From Lycorma delicatula (taxonomy: Eukaryota > Arthropoda > Insecta > Hemiptera > Fulgoridae), in the NCBI RefSeq assembly GCF_047948215.1, contig NC_134462.1, positions 121,480,937-121,544,936 on the forward strand: a stretch of DNA of 64,000 bases. Reading direction: 5' to 3'. Below are positions 1-64,000 of the stretch, one piece after another; the stretch's first letter is position 1; every line of letters begins with the position of its first letter. The notes beneath the pieces were generated by a model. It was not told the origin of the DNA. It saw only the letters and a list, made by a program, of their open reading frames with translations, and did no database searches. A program made the translations under genes and the position numbers.

Positions 1-521
1 ATCGAATCTGTAAGAAATAAAAAGAAAATAATATAAAGTTTGAACTGTTAGAGAAACATAATATTTTTAAATATAAAAGAAGAGATGACACTTCAACGAA
101 TAGTAAGATTGTCAGTAAAAGATAAAATTACAAAATTAGTATAAATAATAGGATATTAGCCGTTAATTTGGTTGCAATGTAAATTTTATCAACCACCATT
201 GCATTAAAAATTTACAAAGCTTTAGAACTGAAGATGGAGAGCACCTCCGGAAAGGTTCTTTATATAAAATTTAAGGCAAACAGTTTTCTAATTTTGTATT
301 TCTTTTTTGGTGAACATATATTTATGCGTAAAGTATAAAAAACTATAATAAATATCCGGACAGACGTCTAAGGTATTGGTGATTTTTATGCAACAATTTT
401 GTAATTGTAAATGATATTTACGTTATACCTAATATATAATTGTGTATTATGTTGTTTTTAAAAGTGTAAAATATATAAAAATCCTCATTTATAATTTTAA
501 ATTATAAATTTATTAATTTTT
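1..521. other. AT-rich sequence without recognisable feature
   Basis: No open frame with protein resemblance, no tRNA-like boxes and no terminal repeats were seen. If the DDR gene extends upstream, this is probably intronic. Confidence 0.5.
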
Positions 522-1349
522 TTAGATTCGGAATAACAGTACAAGGTGAAAAGATAAAGATGCTACGTTTTGCTGATGATATAGTAATTCTAGCCGAGAG
601 TAAAAAGGATTTAGAAGAAACAATGAACGGCATAGATGAAGTCCTACGCAAGAACTATCGCGTGAAAATAAACAAGAACAAAACAAAAGTAATGAAATGT
701 AGTAGAAATAACAAAGATGGACCACTGAATGTGAAAATAGGAGGAGAAAAGATAATGAAAGTAGAAGAATTTTGTTATTTGGGAAGTAGAATTACTAAAG
801 ATGGACGAATTAAGAGCGATATAAAATGCCGAATAACACAGGCAAAACGAGCCTCCAGTCAGAAATATGATTTGTTTACATCAAAAATTAATTTAAATGT
901 CAGGAAAAGATTTTTGAAAGTATATGTTTGGAGTGTCGCTTTATACGGAAGTGAAACTTGGACGATCGGAGTATCTGAGAAGAAAAGATTAGAAGCTTTT
1001 GAAATGTGGTGCTGTAGGAGAATGTTAAAAATCAGATGGGTGGATAAAGTGACAAATGAAGAGGTATTGCGGCAAATAGATGAAGAAAGAAGCATTTGGA
1101 AAAATATAGTTAAAAGAAGAGACAGACTTATAGGCCACATACTAAGGCATCCTGGAATAGTCGCTTTAATATTGGAAGGACAGGTAGAAGGAAAAAATTG
1201 TGTAGGCAGTCCACGTTTGGAATATGTAAAACAAATCGTTAGGGATGTAGGATGTAGAGGGTATACTGAAATGAAACGACTAGCACTAGATAGGGAATCT
1301 TGGAGAGCTGCATCAAACCAGTCAAATGACTGAAGACAAAAAAAAATTT
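522..1349 (+). mobile_element. RTE-like non-LTR retrotransposon, 5'-truncated copy 1
   Basis: An open frame of 257 codons from the Met at 560 to a stop at 1331-1333 is the C-terminal part of an endonuclease-reverse transcriptase. The RT box LRFADDIVILAESKKDLEE lies at residues 2-20. Next come the thumb-like stretch FCYLGSRITKDGR (residues 71-83) and the typical tail with RWVDKVTNEEVLRQI and RRDRLIGHILRH. The palm motifs before FADD and the whole endonuclease are missing, so the Met is internal and this is not a functional gene. The copy ends in a short A-run after ACTGAAGAC, the expected 3' end. A near-identical copy lies at 27525-28420 and allows the ends to be placed. RTE assignment is by family resemblance; the name of the family is unknown. 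Confidence 0.85.
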
Positions 1350-3096
1350 TTAATTTTAATGGAAAAAAATATTTGACAAGCGATACATTTTCAAGTTTAA
1401 AAGGTAATAGTTAGGATGAGATAAATTTGAGTAGCAAATTTATGTAGGTAGGGATTACCAAATTAGCTAAAAGGGTACCGTAGATTTTAATTTTTCTTTA
1501 GAGGTAATAATTTGTTAGAACGGGGTATTACTTAAATTTACCCATATTTTGTTTATATGCCATTTCTGTTCGTCACCAAGAGACATAAAAGCCGATTAAA
1601 TTAATTAAAACCCATTATTCTTCTTATTTTTCGAATTCATGAAAACAAGGCTCCAGTTTAAAATATTTGCACAACTTTCTATTATCTTTTAAAATAAAAA
1701 TGCATTTAAATTACATTCCAACAATCTACAAGTCCGCTAGATTTACGAATGAAAATAATGATTTACGTTTAGATGAAAATAATCGGCAAATGAAAAATTC
1801 GTCTCGTGTAAACGATAAAGATCAGAATTCGATTTGGCGACTATAGATTTTTACGTGAATGAAAGGGAAAGGTGCATCGAGAGTTAGAAATATTCATTTA
1901 AAAGAATTCAGCATTATATAAATACTTATTAAATTACATATGCCCGTGGACTACAAAAAAAAGTAGAAATCGGGATGAAAAACTTTTTTTTATAAAAATT
2001 TACTTCTGTTACGTTTAATTATAAACAAAAAAAAAGATAAATTTGAGATATTTTGCAAAGAATCATCTGATTGTTTGCTTCTTTAAAAAATATAAATCCG
2101 TAAGTTACCGCTTTTCACGAATTAAACTGATGACGAACTGGATGATCAACGATGGAATTTTCTTTCAAATGTTTTATTTACCGGTGTAAAAAGGTTTCGG
2201 AAATTGTATTCTCGTCATCCTTTATTAATTCATCCTTTTTGTGATACGGTTTAATAAACGTGAAAGTAATTCCGCATTATAAGCAGTGTAAACTTGCTTT
2301 TTTTCTAAACGGTTACAAGTACACTTTTTGGGAAACACTAAATAAAAACTTTCATAAAATGAGCTCTTGTTATTGAGTGTAATGTTGTGAACACCTCTTC
2401 ATTATTGTAATATAATAATCGGTTTAGATGTATGATGTTAACAGAGATTTTCTTCTGATTACAAATAACCTGTATTGTGACTGTTTATTCCTACGTTGTC
2501 GAGAGATTTAATCTTTCGTAATCTTGTCTTTAATATTTTCTTTAAATTCTTTAGCAAATTAATTCAAATATGTTTTCAGTTCAATCGATTTGTATATTTT
2601 AATATTATCTTGATGCGATCCAATATTTTTAAGAGTGAATGGTATTTTTCGTTTAATGTAAACATTAAGAATGAGAGTATTTTAACTGGGAATAATTTAT
2701 TTCCGGTTAAAAAATGAGCAAGCTTTTGACAATATTTAAATGTCATCGGTCCACTGTTTTTGTAATATTTGTGTTTGTCCACGTTTTTAGTAATAAGAGA
2801 ATAAACGGAAGGTACATAACAGAAAGCTCAAACAACGGCACGTTTTTGTTCACATCGTGATAACTTGAAAAATTTTAAAAAAATAAAAGTTTAATATCAC
2901 AAATGTAATCAAATGTTCATGTAATTTTTTTAAAGTTTTATCGACGATTTTAGTTTTTATAAAGTCAAAAACTCGAGTACGCTTACTAAACTTTCACCAA
3001 ATTCCTGTACATTTTAAAGTTAATTTAAGTTTAAATTCTAGGCTTGCTAAAATATGTCTACTGTATATTAATATTTTTATTAATTTTTTTGTTTAG
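1350..3096. other. No recognised feature; presumed intron upstream of DDR exon
   Basis: The stretch is AT-rich and short frames (for example 2496-2717) have no recognisable domain. The last 40 bases form a T-rich polypyrimidine tract leading to the splice acceptor at 3095-3096. Confidence 0.5.
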
Positions 3097-3236
3097 GTTC
3101 TGGTTGGGTGGGCTGGAGAAACGACACACCAGTTCTAGGCGGACAACCTGTGGATATTGTATTTGAATTTGATCGCGTTAGAAACTTTTCTGCTGTATAC
3201 CTCCATACAAATAATTTATTTTCTAAAGATATTCAG
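3097..3236 (+). CDS. Ddr: Discoidin domain receptor (DDR), internal exon of the DS-like domain
   Basis: A 140-nt exon lies between a TTTAG acceptor (3092-3096) and a GTAAGT donor (3237-3242). It begins with two bases finishing a split codon and ends in phase 0. The peptide contains GWVGWRND, VDIVFEFDRVRNFSAVYLH and NNLFSKDIQ. These match the DDR signature in which a VGWRN motif is followed by a FEFDR-(I/L/V)-R core and a (C)NN motif, in the extracellular region after the collagen-binding discoidin domain. DDRs are collagen-activated receptor tyrosine kinases. The Cys found in vertebrate CNN is Thr here (HTNN). The reading frame is clean with no stops, unlike the surrounding elements. The gene call is confident; which insect DDR paralogue this is cannot be decided. 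Confidence 0.9.
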
Positions 3237-3239
3237 GTA

Positions 3240-4930
3240 AGTTATTTAATTTTTTTAATAGATTATTATTAAATAACGTTTATCGTAAATAACATATTTA
3301 AGTTTCTATCTTGAACGCGTTAATATTATCAAGTTTTGCCGTCGTTATGTGAAAAATATCTTTGTTGTAGGTACTTTTTTAGAATGGCATACCCATTTGT
3401 TAATTCACTGTTTTCGATCAAATGCTACAATATATGACTAATGTGTAGATCGATTCATTTTCCTCATTTGCTATTATCCTCTAGTAAATTGGTGGTGATT
3501 AAAGTATCTGACCTGAACATTCACACCAGATCTCTCTTAAAAGTGGTAAATTGAAAGAAAAAGTATTATAATTTATTTGAATCCTTTAGTCGGTATTGAG
3601 AGTGCGGCTGAACAGTTTATAGCTCGATAGGATACTTACAAACCCGACACGATTACGGGGATAGATGAAATAGTTCCTTAAGGATCCTAAATCTATATTT
3701 TGTTGGTCTTCTAATTACTAAAAGAAAAGTAATTTTGTTCCAGTATATATTTTAATCGGTTAATGCACGATCGATGATCAACGATGTTTTTTTTTCAATC
3801 CAGATAAAAATATATAGATATTTCGAGAAATTGTGAGCGAGATTTGCGTTTGCTGCTTATAAGGTTCTTCTTGGGAAGGTTCTTATAAGGTACTTCTTGA
3901 GAGACGGGATCTTCAGTCGGGGGTTGTTTGAATCGTGATACGGTTCCTTCGTAGATCTTTTTTGTCTCACCCCCGTATTAAATTTCCTAATCATTTATCT
4001 TCTCTTTATAATTTTTGGTTCTACGGGTGCTAGTCGAACCGACTTGCTGAGGATACCGAAGCCTGTAGAACGAGAGCTCAAGAGAGGTAGGGGGTTTCTG
4101 TTATTGTCTTTTTATAAATAATTTTTTAAATCCTGTTTCTATCGTAGTTGTTAATTTTATGTTGGTATAGAAAAATTGTAATTTTTGTCGTAAAAATTCT
4201 ACATAAAACAAAAAATCTTCACATGTAAATTATTTATCGATCTTATTTCTCTTTTTGTACTTAATATTCTCAGTCATTTATTTTATAATGACACTAAAAG
4301 AAATGTAAAAAGAATTACGTAAGGAAATAAGAAATTAAACAATATTATACGTTTATTGTTCTACAGATTATTTGTATCTATATTTATGATTTTATTGTAA
4401 TGTTTTAACGAGTTTTTCCTTGTAAATAACAAAAATATTGTTTATTTTCACATATTTAACGTTACATCTTACCCAAAATGAATTACGGAAATGTAAAATA
4501 TAGTCATCGAAATGCATATTACACGTTTTATCTTCACGAAATAATAATAATTTTTTTTTTAAAAAGTTAAGTGTTTTGATAGAAATCGTGAATGAAGTTT
4601 TTTAAAAAGTTTTTATATATATATAAATTATAAAACGAAAGTCCTCTAAATCTTATGTAGCTTTTATATTAATAAATCAAAATTAGTTTCTGTGATTCTT
4701 GTAAAGATAATGTAGTTTTATTATTGTTACTTTTTTAGGTAAAAGAATTAGTTTTTTTTAATATTTGTTCTGTTTTTAATAATTGCTATTTATATATTTT
4801 TTAATTATTAATTTGTTTTAAATAAATATTTTTGCGCGAATTATTCGAGGCGCGTTTCAAAGAAAGGGCTTATCAATAACAAAATGAGAACAGTTGAAAA
4901 AATGAAAAATAATGGTTTCAAATACTTACA
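3240..4930. other. Intronic sequence, unassigned, with a GC-richer patch
   Basis: Mostly AT-rich. About 3830-4110 is richer in GC, with imperfect duplications of AAGGTTCTT/AAGGTACTTCTTG near 3860-3900. It looks like an old repeat, but I cannot classify it. No frame shows a domain. Confidence 0.4.
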
Positions 4931-4934
4931 TATT

Positions 4935-5410
4935 TACATTATTTTTCTACATAATCACCATTTTGTTCCAAACATTTTTGATATCGTGAAACAACAAGCT
5001 TCTTCAAACCTAGTGCATAAAATTCCACCGACCGGGATGGTAGCCACTTTTGCACCGACATTTTCAACTCTTCACTTTCCTCGAATTGTTGAGACGTACG
5101 CCAGTTTTTGAGATGTAAAAAGAGCTGGTAGTCACTGCGCGCGAGAACAGTACTATACGCGGGATGATAAAAAAATCTCCGATCCGAATTTTTGAATCGT
5201 TTCTGTTGTGCATGCATCCGTGTGTGGGTATGCGTTATCGTGAAGAAGAACAATTCCTGATCTCAGCTTTCCCCTTCGTCGGTTTTGAATGGCAGAACGC
5301 GGTTTAGAAAGTGTTTCCGACAGACTTGTGATGCGATGGATGTTCAAGGTTCCATGAAATCAATCAAAAGCACACCCTTTTGGTTCCAGAATACAGTTTC
5401 AATGATTTTC
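4935..5410 (-). mobile_element. Mariner transposase remnant, C-terminal half
   Basis: Two overlapping minus frames (5153-5347 and 4939-5253) read as one mariner transposase after a frameshift near 5160-5180. Features in order are the RRAIQN-like stretch (here RSAIQNRRRGKLRSG), the catalytic-D box VLLHDNAYPHT, the region before the last catalytic Asp (SDYQLFLHLKNWRTS) and the typical end with RYQKCLEQNGDYVEK. The first Asp region and the N-terminal helix-turn-helix domain are absent or unrecognisable. No terminal inverted repeats were found, so the limits are those of the protein resemblance. The PPYSPD box is degraded. Confidence 0.75.
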
Positions 5411-6255
5411 GTTCGAGATCGAAAATTTGCGCATGAATCGCTTTTTCCGACCACTATACCTACTTTAAAAATACTTGACACGGTTTTTGTGGATGGTTAC
5501 AGGCTTTCGTTTAACTCTTTAGCTAGTATGTATTCGCTGATTAACTCTATAACGATTTTAAACTATTCTCGAACATTTTTTTCTATTCTTTGTTGTAATA
5601 TATTAATTACTGGTATTTCCTCTACATCCTAGCATATTTATTTTATATATTCTAACATTTGCCTTGCTTTATAGTCATTATATTCCCTACACATCTGTAT
5701 ATTCATAAATTAAATAATACCATAAGTTAGCTCAACTTAGTCGCCTTTTTACAAGATTCTGCCGTGGAAATTTCCCTTTTCTGTCTTTTCCGATCCGTCT
5801 TGATATCTCTAAATGTCGTATTTTAACAATAATACCGCTTTATTTTCTTTCACTTTTACAGAATATAATTATAGCTGCTTGGTCCAAAAAAGGACCGTCA
5901 GCAACGGTTGGCAATCGTAACAAATCAATTTAAATTAATCTGTACAAATTAATTGACAATCGATAGTTAATATCAATGTTTAAAACAATCGTATGAAACG
6001 ATTTTAAAATATTAGTTTGTATAAGTAATCCGCAAAACAAATCACGGTAATTCAAACAGAAAATGTGATCTTTTAATCACTTTTTTTCATAAGAATTTGA
6101 TAACATTAAAAGTTTATCAAAAATAAACATTTAAGTGCAACAATATAAACATACAGTTAATGCGTAAAGAATTATTTTAAAATTTCACGTAATATTTTAA
6201 GTAAGGATGCACTGAAAGAATACTTTAATAATTTAATTAATAATATTTACTTTAA
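5411..6255. other. No recognised feature
   Basis: AT-rich sequence. The plus frame at 5285-5632 overlaps the antisense mariner remnant and carries no domain of its own. Confidence 0.4.
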
Positions 6256-6259
6256 TAAT

Positions 6260-7255
6260 TAATGTTTTCAAAAACTTTGCTAGCACAGTTGTTCGAACCA
6301 AAAAAGAGTAGTCAAGACGGGGGAACCGTGGGCGTATTCGGCGATAGGGAAGGGTGGACAGCCCCGTCTCCGAGAGCCTGCATGCCTTGGTGTGCGGGTT
6401 ATACCGCGAAGAGACGCACATCTTGTTGCAAAATATAATTCTCTCGTCCATCTTGCAGTCGAGTAAACTACCATGAACACAGCATACCCGAATAAGCAAC
6501 TTCCGTTACGCTTGCTTCAGCGAAAAGGAATGGAGTAAACTTGCCGTCGGATTATTACACGTAAAACATTTAACTTCTGGGAATCCCGTTTTTCATTGTA
6601 AGAGTTTTACAGAGATTTACTGACCCCCAGATATGGACATTGTGCGAGTTAATTTTTCCGTTAAGATAAAATGTTGACTAGTTACTGAATACAATACGAT
6701 CAAGAAAGTTGTCATCATACTGCAACATTTCGATTCCGAAGTCGGCACGCACATCGTAATCTGTATGCTTCAAAGCCTGTAACAACTGTGAACGGTGTTG
6801 CTGCATATATAAGCGTTTCCTTAAAACATTCCACACTGTCATCACTAGCACTGGTAGTACGCGGCCAGCCTTCTTAACATATTCTTTTGGAGTACATAGA
6901 AAAGAGTCCCTGACAAGTTCAACATTTTCTTCACACACCCTCGGTCGTCCCGTACTTACCGATTTGCACAGGTCGTTGCAAACCGATTATACCATCGACG
7001 AATGCTATTGGTACTCGGAGAATCATAATTAAATTTTCTACGGAACGTACGTTGAACTGTCTCTGAAGATTCATATTTAGAAAGTTTATGTTCAGGAGTC
7101 GTCATTTTAGATAGTGGCGCTGTCAAACAGCAAGATAGGAAATCAATCTACGGCATTGCGCGCAACTAAAACTGTCTTTTTGTTTTTGATTCTATTCTTA
7201 AATTAACTCTTTACCAAGAAATATTACAACGAATTAAAAACCCGATTTTTTGTTT
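6260..7255 (-). mobile_element. DUF4817-type DDE transposon remnant
   Basis: The minus-strand frame 6678-6938 contains a TVWNVLRKRLYMQQHRSQLLQALK stretch, recognisable by MTVWNVLRKRLYM and LLQALKHTDYD. It then runs to the first catalytic region DNFLDRIVFSN, where the expected Asp after FS is Asn. Further along, frames at 6233-6500 keep a decayed QDG box and a WPPRSPDLTP-like region. The order HTH, D, QDG, PPRSPD is that of the Tc1/mariner-superfamily transposases annotated in insects with a DUF4817 N-terminus. About 700 bases (6480-7250) align by eye with the copy at 53310-54070, with the same 3' neighbourhood of an A-rich AAACCCG(A/G)TTTTTTG end. It has many frameshifts and stops and is dead. 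Confidence 0.7.
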
Positions 7256-7538
7256 GTACACCGTGCAGGATTTTCAACATATCTACCGCTTTCTTTAAAC
7301 AGTTTATTCACTCTTAGAACTCTTCTTTAATTTTCTGTACGATACATTAACAACTTCTACAAACAAGTTGAAAATTAATTGCGAGACCCTTTTTTCTCCA
7401 TCCGGTTCTTCAAGTCTCCCTTTTATAACTTTATTATAGATAACTAATTCTTCTACATATTATAAATAACTCTTCTTACGCTACATTACGGTCAGATTTT
7501 TCTTTAAAAAGAAAAGAAAACCAAACAAACATTGTTCC
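7256..7538. other. No recognised feature
   Basis: Short AT-rich spacer between two related DDE elements. Confidence 0.4.
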
Positions 7539-8794
7539 CGGGTGATTTAAAAAGGACTTCGCGCTTTAAAAGCGTTTAAAAATTTAGTTAGACAACTTAC
7601 AGATTCAATCTCCTTTCATAGAAAAACACTTCAAGTTTGTCACTCATCATTCTTTTTTTGGTTCGATACGGCTTCTATTTGTAATGCGACATACATCCCA
7701 CCTGAAGTCGATTTCATTCCAGACTGTAGCCGGTAAGTCGAGCGTTACCTCTGCAGCTGCGGCGTTAATTTGTAGTCTTAGCTCAATAAGCTCTGCAGGC
7801 AAAGGCGGTACATAAATCCGATCTTTAATGATACCCCACAAGAAAAATATCTAGCGGGGACAAATCTGGAGAGCGAGGTATCCATGCGGTAGGACCACGA
7901 CCGATCCACCTGCCTGGGAATCTAGAACCAAGAAAATCTCTGGACTTGTAGTAATGGCGTCCATTTTGGTCATCATCGTCTAACTGAGGAATTTAAATTG
8001 TGAAGCATGTCCAGATAAACGATACAATTTACGGTTGCTTCCTGGAAGAAGAACGGGCCGTACCGTCTTTGTTTGTTTAGGTCATAAAAAACATTGAGCT
8101 TTAGGGCTATCACAAATGCGCTGTAAAGTTTCATGAGGGTTTACCCTCATAAACCGTTTATCCGGCAGTTATGGATGTTCACCGTGCCGCTGATGTGAAA
8201 CGTTGACTCATCGCTAAAAATTATATCGTCTAAAAGAGTATCATCGTTGTCTGCAATTCTATCCATCGTTTCCACGCAAAACTGCAACCGAGCAACTTTG
8301 TTGTCATCTGTAATGTGTTGAACAACGGTTAATTTGTACGGTTTCAAGTTCCGTAGTTTAATACCATTCTCACGTCGAGTTGATTTCTTCGGACTACGTG
8401 TAAAGTTTTCTTCGAGCTATTCCACAGCAGCTTCACGTACGCGTGGGCGTCCTGGTTATTTTTTGTTTAAGGCCTCAACGAAGATTTGTTGACAAGAGTA
8501 AATCGTACACCTACTAGAATCTCCCTACTGTACTCGCTACGAAAATTACATTTAACTGTAGTGACTGATTTCAAATCGTGAAACTAAAACACAGCTAGCG
8601 CGTTCCGCACCAGTAAATATATCCATTTTTAACAACACTAGTGACACGCTGGTGGCCATATTCGGTACTAATGAAGTATTTGAATCAAAGCTTGATGTGC
8701 ATTGCTATGAAATGAGATCTCAACCGAATCTGTAATTTATATAAGTAAATTTTTAAACGCTTTTAAAGTTGCGAAGTCCTTTTTAAATCACCCG
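7539..8794 (-). mobile_element. DUF4817-type DDE transposon with terminal inverted repeats
   Basis: The ends are inverted repeats of about 47 bp: CGGGTGATTTAAAAAGGACT at 7539 and its reverse complement ending at 8794, continuing inward to a shared GCGTTTAAAAATTTA block with few differences. On the minus strand, the frame 8147-8347 carries LKPYKL-like MKPYKLTVVQHI and the first catalytic box DDIIFSDESTFHISGTVN with its Asp intact. The frame 7647-7841 carries the C-terminal DRIYVPPLP and VWNEIDFRWDVCRITN motifs. Between them the catalytic QDG and PPRSPD regions are decayed or missing. At 1256 bp the element is close to the size expected for the family, but it is frameshifted and non-autonomous. 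I could not define a target duplication. Confidence 0.8.
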
Positions 8795-8916
8795 TTGTAT
8801 TAATTCACTTATATTGAAGTCATGAAAAATTCTTCCACGGCAACAGAAATATTCAAGTACTTGTTACAATTTATAATATTTTGTTAAGCATGGCCCGTTG
8901 GTATAAGTATATAATT

Positions 8917-9194
8917 AAAGTTAATACACAAAAAACCGCTGCGACCACAGTTAATTAAACAACTGTGACCACCAAATTGACAGGACTTTTACGTTGATAT
9001 AATTTTAAAACATATGACGACCAACTGTTATGTTTTAAGCAACTACCTCAATTTTTTATAATTTACATGTGAAATTTTAATTACTATTACAAATAGGACG
9101 AATATGAGAGTTCCTGAAGATGAAATGTAATTCCGAAAGCGCTTGAACGCTTCGAATTCAATTGTTGGTAAGCGGTTTTTTGTATATTAACTTT
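8917..9194 (+). mobile_element. Short inverted-repeat element with CTGAAGATG...CGAAA motif
   Basis: AAAGTTAATACACAAAAAAC (start of the left arm, 8917-8940) is the reverse complement of the right arm 9171-9194 with one mismatch over 24 bp. The interior holds TGACGACCAACTGTTATG and, near the right end at 9114-9137, CTGAAGATG followed by a short stem and CGAAAGCGC. The interior resembles that of the larger element at 16741-17103. The layout fits a MITE or a fragment derived from a Penelope-like element. No coding capacity. Confidence 0.6.
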
Positions 9195-10148
9195 ATTTAT
9201 TACAACGCTTGACTAAATTACATTACAATTGTGCAAATAATAATAATGATATCGCAATATGCTTCGTCCCTTTGTTCTTTGTTCTATCCCGAACCTAGAG
9301 GCGTATAATTTCGTTGTTTGATTGCACAGTTGCTAGTGTAGAAATAACGTATTTTTCACATCACTGTAAGCACTGTTAGGTTTAAAAGTAACTATATCAT
9401 CGCTGTGATTCATGTAACCAGTAATGATCTTATGTATTACTACACTAATTATAAAGTATATATATTTATCTTGTCTTAATTTACCAGACAAAATTTAAAT
9501 TAAGAAATAAGAACTTTTTTTTTAAATTTTATTGTAACAGCACGCAACATGTCGTAGGTAACATAATACAACATTCGGAAGCAACATTATTTATCCATAC
9601 ACATATTATGTAGGTACAATGTTGATTAACTTATATATACGGTCTTGTTCACACTCGTATGTCGAGATGAAGTTCTTTTAATTTTACTATGTTTTTTTTT
9701 TTTTAGCTTACTTGTTAGTATAACATACTGTGCGTCTGTAATAAATATTCTGATATATGAATTCATTTCACAGCGGGTATTTGTAGTTGTTCTTCTTGAC
9801 TGAATCGTAAATCTTTTTCTTTAATTCTATTAGACAATCCGTTTTCTTATTTTCGAATCCGATAACCGGATAACAAAATGTATTTCAACGCGTAATTTTA
9901 CTACCCTGCTGTCTTGCTATTTCCTAACTGCTCAAAAATAACTCACGTTTATTTTGAAAATAGATTACTTTGTAAACATGTTCTTTTTTATTATCATTCT
10001 TTCATATCCTGTTGAAAACAATGATTTTAGTAATTTCTATTTGGTTAAACTGTAGTTTATAAGTTATTTGGATGTATTCTATATTATTTTTAAAGATAGT
10101 TCTAAGTAATCGTGTATATGAAATAAGAAGTATATACGTGTATATAGG
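9195..10148. other. No recognised feature
   Basis: AT-rich intronic sequence; no domain, terminal repeat or tRNA-like box seen. Confidence 0.4.
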
Positions 10149-10310
10149 GCGCCGATCTTCTCGGCCGAGAGATTGCTTTTCTGCCCTTCATCCAACGTTC
10201 CGGGTTTGAGTTCCGGTCAGGCGTGGTTTTTTTTACGCATTAAAAAACTCATTATCATCCGTCATAGTTATGTGATCGGGTATCAGCCGGTTGTCGCTAA
10301 ATAAATAAAT
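10149..10310 (+). repeat. SINE B copy (tRNA-derived)
   Basis: CGATCTTCTCGGCCGAGAG is a tRNA-like head. A box-B-like GGGTTTGAGTTCC lies at about 10200-10212, followed by GGTCAGGCGTG and a T-run ending in ACGC. The remaining 80 bases end in TAAATAAATAAATATTAATAAT. The same order (head, box B, CAGGCGTG, T-run, ACGC, TTATCATC) occurs in the minus copy at 29575-29760. Confidence 0.65.
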
Positions 10311-10940
10311 ATTAATAATATAATTGCATTTCCATGCGATTTTAACTGTAAATCGTTCAGCACAGTTTACTCTATTCGATCGTATTTTGCTTTTCACGCG
10401 AATAAGTTAATTAACTGATTGTCTTAATTTTTATTTTTTCCGTTATAAAAGAATAGTTGAATCGATTTTAATTAAACTTGACGAATGAACTTATTGTAAC
10501 TATCATTGCAAATTTAGCTATACAAGAATTCAAAATATTTATTCAATATCTTTTCCTCTCTCTCCCCCTTCGTGATTAATTTTCTCCAGATTAAAAAGTT
10601 ATTAAGAAAATTTTAACTTGAAATCTACTTTGTAATTTTTGATTGAGATTCCGTATATGTCCGTAGGCACGATTTATAATTCGGATGTTCCTACACGCTG
10701 TATAATTCTGAAAAATAGCCGATTGTTTTTTCGTAAAGACGTTTTAGCGTGTTCCTAAGCGCCTAGTTGTCATCCAGACGTTAAAAAGACGATTTTTGTA
10801 ACCGTAAAATATATAGTATTTCATCAAGGAAATGAAAAATATTTTTACCAGTCATCCGGTGATATTCTACTTGGGTTTTCTTGTCACGTTCTCCGGTACC
10901 TCTTTGAATTAGCCGATCGTTTCTCTTTATCTATCATTTT
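10311..10940. other. No recognised feature
   Basis: AT-rich sequence between SINE B and the non-LTR fragment. Confidence 0.4.
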
Positions 10941-10944
10941 TTCT

Positions 10945-12154
10945 TATCCTTGATATTAATGCAATCGACCGTTGCCGGCCATCCCACCGACATCGTCTCT
11001 TGCCGCGTCTTCCGCGTTCTCTGCCTCGCCTCTCAATCTATCATCTACATTTACATTAATAACTTATCATCGACTCCTCCAGACCACTCAACCGCCAGCG
11101 TCAAGGACACTTCTCCGCGGTGTTGTCAATCTATGTACCAAAAAAACGGAAATGTACTAAAGAGTATAAAACCAAGTTAAGCCAGACAACATCGGGTTAT
11201 TCCTCTAAAATTGTACTTTCTAAGATTATTCTTTTTCAAAATTCAAAATTTTACATCAGAACGCTCAAGTGGCCACTAAGTAGGATGAGTTCACGATAGC
11301 GTGCCAAGACCTTCAGCCAGATGCATTTGTAATTTCAGAACACAGCTTTACATCCGAAACCATTCAATTCTTCAAAATTCCAAATTGCAATTTAACAGAG
11401 TTTTTTGTCTACAAAATCATCAAGGGGTATGTGGAAATTTTTCTAAAACACTCATTATATAATCCGAACCATTGAAAATTTCCTACTCTGTCGACCTTGA
11501 TTTTGAGGTCTGTGCAGTTAAAATCCAAACCAAGGTGCACGGAAACTGATAACAGTGGATTTGTATAGATCTCCAAGCCATTAAATACAAATTCTTTTTG
11601 ATAAACTCGAATCTTTTCTTAACTTTCTCACTTTGAAAAGAAATAAATTCATTTTAATAGGTGATATCAATATAAAATATTGAGACACGCTGACCCCCTC
11701 ATCCTGCGGCTTCGGAACGGAGATGTACATCTTTATGATACCAGAGGAAAGGACAACTTGTGTGCCCAACAGCACAGAACAGCGGCTTTCGAACGTTTGC
11801 CGTCGCAAGTTGGCGTCAGATTAATTAAGGCTCACAAAGGATTTCAAACAAATTCCCATTCTGAGTCGTTTTGAATCTCGACTAAAACGCCTTTTGGTGT
11901 CTAAGGCGTTCTACTCTGTTGAGTTCATGGATGGCCGCTGGGATAATTAATCAAAATTTTATAAGGACAGAGCCTGATATTATTAAGATGTGAATTGTGC
12001 TTGAGTGATACGCTTTTTATGTTTGAATGTGGCGACTGAATGGATTGAATGGACTTTAAAATTTTAATAATTTTTGTAGACTTTTAACCACATTTTCTAG
12101 TTATTGATTGTTGACGATTGTAATGCAATTCTGTCTTGTTTACGCAATAAAAGG

Positions 12155-12155
<1 letters not shown>
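10945..12155 (+). mobile_element. Non-LTR retrotransposon: endonuclease fragment joined to the 3' tail
   Basis: Translated in shifting plus frames, 11230-11660 resembles an apurinic-type endonuclease: an SEH-like box with HSILQNSKLQFNRVF, then VDLDFEVCAVKI, and GDINIK near 11660-11680. Immediately after it, 11700-11940 resembles the extreme C-terminus of non-LTR ORF2 (RGKDNLCAQQHRTAAFERLP, VGVRLIKAHKGF, AFYSVEFMDGRWD-like). The whole reverse transcriptase between them is missing, so this copy carries an internal deletion at about 11680-11700. The 3' end is an (ATT)n tract, as in I- and CR1-type elements. There are multiple stops and it is dead. The 5' limit is uncertain. Confidence 0.65.

Positions 12156-12207
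<52 letters not shown>
12156..12207 (+). repeat. (ATT)n microsatellite, 3' tail of the non-LTR element
   Basis: About 17 uninterrupted ATT units directly follow AATAAAAGG, the element's 3' end. Confidence 0.85.
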
Positions 12208-12795
12208 GTATATCAAAAGGTCAACCTTCGAGCTGTCACGTTGTGTTTGTCGAACGGCATGAGGGAGGGCTTTCGCTACCCCAAAACCGACACTTATGAC
12301 GATTAGCTTGACCAAACCGTCAGAGAAGATTACTTTTTCTAAAAACGCATTATCTTCGTTCACTTTATTAAGAATTTCCAAAATCGTAACGACGTGGTTT
12401 ATGGACATCTTCGATTGCATGCACCGAATGAATTTTGCGTGCTTGAAGTTTTAGGCGCTTGAGATTGTCGATTGCAGTATTCCCGGTAAATTCGCACGAC
12501 AAGTTGATTTAGCCGGGACCATTTAGCCGATCCAGAGCTTCCTGGATTTCTGCCGGGACCAATTTTGTGTACTTACTTCTCTTCCTGTATCCTTAAGCTG
12601 CTGATACCGACGCTTAATAGCGCCTTTATTAGGTGGTTCAATAATCACGGCCTTACTATAAAAGATAACCTCTACAAACAATAATAACAGATCCGCTTTA
12701 ATTAAACCACAGTACGCATATCGTTTTCTAGTGTACGGTAACCATTGCTCAACTGACGGCCCTTCCTGTCGTTACATCGCGCCGGCATGTTCATT
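12208..12795 (-). mobile_element. DUF4817-type DDE transposon fragment interrupted by a retrotransposon
   Basis: Read on the minus strand from 12795 downward, there is an MVTVH...VLWF start typical of the family's N-terminus and a middle with HAIEDVH. After a frameshift come DNAFLEKVIFSDG (first catalytic Asp kept, following Glu changed to Gly) and GFGVAKALPHAV, matching the WGSENPHAV region. Resemblance stops abruptly at the (ATT)n tail at 12207, so the non-LTR element appears to have inserted into this transposon. I did not find the transposase C-terminus on the far side of the insertion (below 10945). Frames contain stops. Confidence 0.65.
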
Positions 12796-12959
12796 CAAGA
12801 ATATCAGTAACTCTACTCATATATTACCTACACTACGGTTTGAAAAAGTCAACGTGCGTTATATTGGTTTTTTTTCATTTTTTATTAACTCCTAAAATGC
12901 GCTGAATAATTTACGTTCACATCGTATGTACATCCGTACATAGTAAGTATGTCGGACTG

Positions 12960-13130
12960 TTTTTTTTTTTTTTTGCTTAATATCTTCAGACCAAATGGAC
13001 TGTTTGGATGATAGTTGGCATGATGATTTCTGTGTCGATACTATTTAATTCTGGTCACAATCGGTCAAGGGGTCAGGAAGATACAGACGTTACGGTTCCT
13101 CCATCTCAAAATTTCAGTCAAACGGTAGGC
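12960..13130 (+). repeat. Diverged repeat, unit 1
   Basis: A T-run is followed by ATATCTTCAGACCAAATGGA, ATGATGATTTCTG, CACAATCGGTC and CATCTCAAAATTTCAGTC. The same landmarks recur in order at 13380-13560. The family is unknown; the ATCGGTC phrase is common near arthropod transposon ends. Confidence 0.4.
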
Positions 13131-13374
13131 AATTTATTTTACATAATTTAATACCTTTGAAATAACTAAGATTAGACAGTACGTGGTTTTATTGAAACAC
13201 CCATAAAGGGGTAGGAGTAAAAAAACGTTTTTTTGTTTTTTGTCATTTCTGGATTTAAGCCGCTCACATTCGTTTACTAATTAATTAGATTATTCAATTA
13301 CATTAGCGTTTCACTTTTCTTATTTAATGAACAAATTTCATTCAGGAGTGGGGGATAATTAGCCTATCTTATTT

Positions 13375-13570
13375 ATTTTTTTACTTCTTTTGTCACCGCT
13401 TTGATTGATATCTTCAAACCGGATTAAACAATCTTTATGACATTTTGTACGATGATTTCTGATTATAGATCACTGAGCAATTTTCTTTAGGTTACAATCG
13501 GTCTCGGGGTTGAAAAGAGATAATCACCGTATATCCCGTATCTGAAAATTGTTCTCAAAGTAGAATAATT
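13375..13570 (+). repeat. Diverged repeat, unit 2
   Basis: It shares with 12960-13130 the ordered landmarks ATATCTTCAAACCGGATTAAAC, ATGATTTCTGATT, ACAATCGGTCTCGGGGTT and GTATCTGAAAATTGTTCTCA (named here by their cores), offset by about 420 bases. Confidence 0.4.
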
Positions 13571-14667
13571 TTCTTATTTCTCTCACTTTCTTATTTATGT
13601 ACTTTAATGTTGTCCTTCTACGTAGCGATGTGTCGAGGCGAAACGGGGAAATTTAATAACTCTTTACAATTTTTTTTTTAAATTATGGCGATGGAATGCA
13701 AATACAACATGATTTTAAGTATTGTTTCTATAGTGAGAAAAAAAAACCTGTTGAAGTAATACTGATACAACTTGGAAGTCGATTTTGCGATTCTGAAGAA
13801 TATGCTAGCAAAAAAATCTGTACCCTTTGCAGATAATCATATATACTCTTATTTACTACTAATGGGCAGATTATTTTGTCATGAATTTCTAATAGATAAA
13901 CAGGGTTTAGTTCAAAGTATAAAAAAAGATGAAACAGCTGTTTATTTACGTATATGAATGAATCGCTTTAATTGAATGTAGGATTTTTTTACGTGTATAA
14001 ATTATTTAATAATAATAGTGTTAAACATTCTGTTGATGAATGAATTAATGATTTATTATGCAGTTTTAAATTTATTTCCAATAATTTATTATGTTACTGT
14101 TTTCAATGCGATGATTATTTATTGGAATTAAGATGTATTATGTTTTTAAGATGTTTACGTCTTCTCGTAAGATGTGTTTGTCAGTTTTAATAGAAATATA
14201 AATGTTCTCTCCCATTCTTCCTGGGTTTTATTGGTCTTTACAATCTGATATTTACTTACGTGTGCTTGTATATAATATATACATATTAAGTTAGATTATA
14301 TATAAATACACATATATACACATACAATATACACTGTATATACAGTTTTGTTTGTTCATTTCTATCCAACTTTATAGTGTTACAAAAAGGCAAACGCTTT
14401 GTTTTATACATAATCTCTTAAGCGTCTTTGTAAGAATTACATTTTCAAGTTCATTCTAAATACTATTACTACTTGTTATTACGTATTATTACTATACTAT
14501 AATTCCTAAGTATATTTCTCTTGAGATTCATTTATAAAGATTATACTGTAGAAAATAAACTTATCTTGAAACAAGAATATTATATATTGTTTAAATTGAT
14601 TTTTATAATTTTTTATATTGATTTTTATTTTATATAAAAATGAAATTTATGATATCTAAGAAGAATA
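13571..14667. other. No recognised feature
   Basis: AT-rich. The 61-codon plus frame at 13772 has no domain. Confidence 0.4.
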
Positions 14668-14780
14668 GATGATCTCTGCGGTGGAGTGTTAGATTCTCGT
14701 ACCTTTCATCCGAACATTACGGGATTGGAATCCTGGTTAGACTTTGAATTTTTCATTCGTTCGAAATTCTATTCCTTATT
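14668..14780 (+). repeat. SINE B copy, degraded
   Basis: GATCTCTGCGGTGGAGTG (box-A-like), TACCTTTCATCCGAAC and GGGATTGGAATCCTGG (box B) match the other SINE B copies. The 3' body is poorly preserved. Just downstream, near 14795-14822, GTAGACCT is repeated in a small tandem cluster. Confidence 0.5.
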
Positions 14781-15284
14781 ATATAAAAGCTGTAGGCTGT
14801 AGACCTGTAGACCTGTAGACATGTACTTACTGAACGATAAAAAGTAAGTTTTTTTAATGACAAATTTACGATAAAGTTTTTCAAATTATCTCGTTATTTT
14901 TCGACGTAAGTATATCCCACCGTTATATTCTGAAAGGCAGAATCGACGAAGAAAAAATTTTCTTGTTGAATTTCGATCGAAAGAGTAGCAATGTATCGAT
15001 TAAGAATATTCACAGGAAGATTTCCTTCTCTTGGTAAAAAATATTTTTCATATATTGTACAAACTAAATATTTGTTTGGCCTCTGTCCTGACCCTTGACG
15101 TTGGATGATGTCCAAGGTTTCGCTCCAGAAACGCCTTTATGTCTAATGATATTTCTTCAAAACCGGAATAGATAAGGAAATGGACTATTAGACATTTATA
15201 ATTAATTTTTCTTCACGATTTTGGGAAAAAATAATTAAACTTGGAATCTTCAATTACAAGAATTAGAAATCTGTTCCGTAATTC
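14781..15284. other. No recognised feature
   Basis: AT-rich. A 73-codon minus frame at 14894-15115 has no recognisable domain. Confidence 0.35.
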
Positions 15285-15960
15285 TAGGAACGAAAACTGA
15301 AGCGATGAAAAATCAACCGTTTAGCTTTCGCAGATGATTTGCTACTTCAAACCCAAAACATAGTATCGGTACAAATTCAAGTAAATGTTCCTTAAAAATC
15401 GGGTTACATATCTTAATAAAAAAAATAATAAATGACAAATATTGAAAAAGTACCGAATTTGTTAAACTCAAATTTTGGAAAAATTTTAAATCGAAAAGAT
15501 TTAATATTTTGGAGAAATTATCTGATAAAATGACTTAAAAGAAACATCGATGAAAGAATCGAGAAAATGGAGAATGCGTAAGGAATATCTAAAAAGAGAT
15601 CTAAAACAAAAAAGGTTATTTCTATAAATGCAAAATTATTGCATTATAATACAATAATGAAATGCATCTGAATTTTTTAACTTAAATGGTAAAGGAAAAT
15701 TATTTAAAAAATGAAAGAAGGATTTTAAGAAAATCTTTAGGGTACACAAAAGTGACTGTAACCTGGAGAATAAAAAACAAAAAAAAATATTCAATTCGGT
15801 AAGACAAGAATATTAATATTTTACGAATATCTTATAAAAAAGTTGACAACAAAGTTATAATGCTTTTCTGACCTTGGGTATTTATTTTCATATAGCGGAA
15901 TAATAGTGATACATGGAAAAAGTTACCTAACATTTCTTTTTTGGGATGGGATTAATGTAT
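15285..15960 (+). mobile_element. Non-LTR reverse transcriptase remnant (family 2)
   Basis: In shifting frames, the region keeps the catalytic box LAFADDLLLQTQN near 15325-15360. It then keeps a decayed FKYLGEII region, NIDERIEKMENA, SINAKLLHYNTIMK and a WRIKNKKKYSI stretch near 15760-15800. The same succession (FSDD or FADD, FKYLGEIIQANG, ERTRKLERAYGITKN, IRHYTSVLKPEALYASE) is readable in the better copy at 40219-41345 on the minus strand. It has many stops. Confidence 0.6.
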
Positions 15961-16740
15961 GACGAAGTTTAATTTTTTTTTTTAAATCGTTATTTTTTTT
16001 ATTTGTTTCCGCACCGCCATCTCTAAAATCTCCTTCCAAGGAAAGATTTTGATTTTCCTACGTTTCTATGATAAAAAAAAAATCTAATCTAAAATTTGTC
16101 GGTGGTAGAGGGGTGAATTATGTAAAAATTTTATTGTAATAATATTAGAAAAACTTTATTATTTAAACTTTTGATAATAATAAAAATTCAGACACTAAAA
16201 AAAAATTGTAAAAATTCAAAAAATCGATGTTTTTAAACTTTGATCGGTTCTCGTACCGATACTCCCTCAATATTGCTCACAAAGTATTTTTTTAGGATCA
16301 CTTGCGTTACTACTACGCTTAGAAAAGCATCTGTTAAAAAATATGCAATAAATAAAAATATAGCTTTTTTCGATTTTCGGGGAAGGGAGGGTATTTGGGG
16401 GCAAAATGTTTTTAAAAACAATAAAATAAGCATTCACGCATCTACTAAGCCCTAATATCAAGTGAGGTTATAATTCTAAATTTTGAGAAAATTGATCCCA
16501 AAAATCTATCCTGGAGGTATTTCATCAAAATCGGTAATCAAGTGAAAACGTTATTAAGCTTCAAACACGCCAACACGTAGAATATAAACCTACGAACGTT
16601 CAGAAAAACTGATTTCTAAAGAGGAAATGTAGTATAGGAAAAATTTTAGGATAAAATATCAAAAAATTGGAAGGTTTCCAAACTAAAATAAATACTAATT
16701 TAAGTTTTTTAAGCACGGCACAGTCGGTATATAATATTTT
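15961..16740. other. No recognised feature
   Basis: AT-rich. Overlapping 60-70 codon frames on both strands at 16230-16460 are mutual shadows without domains. Confidence 0.4.
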
Positions 16741-17103
16741 TTATATATAAATAAATGAAATTCAACCTTACCAACAATTCGTTTGCGTTCTCTTTTCTAG
16801 CACTTGCGGTCATTCGACCATCCTCAGGAAGTAAGTACCATCCCCTCCTCGTAGTATTAAGTTAGTCGTGTTTGTTAGTTGTTATACAACTGCGACTTTC
16901 TACATAATAGACGTGACTAACTTTATAATATGACGACTAGTCGTTGTGATTTTAACATTTTATAAATTTACATTTGCATAATTTAATTTTAACCATCTCA
17001 AATTGAAGAATAACATTACCTGAGGATGGGTCGAATGACCGAAAGTGCTAGAAAAGAGAACGCGGACGAATTGTCGGTAAGATTGTTTTATTTATAAATA
17101 AAT
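16741..17103 (+). mobile_element. Inverted-repeat element related to the one at 8917
   Basis: The left arm (16741-16830) and right arm (17019-17103) are inverted copies. The best part is CTTACC(A/G)ACAATTCG through GCGTTCTCTTTTCTAGCACTT to GGTCATTCGACC and CCTCAGG, with a few mismatches over about 80 bp. On the plus strand the right arm reads CTGAGGATGGGTCGAATGACCGAAA, that is CTGAGGA, a 4-bp GGTC/GACC stem and GAAA. The interior includes ATATGACGACTAGTCGTTGT and TTTACATTTG, which parallel the smaller element. No coding capacity. Confidence 0.7.
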
Positions 17104-17816
17104 AAAACATCACGACTTAATATACAGTGATCAGAAGAAAGATAAAGAAACGGCACGGTGAATAATGATGTATCATCGGAAAAAAAATCAAAAGAAATAA
17201 AACTTGTAAAACGATGGATAATGTCCAAATCGAAAAGAGTTAGGGGGAATTGAAAAATAGAATTCATTGAAAAAAAGGTGACAACGTAGTTGTAGAATTT
17301 TCTTGCCACGCTGCTTTTTCCTGATGCACGGCTTATACACACATGCGCAACTTAATTTAAAATACTTATCATTTTATTTAAATATAATATTTTTTGTTTA
17401 TTTAATTCAATGATTCTAACTAAAGCGCGCGCACATACCTATTTCATTCGCGTGGGTGTGGCGGTACTAGCAGCCACTTTTAAATACTTTTTTACACTTT
17501 AAATACTATTCATCTATTTAATTCTACCGCTCACGTGTGACGTTACCGCCTAGCTGCTGCCAAAGGTTGAACAGGAAAAGAAAGAAAGACTAAAGCAGTG
17601 CGTCAGTGATACACTAGCGATCCGTGTGGCGAGAGGGGGTACTGATGACACACTTTACCCACTTTTTTTTTACCCCTACTCCCCTGAGCCGGACATACAG
17701 TTATGTAAAACTCGGACCAGGAAAGCGTGCTTAAACTCTGAGGGGACCTCCCCACCCCTATGCAGTTCGGCCCCCTCCGGTTGGATCTTTTCTCTCTTTG
17801 CCTGCCTCCAATCCCC
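17104..17816. other. Unassigned; CG-rich sequence starts near 17430
   Basis: From about 17430 the composition becomes richer in GC with several CpGs (GCGCGCGC, TCACGTGTGACG). It leads into the tandem units below. The frame at 17626-18054 is open for 142 codons but shows no domain. It is probably an accident of the low stop frequency in GC-rich repeats. Confidence 0.35.
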
Positions 17817-17972
17817 AGGAAGGGGTAACCGGGCCCGACTATGTCGTTCCCGCCACTCCCGTCAGGGACCGGGTCTCGATCTTAAATCGTGCCAGCCTCT
17901 AACCGCCGGGGAAGGGACCGGGCCCGACTTTGTCGTTCTCAAAACCCCATTCGGCCGCCGGGTCTCGATCTT
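17817..17972 (+). repeat. GC-rich tandem duplication, 89-bp period
   Basis: AGGAAGGGGTAACCGGGCCCGACT...GTCGTTC...GGGTCTCGATCTT (17817-17883; only its cores are given) is repeated at 17906-17972. The CCGGGCCCGACT landmarks are exactly 89 bases apart (17829 and 17918), as are the GGGTCTCGATCTT landmarks (17871 and 17960). The middle of the unit differs. The sequence contrasts sharply with its AT-rich surroundings and may be part of a satellite or of an element's UTR. Confidence 0.65.
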
Positions 17973-18059
17973 TTATTTCCTAGTTCTAGTAATCTCTCTC
18001 AAAGTCCCTACCTGTACCCGCTTAGCCGCTAGTTTATTTAGAGCATTTTTTTGAGTGGA

Positions 18060-18345
18060 GTGCGATTATGCAAAAATTGTTTTTGGAAATATTATTATAT
18101 TTTAATCGTTAACAAATACGTCTAAGAAAAATAGGACCTTAATTAGGCGAAATCTCGAGATACTGAAGGTGATTTTGCTCTACAACATCTCCCCCTTGAT
18201 CTTTTAAGTTGAAAATTTAATGGTATCAATAACCCACATATAGCAGTAGTCTGACCAAGTTCGGTCAAAATCGGTCGAGTAGTTCTGGAGATGTAAGGTG
18301 ATGTAAGGTAGAGGCCAACAACCCGAACACACACACACACGTATA
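18060..18345. repeat. Unclassified interspersed-repeat end
   Basis: The text GACCAAGTTCGGTCAAAATC, GGTCGAGTAGTTCTGGAGAT followed by a (AC)n run at 18329-18341 is of the kind found at the 3' ends of many arthropod transposable elements. No terminal repeat or coding part was identified to name it. Confidence 0.35.
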
Positions 18346-19786
18346 TAGAAGATCCGGGAAATTTTCATCCGGTTGTTTGGCTTCCTGAGGCGTTAAAACT
18401 TAAAGATCCAGCGAAAACCGCTTATACCCAAATCGGACCGATTACCATACCTTACTTTCTATAGATATTGCTTTATTATAGCAGTAGACGGGAAAGTAAA
18501 AAAAAAGGATTTTATTCAATTTTAAAAATTTCTGGTCAGAAATATTTTTAATTAATTTTCAATGCATTGATAAAAAAACGTAATTACAAATTAATTTGAT
18601 ATAAACTAATTGATATTCATTACTACAGATAATTTTTTGATATTCTTTTAAAGAAGTTATAATTCATTAAAAAAAAATCATAAAAAAGTTTTAAAAGCAA
18701 CTATGTATCTGCGAGTGAGTAAATTTCAATGTCAAGTACGTACGATGGAAATTTTACCTTACTTTTCAATAAAAAGACTAAAACCAAATTCAATAAACTT
18801 TTCCGGATATTGAAAAAGTAAGGACGTTTAAATCTCGGTTTACTTTCTTAAATTATACTATAAAAAGAAGATCATATCTTTTACATATTTGATAATCGTA
18901 TTACAAACTATCGTTTATTCGTTACGTAGATTTATTTTTAATTTAATCGTTATAATGAAAAATCAAACCTAACCGATCAATATATTACGATCGATGAAAT
19001 AATTTTATAAATCTCTTATTTCGCTATTTGTTCAAGAGTACTTTTATAGACTTGAGGATCGACTTCAAAAATGCAGGATTAATATCGGTAATAATAAATC
19101 AGCACATGCATCGCTTTTACATTTATTACCCCCTTTATGTACATTTATTTATACCCCCTTTTCTTCTGCTATTCTTGAATAACTTTCAGATCTCTGTTGA
19201 ATAAAACTAAAGTAGGTTACGCTTAGTAAAACATCATATTAAAATAAAACTGCTTGAATCGAACAACTATTTCAAAATTTATTACAGTTTAAATCAAATA
19301 ACCGTCAGTCAAAGAAAAACTAAAGCCGTATTAGATGAAATAAGATCCTGCACAGAATGATATTAAAGTATAGGAACGGCTTCGTATTTCAAAACTGAGA
19401 GATAGTAGGAGGAAGAAACAAGCGTAGTTCTTTATGGTTACAAACTTACTTTACGGTATTTTGTTCGCCACCTTGGATCCGCCATTGTGAACCAAATAGT
19501 TTGTTTTTTTTTTTTTTTAAATCGGAAGGCGGACATGTGACATATAATTTAACTGTAGAGTTTTACGAGAAAAACGATGGCGAAAACCGTCTCTTAATTA
19601 TTACGTTTGGTTTTTGGTTACGATCATTCAAAATTGCAACAAGAAATAAAGATTAAAAATTGAAAAATACGACTGCCAAAAAAAAACAAAAAAACATTGC
19701 TCTTTAATGTAGGATAGTTATTAATATAGGATAATGAAAGAGCGTGTGGGTGAGAATTTTGTATATAGTACAATTTTATGTATAAA
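18346..19786. other. No recognised feature
   Basis: AT-rich. A T-run follows GCCACCTTGGATCCGCCATT near 19470-19520, possibly an old repeat, but it could not be classified. Confidence 0.35.
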
Positions 19787-20853
19787 CTAGCTCTACCCGC
19801 CACGCTTCGCTGTGGCACATTGTGGTTGCGTGGATGAGAAATGAGAAACAAAACAAAGCGTACGTTTCATAGAAGTTTAATTTTGCAATACTCGTGGATA
19901 TACAATATTTTTTGTTTTTCCACTGTCTGCGTAGATATAAAGGCTATCTGATTTGCTGACTCGGGAACACGCAACATACAGTTGCCCATGTGAGAAGCAA
20001 TCCGCATCTAAATCTAAACCACACAATTCTAAAGATTGACCTTGAGCTTTATTGATTGTGTTTGCAAATGCCAATCGAATTGGGAATTGCAATGTTTTAA
20101 ATTAAAGTGGTGTATCGGTCGGGATTATGGGTATTCGAGGAATGAGGACATCTTCACCTTTAAAGGCCGCGTTAAAATCGTTGCTTCCACTACGTTATTC
20201 ATCAATTTCTTAACTGCAAGTCGCGTGCCATTGCAGAGTTTTGGCTGATTAATATTCCGCAACAGGATTGCGTAACAATCCACCGAAAATGGCAATTCAA
20301 AGAAATTTGTTACTTAATCAGTTGTGGTTTTGTTTACATTGGCGACGGCCATACGGGCTCTTTGTGATCGTTGTGTTTGACAGCGGCCATGTTGCATTGA
20401 TCTGATTGGTTTTCCTTTCTTTACATTTCCATCTGATTTATTAGCCTCTTATTTATTAAACAACTGTACAAATTAAAAATAGATAGATAGATTTACTAAA
20501 AATAGACGAAAACAATCTTTGATGCGGGTTATATATCGTGCTATAATTTTTTTTTATTGTGTTTTTTTTTTAATAAAATACAGATGTTTTAGCTGTTAAA
20601 TATAATTCAAAGAAATTTGGTCGTTGTGTTTGACAGCGGCCATCTTGCATTGATCTGATTGGGTTTCTTTTGTTTACATTTCCAAATTAAAAATGTACAA
20701 ATTAAAAATAGATAGATAGGTTTATTAAAAATAGATGAAAACAATCTTTGATGCGGGTTATATATCGTGCTAAAATTTGAGCTCAATCGATGCAGAACAT
20801 TTTGAGTTTCTGAAGCCGTACACAAACGAACTTAACATTTTTATATATATAGA
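19787..20853 (-). mobile_element. Helitron, non-autonomous, with both termini
   Basis: On the minus strand the element begins TCTATATATATAAAAATG (complement of 20836-20853) and ends with a hairpin GCCACAGCGAAGCGTGGC about ten bases before the terminal CTAG (complement of 19787-19790). The flanking host bases are A on the 5' side and T on the 3' side. TC at the 5' end, hairpin plus CTRR at the 3' end and insertion between A and T are the defining features of Helitrons, which transpose by rolling circle and make no target duplication. The only coding remnant is the helicase tail at its 3' part. A direct duplication (about 20366-20546 and 20620-20776) occupies the 5' half. At 1067 bp it is much shorter than an autonomous Helitron, and the Rep domain is absent. 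Confidence 0.85.
19877..20098 (-). pseudogene. Helitron Pif1-like helicase, C-terminal fragment
   Basis: A 71-codon minus frame starts at the Met at 20090 and includes FPIRLAFANTINKAQGQSLE, then LDLDADCFSHGQLYVACSRV and GKTKNIVYP. These are the last helicase motifs of the Pif1 family as found in Helitron RepHel proteins (motif V with NKAQGQ, motif VI with YVACSRV). The rest of the helicase and the HUH nuclease are missing, so this is a captured or residual tail and not a working protein. It ends with a stop about 90 bases before the Helitron's 3' terminus, as in intact elements. Confidence 0.85.
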
Positions 20854-21999
20854 TGTAGGCTATGACACTCCCATTAACGTAAGTATCTAACGCGGAATCG
20901 TATATTTAAATCGGTTCAGCCGTTTTTCTTCTACGGTGGAACAAACATATATACATACACCCTAAATACACTAACTCCTTCTTTTTGGGCGGTCGAATAA
21001 AAACGGAAAAATTACAGTAGTAATAAAACGAGGTGAAACCCCTTATAATAACTTTTTTTATTTCGTATTACCTTCAGAATTATATCCGGTTACAAACTTT
21101 AAAACGGTTACTTTTATAATTAATGACCCAAACAGTAATAATAATACCCATCACAATAATAAGTGACATTAGTAATAAGAATAATACGAATAACTACAAG
21201 TTAAATGGCATGGTTAATTGATCTTATTTACTTTAATTATCGTAAGGTTTAATTTTAAATTCTAGTTAAATATTTTCGGCCCTAAATTATTTAATACAAT
21301 AAATTTTGAAAAATATTAAAACAATTTTTATAAAATTTTAAATATAGAAAACTTGAAAACATTTAGTTAAATTTTTCCCGTCGTTTTTCTCGTAAAATTT
21401 TACATTAAAATCATGTATCACATGTCCACCTTCCTGTTTAAAAAAAAAAAAGTCTGCTTCAATATGTAGATCCAAGACGGCAGACAAACGTTTCAGACAG
21501 TTGTAAAGGAAACAAAGTGGTAATTTCGTAATGATTTGATCAGCACGTCATTACCCTCAGAGGGACCTTCTAGTGTCCCTCTGTTTGTTTTGAAATATGA
21601 AGCCGTTTCCGTGCTTTAATTTCAGCCTCCGTATTGTTGTATGGGATACAAATATTTGGTACAGTTTCTAGAACGAGTCTTTGACGCCCCTATTGCGTAA
21701 CCGATAACGTATAACATTCAGATCGTAATGTACTGACAAAAGATAAAAGCAAAAGTACATTTTAGATGATTCCACGGTCCTTCTATGATAAATCCAGATT
21801 CTTTATTTATTCAGACGTCCATCCGGTAATTCCCAGTAATTAGGAGAATTTTGATGTAATCGTTAGTCCAGACCTTCTGTAATAACATTTCTTCTGATTA
21901 ATTTCGATTTTTTTTTATTTATAAAATCGGCATCGATTTTACACACCGACTTATTTATTAACTTTTCCCTTTAATTAAATTAAATTTGCCGATTTATCA
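20854..21999. other. Unassigned, with one perfect stem-loop
   Basis: CAGAGGGAC (21558-21566) and GTCCCTCTG (21575-21583) form a perfect 9-bp stem with an 8-base loop. The phrase AAATCGGTTCAGCCGTTTTTC at 20907-20930 is typical of transposon flanks. Nothing else was recognised. Confidence 0.4.
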
Positions 22000-22445
22000 A
22001 AAATAGTTTGAAGGTCAGGAAAAAATTCGCTAAAAGATTTGTACGGAATGTGTTAACGTATGGATGGGAGACGTGGAATTTAGGGAGAACAGAAAAGAAT
22101 AGGCTCGAGGCAATGAAAACCTGGATCTGGGTGAAACTAATTACAACTAGCCGGGTGATTAGCAAAAGTAATAATCAATTCTTAGAAGTGAATGAAAAAC
22201 AGATTTCTTTTAAACTTGAAACTAATCTCTTTTAAACTCTTTTAAAACGGATAAAGAAAGGTAAAATTGATTGGGCATACGTAAACGGCAAAATAAATCC
22301 TTAATAAATATATTTGAAGGAAAGGTAACAGGGAAAAAACTAAGGTTACATCCTCCAGCTGCATTCTCTAAGAAGACGGGAAGGAAAATGAATTTCACGT
22401 CGTACAGCTGCCTGAAGATCGCATCGATGGTGGAGTGAAGAAGAA
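22000..22445 (+). mobile_element. RTE-like reverse transcriptase remnant
   Basis: The frame from 22008 contains KVRKKFAKRFVRNVLTYGWE followed by TWNLGRTEKNRLEAMKTW. This corresponds to the NVRKRFLKVYVWSVALYGSETWT...RLEAFEMW stretch of the RTE copies at 522 and 27525. Downstream, in broken frames, KGKIDWAYVNG and a PRLQ-like segment follow. It is diverged from the other copies, so an older insertion or a different subfamily. Confidence 0.6.
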
Positions 22446-23689
22446 TAGGTTATTTGATAAGGTGTCGTCTTTAGATGTTGAATTAATCGATGAAACGTTT
22501 CACGTCATATTCGATGTCTTCATAGACATTAAATCGCTGATTCATTTTTACAAACGAAGGACTTGCTTTTTTATGTAAAGGGCTACTAGTCCATTACATC
22601 CTTACTTTCTGCGAAGTACTGGCCAAACTTATGAGACTAATTCAAGACATCAAAGTAAATTAAAGGTTTTTCTGGACAAATGCTTTATACATTTTATATT
22701 CCTTCTCTCCGCAATTTGTTTTCAATAAAAATCTATATCTTAAGAACGGTTGAGATATTTTAACGGTTTTGAAATATCTACCCGGCCGTAGTCGGTAAGC
22801 TTTTCGAAAATATTTTATACCTCCGTATTATTATATGGACCCGACAACATCTATAAAATAAATAAGTTTGAACATTTTGTAATTGAAAATACAATCACTG
22901 CGGCCATTCAAATGTTTTAATATCATTATTAGCCCCGTACATACTAGTTTTATCGGATAAGGTATTATTAGGTAAAATATTAAGAGTTTTATTGTTAAAA
23001 AAATAACACCTCGTTAGTTCAAATCGTTTGATAAATGGCAGAGATACAGTTGAAATTGTTAAAAGTGATTCGCAAATATTATGCGGTCACAAATATTTTG
23101 TGCCTGATCTCATTTCCTTCGCTAACTGAATTAAAAATAATTTCTATTATTATTAGTAGAAAAGCCGTTCTATTTTCAGGCTAACATTTAATCTAATAAA
23201 ACATAATTCGATAGTATTTATTTTTAAGGAGATATTAATGAGATCATGACATTTAAACGGCCGCCATTTTCAAAGGTTTTATTTACAAACTTATTTGTTT
23301 TGTAAAGAACGTTTTAAAATTATCTCTATCTATTCCTACGATGTAAATTTTTGTTGAAAAAATCCCAAAAAGTCAGAGAGAGGGAAAATTAAGCAAGGCA
23401 TTTTTCGCATGAACGTTTTTCTTTAATTTCATGTTCTGAATCGATCCATTAAATTTAGCCGACACTTAAATTGATTGACACTATATTCAGTATAGTAAAA
23501 TAATCTAGATTTGAAGATAAAACAAAACAAAGAAATATCGCTCATTTTTCATTCACACATTTAAAGCTTATCGTTTCAATAATATCGATCGATCAATTGT
23601 CACTAGTTCAATTAAAATGGATCGGCTGAACGATTGGACAATAAAAATAAAATAAAAAATAACAATAATAAGGCAACAATAACAATAAT
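22446..23689. other. No recognised feature
   Basis: AT-rich. The last 60 bases before the SINE are an AAT/AAC-rich simple sequence (about 23635-23690). Confidence 0.4.
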
Positions 23690-23720
23690 AAGATCGTTGA
23701 TACCGGTGTTCTTTGGTGGT
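23690..23720 (+). repeat. SINE A, 5' part, split by R1-like insertions
   Basis: AGATCGTTGATACCGGTGTT followed by CTTTGGTGGT matches the middle of SINE A (compare 58769-58798). The sequence breaks off after the 14-mer TGTTCTTTGGTGGT (23707-23720) and resumes at 25095 with the same 14-mer, going on to TGGGTTTCAATTAACC. Bases 5' of 23690 are not SINE sequence, so the SINE was itself 5'-truncated or overwritten. Confidence 0.8.
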
Positions 23721-23838
23721 GAGGGCGAGAAGATGTCCTCCGTTAAAGCCACTACTGGCTAGGAACGGAGGGGGTGGTGTAGCGACCGGATACGCTACGA
23801 GGTGGGATCTTCTCCCCTCGGGGGGGGGGGGATCGAGA
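23721..23838 (+). mobile_element. R1-like non-LTR element 1: 3' UTR only
   Basis: This segment of 118 bases runs from GAGGGCGAGAAGAT to GGGGATCGAGA. It is about 95 percent identical by eye to the last 115 bases of the neighbouring element (24980-25094). It is flanked on both sides by the same 14-mer TGTTCTTTGGTGGT (23707-23720 and 23839-23852). The boundaries are therefore those of a severely 5'-truncated insertion with a 14-bp target duplication. Confidence 0.8.
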
Positions 23839-23852
23839 TGTTCTTTGGTGGT

Positions 23853-25094
23853 TTTGACTCTTGGCAAGATAGGTGGAACGATTCTTCAACAAGTCGTTCG
23901 TTATACGCATGGTATATTCCCCAATGTTAGAGAGTTGCGAGCGGTTAGCTGGGTATCCCCCAATCGGCACACGACGCAGTTCCTCTCCGGACATGGTGCC
24001 TTTAGGGATAAATTGGCTAGGTTTAGGTCAATCGATTCGACTGTAGGGTCGATGACACCGTGGACCATGTCCTACACATATGTCCCCGGTACGAAGCTGA
24101 GCGTAGCAGAGTTACTAGGGAACTCGAGAGAGTAAACTCTGATTTGGATCTACGAGTCAACTGGAGGACTCGTAGAGAGTGGACAATAGTTGCTGGCTTC
24201 CTTCGCTTCCTCGCCTTGAGCAGGACTGCCGAAGGGATTTAGTAGGTGATAGGAACCTGGGTGGCTAGGGACCGCCTGGGCAGTTGACTGGCCGAAGGTA
24301 GGCGCTTAAGGCAGCGTGCCTCGGTTAGATGTAATTGGTGTTATTTTGTTGGAATAAAGCTGTCGGCGGAGTTGCGGCCGCTGCCAACGGGCATGGTTAT
24401 CCTTGTCCCGGGGGGTACGGTCGCGCTCCGACGAGGGCGTTTTGTGAGCACACGACACCGTCGGCGGGACGTGGCTGTGTGCCGCTTCGGTGGTATGCAG
24501 TGGCGTTTCGACGGCGGTTACGAAAGATGGTGAATGTCACGCGGGACTCCGCGATGGAGCTGCGTGGGAGAAGGCGTTCGCTCTCCTCTCCCGGGCAGAC
24601 CGAAGCGGAGTCAGATAGTTTGAACTCTTTGAGTTATACTAAGCGGGGTTCTTTAAGGGAGCTAGGACAAAATTTCGCTGTGTTAAACTTTAGCGGGAAG
24701 TTTTGTTGAAGTGGTAGTAACTCGGGTCTGAGACATTCAGTAAGTTGGCTCAATAATAGTTAGGGCTAGGCGCGGGGTCTTCATTCCGCGGTTAGGCTTC
24801 TAGCTTAGTTCCTGAGGGCGACGTGGTAGCTGCAGGTGTCTGTTGTCTTCTTTCTGAAGGCATAAATCTAAAACTACTATCGGAGTGAACTTTACCGATG
24901 CAGATATGTCCTTCGGGGCATCTGCATCGGTGGCATCTATGCAGGGCCTGAACTGAAAGCTGTGGTGCGCAATCAGTTTGAGGGCGAGAAGATGACCTCC
25001 GATAAAGCCACTGCTGGCTAGGAACGGAGGGGGTGGTGTAGCGACCGGACACGCTACGAGGTGGGATCTTCTCCCCTCATGGGGGGGATCGAGA
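23853..25094 (+). mobile_element. R1-like non-LTR element 2: ORF2 C-terminus and 3' UTR
   Basis: Directly after the second 14-mer, the frame starting near 23865 reads the C-terminal end of an R1-clade ORF2: ILQQVVRYTHGIFPNVRELR, then the HTTQFLSGHGAF box. After a frameshift around 24020-24060 it continues with the Cys-His cluster (DDTVDHVLHICPRYE) and a stop at 24240-24242. Then follow about 850 bases of GC-rich 3' UTR, ending in the same 115 bases as element 1 and in ATCGAGA before the third 14-mer (25095-25108). It is 5'-truncated. The frame at 24335-24709 lies in the UTR and is not a gene. R1 clade is assigned from the GHG...C-x2-C...H-x4-C layout and the 14-bp target duplication. Confidence 0.8.
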
Positions 25095-25250
25095 TGTTCT
25101 TTGGTGGTTGGGTTTCAATTAACCATACCCCCCACCTAGAAAAGGTTGTCCTGAGACTGTACAAGACTACATTTCATTTACATTCGTACATATCATCCTC
25201 ATTCATCCTTTGAATACCTTAGGGTGCTTCCGGAGGCTAAACAGAAAAAA
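25095..25250 (+). repeat. SINE A, 3' part, after the R1-like insertions
   Basis: Begins with the 14-mer and continues GGGTTTCAATTAACC, GTACAAGACTACATTTCATT, TACATATCATCCTCATTCATC and GGAGGCTAAACAG, the 3' half of SINE A, ending in an A-rich stretch. Confidence 0.8.
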
Positions 25251-26049
25251 GTTATTATTTATTTTAGGTATTCCGGCTTTAGTATTCGTTTCAGTATTCG
25301 ATACAAAAGTATGAAAAAATTATTCAAATATAAAGCAAATGTGATCAGAAATCCTGTTCGCCGGTAGAGTTCGATAAATAAAACGCGCATATACTGGAAT
25401 CGATCGAAGAAAAAAATTTATGATCGTCGAATAAATATTAAACATCTTAACTGGGATTAGTGTTATTAATACATTTTTATACGTAATACATAATTTTACT
25501 ATTACGTGACTTCAGCTGCAGATTATAAAACATTGACGTAATTCCATAATTTTTTTTATTACATATACGCTTTTTGTAAGACTAAATAAATAGCGAATGT
25601 TATATTAAAATCGAGTCCACTTTATAATTTAACATACTTTTTTTAAATTTTTTGAGATGTCTTTAGCAGAAATCCATTTTTTATTAAAAGATAATATAAC
25701 ATTTTAATACGGATTTGATGTTAGTATCATCATCTGTTTAAAGTGAATTTAATTTTAAAACAGATAAAAATAATTTAATATTTTACAACAGTTTGGTTAT
25801 TTATAAAAAATTGACGTAAAATATTTTTTAAATTCTTCTTTAATTTTTAAATGGATGTTTTTTTATTAAAATATATAATTTCGTAAGAAATTAATTAATT
25901 TTTTTTTTGTTTTTATTTTAATATAATAAAATTTTAAATCGAAACTATCCTTTTTTTCATTTTTAATATTTCACGTTATTTTTAACTATAACTTTAAGAT
26001 AATTTTGTTTTTTTCGCAAATTAACTGTTTAACTACTCAATTTCAAAAT
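25251..26049. other. No recognised feature
   Basis: Very AT-rich sequence, no domain or repeat boundary seen. Confidence 0.4.
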
Positions 26050-26280
26050 CAAAGCTTTTGGGATTCAAATTCTAATAAAAATAACCTTTAAAAGTAAAAT
26101 TTACTTTTTTACGGATTTGAATACGAAACTACGGATATCAGTGTACTTTGGTAGTTGGGATTCAATTAACCGTACATTTCAAGAACGGTTGGTCTGACCC
26201 TGTACAAGAATACACCTCATTTAAACGTCATATATAACATCCTCATGTCATCGGTTACGGGGTGCTTATTGTTTCATTAC
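26050..26280 (+). repeat. SINE A copy, old
   Basis: GGGATTCAAATTCTAATAAA (degraded box B region), ACGGATTTGAATAC, ACTTTGGTAGTTGGGATTCA, ATTAACCGTACATTTC and CTGTACAAGAATACACCTCA follow SINE A in order with many substitutions. Confidence 0.6.
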
Positions 26281-27471
26281 TTGAACAGATTGAACGTACA
26301 CGTTAATAAAAAATATTTATGGAAATGATGCATCTTCTTGGTAGTGAATTGTTTTATTACATATGCATTAGGAAAGAAAATAAATTTTGTTTTTCAATTC
26401 TTAAGACGTTTAACAGTGTTGAACTAGCCATTGTGTTCCATTGTTTTTCTAAACGTTCTAAAGTTGACGATGTAATCTTTTTATTAGATTCACAATATAA
26501 AAGTTTACATAATTATAATGAATGGGTCTATATTTATTAAAGCTGTATTTAAATTAGTTTTTTTTTCTTTTATTTATGTATTTCAAATTCTACATTATAT
26601 CAGTTTTTATTTATTTAATATTTTATATATATATATATATTTATGGTTGAAATTAAATATTAGGTACTTATGTAGTTCTACAGTTTCTTATTTTATTTGT
26701 GTGAGATGCAGTATTTAGTGTTTGATAAACTTTTTTTAACGCATTCTATTCTATTAAGTTTAACACTGCCTGAAGGATCTCTTCTTTGCGATGCAAAACA
26801 CTGAATTTGCCCACGTTAACATTACATATCTTAAATACTCTATACGTTAACAAATAGTTTCTAAATATTTTCATTTATATTTAACGAAGTGAGCATTATA
26901 CAAAAACAATTCTTGCGTAGTTTTGTGCAAGAAGACCAACTTTTCGTTATTTTATTTCGTGTAATATTTTTTGTATGATGTTCTGCATAAGAAACATACA
27001 AAACATAAAATTAAATTACAAAAATTAAAATATCTGTAATTTTTTTTAATTTATTTAATATTAAAATATATATTCTGTTTATAAGAAAATTAACTACTGT
27101 AACAGTAATTTGATGAATTAATTAAGTAGTAGGGTTTATTCGTTATTTGTAATTATTTTATTTTGACGCAAGCACAGTTTAAACTCGCTCACCGCTGCGA
27201 CTCACTGCATAAGCGCATATGAAAAATACCCCGATACAAAGTCAATGTGTTCTCAATTTTAAGAATGACAATAAGCGCGTTACATATTCTGGTTCAATAC
27301 ATTCTTATTGTCATACGCGTTTTTGTCGACCTAAAATTAAGCGTAACTGAAGAACGATTCAGTCAATCTTGATAAAAGTTTCACACGCACAACTTCCGAT
27401 ACACTAGTATAGCATATCTCAATTTCAATCAAATTTATCAGTAGTTTTGAAAATTTACGAGTTTAAATTTT
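26281..27471. other. No recognised feature
   Basis: AT-rich; short frames at 26319 and 26518 have no domain. A TA-run lies at about 26621-26642. Confidence 0.4.

Positions 27472-27524
<53 letters not shown>
27472..27524. repeat. (CA)n(TA)n microsatellite
   Basis: ACACACACAC followed by about 20 TA units, abutting the 5' end of the RTE-like copy 2. Confidence 0.9.
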
Positions 27525-27527
<3 letters not shown>

Positions 27528-28420
27528 GAGTCCGACAAGGATGTTCCCTATCTCCCTTACTTTTTAATCTTTACATGGAACTAGCAGTTAATGATGTTAA
27601 AGAACAATTTAGATTCGGAAGTAACAGTACAAGGTGAAAAGATAAAGATGCTACGATTTGCTGATGATATAGTAATTCTAGCCGAGAGTAAAAAGGATTT
27701 AGAAGAAACAATGAACGGCATAGATGAAGTCCTACGCAAGAACTATCGCATGAAAATAAACAAGAACAAAACAAAAGTAATGAAATGTAGAAATAACAAA
27801 GATGGACCGCTGAATGTGAAAATAGGAGGAGAAAAGATTATGGAGGTAGAAGAATTTTGTTATTTGGGAAGTAGAATTACTAAAGATGGAAGAAGCAGGA
27901 GCGATATAAAATGCCGAATAGCACAAGCGAAACTACCCTTCAGTAATAAATATAATTTGTTTGCATCAAAAATTAATTTAAATGTCAGGAAAAGATTTTT
28001 GAAAGTGTATGTTTGGAGTGTCGCAAGTGAAACTTGAACGATCGGAGTATCTGAGAAGAAAAGATTAGAAGCTTTTGAAATGCGGTGCTATAGGAGAATG
28101 TTAAAAATCAGATGGGTGGATAAAGTGACAAATGAAGAGGTATTGCGGCAAATAGATGAAGAAAGAAGCATTTGGAAAAATATAGTTAAAAGAAGAGACA
28201 GACTTATAGGCCACATACTAAGGCATCCTTGAATAGTCGCTTTAATATTGGATGGACAGGTAGAAGGGAAAAATTGTGTAGGCAGGCCACGTTTGGAATA
28301 TGAAAAACAAATTGTTAGGGATTTAGGATGTAGAGGGTATACTGAAATGAAACGACTAGCACTAGATAGGGAATCTTGGAGAGCTGCATCAAACCAGTCA
28401 AATGACTGAAGACAAAAAAA
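27525..28420 (+). mobile_element. RTE-like non-LTR retrotransposon, 5'-truncated copy 2
   Basis: It starts at AGGGAGTCCGACAAGGATGT, which encodes the RT motif GVRQGCSLSPLLFNLYMELA, about 65 codons further upstream than copy 1. A frameshift near 27605-27615 separates this motif from the FADD box at 27655-27670. Relative to copy 1 it has lost nine bases in the LYGS region, and the Trp codon after SET has become TGA (28036-28038). A second stop follows where HPG became HP-stop near 28230. It ends in ACTGAAGAC plus an A-run, passing into a (AT)n tract at about 28421-28445. Both copies are clearly one subfamily. Confidence 0.85.
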
Positions 28421-28445
28421 AAAAATATATATATATATATATATA

Positions 28446-29574
28446 CCGGGTGGTCCATTTACTTAGCAACACATCTATATCTCAAAAACTAAACATTTTA
28501 GGAAAAATTATTTCCCATTAAGTATTTCCATTTCAAGGGGGAAATACGTTCACAACCTATTTTGTCCTTGATAAAGTCAAATAAAGGACATTTCAAGGTC
28601 GACTTAATTTCTTTAAATAGGAACCTATATTTTTTATTGCAGAATCAAATTCAGAAAAAAAATAAAAATTTAATTTCTGACTTTTTTCTCTAAAATTGAT
28701 AGTTTTTTAGTTATTCATCTTCAAAAATGCTGTAGGCCTGTAAACCGATGCTTTTAGTTTCGACTTACATCCAGCTGTCCCAGCTGTCGACTTACATCCA
28801 GCCGATGATAAATTTTAAATTAAAAAAAATCAAAGGATTAACCTAAATAAAATCCATTTACCTTTCAATGCATTTTTCTCTATATGCAGAATAATTTCCG
28901 AATTGTTCCAAACGTTTGCCCTTATCTAACTTCATTTATATTTGTATAATTCAAAGCACAGGACCTCACGATAAATTAGTTCGATTTTTAAAAACTCTGC
29001 AAGACGGAAACCTCTTCAAAACGGATTCTTACTCGGTCCCGTCAAATTCCGTTTTGGGAAGGTTTTACACACGGACAGAGTGTTCTGGGACATTTAGTCG
29101 AACTTCAGGAATTGATTCGGGACTCCAAAATGAGCAAAAACGTTCATATCGACGTAAGTCCTATTTTGCTTTATCCTTCTGGACGCCATTTTGTGATTTT
29201 CAACAAAAAAATTACTTCTCAGAAACGGGTAAACTTACTTTAATTAAATTTGGCATATCTAAGACCAGTTAGTAAACAAAAACTTTTGAAAACGTCGCCT
29301 TTAATAATTTCAAAATAGCGGTCATCTTAATTTTTTAATCTTCAATATCTTTGTAATTATTTGTTTGATCAAACTTTTACTTTTACGTAATTTATTATAC
29401 TTATATCAACTTATATTTATAAATTATTTATATTTTTAACAAATTGACACCCCATTTGTAAAAATTCATTGACAAACAATCTAGTTATTGCAGACGATTA
29501 ACCCGCCAGTAGGCTTGCGCAACGTAATGCAAGCTAATAATTTTTTTGTTTGTTTTTATTCCCTCCACTAAATG
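28446..29574. other. No recognised feature
   Basis: AT-rich sequence. CGACTTACATCCAGC is directly repeated near 28765 and 28790. The 118-codon frame at 28916 has no domain. Confidence 0.4.
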
Positions 29575-29760
29575 TAATAAAAATTATTAATAAAAAGTAA
29601 TAATAATAAATTAATAAAATTATCACCTTGCATTGTGGCTCCCTCTAACAGCTGCCTGTAGATGATAAAGAATTTTTGTAGCGTGAAAAAAATGTCACGC
29701 CTGATGAGGACTCGAACCCGGTGAAAGGCAGAGATGATACCGCTCCGCCACCAAGATCGG
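29575..29760 (-). repeat. SINE B copy, best preserved
   Basis: Read from 29760 downward: CGATCTTGGTGGCGGAGCGG (box A TGGCGGAGCGGT), then TCTGCCTTTCACC, GGGTTCGAGTCCTC (box B) and ATCAGGCGTG. A T-rich ACATTTTTTTCACGC follows, and a body containing TTTATCATCTACAGGC ends in TTATTA repeats. A and B boxes spaced as in tRNA genes without a foldable acceptor stem indicate a tRNA-derived SINE, not a tRNA gene. Confidence 0.75.
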
Positions 29761-29977
29761 ATTAAAAAACCGATTGATTTTTTTAAAGTGAAACAATATT
29801 TTGAAAATCAGTTAAAAAATATTTAACGTAAATATTTTTATAGTCTGAAGAAAATTATTTAAATACAAAATAAAAAAAGATATCTTTTTTTCTGAAGATT
29901 ATCTTTTTTTAAAGATTATGTCCTAAAAATCTTTTTTTTTCTTTTTTTTTAATTAGAATTAAAATTTCTGTTTTCAG

Positions 29978-30188
29978 GTATTTTCTCAAGCAAAAGTTTA
30001 TTTCAGTGTTAGTAACGGAAGACAGTTTTCTGGTGAACCAGTTCATTTTTCTTACATGCCCGATTTAGTTATGGAACATGCAAGGAACGTAACCGTTAAA
30101 CTTCATCATCGTATCGGTCGTTATCTTAAACTTCAACTTTATTTTGCGTCAAGATGGTTACTACTTAGTGAAGTTTCATTTGATTCAG
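29978..30188 (+). CDS. Ddr: Discoidin domain receptor (DDR), next exon of the DS-like domain
   Basis: A 211-nt exon lies between acceptor TTTTCAG (29971-29977) and donor GTATTT (30189). It starts in phase 0, matching the end of the 3097-3236 exon, and ends in phase 1. The peptide includes VFSQAKVYFSVSNG, FSGEPVHFSYMPD, VTVKLHHRIGRYLKLQL and FASRWLLLSEVSFDS. In DDR1 and DDR2 the same region has a short variable loop, a VPL..R..RFLQC-type strand and the ending F(A)xxWLLFSEISF, just before the juxtamembrane segment. It contributes the last strands of the DS-like domain that positions the collagen-binding domain at the cell surface. The frame is free of stops. The following exon, which must begin with two bases of a split codon, was not found. 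Confidence 0.9.
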
Positions 30189-30560
30189 GTATTTATAATT
30201 AATTAATTATTAATCAGTTTTAATTTCATCATCTCTTCTCCTTGAATGTGGTCGTGAAATGAAATATTTCACCGCCAACAATATTCAAGGATACTTCCTT
30301 CATCCTTTATATTTCCATCCGTGAGTTCAGGGAAAAACTTTTTATAGTTGTGTTTATTTTTATTCGTATCTTCTTTTTATTCTTTTCATTGTGCTAGAAG
30401 ACTACAACTTGTAAGGAATTGGAAGTTCTTATGATGGGATCAACCGCAATAGAACCTTCTTAGAAAAAAGGTGTAGTTGATTCTTTTAGATTTTTAATAA
30501 TTTCACTGGAATCCTGCGTTAAAAAAAAAACGCAGGAACCTCGATCTTGGTGACGGGGGT

Positions 30561-30856
30561 TTTTTTCTTTTTTTCCTGTTTAGCCTCGGAATTACCGTTC
30601 AGATATTACTTCAGAGGATGAATGAGGATGATATGTACGAGTGTAAATGAAGTGTAGTCTTGCACAGTCTCAGGTCGACCGTTTCTGAGATGTGTGGTTA
30701 ATTGAAACCCAACCCCCAAAGAACACCGGTATGCACGATCTAGTATTCAAATCCGTGGAAAAATAACTCACTTTACTAGGACTTGAACGCTGGAACTCTC
30801 GACTTCAAAATCAGCCGATTTGTTAAGACGCGTTCACCACTAGACCAACCCGGTGG
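30561..30856 (-). repeat. SINE A copy
   Basis: Full-length SINE A in reverse: CCACCGGGTTGGTCTAGTGG near 30855, box B complement AGGACTTGAACGC (30779-30791), AGAACACCGG, GTGTGGTTAATTGAAACCCA and 3' end TTTTTTCCTGTTTAGCC. Individual substitutions (for example CAGCCGATTTG in the central palindrome) make it older than the 58 kb copies. Confidence 0.8.
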
Positions 30857-30875
30857 TTCGTGTAACAACCAACCT

Positions 30876-31165
30876 TTTTCTTTCTTTTTCCTGTTTAGCC
30901 TCCGGTAACTACCGTTTAGATAATTCTTCAGAGGATGATATGTATGAGTGTAAATGAAGTGTAGTCTTGTACATTCTCAGTTCGACCGTTCCTGAGATGT
31001 ATGGTTAATTGAAACCCAACCACCAAAGAACACCGGTATCCACAATCTAATATTCAAATCCATGTAAAAATAACTGACTTTACTAGGACTTGAACGCTGT
31101 AACTCTCGACTTCCAAATCAGCTGATTTGGGAAGACGCGGTAACCACTAGACCAACCCGGTGGGT
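30876..31165 (-). repeat. SINE A copy with target duplication
   Basis: Same structure and direction as the preceding copy, with its 3' end next to that copy's 5' end. The flanks are TGTAACAACCAACCT on both sides (30860-30874 and 31167-31181), a clean 15-bp target duplication proving independent insertion. Confidence 0.9.
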
Positions 31166-31302
31166 TTGTAACAACCAACCTAACTTAACCTTACCTAACC
31201 CACGATGTCAGTTCCATGTTGACACTTACGGCGTCACACCGATACATCATTGGTACTTCTGTGCATCGCAAATTTCAAGGCCATGTGGGACGACACCTAA
31301 AT

Positions 31303-31393
31303 AAAAGTAAAAGATCGAAACGATCCGGGGCGGGCCGCGACTGGTATTTAACCCGTCGCGACCCGCCCCGGTTCGTTTCGATCTTTTACTTTT
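31303..31393. repeat. Long GC-rich foldback (43-bp arms)
   Basis: AAAAGTAAAAGATCGAAACG at 31303 is mirrored by its reverse complement ending at 31393. The inner arms (CCGGGGCGGG, CGCGAC) continue the pairing to a five-base centre ATTTA with three mismatches in 43. It could be a MITE core or a structured RNA segment. The 129-codon minus frame covering it is a by-product of the foldback's composition and has no domain. Confidence 0.85.
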
Positions 31394-31499
31394 GATTGTT
31401 AGAAATATAAGTTCCTCTAGTTGCTGCCGATAAATGTATACCCGGTCGCATCGGCTGGAATACCAGCCGGTGAAAGATATCGTATATTCGTTGCGATTT

Positions 31500-31765
31500 A
31501 CCCATCCATCATAAAGCGGTACTTTTCGATTTTTTTCAATTTTTCGGTGTAAACCGCTTAATGGTCGCCTTAAAGTGTTGCATTTAGTTCTTTTCCCTAA
31601 CTGTCGCATTTCACACCAGTAACGGTCTTTTTTCAATGAAATTTACAACCCACCATAAAGAGGTACATTTCGTTCATTTATTTTTACTGCGGTGTCATCA
31701 CTTGACCTTGAAAAGTAGTTTCGTTTTAATTTCCTACCCGCCATTAAGCGGATAGTTTCGTTCTC
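31500..31765 (+). repeat. Three dispersed copies of a CCATAAAGCGGTA motif
   Basis: CCATCATAAAGCGGTACTTTTCG (31504), CCACCATAAAGAGGTACATTTCG (31649) and CCGCCATTAAGCGGATAGTTTCG (31738; cores CAT(A/T)AAGCGG and TTTCG) recur at 145 and 89 bases spacing on the same strand. TGACCTTGA (about 31703-31711) and TCAAGGTCA (about 31772-31780) lie around the last copy in opposite orientation. Confidence 0.5.
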
Positions 31766-31879
31766 TCACGTCAAGGTCAGTGAAATGCCAAAACGCAAAT
31801 TAATCGGGATCAAAAGTCGAGGTTGCAGCAGAACTTACAAACACACACTATTGAGATGGCCAAATGAAACAAATACGGC

Positions 31880-32460
31880 ATTAAATTACGTTTTATTTGG
31901 TACAAAAACTTAGACTTATTTTTTGTCGTAATCAGCGTTTAAAATTTTTCTCAACGGTGAACTAGATTTTTCTTTCCGTTGATGACGAATGCTGACGATC
32001 TTTCTTTCATTCACTATCGCTCTGCGTCCTTCAATTCATCATCCTTGGTGAAAATAATATCACTCATTTATTTCGGAAAGAAGTGAAAATCGCAGAGCAC
32101 CGAATCCGGTGAATACGGAGGTTGTAGAATAAGTTCAGATTTCAACTTTACGAGATCTTCAACGGCTGTACCCAATATATGTGCTGAGTGTTTTCATGTT
32201 GCAGAGTTATATTGTCGAACATGACGCACACGTCTGCAAAATGTTTGTGTAATATGACGGTCATTTTAAATCGTTTCATCCATTTTTTTTCACAGAAATC
32301 GATCGACTTGTACGTGGTTTTTCTTCTACATTCGCTTTACCGACACCTGATGCACAAATACTCCTTCCTGCCTACTTACGGTACTTCGATCAAATATTTC
32401 ATCGTTATAAACGGTTATTCCACGCTCTGCGATTTTTCTTCTGGGTCGTAATGATGAACC
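31880..32460 (-). mobile_element. Mariner transposase remnant
   Basis: In broken minus frames the segment VMFDNITLQHENTQH (32190-32235; Asp of the HDN box kept, His lost) is followed by LILQPPYSPDSVLCDFHFF (32090-32150), which carries the third catalytic Asp. Then come TKDDELKDAERD and KKDRQHSSS, the usual mariner C-terminal stretch. The distance between the two Asp positions is compatible with DD34D after indels. No terminal repeats were found. It is highly degraded. Confidence 0.6.
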
Positions 32461-33745
32461 CGAGTTTGGTAGTTTGGTGAAAGTGAAAACTTTTACAGCG
32501 ATCATAATTGTTTCGAATAATATACATATAATTATATTAATGATCATATTATTGCGGATGGTATTACTTGGAAGAATCGGGAACAAGATGTAAATTTATA
32601 TTATATACGTGTATACGGCTAAAATTATTTTCATTCGTATAATCATTAGTTCTAGAGTGCGTTCACTTATAACTACGTATCATTTATTCTGTTGAATATT
32701 GCTGCATTTGATTTTGTAAATTAATATTTTCTTCGATATTATCAAAATGATAAAACGGGCTTGCGGTAAATAAAATATATGATAAATACTTTTGATTGAA
32801 ATCTATCTAATCGTTTAAAAAAAAAAAACTCCGTCGATTGTAGTTCAATATTTTTTATACCCTCATTTATATCGTTCGACATGTTTAAATTTGATGTGGT
32901 TTTTAAGAAATCGGTTAAAGGCTTCCACATTTCTTTTGAGAAACCCATATGACCTTCCCGCTCTTAGTCGACGGTAATCGATATGAGTTCCGATCAAGTA
33001 AAGCAGACCCTGTTGCTTTATAAATGAGCAAATTTTCACGGCTGAATTCCACGATAATGAGATGAGATGTAAATAGTAACCGTTATGATTATTTTATTAG
33101 CTTCTCCCTCGCTTGGCTAAACTGGGGGTTACCGAACGAACTTTTCACGTGGGAGCCTGACAGATCAGACATTTTCAGTGACCGTCCAAAAGTCCGCGGC
33201 GTGCCTAAAGAAGTTTTCACTTCAAAAGTAACTATTTTATCTTCAACATTATTAAATTCAAATGTTTTATTAATAAGAGTGTTTAGGAAGGGTATATACT
33301 GAGACCGTTTTATTATCTATTCTTTTTCCTTAAAAATTTAATTCTTTTATTTCCAAATTCTCGTTTTACACACGAACGAGTAAGTCGAATCTTGAATCGG
33401 TATCGAGGATTTTAGTACTTATATCCAAAATATCTTTTGAATGATCTAGTGAAGCGACGCCCGGGCTTTTTAATAGTTTCCAGAATTCCTAAAAAACCTT
33501 TTTTTCTTATATAATTTAATTGTTTTTAAACTTATACTTCTTCTTTTTTATTAATAAAAGTACAAGTACTAAAACAATAATGATATTAAAAAAAATTCTG
33601 TCATATAAAACTGAAAGCGATTAATTGTAGAACATTTTAATTTTTTATTAAATACAATATTGTTGTAATTATTTTTAATTAGTTTTTTTAAATACTTTTA
33701 CCGATTCAAATTATTTATTTACAGAGTTAAAGTAATAAATGCTTA
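32461..33745. other. No recognised feature
   Basis: AT-rich with a moderately GC-richer patch near 33110-33210. No domain, boundary or tRNA-like box. Confidence 0.4.
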
Positions 33746-36489
33746 ATTGACTTATTTTATTGCTTTTCTATCGTTAAATAGTCAGATAAAATCAGAAACA
33801 GAAGTTGAAAATTGCTTTGCGAACCTAATCAAGGGAATTGCTGTCGTATGCGAGAACAGTATAGCATATATATATATATATATGAGAGAAAATCTTTCTG
33901 TGTTGTGTGTGTGTGCGCGCTCACACATACAACACGAATTGTTTAGATTGAAAAGTAGCTGGAGCCCATTAAACGAATCTGAGAAACGTGTGTTGCATAC
34001 ATTATATAGTTTTACTATTAAAACATAACGATAATTTTATAAATAAAGCTTTTTTCATTTAATTTTGTTATATTAATTTTTTTTATTACTTTTTGTTGTA
34101 ATTTGATTAGAATCGTAAACTTTTTATGTTACTTATAGGCTTATTTCTATATTAAATGAATAGGCGTTGATTTGTTTATTACACAATTCTTTTTCAAAGG
34201 ATCTTTATTATTATTGTGTCAATTTTTCATATTAATTTAGTATAGATCGTTTATCTTATAAAGACGCGCTTACCCTAGTTAAATAATTGGCGGAATTGCT
34301 GTATTTAGAAATATTTCAATGTTGTTCTGTGGAATCTAATTTTATTGGCGGTAATTATCAGAGCAATGATTCTAATGAACAGAAATTGGGTTTATAAAAC
34401 TTCCCTAAAAAGCATTCTTTATTTATTTATTATTTTTTTTTACATAAATGTCATAATTCTGATAAAATTTAATTTAAAAAAGAAATAAGTTAAATGCATT
34501 GTAGTAAATTAAAACAAATGTATAGGCGTTTAAATGAATGTATATTTGTTTATAAATACATAAATTGTATATATATATATATATACATGTTTGTGTGTGT
34601 GTGTGTGTGTGTATGCATAAAATGCTGATTATAGTTACAAATACAGAATGTTTCAGGAGGTAAGGGAAATATTTTAGAAACTGATTCTAGAATTTCAAAT
34701 AAGGAAAGAATTTCATACAAGCTTATGTGCAAAAATATTTTATTTTCGAGTTCGGTAAAAAATAGTAAAATATTTCGCCCGGATTTCAGTTCCATCCGGC
34801 GAAATGAGGTCACACTGAATTTTATGGTTTCTTGTCCTAAAATACTGAACGTAAAACAGTAACAGTCAGTGAAGATAAACACATTTTTTTTACGTTTGAA
34901 GTACAATAACTTTGTTAAATGACTAATAAATGCGTAAATTTTACTATCAAAACTTAAACAGTATTTAATTCTAAGATAATTAGTTTTTTCTTATAATATA
35001 TATTTCTTATATATATATATATATATATATAACTTATTTTTCATTGAGACGCTATAATGCGATGACTTTTGACTCGTGTAAGAGCTTTCGCTATTTCTAA
35101 CAGCGCAACATTAGTTTTCTTTTAAAAATATATCAAATCAATAAAAAAATAAAATAAAATAAAAACCTCGTTAATTACACGGTTGAGTAGAGTTAATGAA
35201 AAAAATTAAGGCTAATAACGATTTCCTATTTATTATTATTTTATTACTCAAAAAGAGTTAAACTTTTAAGATCTTTCCAAAACCGGGAAAGTTCTAAAAT
35301 ATTTTTCCGCGTTTTTCTTTTTAACTCTCTCATCTATCTTAAAAGTATAAAAAACAAACCAATTGTCATGGTATCTTCCTTAACTCATCGTATTAACTTT
35401 CCTTAAATCATTTTCTACACAAGCATTAAACTCTTGACAAAGTCTTAGTAACTGAAGAAACAACTATTAAATAATGAGTATAACTAAAATAAAGAAAGTA
35501 ATTAAACAAACACCAGAAGTAACAAAACAACAATCACAAAGGCCTCTTTTGATGATACTATAATATTACTAAACTGTAATGTTTTACTTTATATTTAGTT
35601 TTTTGGTCCTTAATTTTTTTCTAGTGTTTTTTTTCTAATATTTCCTGTTTTTTAAACCGGTCAAAGCACACCTGTTTATTTTTAATGTGCTTTTTTGTTA
35701 ATTGTGACGATGAAATATATGTAATATAATATATTACGTAAAGGATTGTTATATAAACATATAAAATGTAAATAATTAAGGAACGGGAGGCATTTATAAT
35801 TAACCCGTACATATAAACACCGTGTAGTCGATAAAATTGATGAGGAAGCAAAATTGTTTTTGTGATGGATGTTATTAAAACTGCACGATTGTTTAGTGGA
35901 CTCATTAGAGAGGATGAGATAGGTTTGGCAATCGAGTGGGAGATGCCGATAAGCTTGTGTGGTGTCGGGTCGGGCGACCTGGTCTACCCTTGTTCTAATT
36001 AGAACAGGCAGCTTTGCTAATTAATTCCTGACTTCGCTCAAAATCTCTTAACACTCTGCTTCGAACACTTATTGTAACGTAGTACTTTAAAGTACTGTAG
36101 TTAGATTATAAATCTACGATCTGCTTATTCATAGAACGTAGCTAGCTTAGTATCACTATTCCATTGTTACTAACGCTACACATTGCCGATCTATTTATTT
36201 TACTTCGTGCTAAACGAGAATTAAAGTGAGACTGAGAGGGAAATAAATAAAAAGAGACGCCAAATCTCTTTCGTTCTACCGATTTAATTATTTTAAACAT
36301 TCTCCGTTTGTAACAAGTAGTAAATGAAATTGCAAAGCTTACATGAAGCAACCTACATATAATAAATAATATATCTACAAAGAAAGAGCTACCGCTCTTT
36401 CTTAGTTCCAATTCCAAACAAGCTTTGAACTTTTTTCACTCGTTTATAGAAATAAATATAAGGTAGCTTTAATTGAGGTGATTATTGTT
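33746..36489. other. Unassigned, with microsatellites and two short palindromes
   Basis: TA-runs lie at 33865-33883, 34568-34585 and 35008-35031, and a (GT)n run at 34593-34612. Two perfect 16-bp palindromes lie at 35991-36006 (TGTTCTAATTAGAACA) and 36081-36096 (AGTACTTTAAAGTACT). No protein domain in the short frames. Confidence 0.5.
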
Positions 36490-38160
36490 GAAATGTTTGC
36501 TGTCGGCGGAACGACGACTGCACTGCCTGAGGTTATGGGTAACCATACAGCTGTGAAGTGTAGCGTCGTTTTGATGAGGGCAGTTTTTGAATGAGCAAGC
36601 ACCACTATCGGCGGGATGGCGACGGCACTGCTGAGGGCATGGATTCCGATGCAGCCGTGAGGTGCAGCGGCATCTTGATGATGGTAGTAAGTGAAAGTAA
36701 ATGTCACGTGAGACTCTGCGAAGGAGCTACCACCCTAATTACACTGCGGTATTTCGTAAAGCACCACGGATTGGAGACCTGGCTCGTTCGGGTAAATTGA
36801 CGGCGGTCCAAGTCCTTGTTGTACAGTCATCTACTCGAGATTTGTTCGGGGACGGCGGTGATTCCAAAATCGACCTTGGTCGTACTGATTACGCCATAAT
36901 CATTAACTTGGCGATCTTGAGGTGGCCTCCATCGTCTGCCGGTCGGTTCCTCAGGTGATGAAGGATGGGCACAGTCGGGTGGTGTGTTTTTCAGGACAAT
37001 CTGGGCAACTATTGCGCCGCACAGTTGAATATTTCAATTGACGGATCGGGAAGAAACACTTTGTACATCTGTTAGTGTCGATGCAGACGGATGTCGTTAG
37101 GAAACGGTCGGTAGGCCCGCCGACAACGACAGTGGTAGTCAAAGCGGAGGGGAAAACTTTCCTGGCCTCCTACGCCGGCTGAAATAAGCTGTCACCAGCT
37201 GAAGTCAAGGTCCTTTCCGCGCTTAAGGGTCACGGTGAGGACCTCCAGATCCGGATGCGGGCCGATAGTGGTGCTGCTGTTGAACGGATAAGCAAGGATA
37301 TTTCTGCGAAAATCGAGGACACCATTATGGCTCTGTCAGGGCGGAGTGGTAGGAGGATCCAAGTCCTTTTTAAGGATGTGAATGTACTCACTACTGAGGA
37401 TGAGTTCATTACGTAGTTTCGGAAAATCACACGGGAGTCAGTGTCGATCGAAGTTATGTTCATGGGACTCAGGTGGTCACTGTGGCTGTGCCGCCTATCC
37501 TTGGGAATAAATTATCGGCTGATGGACGTATCCGTTTGGGATGGGTGACTTTGTACGGTTATGAGACATTCATTTGACGAACTTTGCTTTTGCTGCTGGA
37601 AGCAAGGCCACAGGGCTAATTCGTGTACCGGGCCAGATCGTAGCGGCCATTGTTTTATCTGTGGTGAGGCCGGTCAGTTTCGCAAGGACTGCCGGCGAGA
37701 GTCTCGGTGTCCTTCCTGTCGGTTGCATGGACATGCACCCGGTGGTAGGGGATGCAAGGCTTCACCTGCTACATGAAGATGCTGCGCCTGCTCAGTGCTG
37801 ATGGGTGTCTGAGGGGGACAGCTTCGTCCAGGAAGGGGGGGAAGCTCCGGCGACCCACCATCACTGATTGGACGGGGACTCCTTCGCAGCGCATCTGGGG
37901 GAGGCAATGTAAGATCGTAGTGCCGGTGGGGAATCCCTTTGGGGATCCCATTAGAGGCGGGGCATTAAGTCCGGAGTCCCGGTGAGGGGACCCCTTTCGG
38001 GTCTCTCATTAGAGGCGTGGCATATAGTGCAAAACCGAGTCCCGGACCTTGTGTTCTACCGAGGTAGTTTAAGGCGAAGGCATCCCCCGGAGCTGAGTAA
38101 TGCTTAAATGTTTGGTTCAGTTCCGCGGTGGCGGGGTAAATGAAGTTGAAAAAAAATGTA
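36490..38160 (+). mobile_element. R1-like non-LTR element: UTR-like segment and gag-like ORF1 fragment
   Basis: 36490-36740 is GC-rich UTR-like sequence containing two diverged copies of a roughly 105-base unit. It also contains a GTAAATGTCACGTGAGACTC stretch similar to 24531-24550 in another R1-like copy. From about 36750, in shifting frames, comes a gag-like ORF1. APRIGDLARSGKLTAVQVLV and STRDLFGDGGDSKIDLGRTD (36760-36890) match the minus copy at 42790-45030. Later TEDEF-, GNKLSADGRIRLGWV- and zinc-knuckle segments follow. The ending GTCCCGGTGAGG...CCGAGTCCCGG also aligns with the end of that copy. Several stops and frameshifts; dead. Confidence 0.75.
37561..37776 (+). pseudogene. Zinc-knuckle (CCHC) region of the gag-like ORF1
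   Basis: The frame from 37561 has three consecutive Cys-His clusters: CFCCWKQGHRANSC (start C-x2-C), then HCFICGEAGQFRKDC (C-x2-C with Gln in place of the usual His, then C) and CPSCRLHGHAPGGRGC. Three knuckles at the end of ORF1 are usual in R1 and Jockey-clade elements, where ORF1 binds the element RNA. The frame is open here but disconnected from the rest of ORF1 by frameshifts. Confidence 0.8.
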
Positions 38161-39778
38161 ATAATGTTTCGATTAATTTTATACTACGAGTAGTAACAAC
38201 TATAATAATAATAATATTAATAATGGATCGCGAGATAATTTTTTTTTAATTTGTAGGCACATGAAATATCCAGCTTTCATATCAGTTATAGTATCTCATA
38301 TAAGTTTTCAATCAGCCGAGTAAGGTCAGGGCAATACTCGTCCCTCGTCAACAGTATGTTCGTATTTTGAGCGATAAGAAAAGAGAGGACTATAAGGGAT
38401 TAGGACGTATAAGAAAAAGACTTCTTGGTCAAATCGGGTGATTCTCGTTAAATTGTCTGCTTTATAACTAATGGCACAGGTACGAGCATTTTCATAAATC
38501 CGTATCATATCTTGCAACAAGAAGATGGATGATACAGATTACATACAGGTACTGACCCTTAAATTTTAAATGATCTTATTTTTGCATATTTTTATTGACT
38601 TTTAATAATAATTTTTATATTTTTTATCTCTATTATTTTTTCGTACATTTATATTAAACAGCCTATTTTATATTCCATTGAAAAAAAGCTTTAACTTTTT
38701 TACACCGATTCAATTTACCATTCGATTACATGTTTTAAAAAACCTGTTAGCGGGCTTAATAGAGTTTTAATTTAATATATTCTTTTTTACGATTTCATTT
38801 ATCGATAACGATCAAAATAATGAAATATTTATCATTTAAAATAAAATGTGTGCAGATAACATCTGTATTATCAATTTTTATAACCTGCATCGTAAATTTA
38901 AAAAATGGAAAAATATAATAATTTATTTTAAAAAAACCTTATGCAAACGTGTTTTGTGTTCAGTGTTGATGCTCAAAAACGATAAATAAATTTATACATT
39001 TTTATAAAAGAAAAAAGTGCTACGTGCAATAAAAATAGCTATAAATCATTCTACGTATTTTTTTTTTATTATGATACGAAATACGCTTGAAAAGTAATAA
39101 AAAAAACCAAATATAATAAATGGGTCTGTTCAATTTAAATTCAATATTTTTACTGCCTCATTAAAATTTATAAAAACCTAGTGCCTTCCCCACTGTTTAG
39201 GACTTAGTTGCTAACAGATGTATAACACACTCTTCTCTATTAAACAGCCGCTACAAATATCTCAACCGACTAGCATTTAAACGTTGTACTCTATTTATTT
39301 CAAATATTTTACTACTATTTTACCGTAAACGCGTAAAATTAACTTCTTTCACGCCTTCAAAATGTAATTTATACGTGAAACGGATAATTTATCGATCGTG
39401 CAAAAATAATTTATACGTAAACCACCAGTTCAACGTATATTGATATCATCAACCGCTTCATAAATTGACGACGTAATACGGTATAAGTTTTAATGGACAA
39501 CTCCATTCGTAATCTAAAGCACACACACACTTTCTAAATAGTAATCATTAATTATCCAAATATATGACCGGAGAACAAAACTTTTAATAAATAGTAAAAA
39601 AGAAAGGAGTAAAAATAAATACAATAAAATAGCGTTTACTGTTTTTATAATGCACCGAAACCAAACAATTATACAGCCGATAATCTCAATTTTCACTTTC
39701 GAAAGTAGTATGGTCGTGCTCAAGAACTATATAAGTATCCCGTACCAGAAAAATGAAATATCAAGTAATTTTTTACTG
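38161..39778. other. No recognised feature
   Basis: AT-rich. The minus frame at 38326-38520 and the hydrophobic minus frame at 39514-39723 have no family I recognise. Confidence 0.4.
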
Positions 39779-40109
39779 TAGTATTCCAGTCGCGGCTTCG
39801 CCCATCCTGCCTCCGTAGGGTAAGACATCCGCCTTGTGACGATCCTTGTCGCCACACCGTCCTCTTCGTTCCTAACCTGATGGGCTTTACCGCAGGTCAT
39901 CTTTTAGACCCTCTAAACCTAATAACACACCGCAGTCATCGGTTTGGCCTCTATCAGAGTGCCACCGATGCAAATGCTGCGGCAAACATTTCCATCAGTA
40001 TATTTACACGACTTACTATATCGCCTTCGTATGACTTCTTTCAACCACGACCTCCTACCGCAACTTATTGACTAGAACTGCCTCCCAGTTCTAGTTCTTC
40101 TTTTTTTTC

Positions 40110-40136
<27 letters not shown>
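39779..40136 (+). repeat. Poly(A)-tailed retroelement, possibly a SINE or a non-LTR 3' end
   Basis: A GC-richer block of about 330 bases ends with a perfect 9-bp stem-loop, CTAGAACTG (40072-40080) CCTCC CAGTTCTAG (40086-40094). A pyrimidine-rich TTCTTCTTTTTTTT and a pure run of 27 A (40110-40136) follow. Stem-loop, T-rich stretch and poly(A) at a 3' end indicate retroposition. No clear A and B boxes and no target duplication were found, so the class is open. Confidence 0.6.
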
Positions 40137-40140
<4 letters not shown>

Positions 40141-40218
40141 TATCTGTAAGTTTCCGAAAAATGTGTTTATTAATTTTATCTCTAACTCAGTTCTGTTACA
40201 CTCATCGCCTTTGTTCAG

Positions 40219-41345
40219 TTATAGTTCGCTGAGGTCCTTCTTAAGTTCGACGACCCAATCCGTAGTCGCTTTCATATTTGTTAAAAAAATAAAGACGCGC
40301 TTCGTTAACCTATTATCCGACATCCTGAGTATATGACCGTAGAACTTGACCCTTCGTTTTCTCATCGTCGACGTCAGCGGTTCGTTGTTCCCTTTATAAA
40401 GTTCTTCGTTACTTCTTAGTCTGTAAGATCCGTCTTCTAGTTTTCTTGGTCCCAATATTTTCCTCAAGATTCTTCTTTCACGTATTTCCATTTCCTTCAG
40501 TTCATACTTTTTCCTGAGTATCAAACATTCTGATGCGTAGAGTGCCTCTGGTTTGAGCACGGAAGTGTAGTGTCTTATTTTTGATCCGTATGATATACTT
40601 TTTTTGTTGTAGATATTCTTTGTTATCCCGTATGCTCTTTCTAATTTCCTGGTCCTTTCCGTGTTAGCTGCCTCATCGAGTCCATTAGCTTGAATAATTT
40701 CTCCAAGATATTTGAAACGATCGACTCTCCTGATATTCCCTCCTTTTGTTTTTATTTCTTTCTCCTTGTGATGTCGGTATTCCATGTATTCCGTCTTCTC
40801 GTAAGATATCTGTAGTCATGTCCTTATGGCTATTTCCTCTAGTAACTCTATCGATTCTCTAGCCTCTTCAACATTTTTTGTAATTATTGCTGTATCATCT
40901 GAAAAGGCCAAACAATCCACTTTTATTTGGGTTTTACCAGCTCCTAGTCGTATTTCTTTTAATCCGTTTTCCTCTTTCTTCTTACGCCATTCCCTTATTA
41001 TTTTCTCGAGGATTAGATTAAACAATATTGGCGACAGCCCATCTCTCCCTGCCTCAATCCCGTTTTAACTTCAAAGGGCTCTGATATTTCTCCCATAAAT
41101 TTTATTTTGGACTGCGTATTTGTCAACGTTTGTATCCTATTAATGTTTGCGTCTTCCTGTCTACTCCGAATTCCTTGAGCGTTTCCATCATTGACTCTCT
41201 GTCTATCGAATCGTATGCCTTCTTGAAATCTACAAACGTTACTACGGTGTTAATTCCTCTCAATGCTCTTAGTCTTAATATATTTTTTAAATTGAAGATT
41301 TGTTCCACGCACGATCTTCCTCTTCTGAACCCTCCTTGATATAGT
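40219..41345 (-). mobile_element. Non-LTR reverse transcriptase, 5'-truncated (family 2, best copy)
   Basis: Three minus frames read in order. 41308 to 41123 gives RGINTVVTFVDFKKAYDSID, which carries the first catalytic Asp of the palm. 41025 to 40816 gives MFNLILEKIIREW and the catalytic LAFSDDTAIIT box (FADD changed to FSDD). 40785 to 40219 gives FKYLGEIIQANG, ERTRKLERAYGITKN, KPEALYASECL, ERRILRKILGP and RRVKFYGHILRMSDNR, the connection domain and C-terminus. Frameshifts lie around 40800 and 41050-41120. Upstream endonuclease sequence is absent (cut near 41345). Fragments of the same family occur at 15285 and 61235. Confidence 0.8.
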
Positions 41346-41814
41346 TCACATTTATATATAAAGTAATTTAAACAAAATAATACCCTAACATACGTATTAA
41401 TTTTTTTACGAATATTAATAAAATATGTAAGTAAATTTTAAATCTAAAATTTATTTTTAAAAAAATTCACACAAATATCTAACCTGCTGTAAAAGGAAAT
41501 CCCTTTAATAAAGATTAAAGTGCACGTTCTAAATTTCATTACATTAGAACTTCTATTAATTTTAATATTATAAGTAATTATAAAACGTAATAATTAAAAC
41601 TGTTTTAATTAATATCAAAAGAGAGCCGTTCAAAAAATAATGGTGATTTATATTTTACTATAATTAATGTACAGGAAGAAATACGTATTTTATGATATAA
41701 TAAATGCTACGTAACAGAATTTCTGAAAAAAGTTTATCTTTTGTTTCTCCCTTACAAGTACGTTGCAATCTGTTCAACTAGTGAACGATAAGCGATCCCC
41801 CGCGACCCGATGAG
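41346..41814. other. No recognised feature
   Basis: AT-rich sequence. Confidence 0.4.
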
Positions 41815-41990
41815 ATGAGGATGATATGTATGACGTGTAAATGAGATGTAGTCTTGTACGGACTCACGCCGACCGTTCATAAGGCGAGTGGTTAAACCGA
41901 ACCCCGACCACCAAAATACACTATGAAAATCAGCTGTTAAACAACTGATTTGCTGCGAAGAATTAACTACGAGACCGAGAATTAACGGTG
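41815..41990 (-). repeat. SINE A copy, old and incomplete
   Basis: GATGAGGATGATATGTATGA, GTGTAAATGAGATGTAGTCT, GACCACCAAAATACAC and a degraded palindrome (AATCAGCTGTTAAACAACTG) keep the order of SINE A in reverse. About 60 bases between the palindrome and the body (box B) are lost. Confidence 0.6.
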
Positions 41991-41999
41991 TCTCGTTAG

Positions 42000-42785
42000 A
42001 GGCAGTGCTGGGATGCCACCGGTGGATCTCCTAGCAGAGGAGAGATTTGAAAGGTACCAGGGCACGGACAGTTGTATGGCTAGGCTGTCCCTAATAGGCC
42101 GTTGGCAGGAGAGATGATGTAGTGTCTTAACGGGCCGATGGACTTTCAAGCTGATACCCTGTATGGAGAAATGGATCTCTAGGAAGTATGACGTGATACA
42201 TTTTTGGACGGTCCAGTGGCTGTCTGGCCATGGATCATTCAACGTATACTTATATAAAAGAGAGAGACGGCCGGAGTGCCTGTATTGTGGTCTTGATGAT
42301 GCAGAGCATACCTTCCTACGGTGTCCGAGATGGGCTCCGAATAGACCGTTTGGGGGAGAGATCTCCCTGGAGGAAATTATGAGCATTATGCTTAGCACCA
42401 ATGACGGTAAGAGTATTGTTCTCGCTGGTTCCAGGAAGGACTGTCCAAAAAAATAGAAGAAGGGGATCCAAGGTAGGTGTTTAGTCAGAGAGTAGTGGTG
42501 GAGAGCCAGCCCTCGGGGGTGGGTAGCTGGAATCCTACAGTATCGTCGCTGTTGGGTGCCTTCGGGGTAAACTTGAAGCGCTGCTTCAAGACGACACAGG
42601 AAGAACCAGAAACACTCGTGGGGATGATTTGTGCCTGCTTAGGCGATCCCATTTCCACGCTGTGTAAGGGGGATAGGTTTTTAGTTGGTCCCTGCTTCGG
42701 TAGGAAATACCACACACCCAGTAATACGGGCCGCTGGACGTCTTTGTGTAGATTTTCTTTCCTCCGACGTAAAACAAAAAAACAA
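42000..42785 (+). mobile_element. R1-like non-LTR element: ORF2 C-terminus and 3' UTR
   Basis: From about 42010 (AGMPPVDLLAEERFERYQG-like) through 42165-42456, the frame ends an R1-clade ORF2. WTVQWLSGHGSFNVYLYKRE is followed by CLYCGLDDAEHTFLRCPRW, that is C-x2-C, H-x4-C and the EHTF...CPRW signature, then a stop at 42454-42456. One stop interrupts the frame near 42115. About 330 bases of UTR follow, up to the junction with the opposite-strand ORF1 fragment near 42785. The 3' terminal stem of the 23.7 kb copies is not present, so this is another subfamily or a 3'-truncated copy. Confidence 0.75.
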
Positions 42786-42789
42786 AGGT

Positions 42790-45030
42790 AGCCGGAACTC
42801 GGTCTTGTGTTACATGCCTCTAGCGGGGGAACCACGAGAGATTCACCCGCCGGGACTCCGATCTTGCCTCCCTGGCTCCTCTACTGTATAACCCCCGGAG
42901 GGATTCCCCACCACTACGGTCTTGCATTCCCCTCCAATGGCGTCTGCAAGGGAGTCCCCACCCGTTCATTGGTGGGGACTCCTGCATACAGTCCTTTTGC
43001 AAGTGGCAGGCTCGCCACAAGTAAGGCAGTGGCTACTATGATCTGGTCGAAGATACAATTTGGTCCTGTGGCCTGGCTTCCAGCATCGAAAACATAAGTC
43101 ATCAAAGGTGCGCCTCATCATCTGGCAGGCCATCCACCCAATTCGAATTCGCCCATCAGACTGAAGAAACTTGTCCGCCAAGATGGGCGGCAGTGCCAAT
43201 GTGACCACTTGCGTCGCCCCAAATGCCGGTCGCATGGATAGTATATCTAGCGAGACCGACTTCCATGTAACCTTATGAAGTTCCTTTAGAAACTCGAGTG
43301 AGTATGTCCACGTTCTTAACAACAACGTGGATCCTCCGGCCGCCTCTTCCCGTCAGAGCCGTAGTGGCACCCTCTACCTTTCCTGCGATCTCCTTGCTTT
43401 GTTGTTCAGCCGCACCACTGTCAGCTTACATCCAGAGATGTAGGTCCCCCCTTCCCCTTTCGTGGTGAGAGGATCCCGACCTCACCCGGCGACACTGACC
43501 TCAGACGGATCGAAAGAGATCAACGTAGGTCTTACCTTCTGCCCTAATCACCATCGCTGTTGTGGCGGACCCACGGGTGGTCTCTTGCTCTTTAATCCCG
43601 ATGCCGATGGTACTCGTGAAAGACACACGTAATGTTTCTACTCCACACTCCTGCACATGTACTCCACGAAACGTCGTAGATCTGCTTAACCCGACCTGAG
43701 GGCCCACAAAAGCAGACTAGTCGATCCTGTCTATATTGCATCACTTGCAGTACGGACCTGCAAATGACCGAGGCCACCTCGCAGTCCCCAACTGCCGAAT
43801 CAACCACTAAAGCGTAGTCAGCCCGGCCCACATCAATTTTACATTCATTGTCCCTTCCGAATAAATCGCGTACAGTGGATTGCTCCACAAGGACCTGGTC
43901 CGCCTCCAATTTGCCTGCTCGGCCCACGTCCCGAATCTATGAAGCCTTACGGAACACCGGTGCATATTGCTGGTGTTCGACTTCTAACGCCATGACTGTA
44001 ATCCATGCAGACCCAACATCCTCTGGCAACACAGCGGTGTCTTCCACTAGAGTTGAAATACAGGAAGACCTTCTGAGGTCAGCCTCTAAGAACTAACCGC
44101 TCAATGTCTGCCTCCGCAACTCCGTAATCAATCGCTCGTCGGAGCTCGTCAATCGATGACCATGTTGCAGCCCGTTGCAGACCTCCATCCGGAGTCTGCG
44201 ACGCCATATCAGTGATGATAAAGTACGTTTGTGTAACCTCATCCTCTGTACTCACCCGAGTAGATGAACTCTCTTGAGGCTCCACAGGTACAAACATCTG
44301 CGAACTCCTCCAACATACAAACATGACTGTTCTTAGCTTGGAGCACTTTTTGATCTCAACTTTAGTGGTCATATGTAGTCACCGGTGAGCTCAACTCTTT
44401 AACTTTATGCGGCAAAAGAGTCGTGTTATGTACAAAACATTTTTTCCCTGATGCGACCTGTACGACTTCCCTTATGCGACTCTTTTCCATGCGACCTGTA
44501 CGACTTCCCTTATGCGACTCTTTTCCATGCGACCTGTACGCTTCCCTCCTTCTGGCACCTCTTCTCCTATACATGAGATGTCCATAAAAGATGCAGACTT
44601 CTCTAGATCAGAAGCTGTCTCCGGCAAGAATAAGGAACTTGGTTTTGACGTTTTCTTCCCCTCACCTGCTGGAGGAGAACCATGGAGGCTTCGCTTCCCC
44701 GAAGGTTTCAGAGAACGCTCCCGCCATCCATGACGTCGTCCGACCGGACTGGAAGAGTCGGAAAGTCCTCCTCGACATCCCTGCTCGTCGACGCAATCAG
44801 ACTGACAGCCCTCTGCTGCCTCTGAGTCATCTTCTCTCCCGTCTTCCTATCTTTTCGCTTCCCGTGCGCCGAAGTTCTTCCATCACCGCTTTCTCCAAGC
44901 TGTCACTGCCACTACTGTCCGATAGGACTTCTCTCACCTGAACCCCAGAAGACTCCTTTCCAGTGGATCGTCGCCTTACCTCTTCGACTGATGGAGATAC
45001 TCTCCCTGACTGACGTGGGTCACCCATAAG
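42790..45030 (-). mobile_element. R1-like non-LTR element: gag-like ORF1, nearly full length
   Basis: ORF1 starts at the Met at 45027 (MGDPRQSGRVSPSVEEVRRR) with an acidic, Ser-rich N-terminus. In successive frames it continues with EEVTQTYFIITDMASQTPDG (44170-44240), RAGKLEADQVLVEQSTVRDL and CKIDVGRADYALVVDS (43800-43920). Then come a KTYVDLFRSV segment, RIRIGWMACQM and the zinc knuckles CFRCWKPGHRTKL and HCLTCGE (43000-43110). The segment order equals that of the plus copy at 36750-38160 and covers what that copy lacks at its 5' end. At least four frameshifts. A 41-base unit (GCGACCTGTACGACTTCCCT...) is duplicated in tandem at about 44453-44535. The element starts about ten bases upstream of the Met. 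Confidence 0.8.
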
Positions 45031-46589
45031 AGTAATAATAATATTGAAACAAAATTAATTAATCTAAAACAAATTAAGTAAATGAACGAAAAATAAATTA
45101 AAGAAAAATTAATTTAAATAAATCGAAAGTAATAAATCAAAAGTGATCTTCAGTTTTTTTTTAAATGCTTGATAATATCTTTCTGCACGATAAAAACAGA
45201 TTTATATACCGCTACAGCAGTAAAGTGTTGTAAGATTTATAGCTATTTACAAGCTGATTATTTTATGTTATAGTTAAAAATGTGAAATCTACTTCGTTAA
45301 TTCATACTGTAACAATAATTGTTCTTTATTCCACTACATTTGGCTATTATAAAAATAATAGTTTGTATTTAAAACTCTTGTAACTTTCTTTTTTTTTTGA
45401 GGGGGACATTCAATAAGTTTTTGAACATATTTCACTACTGATTTATTTTGACCCTCCCTCACTCACCGGTACAATAGTGATAAATAAATTATATACATAT
45501 TACAATAAAGTCTATTTTTCTGATTAATTAATTTAATTTTTTTTAGAAATATGTATATGTTATATATGTATCATTCACAGCGCTTTTCCACATAACAAGT
45601 AAATATATTTTAATCAGTTCTAAATTAATTATATTTATATATATATATATATATATAAATTAAATATATAAAATTAATTTAAAATATAGATTTAAAGGGA
45701 CAATTGAAAATAACCAAGATGTTAGATTCCTTAAAATGTTTTAAAATAATTTTTCACACCTTTCAATTGCCTAGATGAATGATTCCAGAAATCAGGTTAT
45801 ATTTTCTGTGAAAGATCCATATCTTTATTGTTTTTATCCACTTCCATTATAAAGTTAGTTTTTTTCATGAATATTGACAAAATCTCAAATTTGTTTGTGA
45901 TGTTTTTATGACACACACACACACATATATATATGTGTGTGTGTGTGTTTCTATATACTGGTAATTCTATACGGTATGGCTCTTATTATATAGGGTGTTA
46001 AATTTTTTAAATCTCGATTTTAAAAAAGTTTCTTGGAAATGGTAAATTTTCGTAATCCGCATAAAACTCTTTTCTTCTGACATTTATGTATAAGTTATAT
46101 AAGTATAAATGTTGAAGGCGACTTACACGAATCATAAGTCACTTCGAGAAGATTACATAGATATTTTCAAGAATATAAAGCATCCCGAGCCAGGCTTTCA
46201 CGAGGAATATGGTGATTCTTCGATAATACGGTTACATATCAGTATGCCAAGCCTACCAAAATAATTATAATATTTAGCCTTAAAAATGTAAATTTCATTT
46301 CGTTCAGTACAGGCACTGGCTATGTAGTGATACTTCATTACTTTCAGAGAGAGCACTATCTTAAATAGCTATAAAAAAAGCTAGTATTAATAGTAAAAAA
46401 AATAATAATTATTGTACCCGTTTCTGTTATGAAACAGTTAATTATTATTCTGCTTCAACCTAATAAAGTTTCCTTCCGGCCTACATTTCTCCAAATGCAG
46501 CTAATAATACAAATGATTTGAACTAAAAAAATTTGGATTTTTTCATAATTTTATAAAATTTTCCTGTTGGTGCTTTAAATGTATTTCTT
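45031..46589. other. Unassigned, AT-rich, with a CA/TA/GT microsatellite
   Basis: A TA-run lies at 45635-45657 and a palindromic (AC)n(AT)n(GT)n microsatellite at 45912-45949. No coding feature was seen. Confidence 0.5.
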
Positions 46590-47010
46590 ACCCGTACTTT
46601 AAAAAGAGCCGTTTCTGGTAGATGCTTCCTTAATCGCTGCTTTTCTCGTTTTTTACGTTTGCAAACTTTTGTTCAGACACTCATGGCCTTATTTTCATAT
46701 CCTGCTCTCATTAATTTTGGTTTCCTAAACGTTCGTTCTCATTCCGTATTCTTTCATAATATTTTCTAATTTTAAGATCATCTTTTGAATATCCTGCGCT
46801 TCATCTTAATAAAAGCCACGTCTCATCCGCGAACCTTTTACAATTTAATTTTTTTCCTTATACTCATTTCTTCATCTACTGCTAGAAATTTTAGATCGTG
46901 TCGTCAAAATTTATATTAAACAAAAGTAGAGTAGTAAATGCTTTTTTCTTATTTGTATTCCCGGATCAAACTGTTCAGTTTGAGAATACTTTATTTTTAA
47001 AATGGTTTTT
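46590..47010 (-). mobile_element. Reverse transcriptase remnant, FADD-type
   Basis: On the minus strand in mixed frames, an LLFNINFDDTI-like segment near 46905-46935 is followed by KRFADETWLLLR (46800-46845, catalytic box FADD changed to FADE), QKMILKLENIMKEYGMRT (46740-46800) and KLMRAGYENKAMSV (46680-46720). This is the usual spacing of an RTE-like palm domain. Strongly decayed; no boundaries. Confidence 0.55.
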
Positions 47011-47349
47011 TAATTTTTAAGTTAATTTTAATTAATCGTTTGCTTTTCCAGTCTACTCTTTGGCTTCTTAAATTTCAATTAATTGGGCGCATTACACTAT
47101 TTTAGGTCGTATTACATAGTTTCATCATCTCTTATAATTTTTCTGCATGAAGACATTTAATTAGTTTTATCGGTAACTTATCTACAGCTATAGTTTTTCC
47201 ATTCTTTATATCGTTATAAAAAAGGATATATATATTTATTAAAAAAAGACACGAAGTATTTTAAAAGGAGTAGTAAATATATGAAAATTTTATCAAATTT
47301 GTATGAACTGTTCACTAAAAAAATCACTAGAGCCATATTATATGTACCC

Positions 47350-48236
47350 GGGTCGTTCAATAAATAAAAAGACAAACGGCTTCACTGAAAAAGTATTTAA
47401 TAGTATAAACTGAAACTGTCTGACGTTCAGATTTGCACTCCTGATGCAGAAAATATCGACTGTTCGAAAACAGTTTTCATTATTATAACCTCTTTTGTTA
47501 ATTTAAAAATTTCGGCTCTATTTGAAAGATGTACAGTGGAAGAACAGAATACTATGATACGATTTATTTTCGAAAGTTTTATCACCGGCCGAAATTTACT
47601 CGCGGTTGTAAAACAGTACGGTAAAAAGTGTATTATTCCTGAAAATGTTTATAAACAGATCGAAGCATGTATCATCGATTTTCATCACGGCAGAAGACTG
47701 GTAGAAATCTGGATTAATACTTCACAAAATTGCATTAATAATGTTATTCGCAAGGATAGAACAAAAATTTGGGAAATTGCTGAATTTTGTAGTGCGAGTC
47801 GGCACTGTCCATTGAATTATCCACGGGGTGCTGAGTTAGCGCAAAACGTGTAGACTCAAAATTATTAAGACATCCGAATTCACATAATATTTTTTATCGG
47901 AAAGTACTACTTTTTTAGATCGTACTATTACTTATGAAGCTTGGATTCATCATTTTGAGCAAGAATCCAAACATCAAAGTATGGAATGGAAAAATTTGAG
48001 TTTACCGACTAGAAAAAATTCAAAACTTAACGCGTTATCGAGTAAAGTGATAGTATTTGAGTTTTGGACTGGAGAATAGGTCAAACAGTGGAATGAAAAC
48101 ATTCGTTTTGGCCCATAAACCGAAAAACCTATATCATATTTGAATTCAAGAGAAAAATATATCAGAATCACATATTTTTCTTCCTGAGAAAAAAAAAATC
48201 CTTTTTTGTTCCCCATTGTCATTTATTGAACGACCC
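47350..48236 (+). mobile_element. Mariner element with inverted repeats and internal deletion
   Basis: The ends are GGGTCGTTCAATAAAT at 47350 and its reverse complement ending at 48236, with a further match at ACAA. The plus frame 47536-47853 reads as the N-terminal helix-turn-helix of a mariner transposase (NTMIRFIFESFITGRNLLAV, VYKQIEACI). A later frame (47925-48075) reads ITYEAWIHHFEQESKHQSME, the region of the first catalytic Asp (TGDE changed to ITYE). The HDN and PPYSPD regions are missing, so about 400 bases were lost. 887 bp instead of the usual 1.3 kb; non-autonomous. Confidence 0.75.
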
Positions 48237-48477
48237 TCGAAATTTGTAAATTAAATGTTTACTTCCTAATTAAGATAACAAACCTTACTCGGTTTTAATG
48301 TATACGTAACTATAATTACTCAACTTTTTAATTAATATCGGTTCAACCGTTATGGTGCGATTTACCACAAACAGATGAGAATAATAATAATAATTGTATT
48401 ATTTTAAGTAATTTCAATTCAATTATTCAAGCATAATGTATAATGAAAATGCTTAATGCATAATGCAATTATGTGAG

Positions 48478-48880
48478 TATATATATATATATATATAGTA
48501 GTCAGTATGGGTTCGCTTCATTACCTTCCCAGACGGTACCTCTGCTGTGCTCGTTATCCCCAAGTGAACCTTTACCCGCTTTACTTAAAAGTAAAAAGTG
48601 TTAAAGTTAACGCTTGGGAACGTTACGACGTTAACTTAGTTAACGTTAATATCAACTTCAGTTAAAGTGTTAACTTTACCCCCAACGGGGCTAGGGCCTC
48701 GTTCTATGGCTTAAAAAAGCCTTCCGTGGGATAATATGAATGTATCCGGAAAATTTGAAAGCAATCGGTCGGTTGGTTCTGTCGTGATGCTGTTGCAAAC
48801 GGACAGACAGAACCCGCTGCAAACTGTCTGACGCGATTAGCATCGCACACGCCATCTCTTGTTTCCCGTGTTCGATATAT
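48478..48880. repeat. TA-run followed by unclassified repeat-like sequence
   Basis: A TA microsatellite (48478-48497) is followed by sequence with many GTTAAC-type motifs (48600-48680). Then comes AAGCAATCGGTCGGTTGGTT...GACAGACAGAACC, phrasing common near arthropod transposon ends. No protein part was identified. Confidence 0.35.
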
Positions 48881-49255
48881 TATCGATTACATTACTCTCA
48901 TACTACATACCGTACGTATATACACTTCTACACATGCACGTAAAGGAAATATAAACGTATCTTTTATATTTTAGATGAAAAAAAATATAATGCTTACATT
49001 TTTATATTGTTTATAGACGAAAATTTTGTTTTTGTTGATTTCAACTTTTTTGATCGTGTTTATTTAAGTATAAAATAAACGATATGAAAGGTAAGAAAGG
49101 AGGGTTAAGATATATTTTCGTTAGAAAGGATATTGGTTTCTATTGATTTATGTATCAGTTGGAGCTAATTAGAGGTATTTTAGAAATGTAAGAGAGCGAG
49201 GGGGGTAAATCGGAAGAGGTACTGAAAGTAGTACAAAAGGGGTGGGAGATTGTAA

Positions 49256-49287
<32 letters not shown>

Positions 49288-49929
49288 GGTTAGGATTGGA
49301 AGAGTAGTATATATTGAGTTAGTTTTGGATAGAGGACGAGTTGGCTACCACTGGATGGAGTTGGGGGCTCATACGCAACAGTGGACACGGAGCAGAAGAT
49401 GAATGGCCGCTGCCACAGACACCCTGCCTGCAATTCTTCGCTACTAGGCTGCATTTTGCACATTCTTTTCTCCAAACAAATTGTTCCCCCTTTCAGGTGC
49501 AACCGTTTCCATTTAGAATTCCCCTCAAAAAAAAATAAAAAAACCGAATTTTTACCTACCTTAAATAAACTGCGACCTGGGAATAAGAATATCTTTATTT
49601 TCTCCTCTTTCCTTCCGTTTTTTAACATCGGTTTTTTACTTAAACTCTTGAAATTGGGATTTGAACAAAATTACCCGCTACTTTGTGCAGTCTTCTTTTT
49701 ATACTCTTCGTTAAATAACAAATTAATGCTATTTAAAATGCTTTATCTCATTTTGAATACTGTTTTAAATAAATTATTTTACTTTAAACGTAAACTTTTA
49801 ATGAATTTTAATTATATTATCCGTCTGCATTAATTTACATTTAATTAATTTTAAATTACATTAAACATAATATCAGTATTTTTGCGAGTAATAATGTATA
49901 ATATAGTTTTACAGTACCTTGCTGGCTGT
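48881..49929. other. (ATT)n tract and an unexplained open frame
   Basis: (ATT)n lies at 49256-49287. Downstream, 49381-49833 is open for 150 codons on the plus strand and 49290-49628 for 112 codons on the minus strand. Neither has a recognisable domain. The plus product is hydrophobic toward its C-terminus because of AT-rich codons. I do not call either a gene. Confidence 0.35.
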
Positions 49930-51215
49930 TATAGGCGGCTATAGAACAGTCTCGCGGCAGGCAGTTTGTGTTATAACCGGAATCAAACCGATAGATATCT
50001 TGGCTAATGAGCGCGTAAGGAACGCTTCATTTCCAAGGTAAATAACCTATTGACGTCAGATCGAAAGCAGGAGATTGAAGACCTGGGCCATGCGTCTTGG
50101 CAGGTCAGGTGGGACGAATCCGCCGCAGGTCGCTACAAGCACGGTATATTTCCTATTGTGTCCGATTTACGTGCGATTAGATCGGTATATCCGATTTCCC
50201 CGATCGGTATATCACACGGTTTTTCTCCAGGCGAGTTTGGCTAGGTTTCATTTGGTAGATTCGAGTCGATGCCCGGATTGAGGGATTGATGATACAGTGC
50301 ACCATGTCCTCTATGTCTGTCCCCGATATGAGGTCAAACGTTCACGAGCTGTTAGGGAACTCGAGAGAATACAGCACTTTCAGGGTGATTTGCGTGGAGT
50401 CGTCTGTAGTGGCTTGCTGTCTTCGCGCCCTTGCGGTGTGTAGATCTGCAGAGGAAATTTAATCGAGTTATTTGATCGTGGTAGGATCCCGGATGGTTAG
50501 GGTTCCGGCCTAGGCATTGAATCGGTTGGAGGTAGGCGTATTGGCATCTGCCACGGTCATATTGGTATCGTTTTCTGATTCGATTTGGGGCTCCCACTGG
50601 GGGTGGTGGCCTGTTCGACCGGGAGCGCAGCTTCGTCCCGCTGGTGGCGGTCCCTGATTGTGACTTTGTAATGCCGCGCGAGACTCCATGATGGGACCCG
50701 GTGGGAGTGCGGGGTTTGTCCCCGGCTCCTGCGGGGACCGGAATGACGTTACGTTCCCCTTGTTAGGTGACCTAATTTGGTCAACTTATTAGGTGTAGGT
50801 CTGAATTTCTATGTTGCGTAAAACATCATATTGATCGGTAGATTGTAGCACTGATTTGACGTACAACTCGTTCGTTTTCTTAGGCATTCGCAGTCACGAA
50901 CCGTGTTGTCAAATTTGGACTAGGTGGTCCACGGTCTCGGTTAGTTAGTTAGTTAGGTTGGATGTTAAGATGTCCGTTTGAGGTCTAGGTGAAGGCAAAA
51001 TTTGATTTGTATTTTACTGATGCAAATGTCTGCCGAGTCATTTACGTCGGTGGCATCCCGACCGAGCCCTGACTGATGACTGTGCGATGTAATCAGTTAG
51101 AGGGTCTAAAGACGACCTCTAGTAAAGCCCCTCAGGGCTTGGAACGAAGGGGGTGGTGTGGCGACCGGTAACGTCTGAAGATGGGTGTCTTCCCCTAGGG
51201 GGTTGGGAGTACGAT
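49930..51215 (+). mobile_element. R1-like non-LTR element: ORF2 C-terminus and long 3' UTR
   Basis: In shifted frames, CVITGIKPIDILANERVRN (49960-50020) and LGRSGGTNPPQVATSTVYF are followed by a decayed GHG box. Then DDTVHHVLYVCPRYEVKRSR and ELERIQ follow (50285-50375), matching the Cys-His end of the copy at 23853. About 750 bases of GC-rich UTR end with GTAATCAGTTAGAGGGTCTA...GTCTTCCCCTAGGGG, a diverged form of the 3' terminus at 23721 and 24980. The 3' junction near 51215 is not in a SINE. Target duplication not identified. Confidence 0.75.
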
Positions 51216-51489
51216 ATGAATAGAAGATATTGTAAATTAATTTAGTCTCAACGATAATGTCTACTTAAAAATTAAAATTCTACACTGTTTTAATAACACT
51301 GGACAATAAAATTTAATTTTTTTCTTATTAAATGAGAGTGAATGGCTGATTTGCATTGTAATTTTTATGCTGTTTTCATATATGTTAGTAGAATTTTTGT
51401 ATGGGGTCAGATTTTTTGTAATTGAAATTTCTTTTGAAACAAAAAATGTACGGTGAACATAATATGACAATATATTACATGCATTTTGT
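51216..51489. other. Short unassigned spacer
   Basis: AT-rich, nothing recognised. Confidence 0.35.
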
Positions 51490-52430
51490 ACTCGCCTAAA
51501 ATTTATTTCTTTTGAACTTTCTGCTGTAATTTGCCGTAGATATACCCCTTTTTAGATTCCAGCAGTAGTCAGCTAACATTTTTGGGTTCTGTTTTCCCTG
51601 GTATCGTGTTTGCATTGTAGATATCTCATGGTGAAAGCGTTCTTCGTGTTCATCACTGATAACGCCGAGATTTTTAGGGAAGTAATCCAAATGTGAATGT
51701 AGGAAATAGATTTTGAGTGACATGTTACAACCAAGTTCTTTGTAATTTTGAAGGAGTTCACTAAGTAATTCTCTGTAGTTACTCTCCTTACGGTTTCGAA
51801 GGAAGTTGTTACCGCATTTTGTAGTGATTTCCATGCAGCAACCTCCATGTCATTAAAACATTCTTCAAATGCCGGATTAACCGTTAGTTTTCTTATTTCA
51901 GGTCCAACAAATATACCTTCGCTTATTTCACCATCGCTTATATTAGGGAATTTGTGTTTTAAAAACTGAAACCCTCCACCATTACGATCCATTAGTTTAA
52001 CAAAAGTTTTGAATAAACTTAGCTTACTGTGCAGTGGCGGAAGATGAACTTTTTCTGGTTTTACTAATGCCTGACTAACAGCATTCCTCTTTCCTACAGT
52101 CAGTACCTCTCTCTTTGGCCACTGCTCTTTTATGTAACGGTTTTTCCTATCCCTGCTGTCCCACTCGCACAAGAAACAATAGAACTTAACGTATCCAAGT
52201 TGCAGTCCAAGTACAAGATTCGACATTTTCATCTTCAAAGTTTCATGTTTCTGGTGGTACTGGAATCGGAAGTTCTTGGCTATGTGGCGCTGGCCGCACG
52301 GCAGAGGGAATATCAGGATATTTAACAGTACGTCTAGTTTTAGCTGTTATCCCAGATATCTTTTTTACACGAAAATAACGGCCTGTGGTGTAATCCTTGG
52401 TTCTCTCCAAGTGAATTGCATTCACTTTTA
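51490..52430 (-). pseudogene. Uncharacterised arthropod repeat-associated protein, copy A
   Basis: Three minus frames read as one protein. 52425-52243 has TRRTVKYPDIPSAVRPAPHS followed by QELPIPVPPE. 52238 to about 51800 has YVKFYCFLCEWDSRDRKNRY, PPLHSKLSLFKTFVK, FPNISDGEISEGIFVGPEIR and FNDMEVAAWKSLQNAV. After a frameshift, 51834-51496 has LLQNYKELGCNMSLKIYFLH, SHLDYFPKNLGVISDEHEER, FHHEISTMQTRYQGK and MLADYCWNLKR. This succession belongs to an uncharacterised family found in many copies in arthropod genomes, which suggests a mobile or domesticated-mobile origin. Function unknown. The CEWDSR cluster and the His-rich FLHSHLD...HGERFH stretch (here HEERFH) could bind metal. Copy B is at 63040-63790. 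Confidence 0.75.
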
Positions 52431-52989
52431 AATACGAAAGTCAGCTACAAAACTGAAGGTTACACGCACAAGAACTTACACTTGAATGAGAATTAAAAAT
52501 ATTTCTCTAGTCTGCACGACGGTTTATAAGTAAATAAGGGACTGTAATAAATAAAGCGTTTTAGTTGATAAATAATATAATAAAATACGTTCGCAAAACG
52601 CTATGCTTATGGATTTTATGTATGATACTACCTGAAAATAAGAATGGTAGTTACAAAAAAACTAAGCCGGATAGAGCAAGTCTGATTTCATATTTGAAAT
52701 CGGCATGAAAAATACTATGATAATCAGTTATTCACTCTCATTTTCCGAAATCATTGTCGATCAGTGGTAATTTTCAGTTTAATTCTTACCCAACCGTAAG
52801 GCGGAAGGGCTATACAGAGCGTACAAAAAAAAGAATATCTGGGATTTAAAGCTATTTAATGTCTCTTGATTTTTACTTACAGTAGTGGATCAAAACTATA
52901 ATGAAAACTAACAGTTTTTCCCCTACAAGTGTCCAAAGAGAGCGTCTTTCATCACGCAGCACACATCCAACCGATTGTAGAGTTTATCC
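52431..52989. other. No recognised feature
   Basis: It may include the unrecognised N-terminal part of copy A. No frame shows the family's N-terminal Cys motifs. Confidence 0.35.
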
Positions 52990-54070
52990 CTTACTTTAAT
53001 CGGGACTCTTTAATAACGGAAGCGAAGCTGCTTCAATCCTGCCCCTCAAATCAGATAGATCAGTAGGCGGCGGAGGCATATACACAAGAACCTTCGTAAA
53101 ACCCGGAAGAAAGAAATCATGTCTGGTGACTTCAGAGGTCACACACTCTGTCATCGAGTCCATGCCGACCGATCCAGCGGTCGGGAGAAACGTCATTCAA
53201 CCGATCCCGTGCAGATTTTATACCGGTGAGGAGGCGCACAATTTTGTTTTCAAGTAAAATTCTCTGCTCCGTCTTTGCGTTAGGAAAAGTGCAAGCATAT
53301 GCGGGCAGTATATCGAAATAAGCAACTCCTGTAACGCTTGCTTCAGCGAAAAAGAACGTCTCTTAAATTTGCCGTTGTGAAACCGCATAAACATTTAATT
53401 CGCGTTGTTATAGTTCACGAGGATTTTCTGACCCCCAGATACGGACATTATGCATAAAATGTTCGCCTCATCGTTAAACACAACACGAGAAAAAATCTTC
53501 ACGCTGTAACATTTTGATCTTGAAGTCGGCACGCACAGCGTGATCGGTGTGCTTCAAAGCCTGTAAAAGCTGTAAACGGTACGGACGCATATTTAAGCGC
53601 TTTCTTAAAACATTTCGTGCTGTCATCGCCGCAATTCCTAAGATATTTTCAAGACTATACTGAAAGATTCCCTGACGCGTTCAAGATTTTTTCGCCTTCG
53701 GTAGTCCTGAGGAAGTTTTCCTTATACACGGAAATCGGTCGTTTCAAACCGATTATGCCATCGACAAATGTTAACGTCATTACCCGGGTCGTAATTAGAC
53801 TTTCAACGAAACGCACGTCAAACTGACTACAGATTCGCATTCGGTAGACTATAACTCGCAAAAGGATTTTTCTTCAGGAGTCGCTGTCTTTGCTAATGCC
53901 GCTGTCAAATGGAAAAATAGAGAATCAATCTACGGCCGTGCTTGCGACTGAAATTGTTTTTTATTTCTTTTATTCTAACCTTAAATCAACTCTGTATATC
54001 TTATCTAAGAGATATTATAACAAATCGACCTCGATATTCTTCTTAATACCCGGTTTTTTGGTGGAGAGTT
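52990..54070 (-). mobile_element. DUF4817-type DDE transposon remnant
   Basis: The minus frame 53196-52996 ends the transposase with TRHDFFLPGFTKVLVYMPPP and PTDLSDLRGRIEAA (compare DFFLWG..K..VYVPP in the family). 53310-54070 aligns by eye with 6480-7250, including CTGACCCCCAGATA(C/T)GGACAT, the start-side segment VDGIIGLKRP (53740-53770) and the outer end TACCCGGTTTTTTGG. The first catalytic Asp lies in a stretch with frameshifts near 53470-53510. Dead. Confidence 0.7.
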
Positions 54071-55428
54071 TTGTGCCCCTGTAACATCAAAATGGTTTTA
54101 CTGATTTTCATAAAATAGGTAGGACTGCTAAATGATTCAGCTCGATCGCACAAAAAAAAAATTGAAATTTTCAATATCAAAATGACGATCGTTAGATGCG
54201 CTCTTTTTCTTACAAAAAAAAAATAGATCGTCCTTGAAACTCATCAGTCAGGTTCCAATTACGGCATAAAATATCTTTAATAGCAGATTTCAAAAATATA
54301 CCTACGTTATTGAGTTTTCTTAATAGTATTGTACATAAAAGTAGTAATAAAAAATGATAATTATATAATATAGTTTATGTATTTTAAACGGTTACGGTAT
54401 TATCATGAGGTAACCGATTTAAAAATATAATAAATATTCTGTAGACAAGGTTATTAGGATAAAATGACGAGTAAATTATTTTTCGTTGCGTTTTTCACTG
54501 ACATAATTATACTATTCTATGTCGGTAAACAGAGCACGCCAAAACATTTTAGCCGCATAGAAGACATTTTTACTTTCTTCGTGACAAGAATTGTGTGTTA
54601 CTGAATATTAATACCGTCAGAAAAGTAACTAATTTTATCTCTGTCGCCTCACACGCATCATAGGCGTAAAAAGGTCGAGACAGATATTATTAAGCAAAAA
54701 TTTAGTCCCGTTGTCAAAATGGAATTCATTATGCCTGTTACTGTCTTGGGGTAAATACAAAATCGTAAAAAGATTAACTAATAAGATTTATTGAAATAAT
54801 TTTCAAAACCGTCGAATAATCTGTTAAAATTAGTCACTTTATTATATTTTATAATTTGCATAAAAAAACTATTTTTACCGTTAATAGAATTTTATAAATT
54901 ACGTTAAAATCTTCTATTTTTATAGGATCCTTGTGCACACCCCTTTTGTTTCCTTTTTCCATTCGTATGTTACTACTTATAGTATCCGGTATACTCGTAG
55001 TTGGATGTTTTTTTGTTTATTTAATTTTTTATTAAAATTATTGACCTTTTTACAAATTTTTTATTTTAGGGTTTTTTTTGTTGCATTGTTCAGACGTACC
55101 CACGTTGGTTACTCGCTCATAAAAGTTCATAAAGCTCTTAAAAAAATAATAATAGCTAGTCTTCCGAATACTTGGTATACTTTTAAATATTATGTTTTGT
55201 AAAAATTTAATTTTTCTATTTAAGTTTCTCTTCAAATAAATCTTTCTCTATAAGGAATTAAAAATATCAGAAATTGCGGTTCCTCATTCAGTCCATGATT
55301 TCTTAATTGCAAAGTAGAGGTGCTTCAAGATATTTTCTTAAAATATATATCTAAAAGTTCAGAAATATATATATATATATACAGTTTTGTGTATAAAACT
55401 AACTACACAAAACTAACTATATATATAT
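54071..55428. other. No recognised feature
   Basis: AT-rich; hydrophobic short frames at 54933 and antisense 55050 are composition effects. A TA-run lies at 55361-55381. Confidence 0.45.
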
Positions 55429-56714
55429 GAGGTGCGACAATAAAGTAATGAGATTGATGTGAAAAAAAAATGTTGCTTACCGTTTTAATCATGTTTAGTG
55501 TTGTCTCCCTCAAAGTAGTTACCCTCTGATTGCACACATTTATTCCAGCGCTTCTGCCATTGATGGTAACATTTCTGTAACTCATCTTCTGTAATATCTT
55601 CCAAGACCTTCGTCACAGCTTTTTGGACATCTTGTGTTGTTTGAGAATGGTGTCCCTTGACCGCCATTTTAACTCTTGGAAAAAGAAAAAAGTCACACGG
55701 AGCGATATCTGGTGAATAAGGTGGCTGTGGTAGTACTGAAATTTGTTTTGAGGTTAAAAATTGCTGTACTGACAGAGCAGTATGGGATGACGCATTATCG
55801 TGATGCAGAATCCAATTATCAGCGATGTTGGCACGGACACGAAGAACTCGTTTACGAAGTCTTTCTAAAATTTCTTTGTAGAAATATCGGTTAAGTGTTT
55901 ATGAACAATTCCCTTGGAATCGAAGAAGCACACAAGCATGCATTTCACTTTTGACTTTGACATGCAAGCTTTTTTTGGTCTGGGTGATCCCTTGAGCACC
56001 ATTGCGAACCTTGGCGTTTTGTCTCTGGATCGTATTGAAAAAACCAACCTCCATCACCAGTGATAACACGGCTCAACAAATCTGGATTGATTTCCGTTTG
56101 CTCTAACAGATCGGCTGCCATTTTCCGTGTTTCTCGCTGTTGTGCGAGATTTTTAAGTACCATTTTTGCACAAATTTTTCTCATACCAAGATCTTCAGTT
56201 AATATTAGACGAAACGTTTCTCGATTGATGTTGACTTCTTCTGCAATCATTTTCACGGATAATCTTCGATCAGATCGTACGATTTTACCCACCCTGGTCA
56301 AGTTGACATCTGTCCGTGAGGTTGATGGTCGTCCACTGCGGTCTTCATCTTCAGCATTCATTCTGCCTTCACTAAAAATTTTATGCCACCGAAAAATTTG
56401 AGCTCTTGACATAACCTCCTCTCCAAAATCCTTCTGTAGCTTACCGTAAGTTGTCGTCGCGTTTTCACCCGATTTAACGCAAAAGGAAATGGCATACCGT
56501 TGCGCAATATTTTGCGGTTTCATCTCTGTGACGAGAGACGCAAATACGTGTTCACTTATTACAGCGCAACTCACGACTGAGCAGTTGCATCAATGTGCCG
56601 CTTGGACTAGAAGTAGCTTATAGACCAAGGTCAAAGATGGTGTGCCTACGCGAGCTGCAGGGTTGCCACATTTTGGAAAGAAAAATCAGTCTCATTACTT
56701 TATTGTCGCACCTC
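55429..56714 (-). mobile_element. Mariner element, nearly complete
   Basis: The termini are 30-bp inverted repeats with one mismatch: GAGGTGCGACAATAAAGTAA at 55429 and its reverse complement ending at 56714. They sit in a TA-rich site, as expected for TA target choice. At 1286 bp the element has the usual mariner length. It is among the youngest cut-and-paste copies in the window, with only a few lesions in its transposase. Confidence 0.9.
55485..56574 (-). pseudogene. Mariner transposase, frameshifted
   Basis: From the Met at 56574, an N-terminal helix-turn-helix pair (QRYAISFCVKSGENATTTYG, then SRAQIFRWHKIFSEGR) precedes the GRPSTSRTD linker. The second HTH follows (LSVKMIAEEVNINRETFRLI). 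The first catalytic Asp sits in VITGDGGWFFQYDPETKRQ, where the usual GDESW has become GDGGW. A frameshift near 55985-56005 moves the reading to SPRPKKACMSKSKVKCMLVC. Further on, in another frame, come ILHHDNASSHTALS (second Asp) and PPYSPDIAPCDFFLF (third Asp, DD34D spacing). The C-terminus is YHQWQKRWNKCVQSEGNYFE, ending near 55495. It catalysed cut-and-paste transposition; this copy cannot make a full-length enzyme. Confidence 0.9.
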
Positions 56715-56749
56715 GTGTATATATAAACTAAAATAAATTAGAAATTATC

Positions 56750-57337
56750 CAAATTAATAGAAAATTTTCTAATGCAATTCATTAGGTCAACAACCAAACA
56801 AATAAAATAACAAAAACAAAAGCAGAAAACCTCGACGTTTCGTCCAAGATTTAGGAGCTTATCAAGACAAATCACAAATGACAAAAAACAACACAGGCAA
56901 ACACTTATAAACCCCCCACCACCTAATCTAATAAAAATCAAAACCCCCCACTACTAAAAATGTTATCATTTTCATAGATACTCCCACCACCATTCCAATG
57001 ATAATAACCCAAAAAAAAAATACTAATAATAAATTAAATTAATAAACCTAAACAACACAAAAAAACAACTAATATCAACAAAAATCAATAATACACAACC
57101 CGTTTAATTTAAAACACATTAGCTTATATAATACTTAAATCAGATTATGTCCGTTCTATTATTTATAGAATTTATATTCTTTTTAATGTGGATCATCTCC
57201 AATATATTTATTTTTACGAAATTAGGTTTCCTTTCTAAAATTTTAACTTTATCAAAATTAAATTTATGTTTTTAGACTTTTTCATGCTTATTTAATGCAG
57301 TAATTTCATTTTTCCTATATTAAAAAGAAATATATTG

Positions 57338-57342
<5 letters not shown>
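56750..57342 (-). mobile_element. Penelope-like element remnant: GIY-YIG C-terminus and 3' region
   Basis: Minus frame at about 57330-57130: EITALNKHEKV, then KHKFNFDKVKILERKPNFVK and INILEMIHIKKNINSINNRT, with one stop after HEKV. This is the C-terminal part of the GIY-YIG endonuclease of Penelope-like retroelements (family pattern: A..H....H.F.F...KIL......R...E..HI......N...D). The GIY-YIG core itself and the reverse transcriptase are absent, cut off by the TA microsatellite at 57343. Downstream (56890-56800 on the minus strand) lies CTTGATAAGCTCC...TGGACGAAACGTCGAGG, the conserved 3' motif often described as hammerhead-like in these elements. Confidence 0.7.

Positions 57343-57413
<71 letters not shown>
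57343..57413. repeat. (TA)n(GT)n microsatellite
   Basis: About 21 TA units followed by 14 GT units; it borders the Penelope-like remnant. Confidence 0.9.
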
Positions 57414-57416
<3 letters not shown>

Positions 57417-58180
57417 TTTCTGTTTTAAACTTCATTTCTGTTAAAGAAGAAAAAATGAGTTTCCCACTTTAATCTAACCTTTTATTGAATTGGGTTGACG
57501 AAATTAGCGACAATAGTATGTCTTTTGGTTTGGCTACGGGAGGAGAGGTTTTTGGGTTAGGTTGAGATATTCCCTTTTTTTTCTCCCAAAGGGTGTTTTC
57601 TGAGTCCTCCGCGCCACTCCGTGATCCAAATACTAAAACAAGGAAAAAGTAATTACAGTTTGGTCTTTGTTGCTATTATCTAGTGGTAGAGGGTTAGAGG
57701 GCTCCGTGTCACCTCTTTATTAAATTAGAGCAGATGAAAAGCTACTGGATGCGTTTCGAATAAACAATAGTACATGTTTCCTCTAGGATTAGAACTTTCT
57801 GTATACTTTTGTAGCAAATTACTGACAGTTTTATATTCTTATTTGATAATGGTGTTTGAAAACAGTGAAGGATTATTATTATTTTTTTTTAATTTATAGA
57901 CCTATTTTTAATTTTACTTAAGTATTGGTTTTATACCAATGTGTTTATAAGTACTTCCGTAAGTTTTGAATTTGAAAAATTCCCTATACTTTCTCTGTAT
58001 GAGTAATGTGCGTGTGTGTGTGTGTATGTGTATTTATATATTATAATGATTATTTGTAAATAGTATACTACTTGCACAAAAACTATAAATATTACTAATT
58101 TTACTTGTTTGAATTTTTAAAAACAAATAGGAAAAAAATCCACTTACGTGAAAATGATATAAGTCGTAAAGATTTTCAAA
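57414..58180. other. No recognised feature
   Basis: AT-rich; a short (GT)n run at 58012-58024. Confidence 0.4.
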
Positions 58181-58197
58181 TTAAATTATATCGTCCC

Positions 58198-58481
58198 TTT
58201 CTTTTTCCTGTTTAGCCTCCGGCAACTACCGTTTAGATAATTCTTCAGAGGATGAATGAGGATGATATGTATGAGTGTAGTCTTGTACATTCTCAGTTCG
58301 ACCATTCCTGAGATGTGTGGTTAATTGAAAACCCAACCACCAAAGAACACCGGTATCCACGATCTAGTATTCAATTCCGTGTAAAAATAGCTGGCTTTAC
58401 TAGGACTTGAACGCTGTAACTCTCGACTTCCAAATCAGCTGATTTGGGAAGACGCGTTAACCACTAGACCAACCCGGTGGG
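58198..58481 (-). repeat. SINE A copy, left member of an inverted pair
   Basis: Complete SINE A reading from 58481 down: ACCCACCGGGTTGGTCTAGT (box A within), a palindrome CCAAATCAGCTGATTTGG (at 58430-58447), box B GCGTTCAAGTCCT and a body with GATACCGGTGTTCTTTGGTG. The 3' end is GGAGGCTAAACAGGAAAAAG. The flanks TTAAATTATATCGTCCC (58181-58197) and TTAAATTATACCGTCCC (58482-58498) form a 17-bp target duplication with one change. Confidence 0.9.
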
Positions 58482-58508
58482 TTAAATTATACCGTCCCAG
58501 TCTTCCTT

Positions 58509-58584
58509 ATCATAACATTAATGGAAACAACTGTTACAAAAGACAACTGTCTTTTGTAACAGTTGTTTCCATTAATGTTATGAT
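58509..58584. repeat. Perfect palindrome with 37-bp arms
   Basis: ATCATAACATTAATGGAAAC at 58509 continues to AAAAGACA at 58545. After the two bases AC, the exact reverse complement runs from 58548 to 58584. No mismatch in 37 bp. It lies between two oppositely oriented SINEs. Confidence 0.95.
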
Positions 58585-58650
58585 GTTCAACGTACAATTT
58601 CTTCGTATACTGAACAGAGTTAAGTTGTTGCCTTGTAGAACGCAAATATT

Positions 58651-58952
58651 ACCCACCGAGTTGGTCTAATGGTTAACGCGTCTTCCCAAATCAGCTGATT
58701 TGGAAGTCGAGAGTTACAGCGTTCAAGTCCTAGTAAAGCCAGCTATTTTTACACGGAATTGAATACTAGATCGTGGATACCGGTGTTCTTTGGTGGTTGG
58801 GTTTTCAATTAACCACACATCTCAGGAATGGTCGAACTGAGAATGTACAAGACTACACTTCATTTACACTCATACATATCATCCTCATCCTCATTCATCC
58901 TCTGAAGAATTTTCTAAACGGTAGTTGCCGGAGGCTAAACAGGAAAAAGAAA
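58651..58952 (+). repeat. SINE A copy, right member of the pair (reference copy)
   Basis: Complete copy: head CCACCGAGTTGGTCTAATGG (box A), AACGCGTCTTCCC, the central palindrome, box B GCGTTCAAGTCCT (58719-58731), body, and 3' end GGCTAAACAGGAAAAAGAAA. The 15-bp target duplication GAACGCAAATATTAC occurs at 58638-58652 and 58953-58967. It shares private variants with the 58198 copy (GGAATTGAATAC; an extra T in GGTTTTCAATT), so both come from the same recent source. The frame at 58773 is not a gene. Confidence 0.95.
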
Positions 58953-58967
58953 GAACGCAAATATTAC

Positions 58968-59459
58968 TTAAACTCGTATTTTGATAGTAAATAAATAAAT
59001 TAGATGATGATATTTGTGCTGTAAAATAAATAAACTCGGTGAAAAAACTCAACGAAAGCTACTTTGCTGCTCACGTTTTCCATAGTAAGCCTGTTGCGGG
59101 AGGCTGTAATGTTTATTCTTGGTTTTTATAACCGATTGTTTTAAGTTCCTTACAGTCGTTGTACTTAATTAAATATTTTTTAGTAAATTAGGTAATGAAA
59201 TAAAATTAAATTAGCAAGTAAGTCCTAATTATTGAGAAATAGAAATAAAAATATTTTACTTTCGCTGTTCCGTAGGTGATTTTCTTCTCTTTTTTTTTAA
59301 TCGTATTATATATTTACAAGTTATTTTAAAGATGTGTGTTTTTTTTCTAGATCGTGTATTATTATTATTATTATTATTGCCATTACTATTGATTTGTCTT
59401 GTTTTACTTATATTTGTTACCTAATAAATTGTAATTATATAAACATTTTCACTTGTCAG
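58968..59459. other. No recognised feature
   Basis: AT-rich sequence with a short ATT run near 59361-59378. Confidence 0.4.
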
Positions 59460-59529
59460 TTGTCTCGATATCCTGATGGACCCACGTACACGCGACAATA
59501 TATTATACAGAAACAATTTAAGGTCGGCA
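59460..59529 (+). CDS. Candidate 70-nt exon, gene unknown
   Basis: TTTTCACTTGTCAG precedes and GTAAGT follows (59530-59535), both good splice signals. In phase 0 the peptide is LSRYPDGPTYTRQYIIQKQF followed by KVG and the exon ends in phase 1. The third phase is also open; the phase that would join directly to the DDR exon at 30188 contains a stop. If it belongs to DDR, another exon is needed in between. I do not recognise the peptide. Chance occurrence of paired splice signals in 64 kb is quite possible. Confidence 0.25.
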
Positions 59530-59535
59530 GTAAGT

Positions 59536-60255
59536 TCTGTGTTGTTTTTTTAGCATTTCTTTTCTTATAGTTACAAAGATGTTGGTTTATCACTTTTTGC
59601 ACATTGATATAAGTTTTTATTCATTATTTTAAATAAAAATATTAAATAATTACAATAAAAATTGTAATTAGAAATTTTGTTTAAAAATGAAAAGGGCTTC
59701 AAAAAAATATATTAAAATGCAAACAGTAAAATGTAAAACAAACAGTAAATATTAATATAAAAAATATTTAGGAATACTTTTAAATTCCTTTTTTTTAATT
59801 TAGAATTTTTTTAATGTCAAGTTAAATTTCTATAATTTTTTGAACGTCCATCAACTTTATACTTGCTTAATTTCTTTCCTTCTGTTTGCATCTATGAAAA
59901 TAACACAAATTTCGCGAGAAGCCAAACAGGTCCTACCACAAGTTATTTACAAAAAAAAAAAAAAATCATTTTTAAAATAAGAAAATTCGTATATTTTCCT
60001 TTTCTTTCATTATTTCTTATTTCGATAGTATTCTTAATTTGTTTATTCTAACTTACCGATTTAATTAATATTTTTGTAACCGGTTTTTGTTAACCTCATT
60101 GTTGCTGATCAGGATTAACCCCGGCCAGTGTTGCTAATCTCCCAAGGATTAACCCGAGTAAAAATACTTTTTACAAAAACGTTCTACAAACGATCGGAAC
60201 GCAAACACCGTTCATATTAAAACAAAATTAAAAGTAAATATACAGTACGATAATT
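59536..60255. other. No recognised feature
   Basis: Very AT-rich sequence. Confidence 0.4.
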
Positions 60256-60259
60256 TTAT

Positions 60260-61015
60260 CGCGCACTACATGCATTACTTGAACGGTCTTCTAGCAAAGG
60301 TTTCTGTAAATTATCATCGCAGACAGGTGTATCGCACGGGAGTGTACAAAAGGCCACAATTTCTACATGCACACCGAATACATTGCGTACAAAGCCCCCA
60401 CAAACTTAAAATAACCGGTTGGTTTATCGACCGGGTGGAAAGTAATAGAATGGGCATACTGGGTGATGTGTTTTCCACCTTAGCGGTTACAACGATAGTC
60501 AGAACAACAGATATCGGTCGTTCAACACATCTTACATGAATCGCCGCTGCACTCGCAGAAGATAAGGGTTTATTGTCGATTTCTCGACGACGAATAGCGG
60601 GCCCGATTTTATTTTACGAAACCCTTGACAGTCCGCCGTACCAGGATGTAATTATGCAATTTTTAGCTCTTCTCTAGCCGGATGAACGCCATTGTTACCT
60701 GCGACAAGACTGGTAACCCGCCATACATCCAAAAATTCCTAAATTTTTGGAAGAAATTTTTGGTGATCGCATATCTCAAAGGTCTGTGGCCCACTCGTTT
60801 CCCTGACTTATCGTCACTGATTTCTTTCTCTTCGGATTTTTGAAAGGACGTGTATCTAGTGAACCCGCGTACTCTACACGATCTGGAGCAAGCCACTACT
60901 GCAGAGATGAATTCTATTATCCCTGATTTCCTACAAAGGGTGTCATAAAATATGGTGCGAAGGGTTCTGACCTGCCTTTAGAAAAACGATGACGTTTCTA
61001 ACACTTGTTATAAGT
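60260..61015 (+). mobile_element. DUF4817-type DDE transposon remnant, plus strand
   Basis: The only plus-strand copy of this broad family. In shifting frames it has an N-terminal segment (60270-60540) and ISRRRIAGPILFYETLDSP (60575-60635). Then come QDVIMQFLALL, a decayed dimer of the QDG box (HCYLRQD), NFWKKFLVIAYLKGLWPTRF and PDLSS for the WPPRSPDL motif. The end reads KDVYLVNPRTLHDLEQATTA and NMVRRVLTCL (60840-61010). The ending resembles the GRVYSNNPRTLDDLK...RRCRKCL type rather than the VPPLP type of the other copies, so it is a separate subfamily. Stops present. Confidence 0.6.
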
Positions 61016-61234
61016 CATTACCGGTCGTGCGTGCAATGAATCAAATCAAATGCGAGTATCTTAGTGTTATAGTCCGTAATGGAATTATAGAGTATAATAT
61101 CATGATTTGCAGATAAAAATGATCTCGCTGTATAACCGCCATTCAAAATTAAATACCCGCCAGAAAAATAAAAAGACCAGCAGCAAGGAACCGATTACCA
61201 GGATCTTCAGCAAATAGATCCAACCCCCGACATC

Positions 61235-61740
61235 CTTGCGTTCCGTTCCGATCTACGATATTATAAGGAATTGTAACAGCAAATCTGACCGACAGAAAAA
61301 TTCCCTCAAAAATGAAAGGAAAATCCTAAGGAGAATCTACTATCCCATAAAAACAGAAAGAAGAATACAGACTATTCAGTCTGTATCCGGTAAGGAAATT
61401 TATAAAATCCAAAAACATTTGGAAACCGCAGTTAGAAAAAAAATTAGAATTTCTCGCTCTTATTATCCGAATAAATCCAAAAAGACTAACTAAAAAAAAT
61501 TTCGAGAAACTTTGAAAATCTTTTCTAAAACTCAAACAAAACCTACGGATAAAAGAAGAGGGCTGTTTGAGTAGAATAAAGTTTAGAGGTAATTTACAAC
61601 GCAAAGGTTCTTTTAGATTGAAAAAGAAAGAAGTTGGCTGCTGAAAACAGACAAAAGTAGAAAAACGGGTGCAGTCCGAGAAAATGAAGGAAATGTAGAA
61701 AAGATGTAAAAAAGAAGTGATATTGGCGTGGTCCGTTTAG
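61235..61740 (+). mobile_element. Non-LTR reverse transcriptase C-terminal fragment (family 2)
   Basis: The frame 61236-61493 contains ERKILRRIYYPIKTERRIQT, SGKEIYKIQKHLETAVRKKI and RISRSYYPNKSKKTN. These correspond to ERRILRKILGP...NEELYK...TMRKRRVKFYGHILRMSDNRLTK in the copy at 40219. It continues out of frame to about 61740. RT catalytic region absent. Confidence 0.6.
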
Positions 61741-63037
61741 AAAAAAAAAATTATTATATTAATGTTGCTGTTTTCATAGAATGGAAATTTAAATTCATAT
61801 TTAAGACGACAAAATAAAACATTATCCGCTTTGTATTGTAGTAAATTAAAAACACAATGTTAATTAACATTCTGAAATATTATACACAGTTTATCCGTAC
61901 ATGAAAAAAATAGTCGGTTAAGGATAAGCATTATTGCTTTTTAACTTACATTTTACGTAGTTTAATTACAAAGCTGTATTGTTATACTCGACTTTAACCT
62001 GTAATAAAGGTGTTGAGTTAACAGGCTAGGAGTAAATAAGGTTTTTGTATGTATACGTTTAGTTTTACTTGTGTATGTTTACGGCTCCATTTAAATGTAC
62101 TAGTTCTTAAAAAATTCTTCTGGTTGGTTTAGTTAGGGGTTTAAAAATCTATTATCGATTATTTATTCTACCTTCTAGCTATAAACATTAACTACAAATA
62201 GTTTTAACATAATTTCCGGTACATTAATGATATTAAACAATGGAAGGTAATTAGTTCAAGCGAAAGGGATAATCAAGTCGAATGTAATGCGCATATATTA
62301 ACAATTGTGTTTAGATATGTAGTCCTGAATTACGTATTTTAATATCAGTCTTCACATGCCGACTAATTGTATATTGTCACCGTAGAGTGCGTGTTGTGTA
62401 CATATAAGGGGTTCCTCGACGTAGCATCATCTTATACGGGGCCGTGCCTATTTGTAACGTACCTAAACCCTTATTATGCTCGATAATAACAGGTTATTGT
62501 ATAGTATGTCGAGAATTTTTTTTCTAACCTGTCTCGATTTATTCTTACGGCGACATTACTATTTTCTTCTTTTTTTTCGTTTATCTAAGTCTGTCTTTTC
62601 CCGTATAGAGTTTATTATTTTATTCGTCGGCTAATCGTTACAATAATAATATAATATTGTTTGCTGTTTTCATAACAAGATATATTTATTTGAAGTAAAA
62701 AAATAATCGTATTATATTTATTTATTTAACAATTTTTGTCAATAGACCGGTAATTTCAGTTTTTACAACACTGAAGCTCCTTTTTCGTTTCGAATGTATA
62801 CTAGGAAAAAATTAAAAGTTATTTAAACTTCATGTACAGATTAAATTACACCGATAGAAAAAAAAATGTTTAATGTGTCTCTAAGTGCGATACCATTTCT
62901 TGAATTGTTTTTTGCGTACATTACAAATGTGTAAATATAATTTTCTTATAACCCTTAGTTTTAAATAAATTACGCTTCAAAAGGGAAAATATAGTTAAAA
63001 TCTGTTAAATTTATAATTTTGCATGGTCGTACCTATG
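61741..63037. other. No recognised feature
   Basis: AT-rich sequence without domains, terminal repeats or tRNA-like boxes. Confidence 0.45.
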
Positions 63038-63039
63038 TT

Positions 63040-63790
63040 AGAATGATTTAACTGATGCTTTTCTTTTATAAATAGTCTCAGCCACAACCTGAATTAATAT
63101 CCAACAGAAATCGGCTAGTATGTTACTATTCCATTTCCCTTTATAGCGGCTTTCCATCCCCGAAATGTCTTGATGGAAACGTTCACCGTGTTCGTCACTT
63201 ACGTCTCCGAGGTTCTTCGGGAAAAAATTCAGACGTGAGTGAAGGAAATGTATTTCCAAAGACATACTACATCCTATACTTCTGTGTGAAGTAAGAAGTT
63301 GATTAACAATATCGTGGTAATCGTCGGATTTTTGTTTGCTGAGAAAATCTTTGCAAACGTCTTTTAATGAAGCCCAAGCTGCACTTTCTACATTATTTAA
63401 CATCGAGTTAAATACATATCTTTGACTAATCCTCTTATTTGAGGATCAACAAATATTCCTTGTTTCGTTTTTCCTTCACTTACATTCGGAAATTTCTGCC
63501 TGATGTACAAAAATCCGGGACTATCCTTCTTCATTGCTTTTACAAAATTATTCATTAGTCCTAGCTTGATATAGTGAGGGGGTAAAAATATTTTTTTTGG
63601 GTTCAAGTAAAGGCTCGTGAATAACATTTTTCCCATTTGCTGTTCTCACGTTTCTTCTACTCTTTGGCAACATACTATTTATCACTAGCTCGGCGTCCCC
63701 TTCCCAAAGAAAATTCATGTACTTAGTATAACCTAACAAAACAGCTATAACTTTCAAATACCACATATGTTCCAGCTATGTTTTTTATAA
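63040..63790 (-). pseudogene. Uncharacterised arthropod repeat-associated protein, copy B
   Basis: Three overlapping minus frames in order. 63766-63548 has LGYTKYMNFLWEGDAE (the CEWDSR region, with both Cys lost). 63636-63397 has LPPHYIKLGLMNNFVKAMKK, FPNVSEGKTKQGIFVDPQIR. 63403-63038 has NVESAAWASLKDVCKDFLSK, SIGCSMSLEIHFLHSRLNFF, PKNLGDVSDEHGERFHQDIS and ILADFCWILIQ. The order equals copy A and the sequence is clearly related but diverged (roughly half of residues identical by eye), so the copies are not recent duplicates of each other. Two frameshifts make it a pseudogene. It may continue beyond the window end. Confidence 0.75.
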
Positions 63791-64000
63791 TTTATTTTTT
63801 CAAGAACATCTTTTTTCATGACTATTTCAAAGTAATACCAAGCGATTGGTAGAAGGGTTTGTGTAGTAGAACCATTTTAAACTACACTTGGACGAATCTA
63901 TGAAACGGCGCTAGTCCTCAGGTTTATGAACTTGTCCTCAGTGCAACATAAGCTCATCAATATTTGTGCAATAAACGAAATTATTTTCATCGATAAAGTA

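Follow-up and report, generated by a model that had tools for sequence, protein, structure and literature searches.

TRAS, SART and Waldo are R1-clade retrotransposons with other targets, and Tx1 elements enter transposons. Like the family followed here (family B), these elements reach repeats by target-primed insertion, but they have a dominant target, and family B does not use a SINE as one. Transposons also figure among the known targets of non-LTR retrotransposons in the excerpted text of PMC4640811. For the arthropod R1 of 'ancestral type', the consulted portion of Stage and Eickbush 2009 (PMC2718515) describes 14-bp duplications in Drosophila together with 118 non-28S insertions, often in repeats, and mentions for D. 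simulans a single non-rDNA array of fused R1 and R2. As far as that portion goes, family B resembles this R1 in its APE-type endonuclease and reverse transcriptase, in the 14-bp duplication, in the 14 bp of 28S found between array units, in tandem insertion into the 5' duplication, and in non-28S insertions at short matches to the 28S site. Unlike the R1 portrayed there, exact 28S 14-mer ends form a small part of the assembly for family B (6/648, where rDNA may be collapsed or withheld), and double insertions are frequent at unrelated non-28S sites, also between R1 subfamilies. Word searches of the open-licence literature listed no title that deals with SINE targeting by an R1 or with paired R1 insertions away from rDNA.

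Here we analyze a 64-kb stretch of DNA (the window) from a 2.2-Gb host genome of 14 contigs, where two R1 inserts occupy one SINE, and follow their relatives genome-wide. In our judgment, the window inserts probably belong to a 28S-type R1 non-LTR retrotransposon and are 5'-truncated, off-target copies of it, with double occupation arising through re-entry into the 5' duplication. The original prediction had read the locus as a case of sequence-specific SINE targeting; that claimed new target class is removed, and a measurable property takes its place, namely the frequency, about one in eight sampled copies, with which R1 reuses a base at unrelated sites.

Two R1 Inserts Share One Site in a SINE

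Exact matches confirm that TGTTCTTTGGTGGT occurs three times, at 23707, 23839 and 25095, around R1-like inserts of 118 and 1242 bases (R1a and R1b), and that both inserts end in the common terminus GGGATCGAGA, with 92% identity across the last 118 bp. The features of the window are as follows:

23691..23706, plus strand: remaining 5' part of the host SINE (BLAST of 23691-23720 against the SINE at 58768-58797, 96.7%)
23707..23720, plus strand: 14-bp target site duplication, copy 1 (exact match)
23721..23838, plus strand: R1a, 118-bp 5'-truncated 3' end of R1 family B (92% to the end of R1b; 99% to element B over 107 bp)
23839..23852, plus strand: 14-bp target site duplication, copy 2 (exact match)
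23853..25094, plus strand: R1b, 1242-bp 5'-truncated R1 with a degraded ORF2 C terminus (to about 24140, by eye) and 3' UTR (translations; 80.7% to element B over its length)
25095..25108, plus strand: 14-bp target site duplication, copy 3 (exact match)
25109..25251, plus strand: 3' part of the host SINE (BLAST against SINE copies, 74-83%)
39810..40070, minus strand: R1d, diverged R1-like 3' fragment at a non-SINE site (73% local match; ends by eye)
49913..51207, plus strand: R1c, diverged R1-like copy at a non-SINE site (72-73% local matches to R1b; ends by eye)
58646..58949, plus strand: uninterrupted SINE copy with an empty site at 58784 (14-mer and BLAST; ends approximate)

With up to two mismatches allowed, TGTTCTTTGGTGGT has nine matches in the window against 0.57 expected, a number reached in 0 of 100 shuffles, and three further exact copies (31019 and 58336 on the minus strand, 58784 on the plus strand) each lie within a SINE copy. 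The window holds four fuller SINE copies besides the host of the R1 pair, and the outer flanks of the pair resemble copies near 58.3, 58.8, 31.0 and 30.7 kb, so that the identification of the host sequence as a SINE is borne out by BLAST. The proposed SINE flanks on both sides hold at the 3' side; at the 5' side the SINE portion consists of 23691-23720 only (30 bp including the 14-mer), and since only these 30 bp remain, the host SINE is 5'-truncated or replaced upstream of the pair.

In translations judged by eye, R1b has a frameshifted stretch that looks like the C terminus of an R1-type ORF2, with the 3' UTR behind it. Its last 115 bp match the other 39 scored places in the genome at 92-96%, and in a tree it clusters with two of the other loci (L019 and L026). 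The two more diverged R1-like copies of the window (~49.9-51.2 kb and ~39.8-40.1 kb; 72-73% local matches) lie outside SINEs. Window ORFs at 40219-40815 (minus strand), 479-1333 and 27585-28037 (both plus strand) resemble by eye reverse transcriptase fragments of other LINEs. The 3' half of the SINE also recurs as the terminal part of another repeat, which is longer (window 41800-41921, minus strand), and the tail may therefore be common to several repeats.

Family B Is a 28S-Type R1

A full-length relative, element B (5600 bp), was recovered from the genome and upholds the assignment of the inserts to R1-type elements. It carries open frames of 465 and 1028 aa; the upstream 465-aa frame is without a Pfam match, and the 1028-aa frame matches RVT_1 (8.6e-31) and Exo_endo_phos_2 (1.2e-8) in Pfam. 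Among solved structures, its endonuclease is best matched by that of R1Bm from Bombyx (2ei9, E 5.8e-23), with TRAS1 at 1.2e-12. Element B stands between two A-like elements in an array, the site of copy L016, whose A-like and B elements are ~71% alike and whose units are separated by TGTCCCTATCTACT, which we take to be the R1 target site in the 28S rRNA gene. The same 14-mer is contained in a tick 28S primer given in the consulted part of PMC9725135. This R1 array (L031/L032) lies on contig C1 in a neighborhood that is partly N. Exact family-B 3' ends (CGAGA) stand directly before TGTCCCTATCTACT in six cases, all among the 648 exact ends of the genome, and C1 carries five of the six (31.54-31.76 Mb). 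Taken together with the scattered flanks and the lack of SINE-flanked relatives detailed below, these 28S 14-mer junctions identify family B as a 28S-type R1 with many off-target copies and relaxed targeting, the evidence for rDNA being the 14-mer in arrays. The viral contigs scanned gave 0 matches.

On C1 at 86.56-86.74 Mb (L131-L134), variant forms of the 28S 14-mer (TGTCCCTATACACG, TGTCCCTACACACG or TGTCCCTATACACT) stand between R1 elements, which possibly represent a decayed or diverged array.

Family B Inserts at Scattered TG(T) Sites

Family B comprises hundreds of copies, with 648 exact 3' ends in the host genome, and those read lie mostly at scattered TG(T) sites, usually after C, within 14-bp duplications. 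The flanks read after its 3' ends show no large SINE excess, contrary to what targeting would have led one to expect; the flanks are unrelated and mostly start with TG(T). Matches to the last 115 bp of the R1 3' end were scored for the best 40 of 1732 first-look candidates, and in a first sample of 29 other loci, with unrelated flanks, 25 start with TG and 16 with TGT. The corresponding numbers are 53 and 37 among 57 exact ends on C1 (second sample), and 18 and 11 among 20 scored relatives of one old SINE-site copy, L054 (third sample). The anticipated 14-bp duplications were found with at most two mismatches at 23/29 first-sample loci (two 5' ends were unread and four were ambiguous). Across the 23 sites with both junctions, C occupies position -1 in 16 and A or G position -2 in 18, a preference that resembles CAC/TGTCC of 28S (the slash marking the junction).

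From these samples we assembled 96 off-target loci (27 + 49 + 20), the window excluded. Two first-sample loci were dropped, L016 as 28S and L018 as a repeat of L017. The 57 C1 ends, drawn from the first 67 listed of the 648, contributed 49 after removal of L093, L104 and L131-L134 (28S or 28S-like) and of L087 and L121, each repeating a flank. As to the other ten of the 67, five belong to the first sample or to L016 (L014-L018), four at C1 31.55-31.76 Mb were left unread, three of them being 28S junctions, and the tenth, L062, has a flank that is not SINE and was not counted. Of the 40 relatives of L054 that were scored, 20 make up the third sample. The 96 include neither the window nor L095-L097, nor the SINE junctions that came from pattern searches.

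One in Eight Sampled Copies Adjoins Another R1

Directly past the 14-bp duplication (+15 to +20), R1 sequence resumes at 12 of the 96 off-target loci, or at 14 if two uncertain ones are included, and thus about one in eight sampled off-target copies is separated by a single 14-bp duplication from another R1 downstream. By sample, doubles number 3/27 (L009, L012, L015), a lower count in that not all flanks there were compared with the R1c-like library; 8/49 (L079, L086, L089, L090, L109, L116, L118, L122), where L086 and L087 count as one; and 1/20 (L157). Doubles identified from flanks were judged from the 3' side, with the 5' duplication unread. Of the two uncertain cases, L142 and L144, one resembles R1 from +26 onward and the other has a gapped R1 match across the 14-mer; a further candidate, L080, seemed double by eye, failed a shuffle test and was left uncounted. 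Copies nested in an R1 body served as a control, with the R1 match running through the first 14 bases (12/14 at L113, 13/14 at L149), and in the doubles L079, L086, L116 and L157 and the 28S case L093 only 5 to 8 of these 14 bases match R1. If insertions fell uniformly on TG sites and 10,000 residents are assumed, about 0.00004 would be expected.

At SINE sites, at least 3/11 loci found by junction search are double (the window, L050 and L052; the upstream parts of L075 and L077 are unread). One base is used repeatedly by different copies and also by different subfamilies: the pairs at L009, L015, L050 and L052 join different R1 families, with R1c-like elements as second occupant. Because doubles occur at many unrelated sites, the argument that double occupation of one base points to SINE targeting does not hold.

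Proposed Re-entry into the 5' Duplication

The duplications themselves suggest an order of arrival. At L009, L012 and L050, the first and second duplications are identical and the third differs by two, one and two bases, respectively, as expected if an upstream copy entered the 5' duplication of an older R1; L052 is consistent with this but weakly, with the first duplication lacking three bases and the last base that it shares with the second possibly being element-derived. The first three loci, and weakly L052, thus mark the upstream copy as the later arrival, inserted into the duplication 5' of the resident. L015, where the second and third duplications agree and the first differs at two bases, indicates the opposite order, and the three identical 14-mers of the window carry no dating information for its two insertions. 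The same route, insertion into the 5' duplication, is inferred for 28S arrays of Drosophila in the consulted text of PMC2718515; since it is already published for those arrays, its frequency outside rDNA is the part worth keeping.

We propose that the endonuclease would nick the bottom strand at a short core, (A or G)C/TGT, resembling CAC/TGTCC of 28S, that target-primed reverse transcription would begin at the nick, and that top-strand cleavage would follow 14 bp further on. As the 14-mer is duplicated together with intact native sequence on its upstream side, the site would remain open to cleavage, and later R1s could insert there, in the resident's 5' duplication.

Cleavability of the site may not be all there is to it: resident R1 copies, or their chromatin, might attract later R1s to the 5' duplication beyond it, a possibility that we consider somewhat less likely than not. 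Although the site is common to the SINE copies, double occupation was seen at no fewer than 3 of 11 loci from the SINE junction search, and the 12 to 14 of 96 loci that adjoin a resident R1 compare with ~4e-5 expected for uniform TG sites and 10,000 assumed residents. Against attraction, the downstream R1s start at different truncation points and hence present no common R1 sequence at the nick, and strongly unequal site or chromatin quality could yield equal numbers. Tentatively, outside rDNA later R1s, including those of other subfamilies and after long intervals, might be drawn preferentially to the 5' target duplication of a resident R1, marked as a landing site by that resident, in which case any off-target insertion, for example in an abundant SINE, could seed an array and open a route to new niches. 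If residents do attract newcomers, this would help explain target change in site-specific retrotransposons; the idea is testable here, as the 2.2-Gb genome offers comparable copies by the hundred.

The Window Pair Probably Arose by Two Insertions

For R1a and R1b, separate insertions are much likelier than a single one, given the full 14-mer between the inserts, their different truncation, and the mixed-family doubles of the same form elsewhere; the original claim of two insertions at one base is thus very likely right. The pair differs in length (118 vs 1242), in its G run, and at one position that is polymorphic among the 29 other copies (A in 18, G in 11). As more changes from the family have accumulated in R1b, it may weakly be argued to predate R1a.

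That one insertion was later duplicated in tandem, or underwent the unequal exchange across the 14-mer named at the outset as a refuting scenario, is unlikely. Such a history would account for the identity of all three window 14-mers and for the rare ending GGGATCGAGA common to both inserts, which recurs at 2/29 other loci (L012 and L022) and, by eye, in 2 among 100 listed exact ends, and arrays commonly undergo unequal exchange. The lengths of 118 and 1242, however, come by eye with no matching repeat at the required breakpoint, R1a and R1b have no private substitution in common outside the G-run region, and the subfamily base differs. As a general cause of doubles, recombination is excluded by the pairing of different families at L009, L015, L050 and L052. 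Among otherwise similar listed copies of family B, ~6 to 15 G residues precede ATCGAGA at the 3' end, as judged by eye.

The SINE Site Is a Mild Hotspot, Not the Target

Family-B junctions at the same base of the SINE were found at the following loci:

SINE-site R1 loci: window, L048, L049, L050, L052, L054, L055, L057, L075-L077, L081

These 12 are a lower bound, 100 of 181 places having been listed, and the SINE 28-mer has 102,805 matches in the genome at up to three mismatches. Eight of the 648 exact family-B ends are followed by TGTTCTT, five of them within the SINE and the remaining three (L095-L097) not; L081, in a decayed SINE, provides a sixth SINE-site end. With the TGT-only background extrapolated from site numbers in the 64-kb window, 0.55 exact SINE-site ends are expected where five were seen (P 2.6e-4), or four without the window copy, which was the reason for picking the locus (P 0.0024). 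The SINE site is thus favored roughly seven- to tenfold over the TGT-only expectation, a mild hotspot. The generic core was rejected as the full cause of this use: the SINE site is without the usual C at -1 and scores -1.4 bits in a matrix of the 23 other sites, below the 0.2 of the median TGT site, and the core consequently fails to predict its repeated use.

A targeting R1 lineage of the kind first proposed, whose endonuclease would have the SINE's TGTTCTTTGGTGGT for its main recognition site, is now very improbable and, for family B, largely refuted. The strikes at one base in at least 12 SINE loci and the excess over the TGT-only expectation speak for it, as do six exact SINE-site junctions of R1c-like elements found by pattern (one is L052, the others unread) and a tree in which the old SINE-site copies L049, L052 and L054 group with support 1.00. 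Against it, SINE-site junctions make up only 1/96 sampled off-target loci, the window excluded, and at least 6/648 exact ends (five with exact TGTTCTT, plus L081), in the presence of 102,805 SINE matches. The SINE-specific lineage that the tree suggested is not supported for family B by the relatives of L054 that were read, none of which has a SINE flank (0/20 newly read and 0/6 read earlier, from 40 scored); as L049 and L052 are themselves absent from those 40, the way in which the old copies were retrieved seems to account for the grouping. The SINE is accordingly an occasional, mildly favored landing site, and the predicted reuse of one SINE site stands as such, not as the main target of family B.

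A composite transcript carrying both elements is ruled out by inner 14-mers that are equal or nearly equal to the outer ones where read.

Recurrent Flanks at Other Loci

Three R1 junctions (L030, L079 and L122) have the flank TG[A/T]GGG[A/C]TAGAGAC in common; it is not R1 sequence and is perhaps another repeat or motif that was struck repeatedly. The R1 copies L017 and L018 (C1, 18.74 Mb) lie in opposite orientation at a distance of ~4 kb and have identical 3' flanks, in what looks like an inverted duplication.
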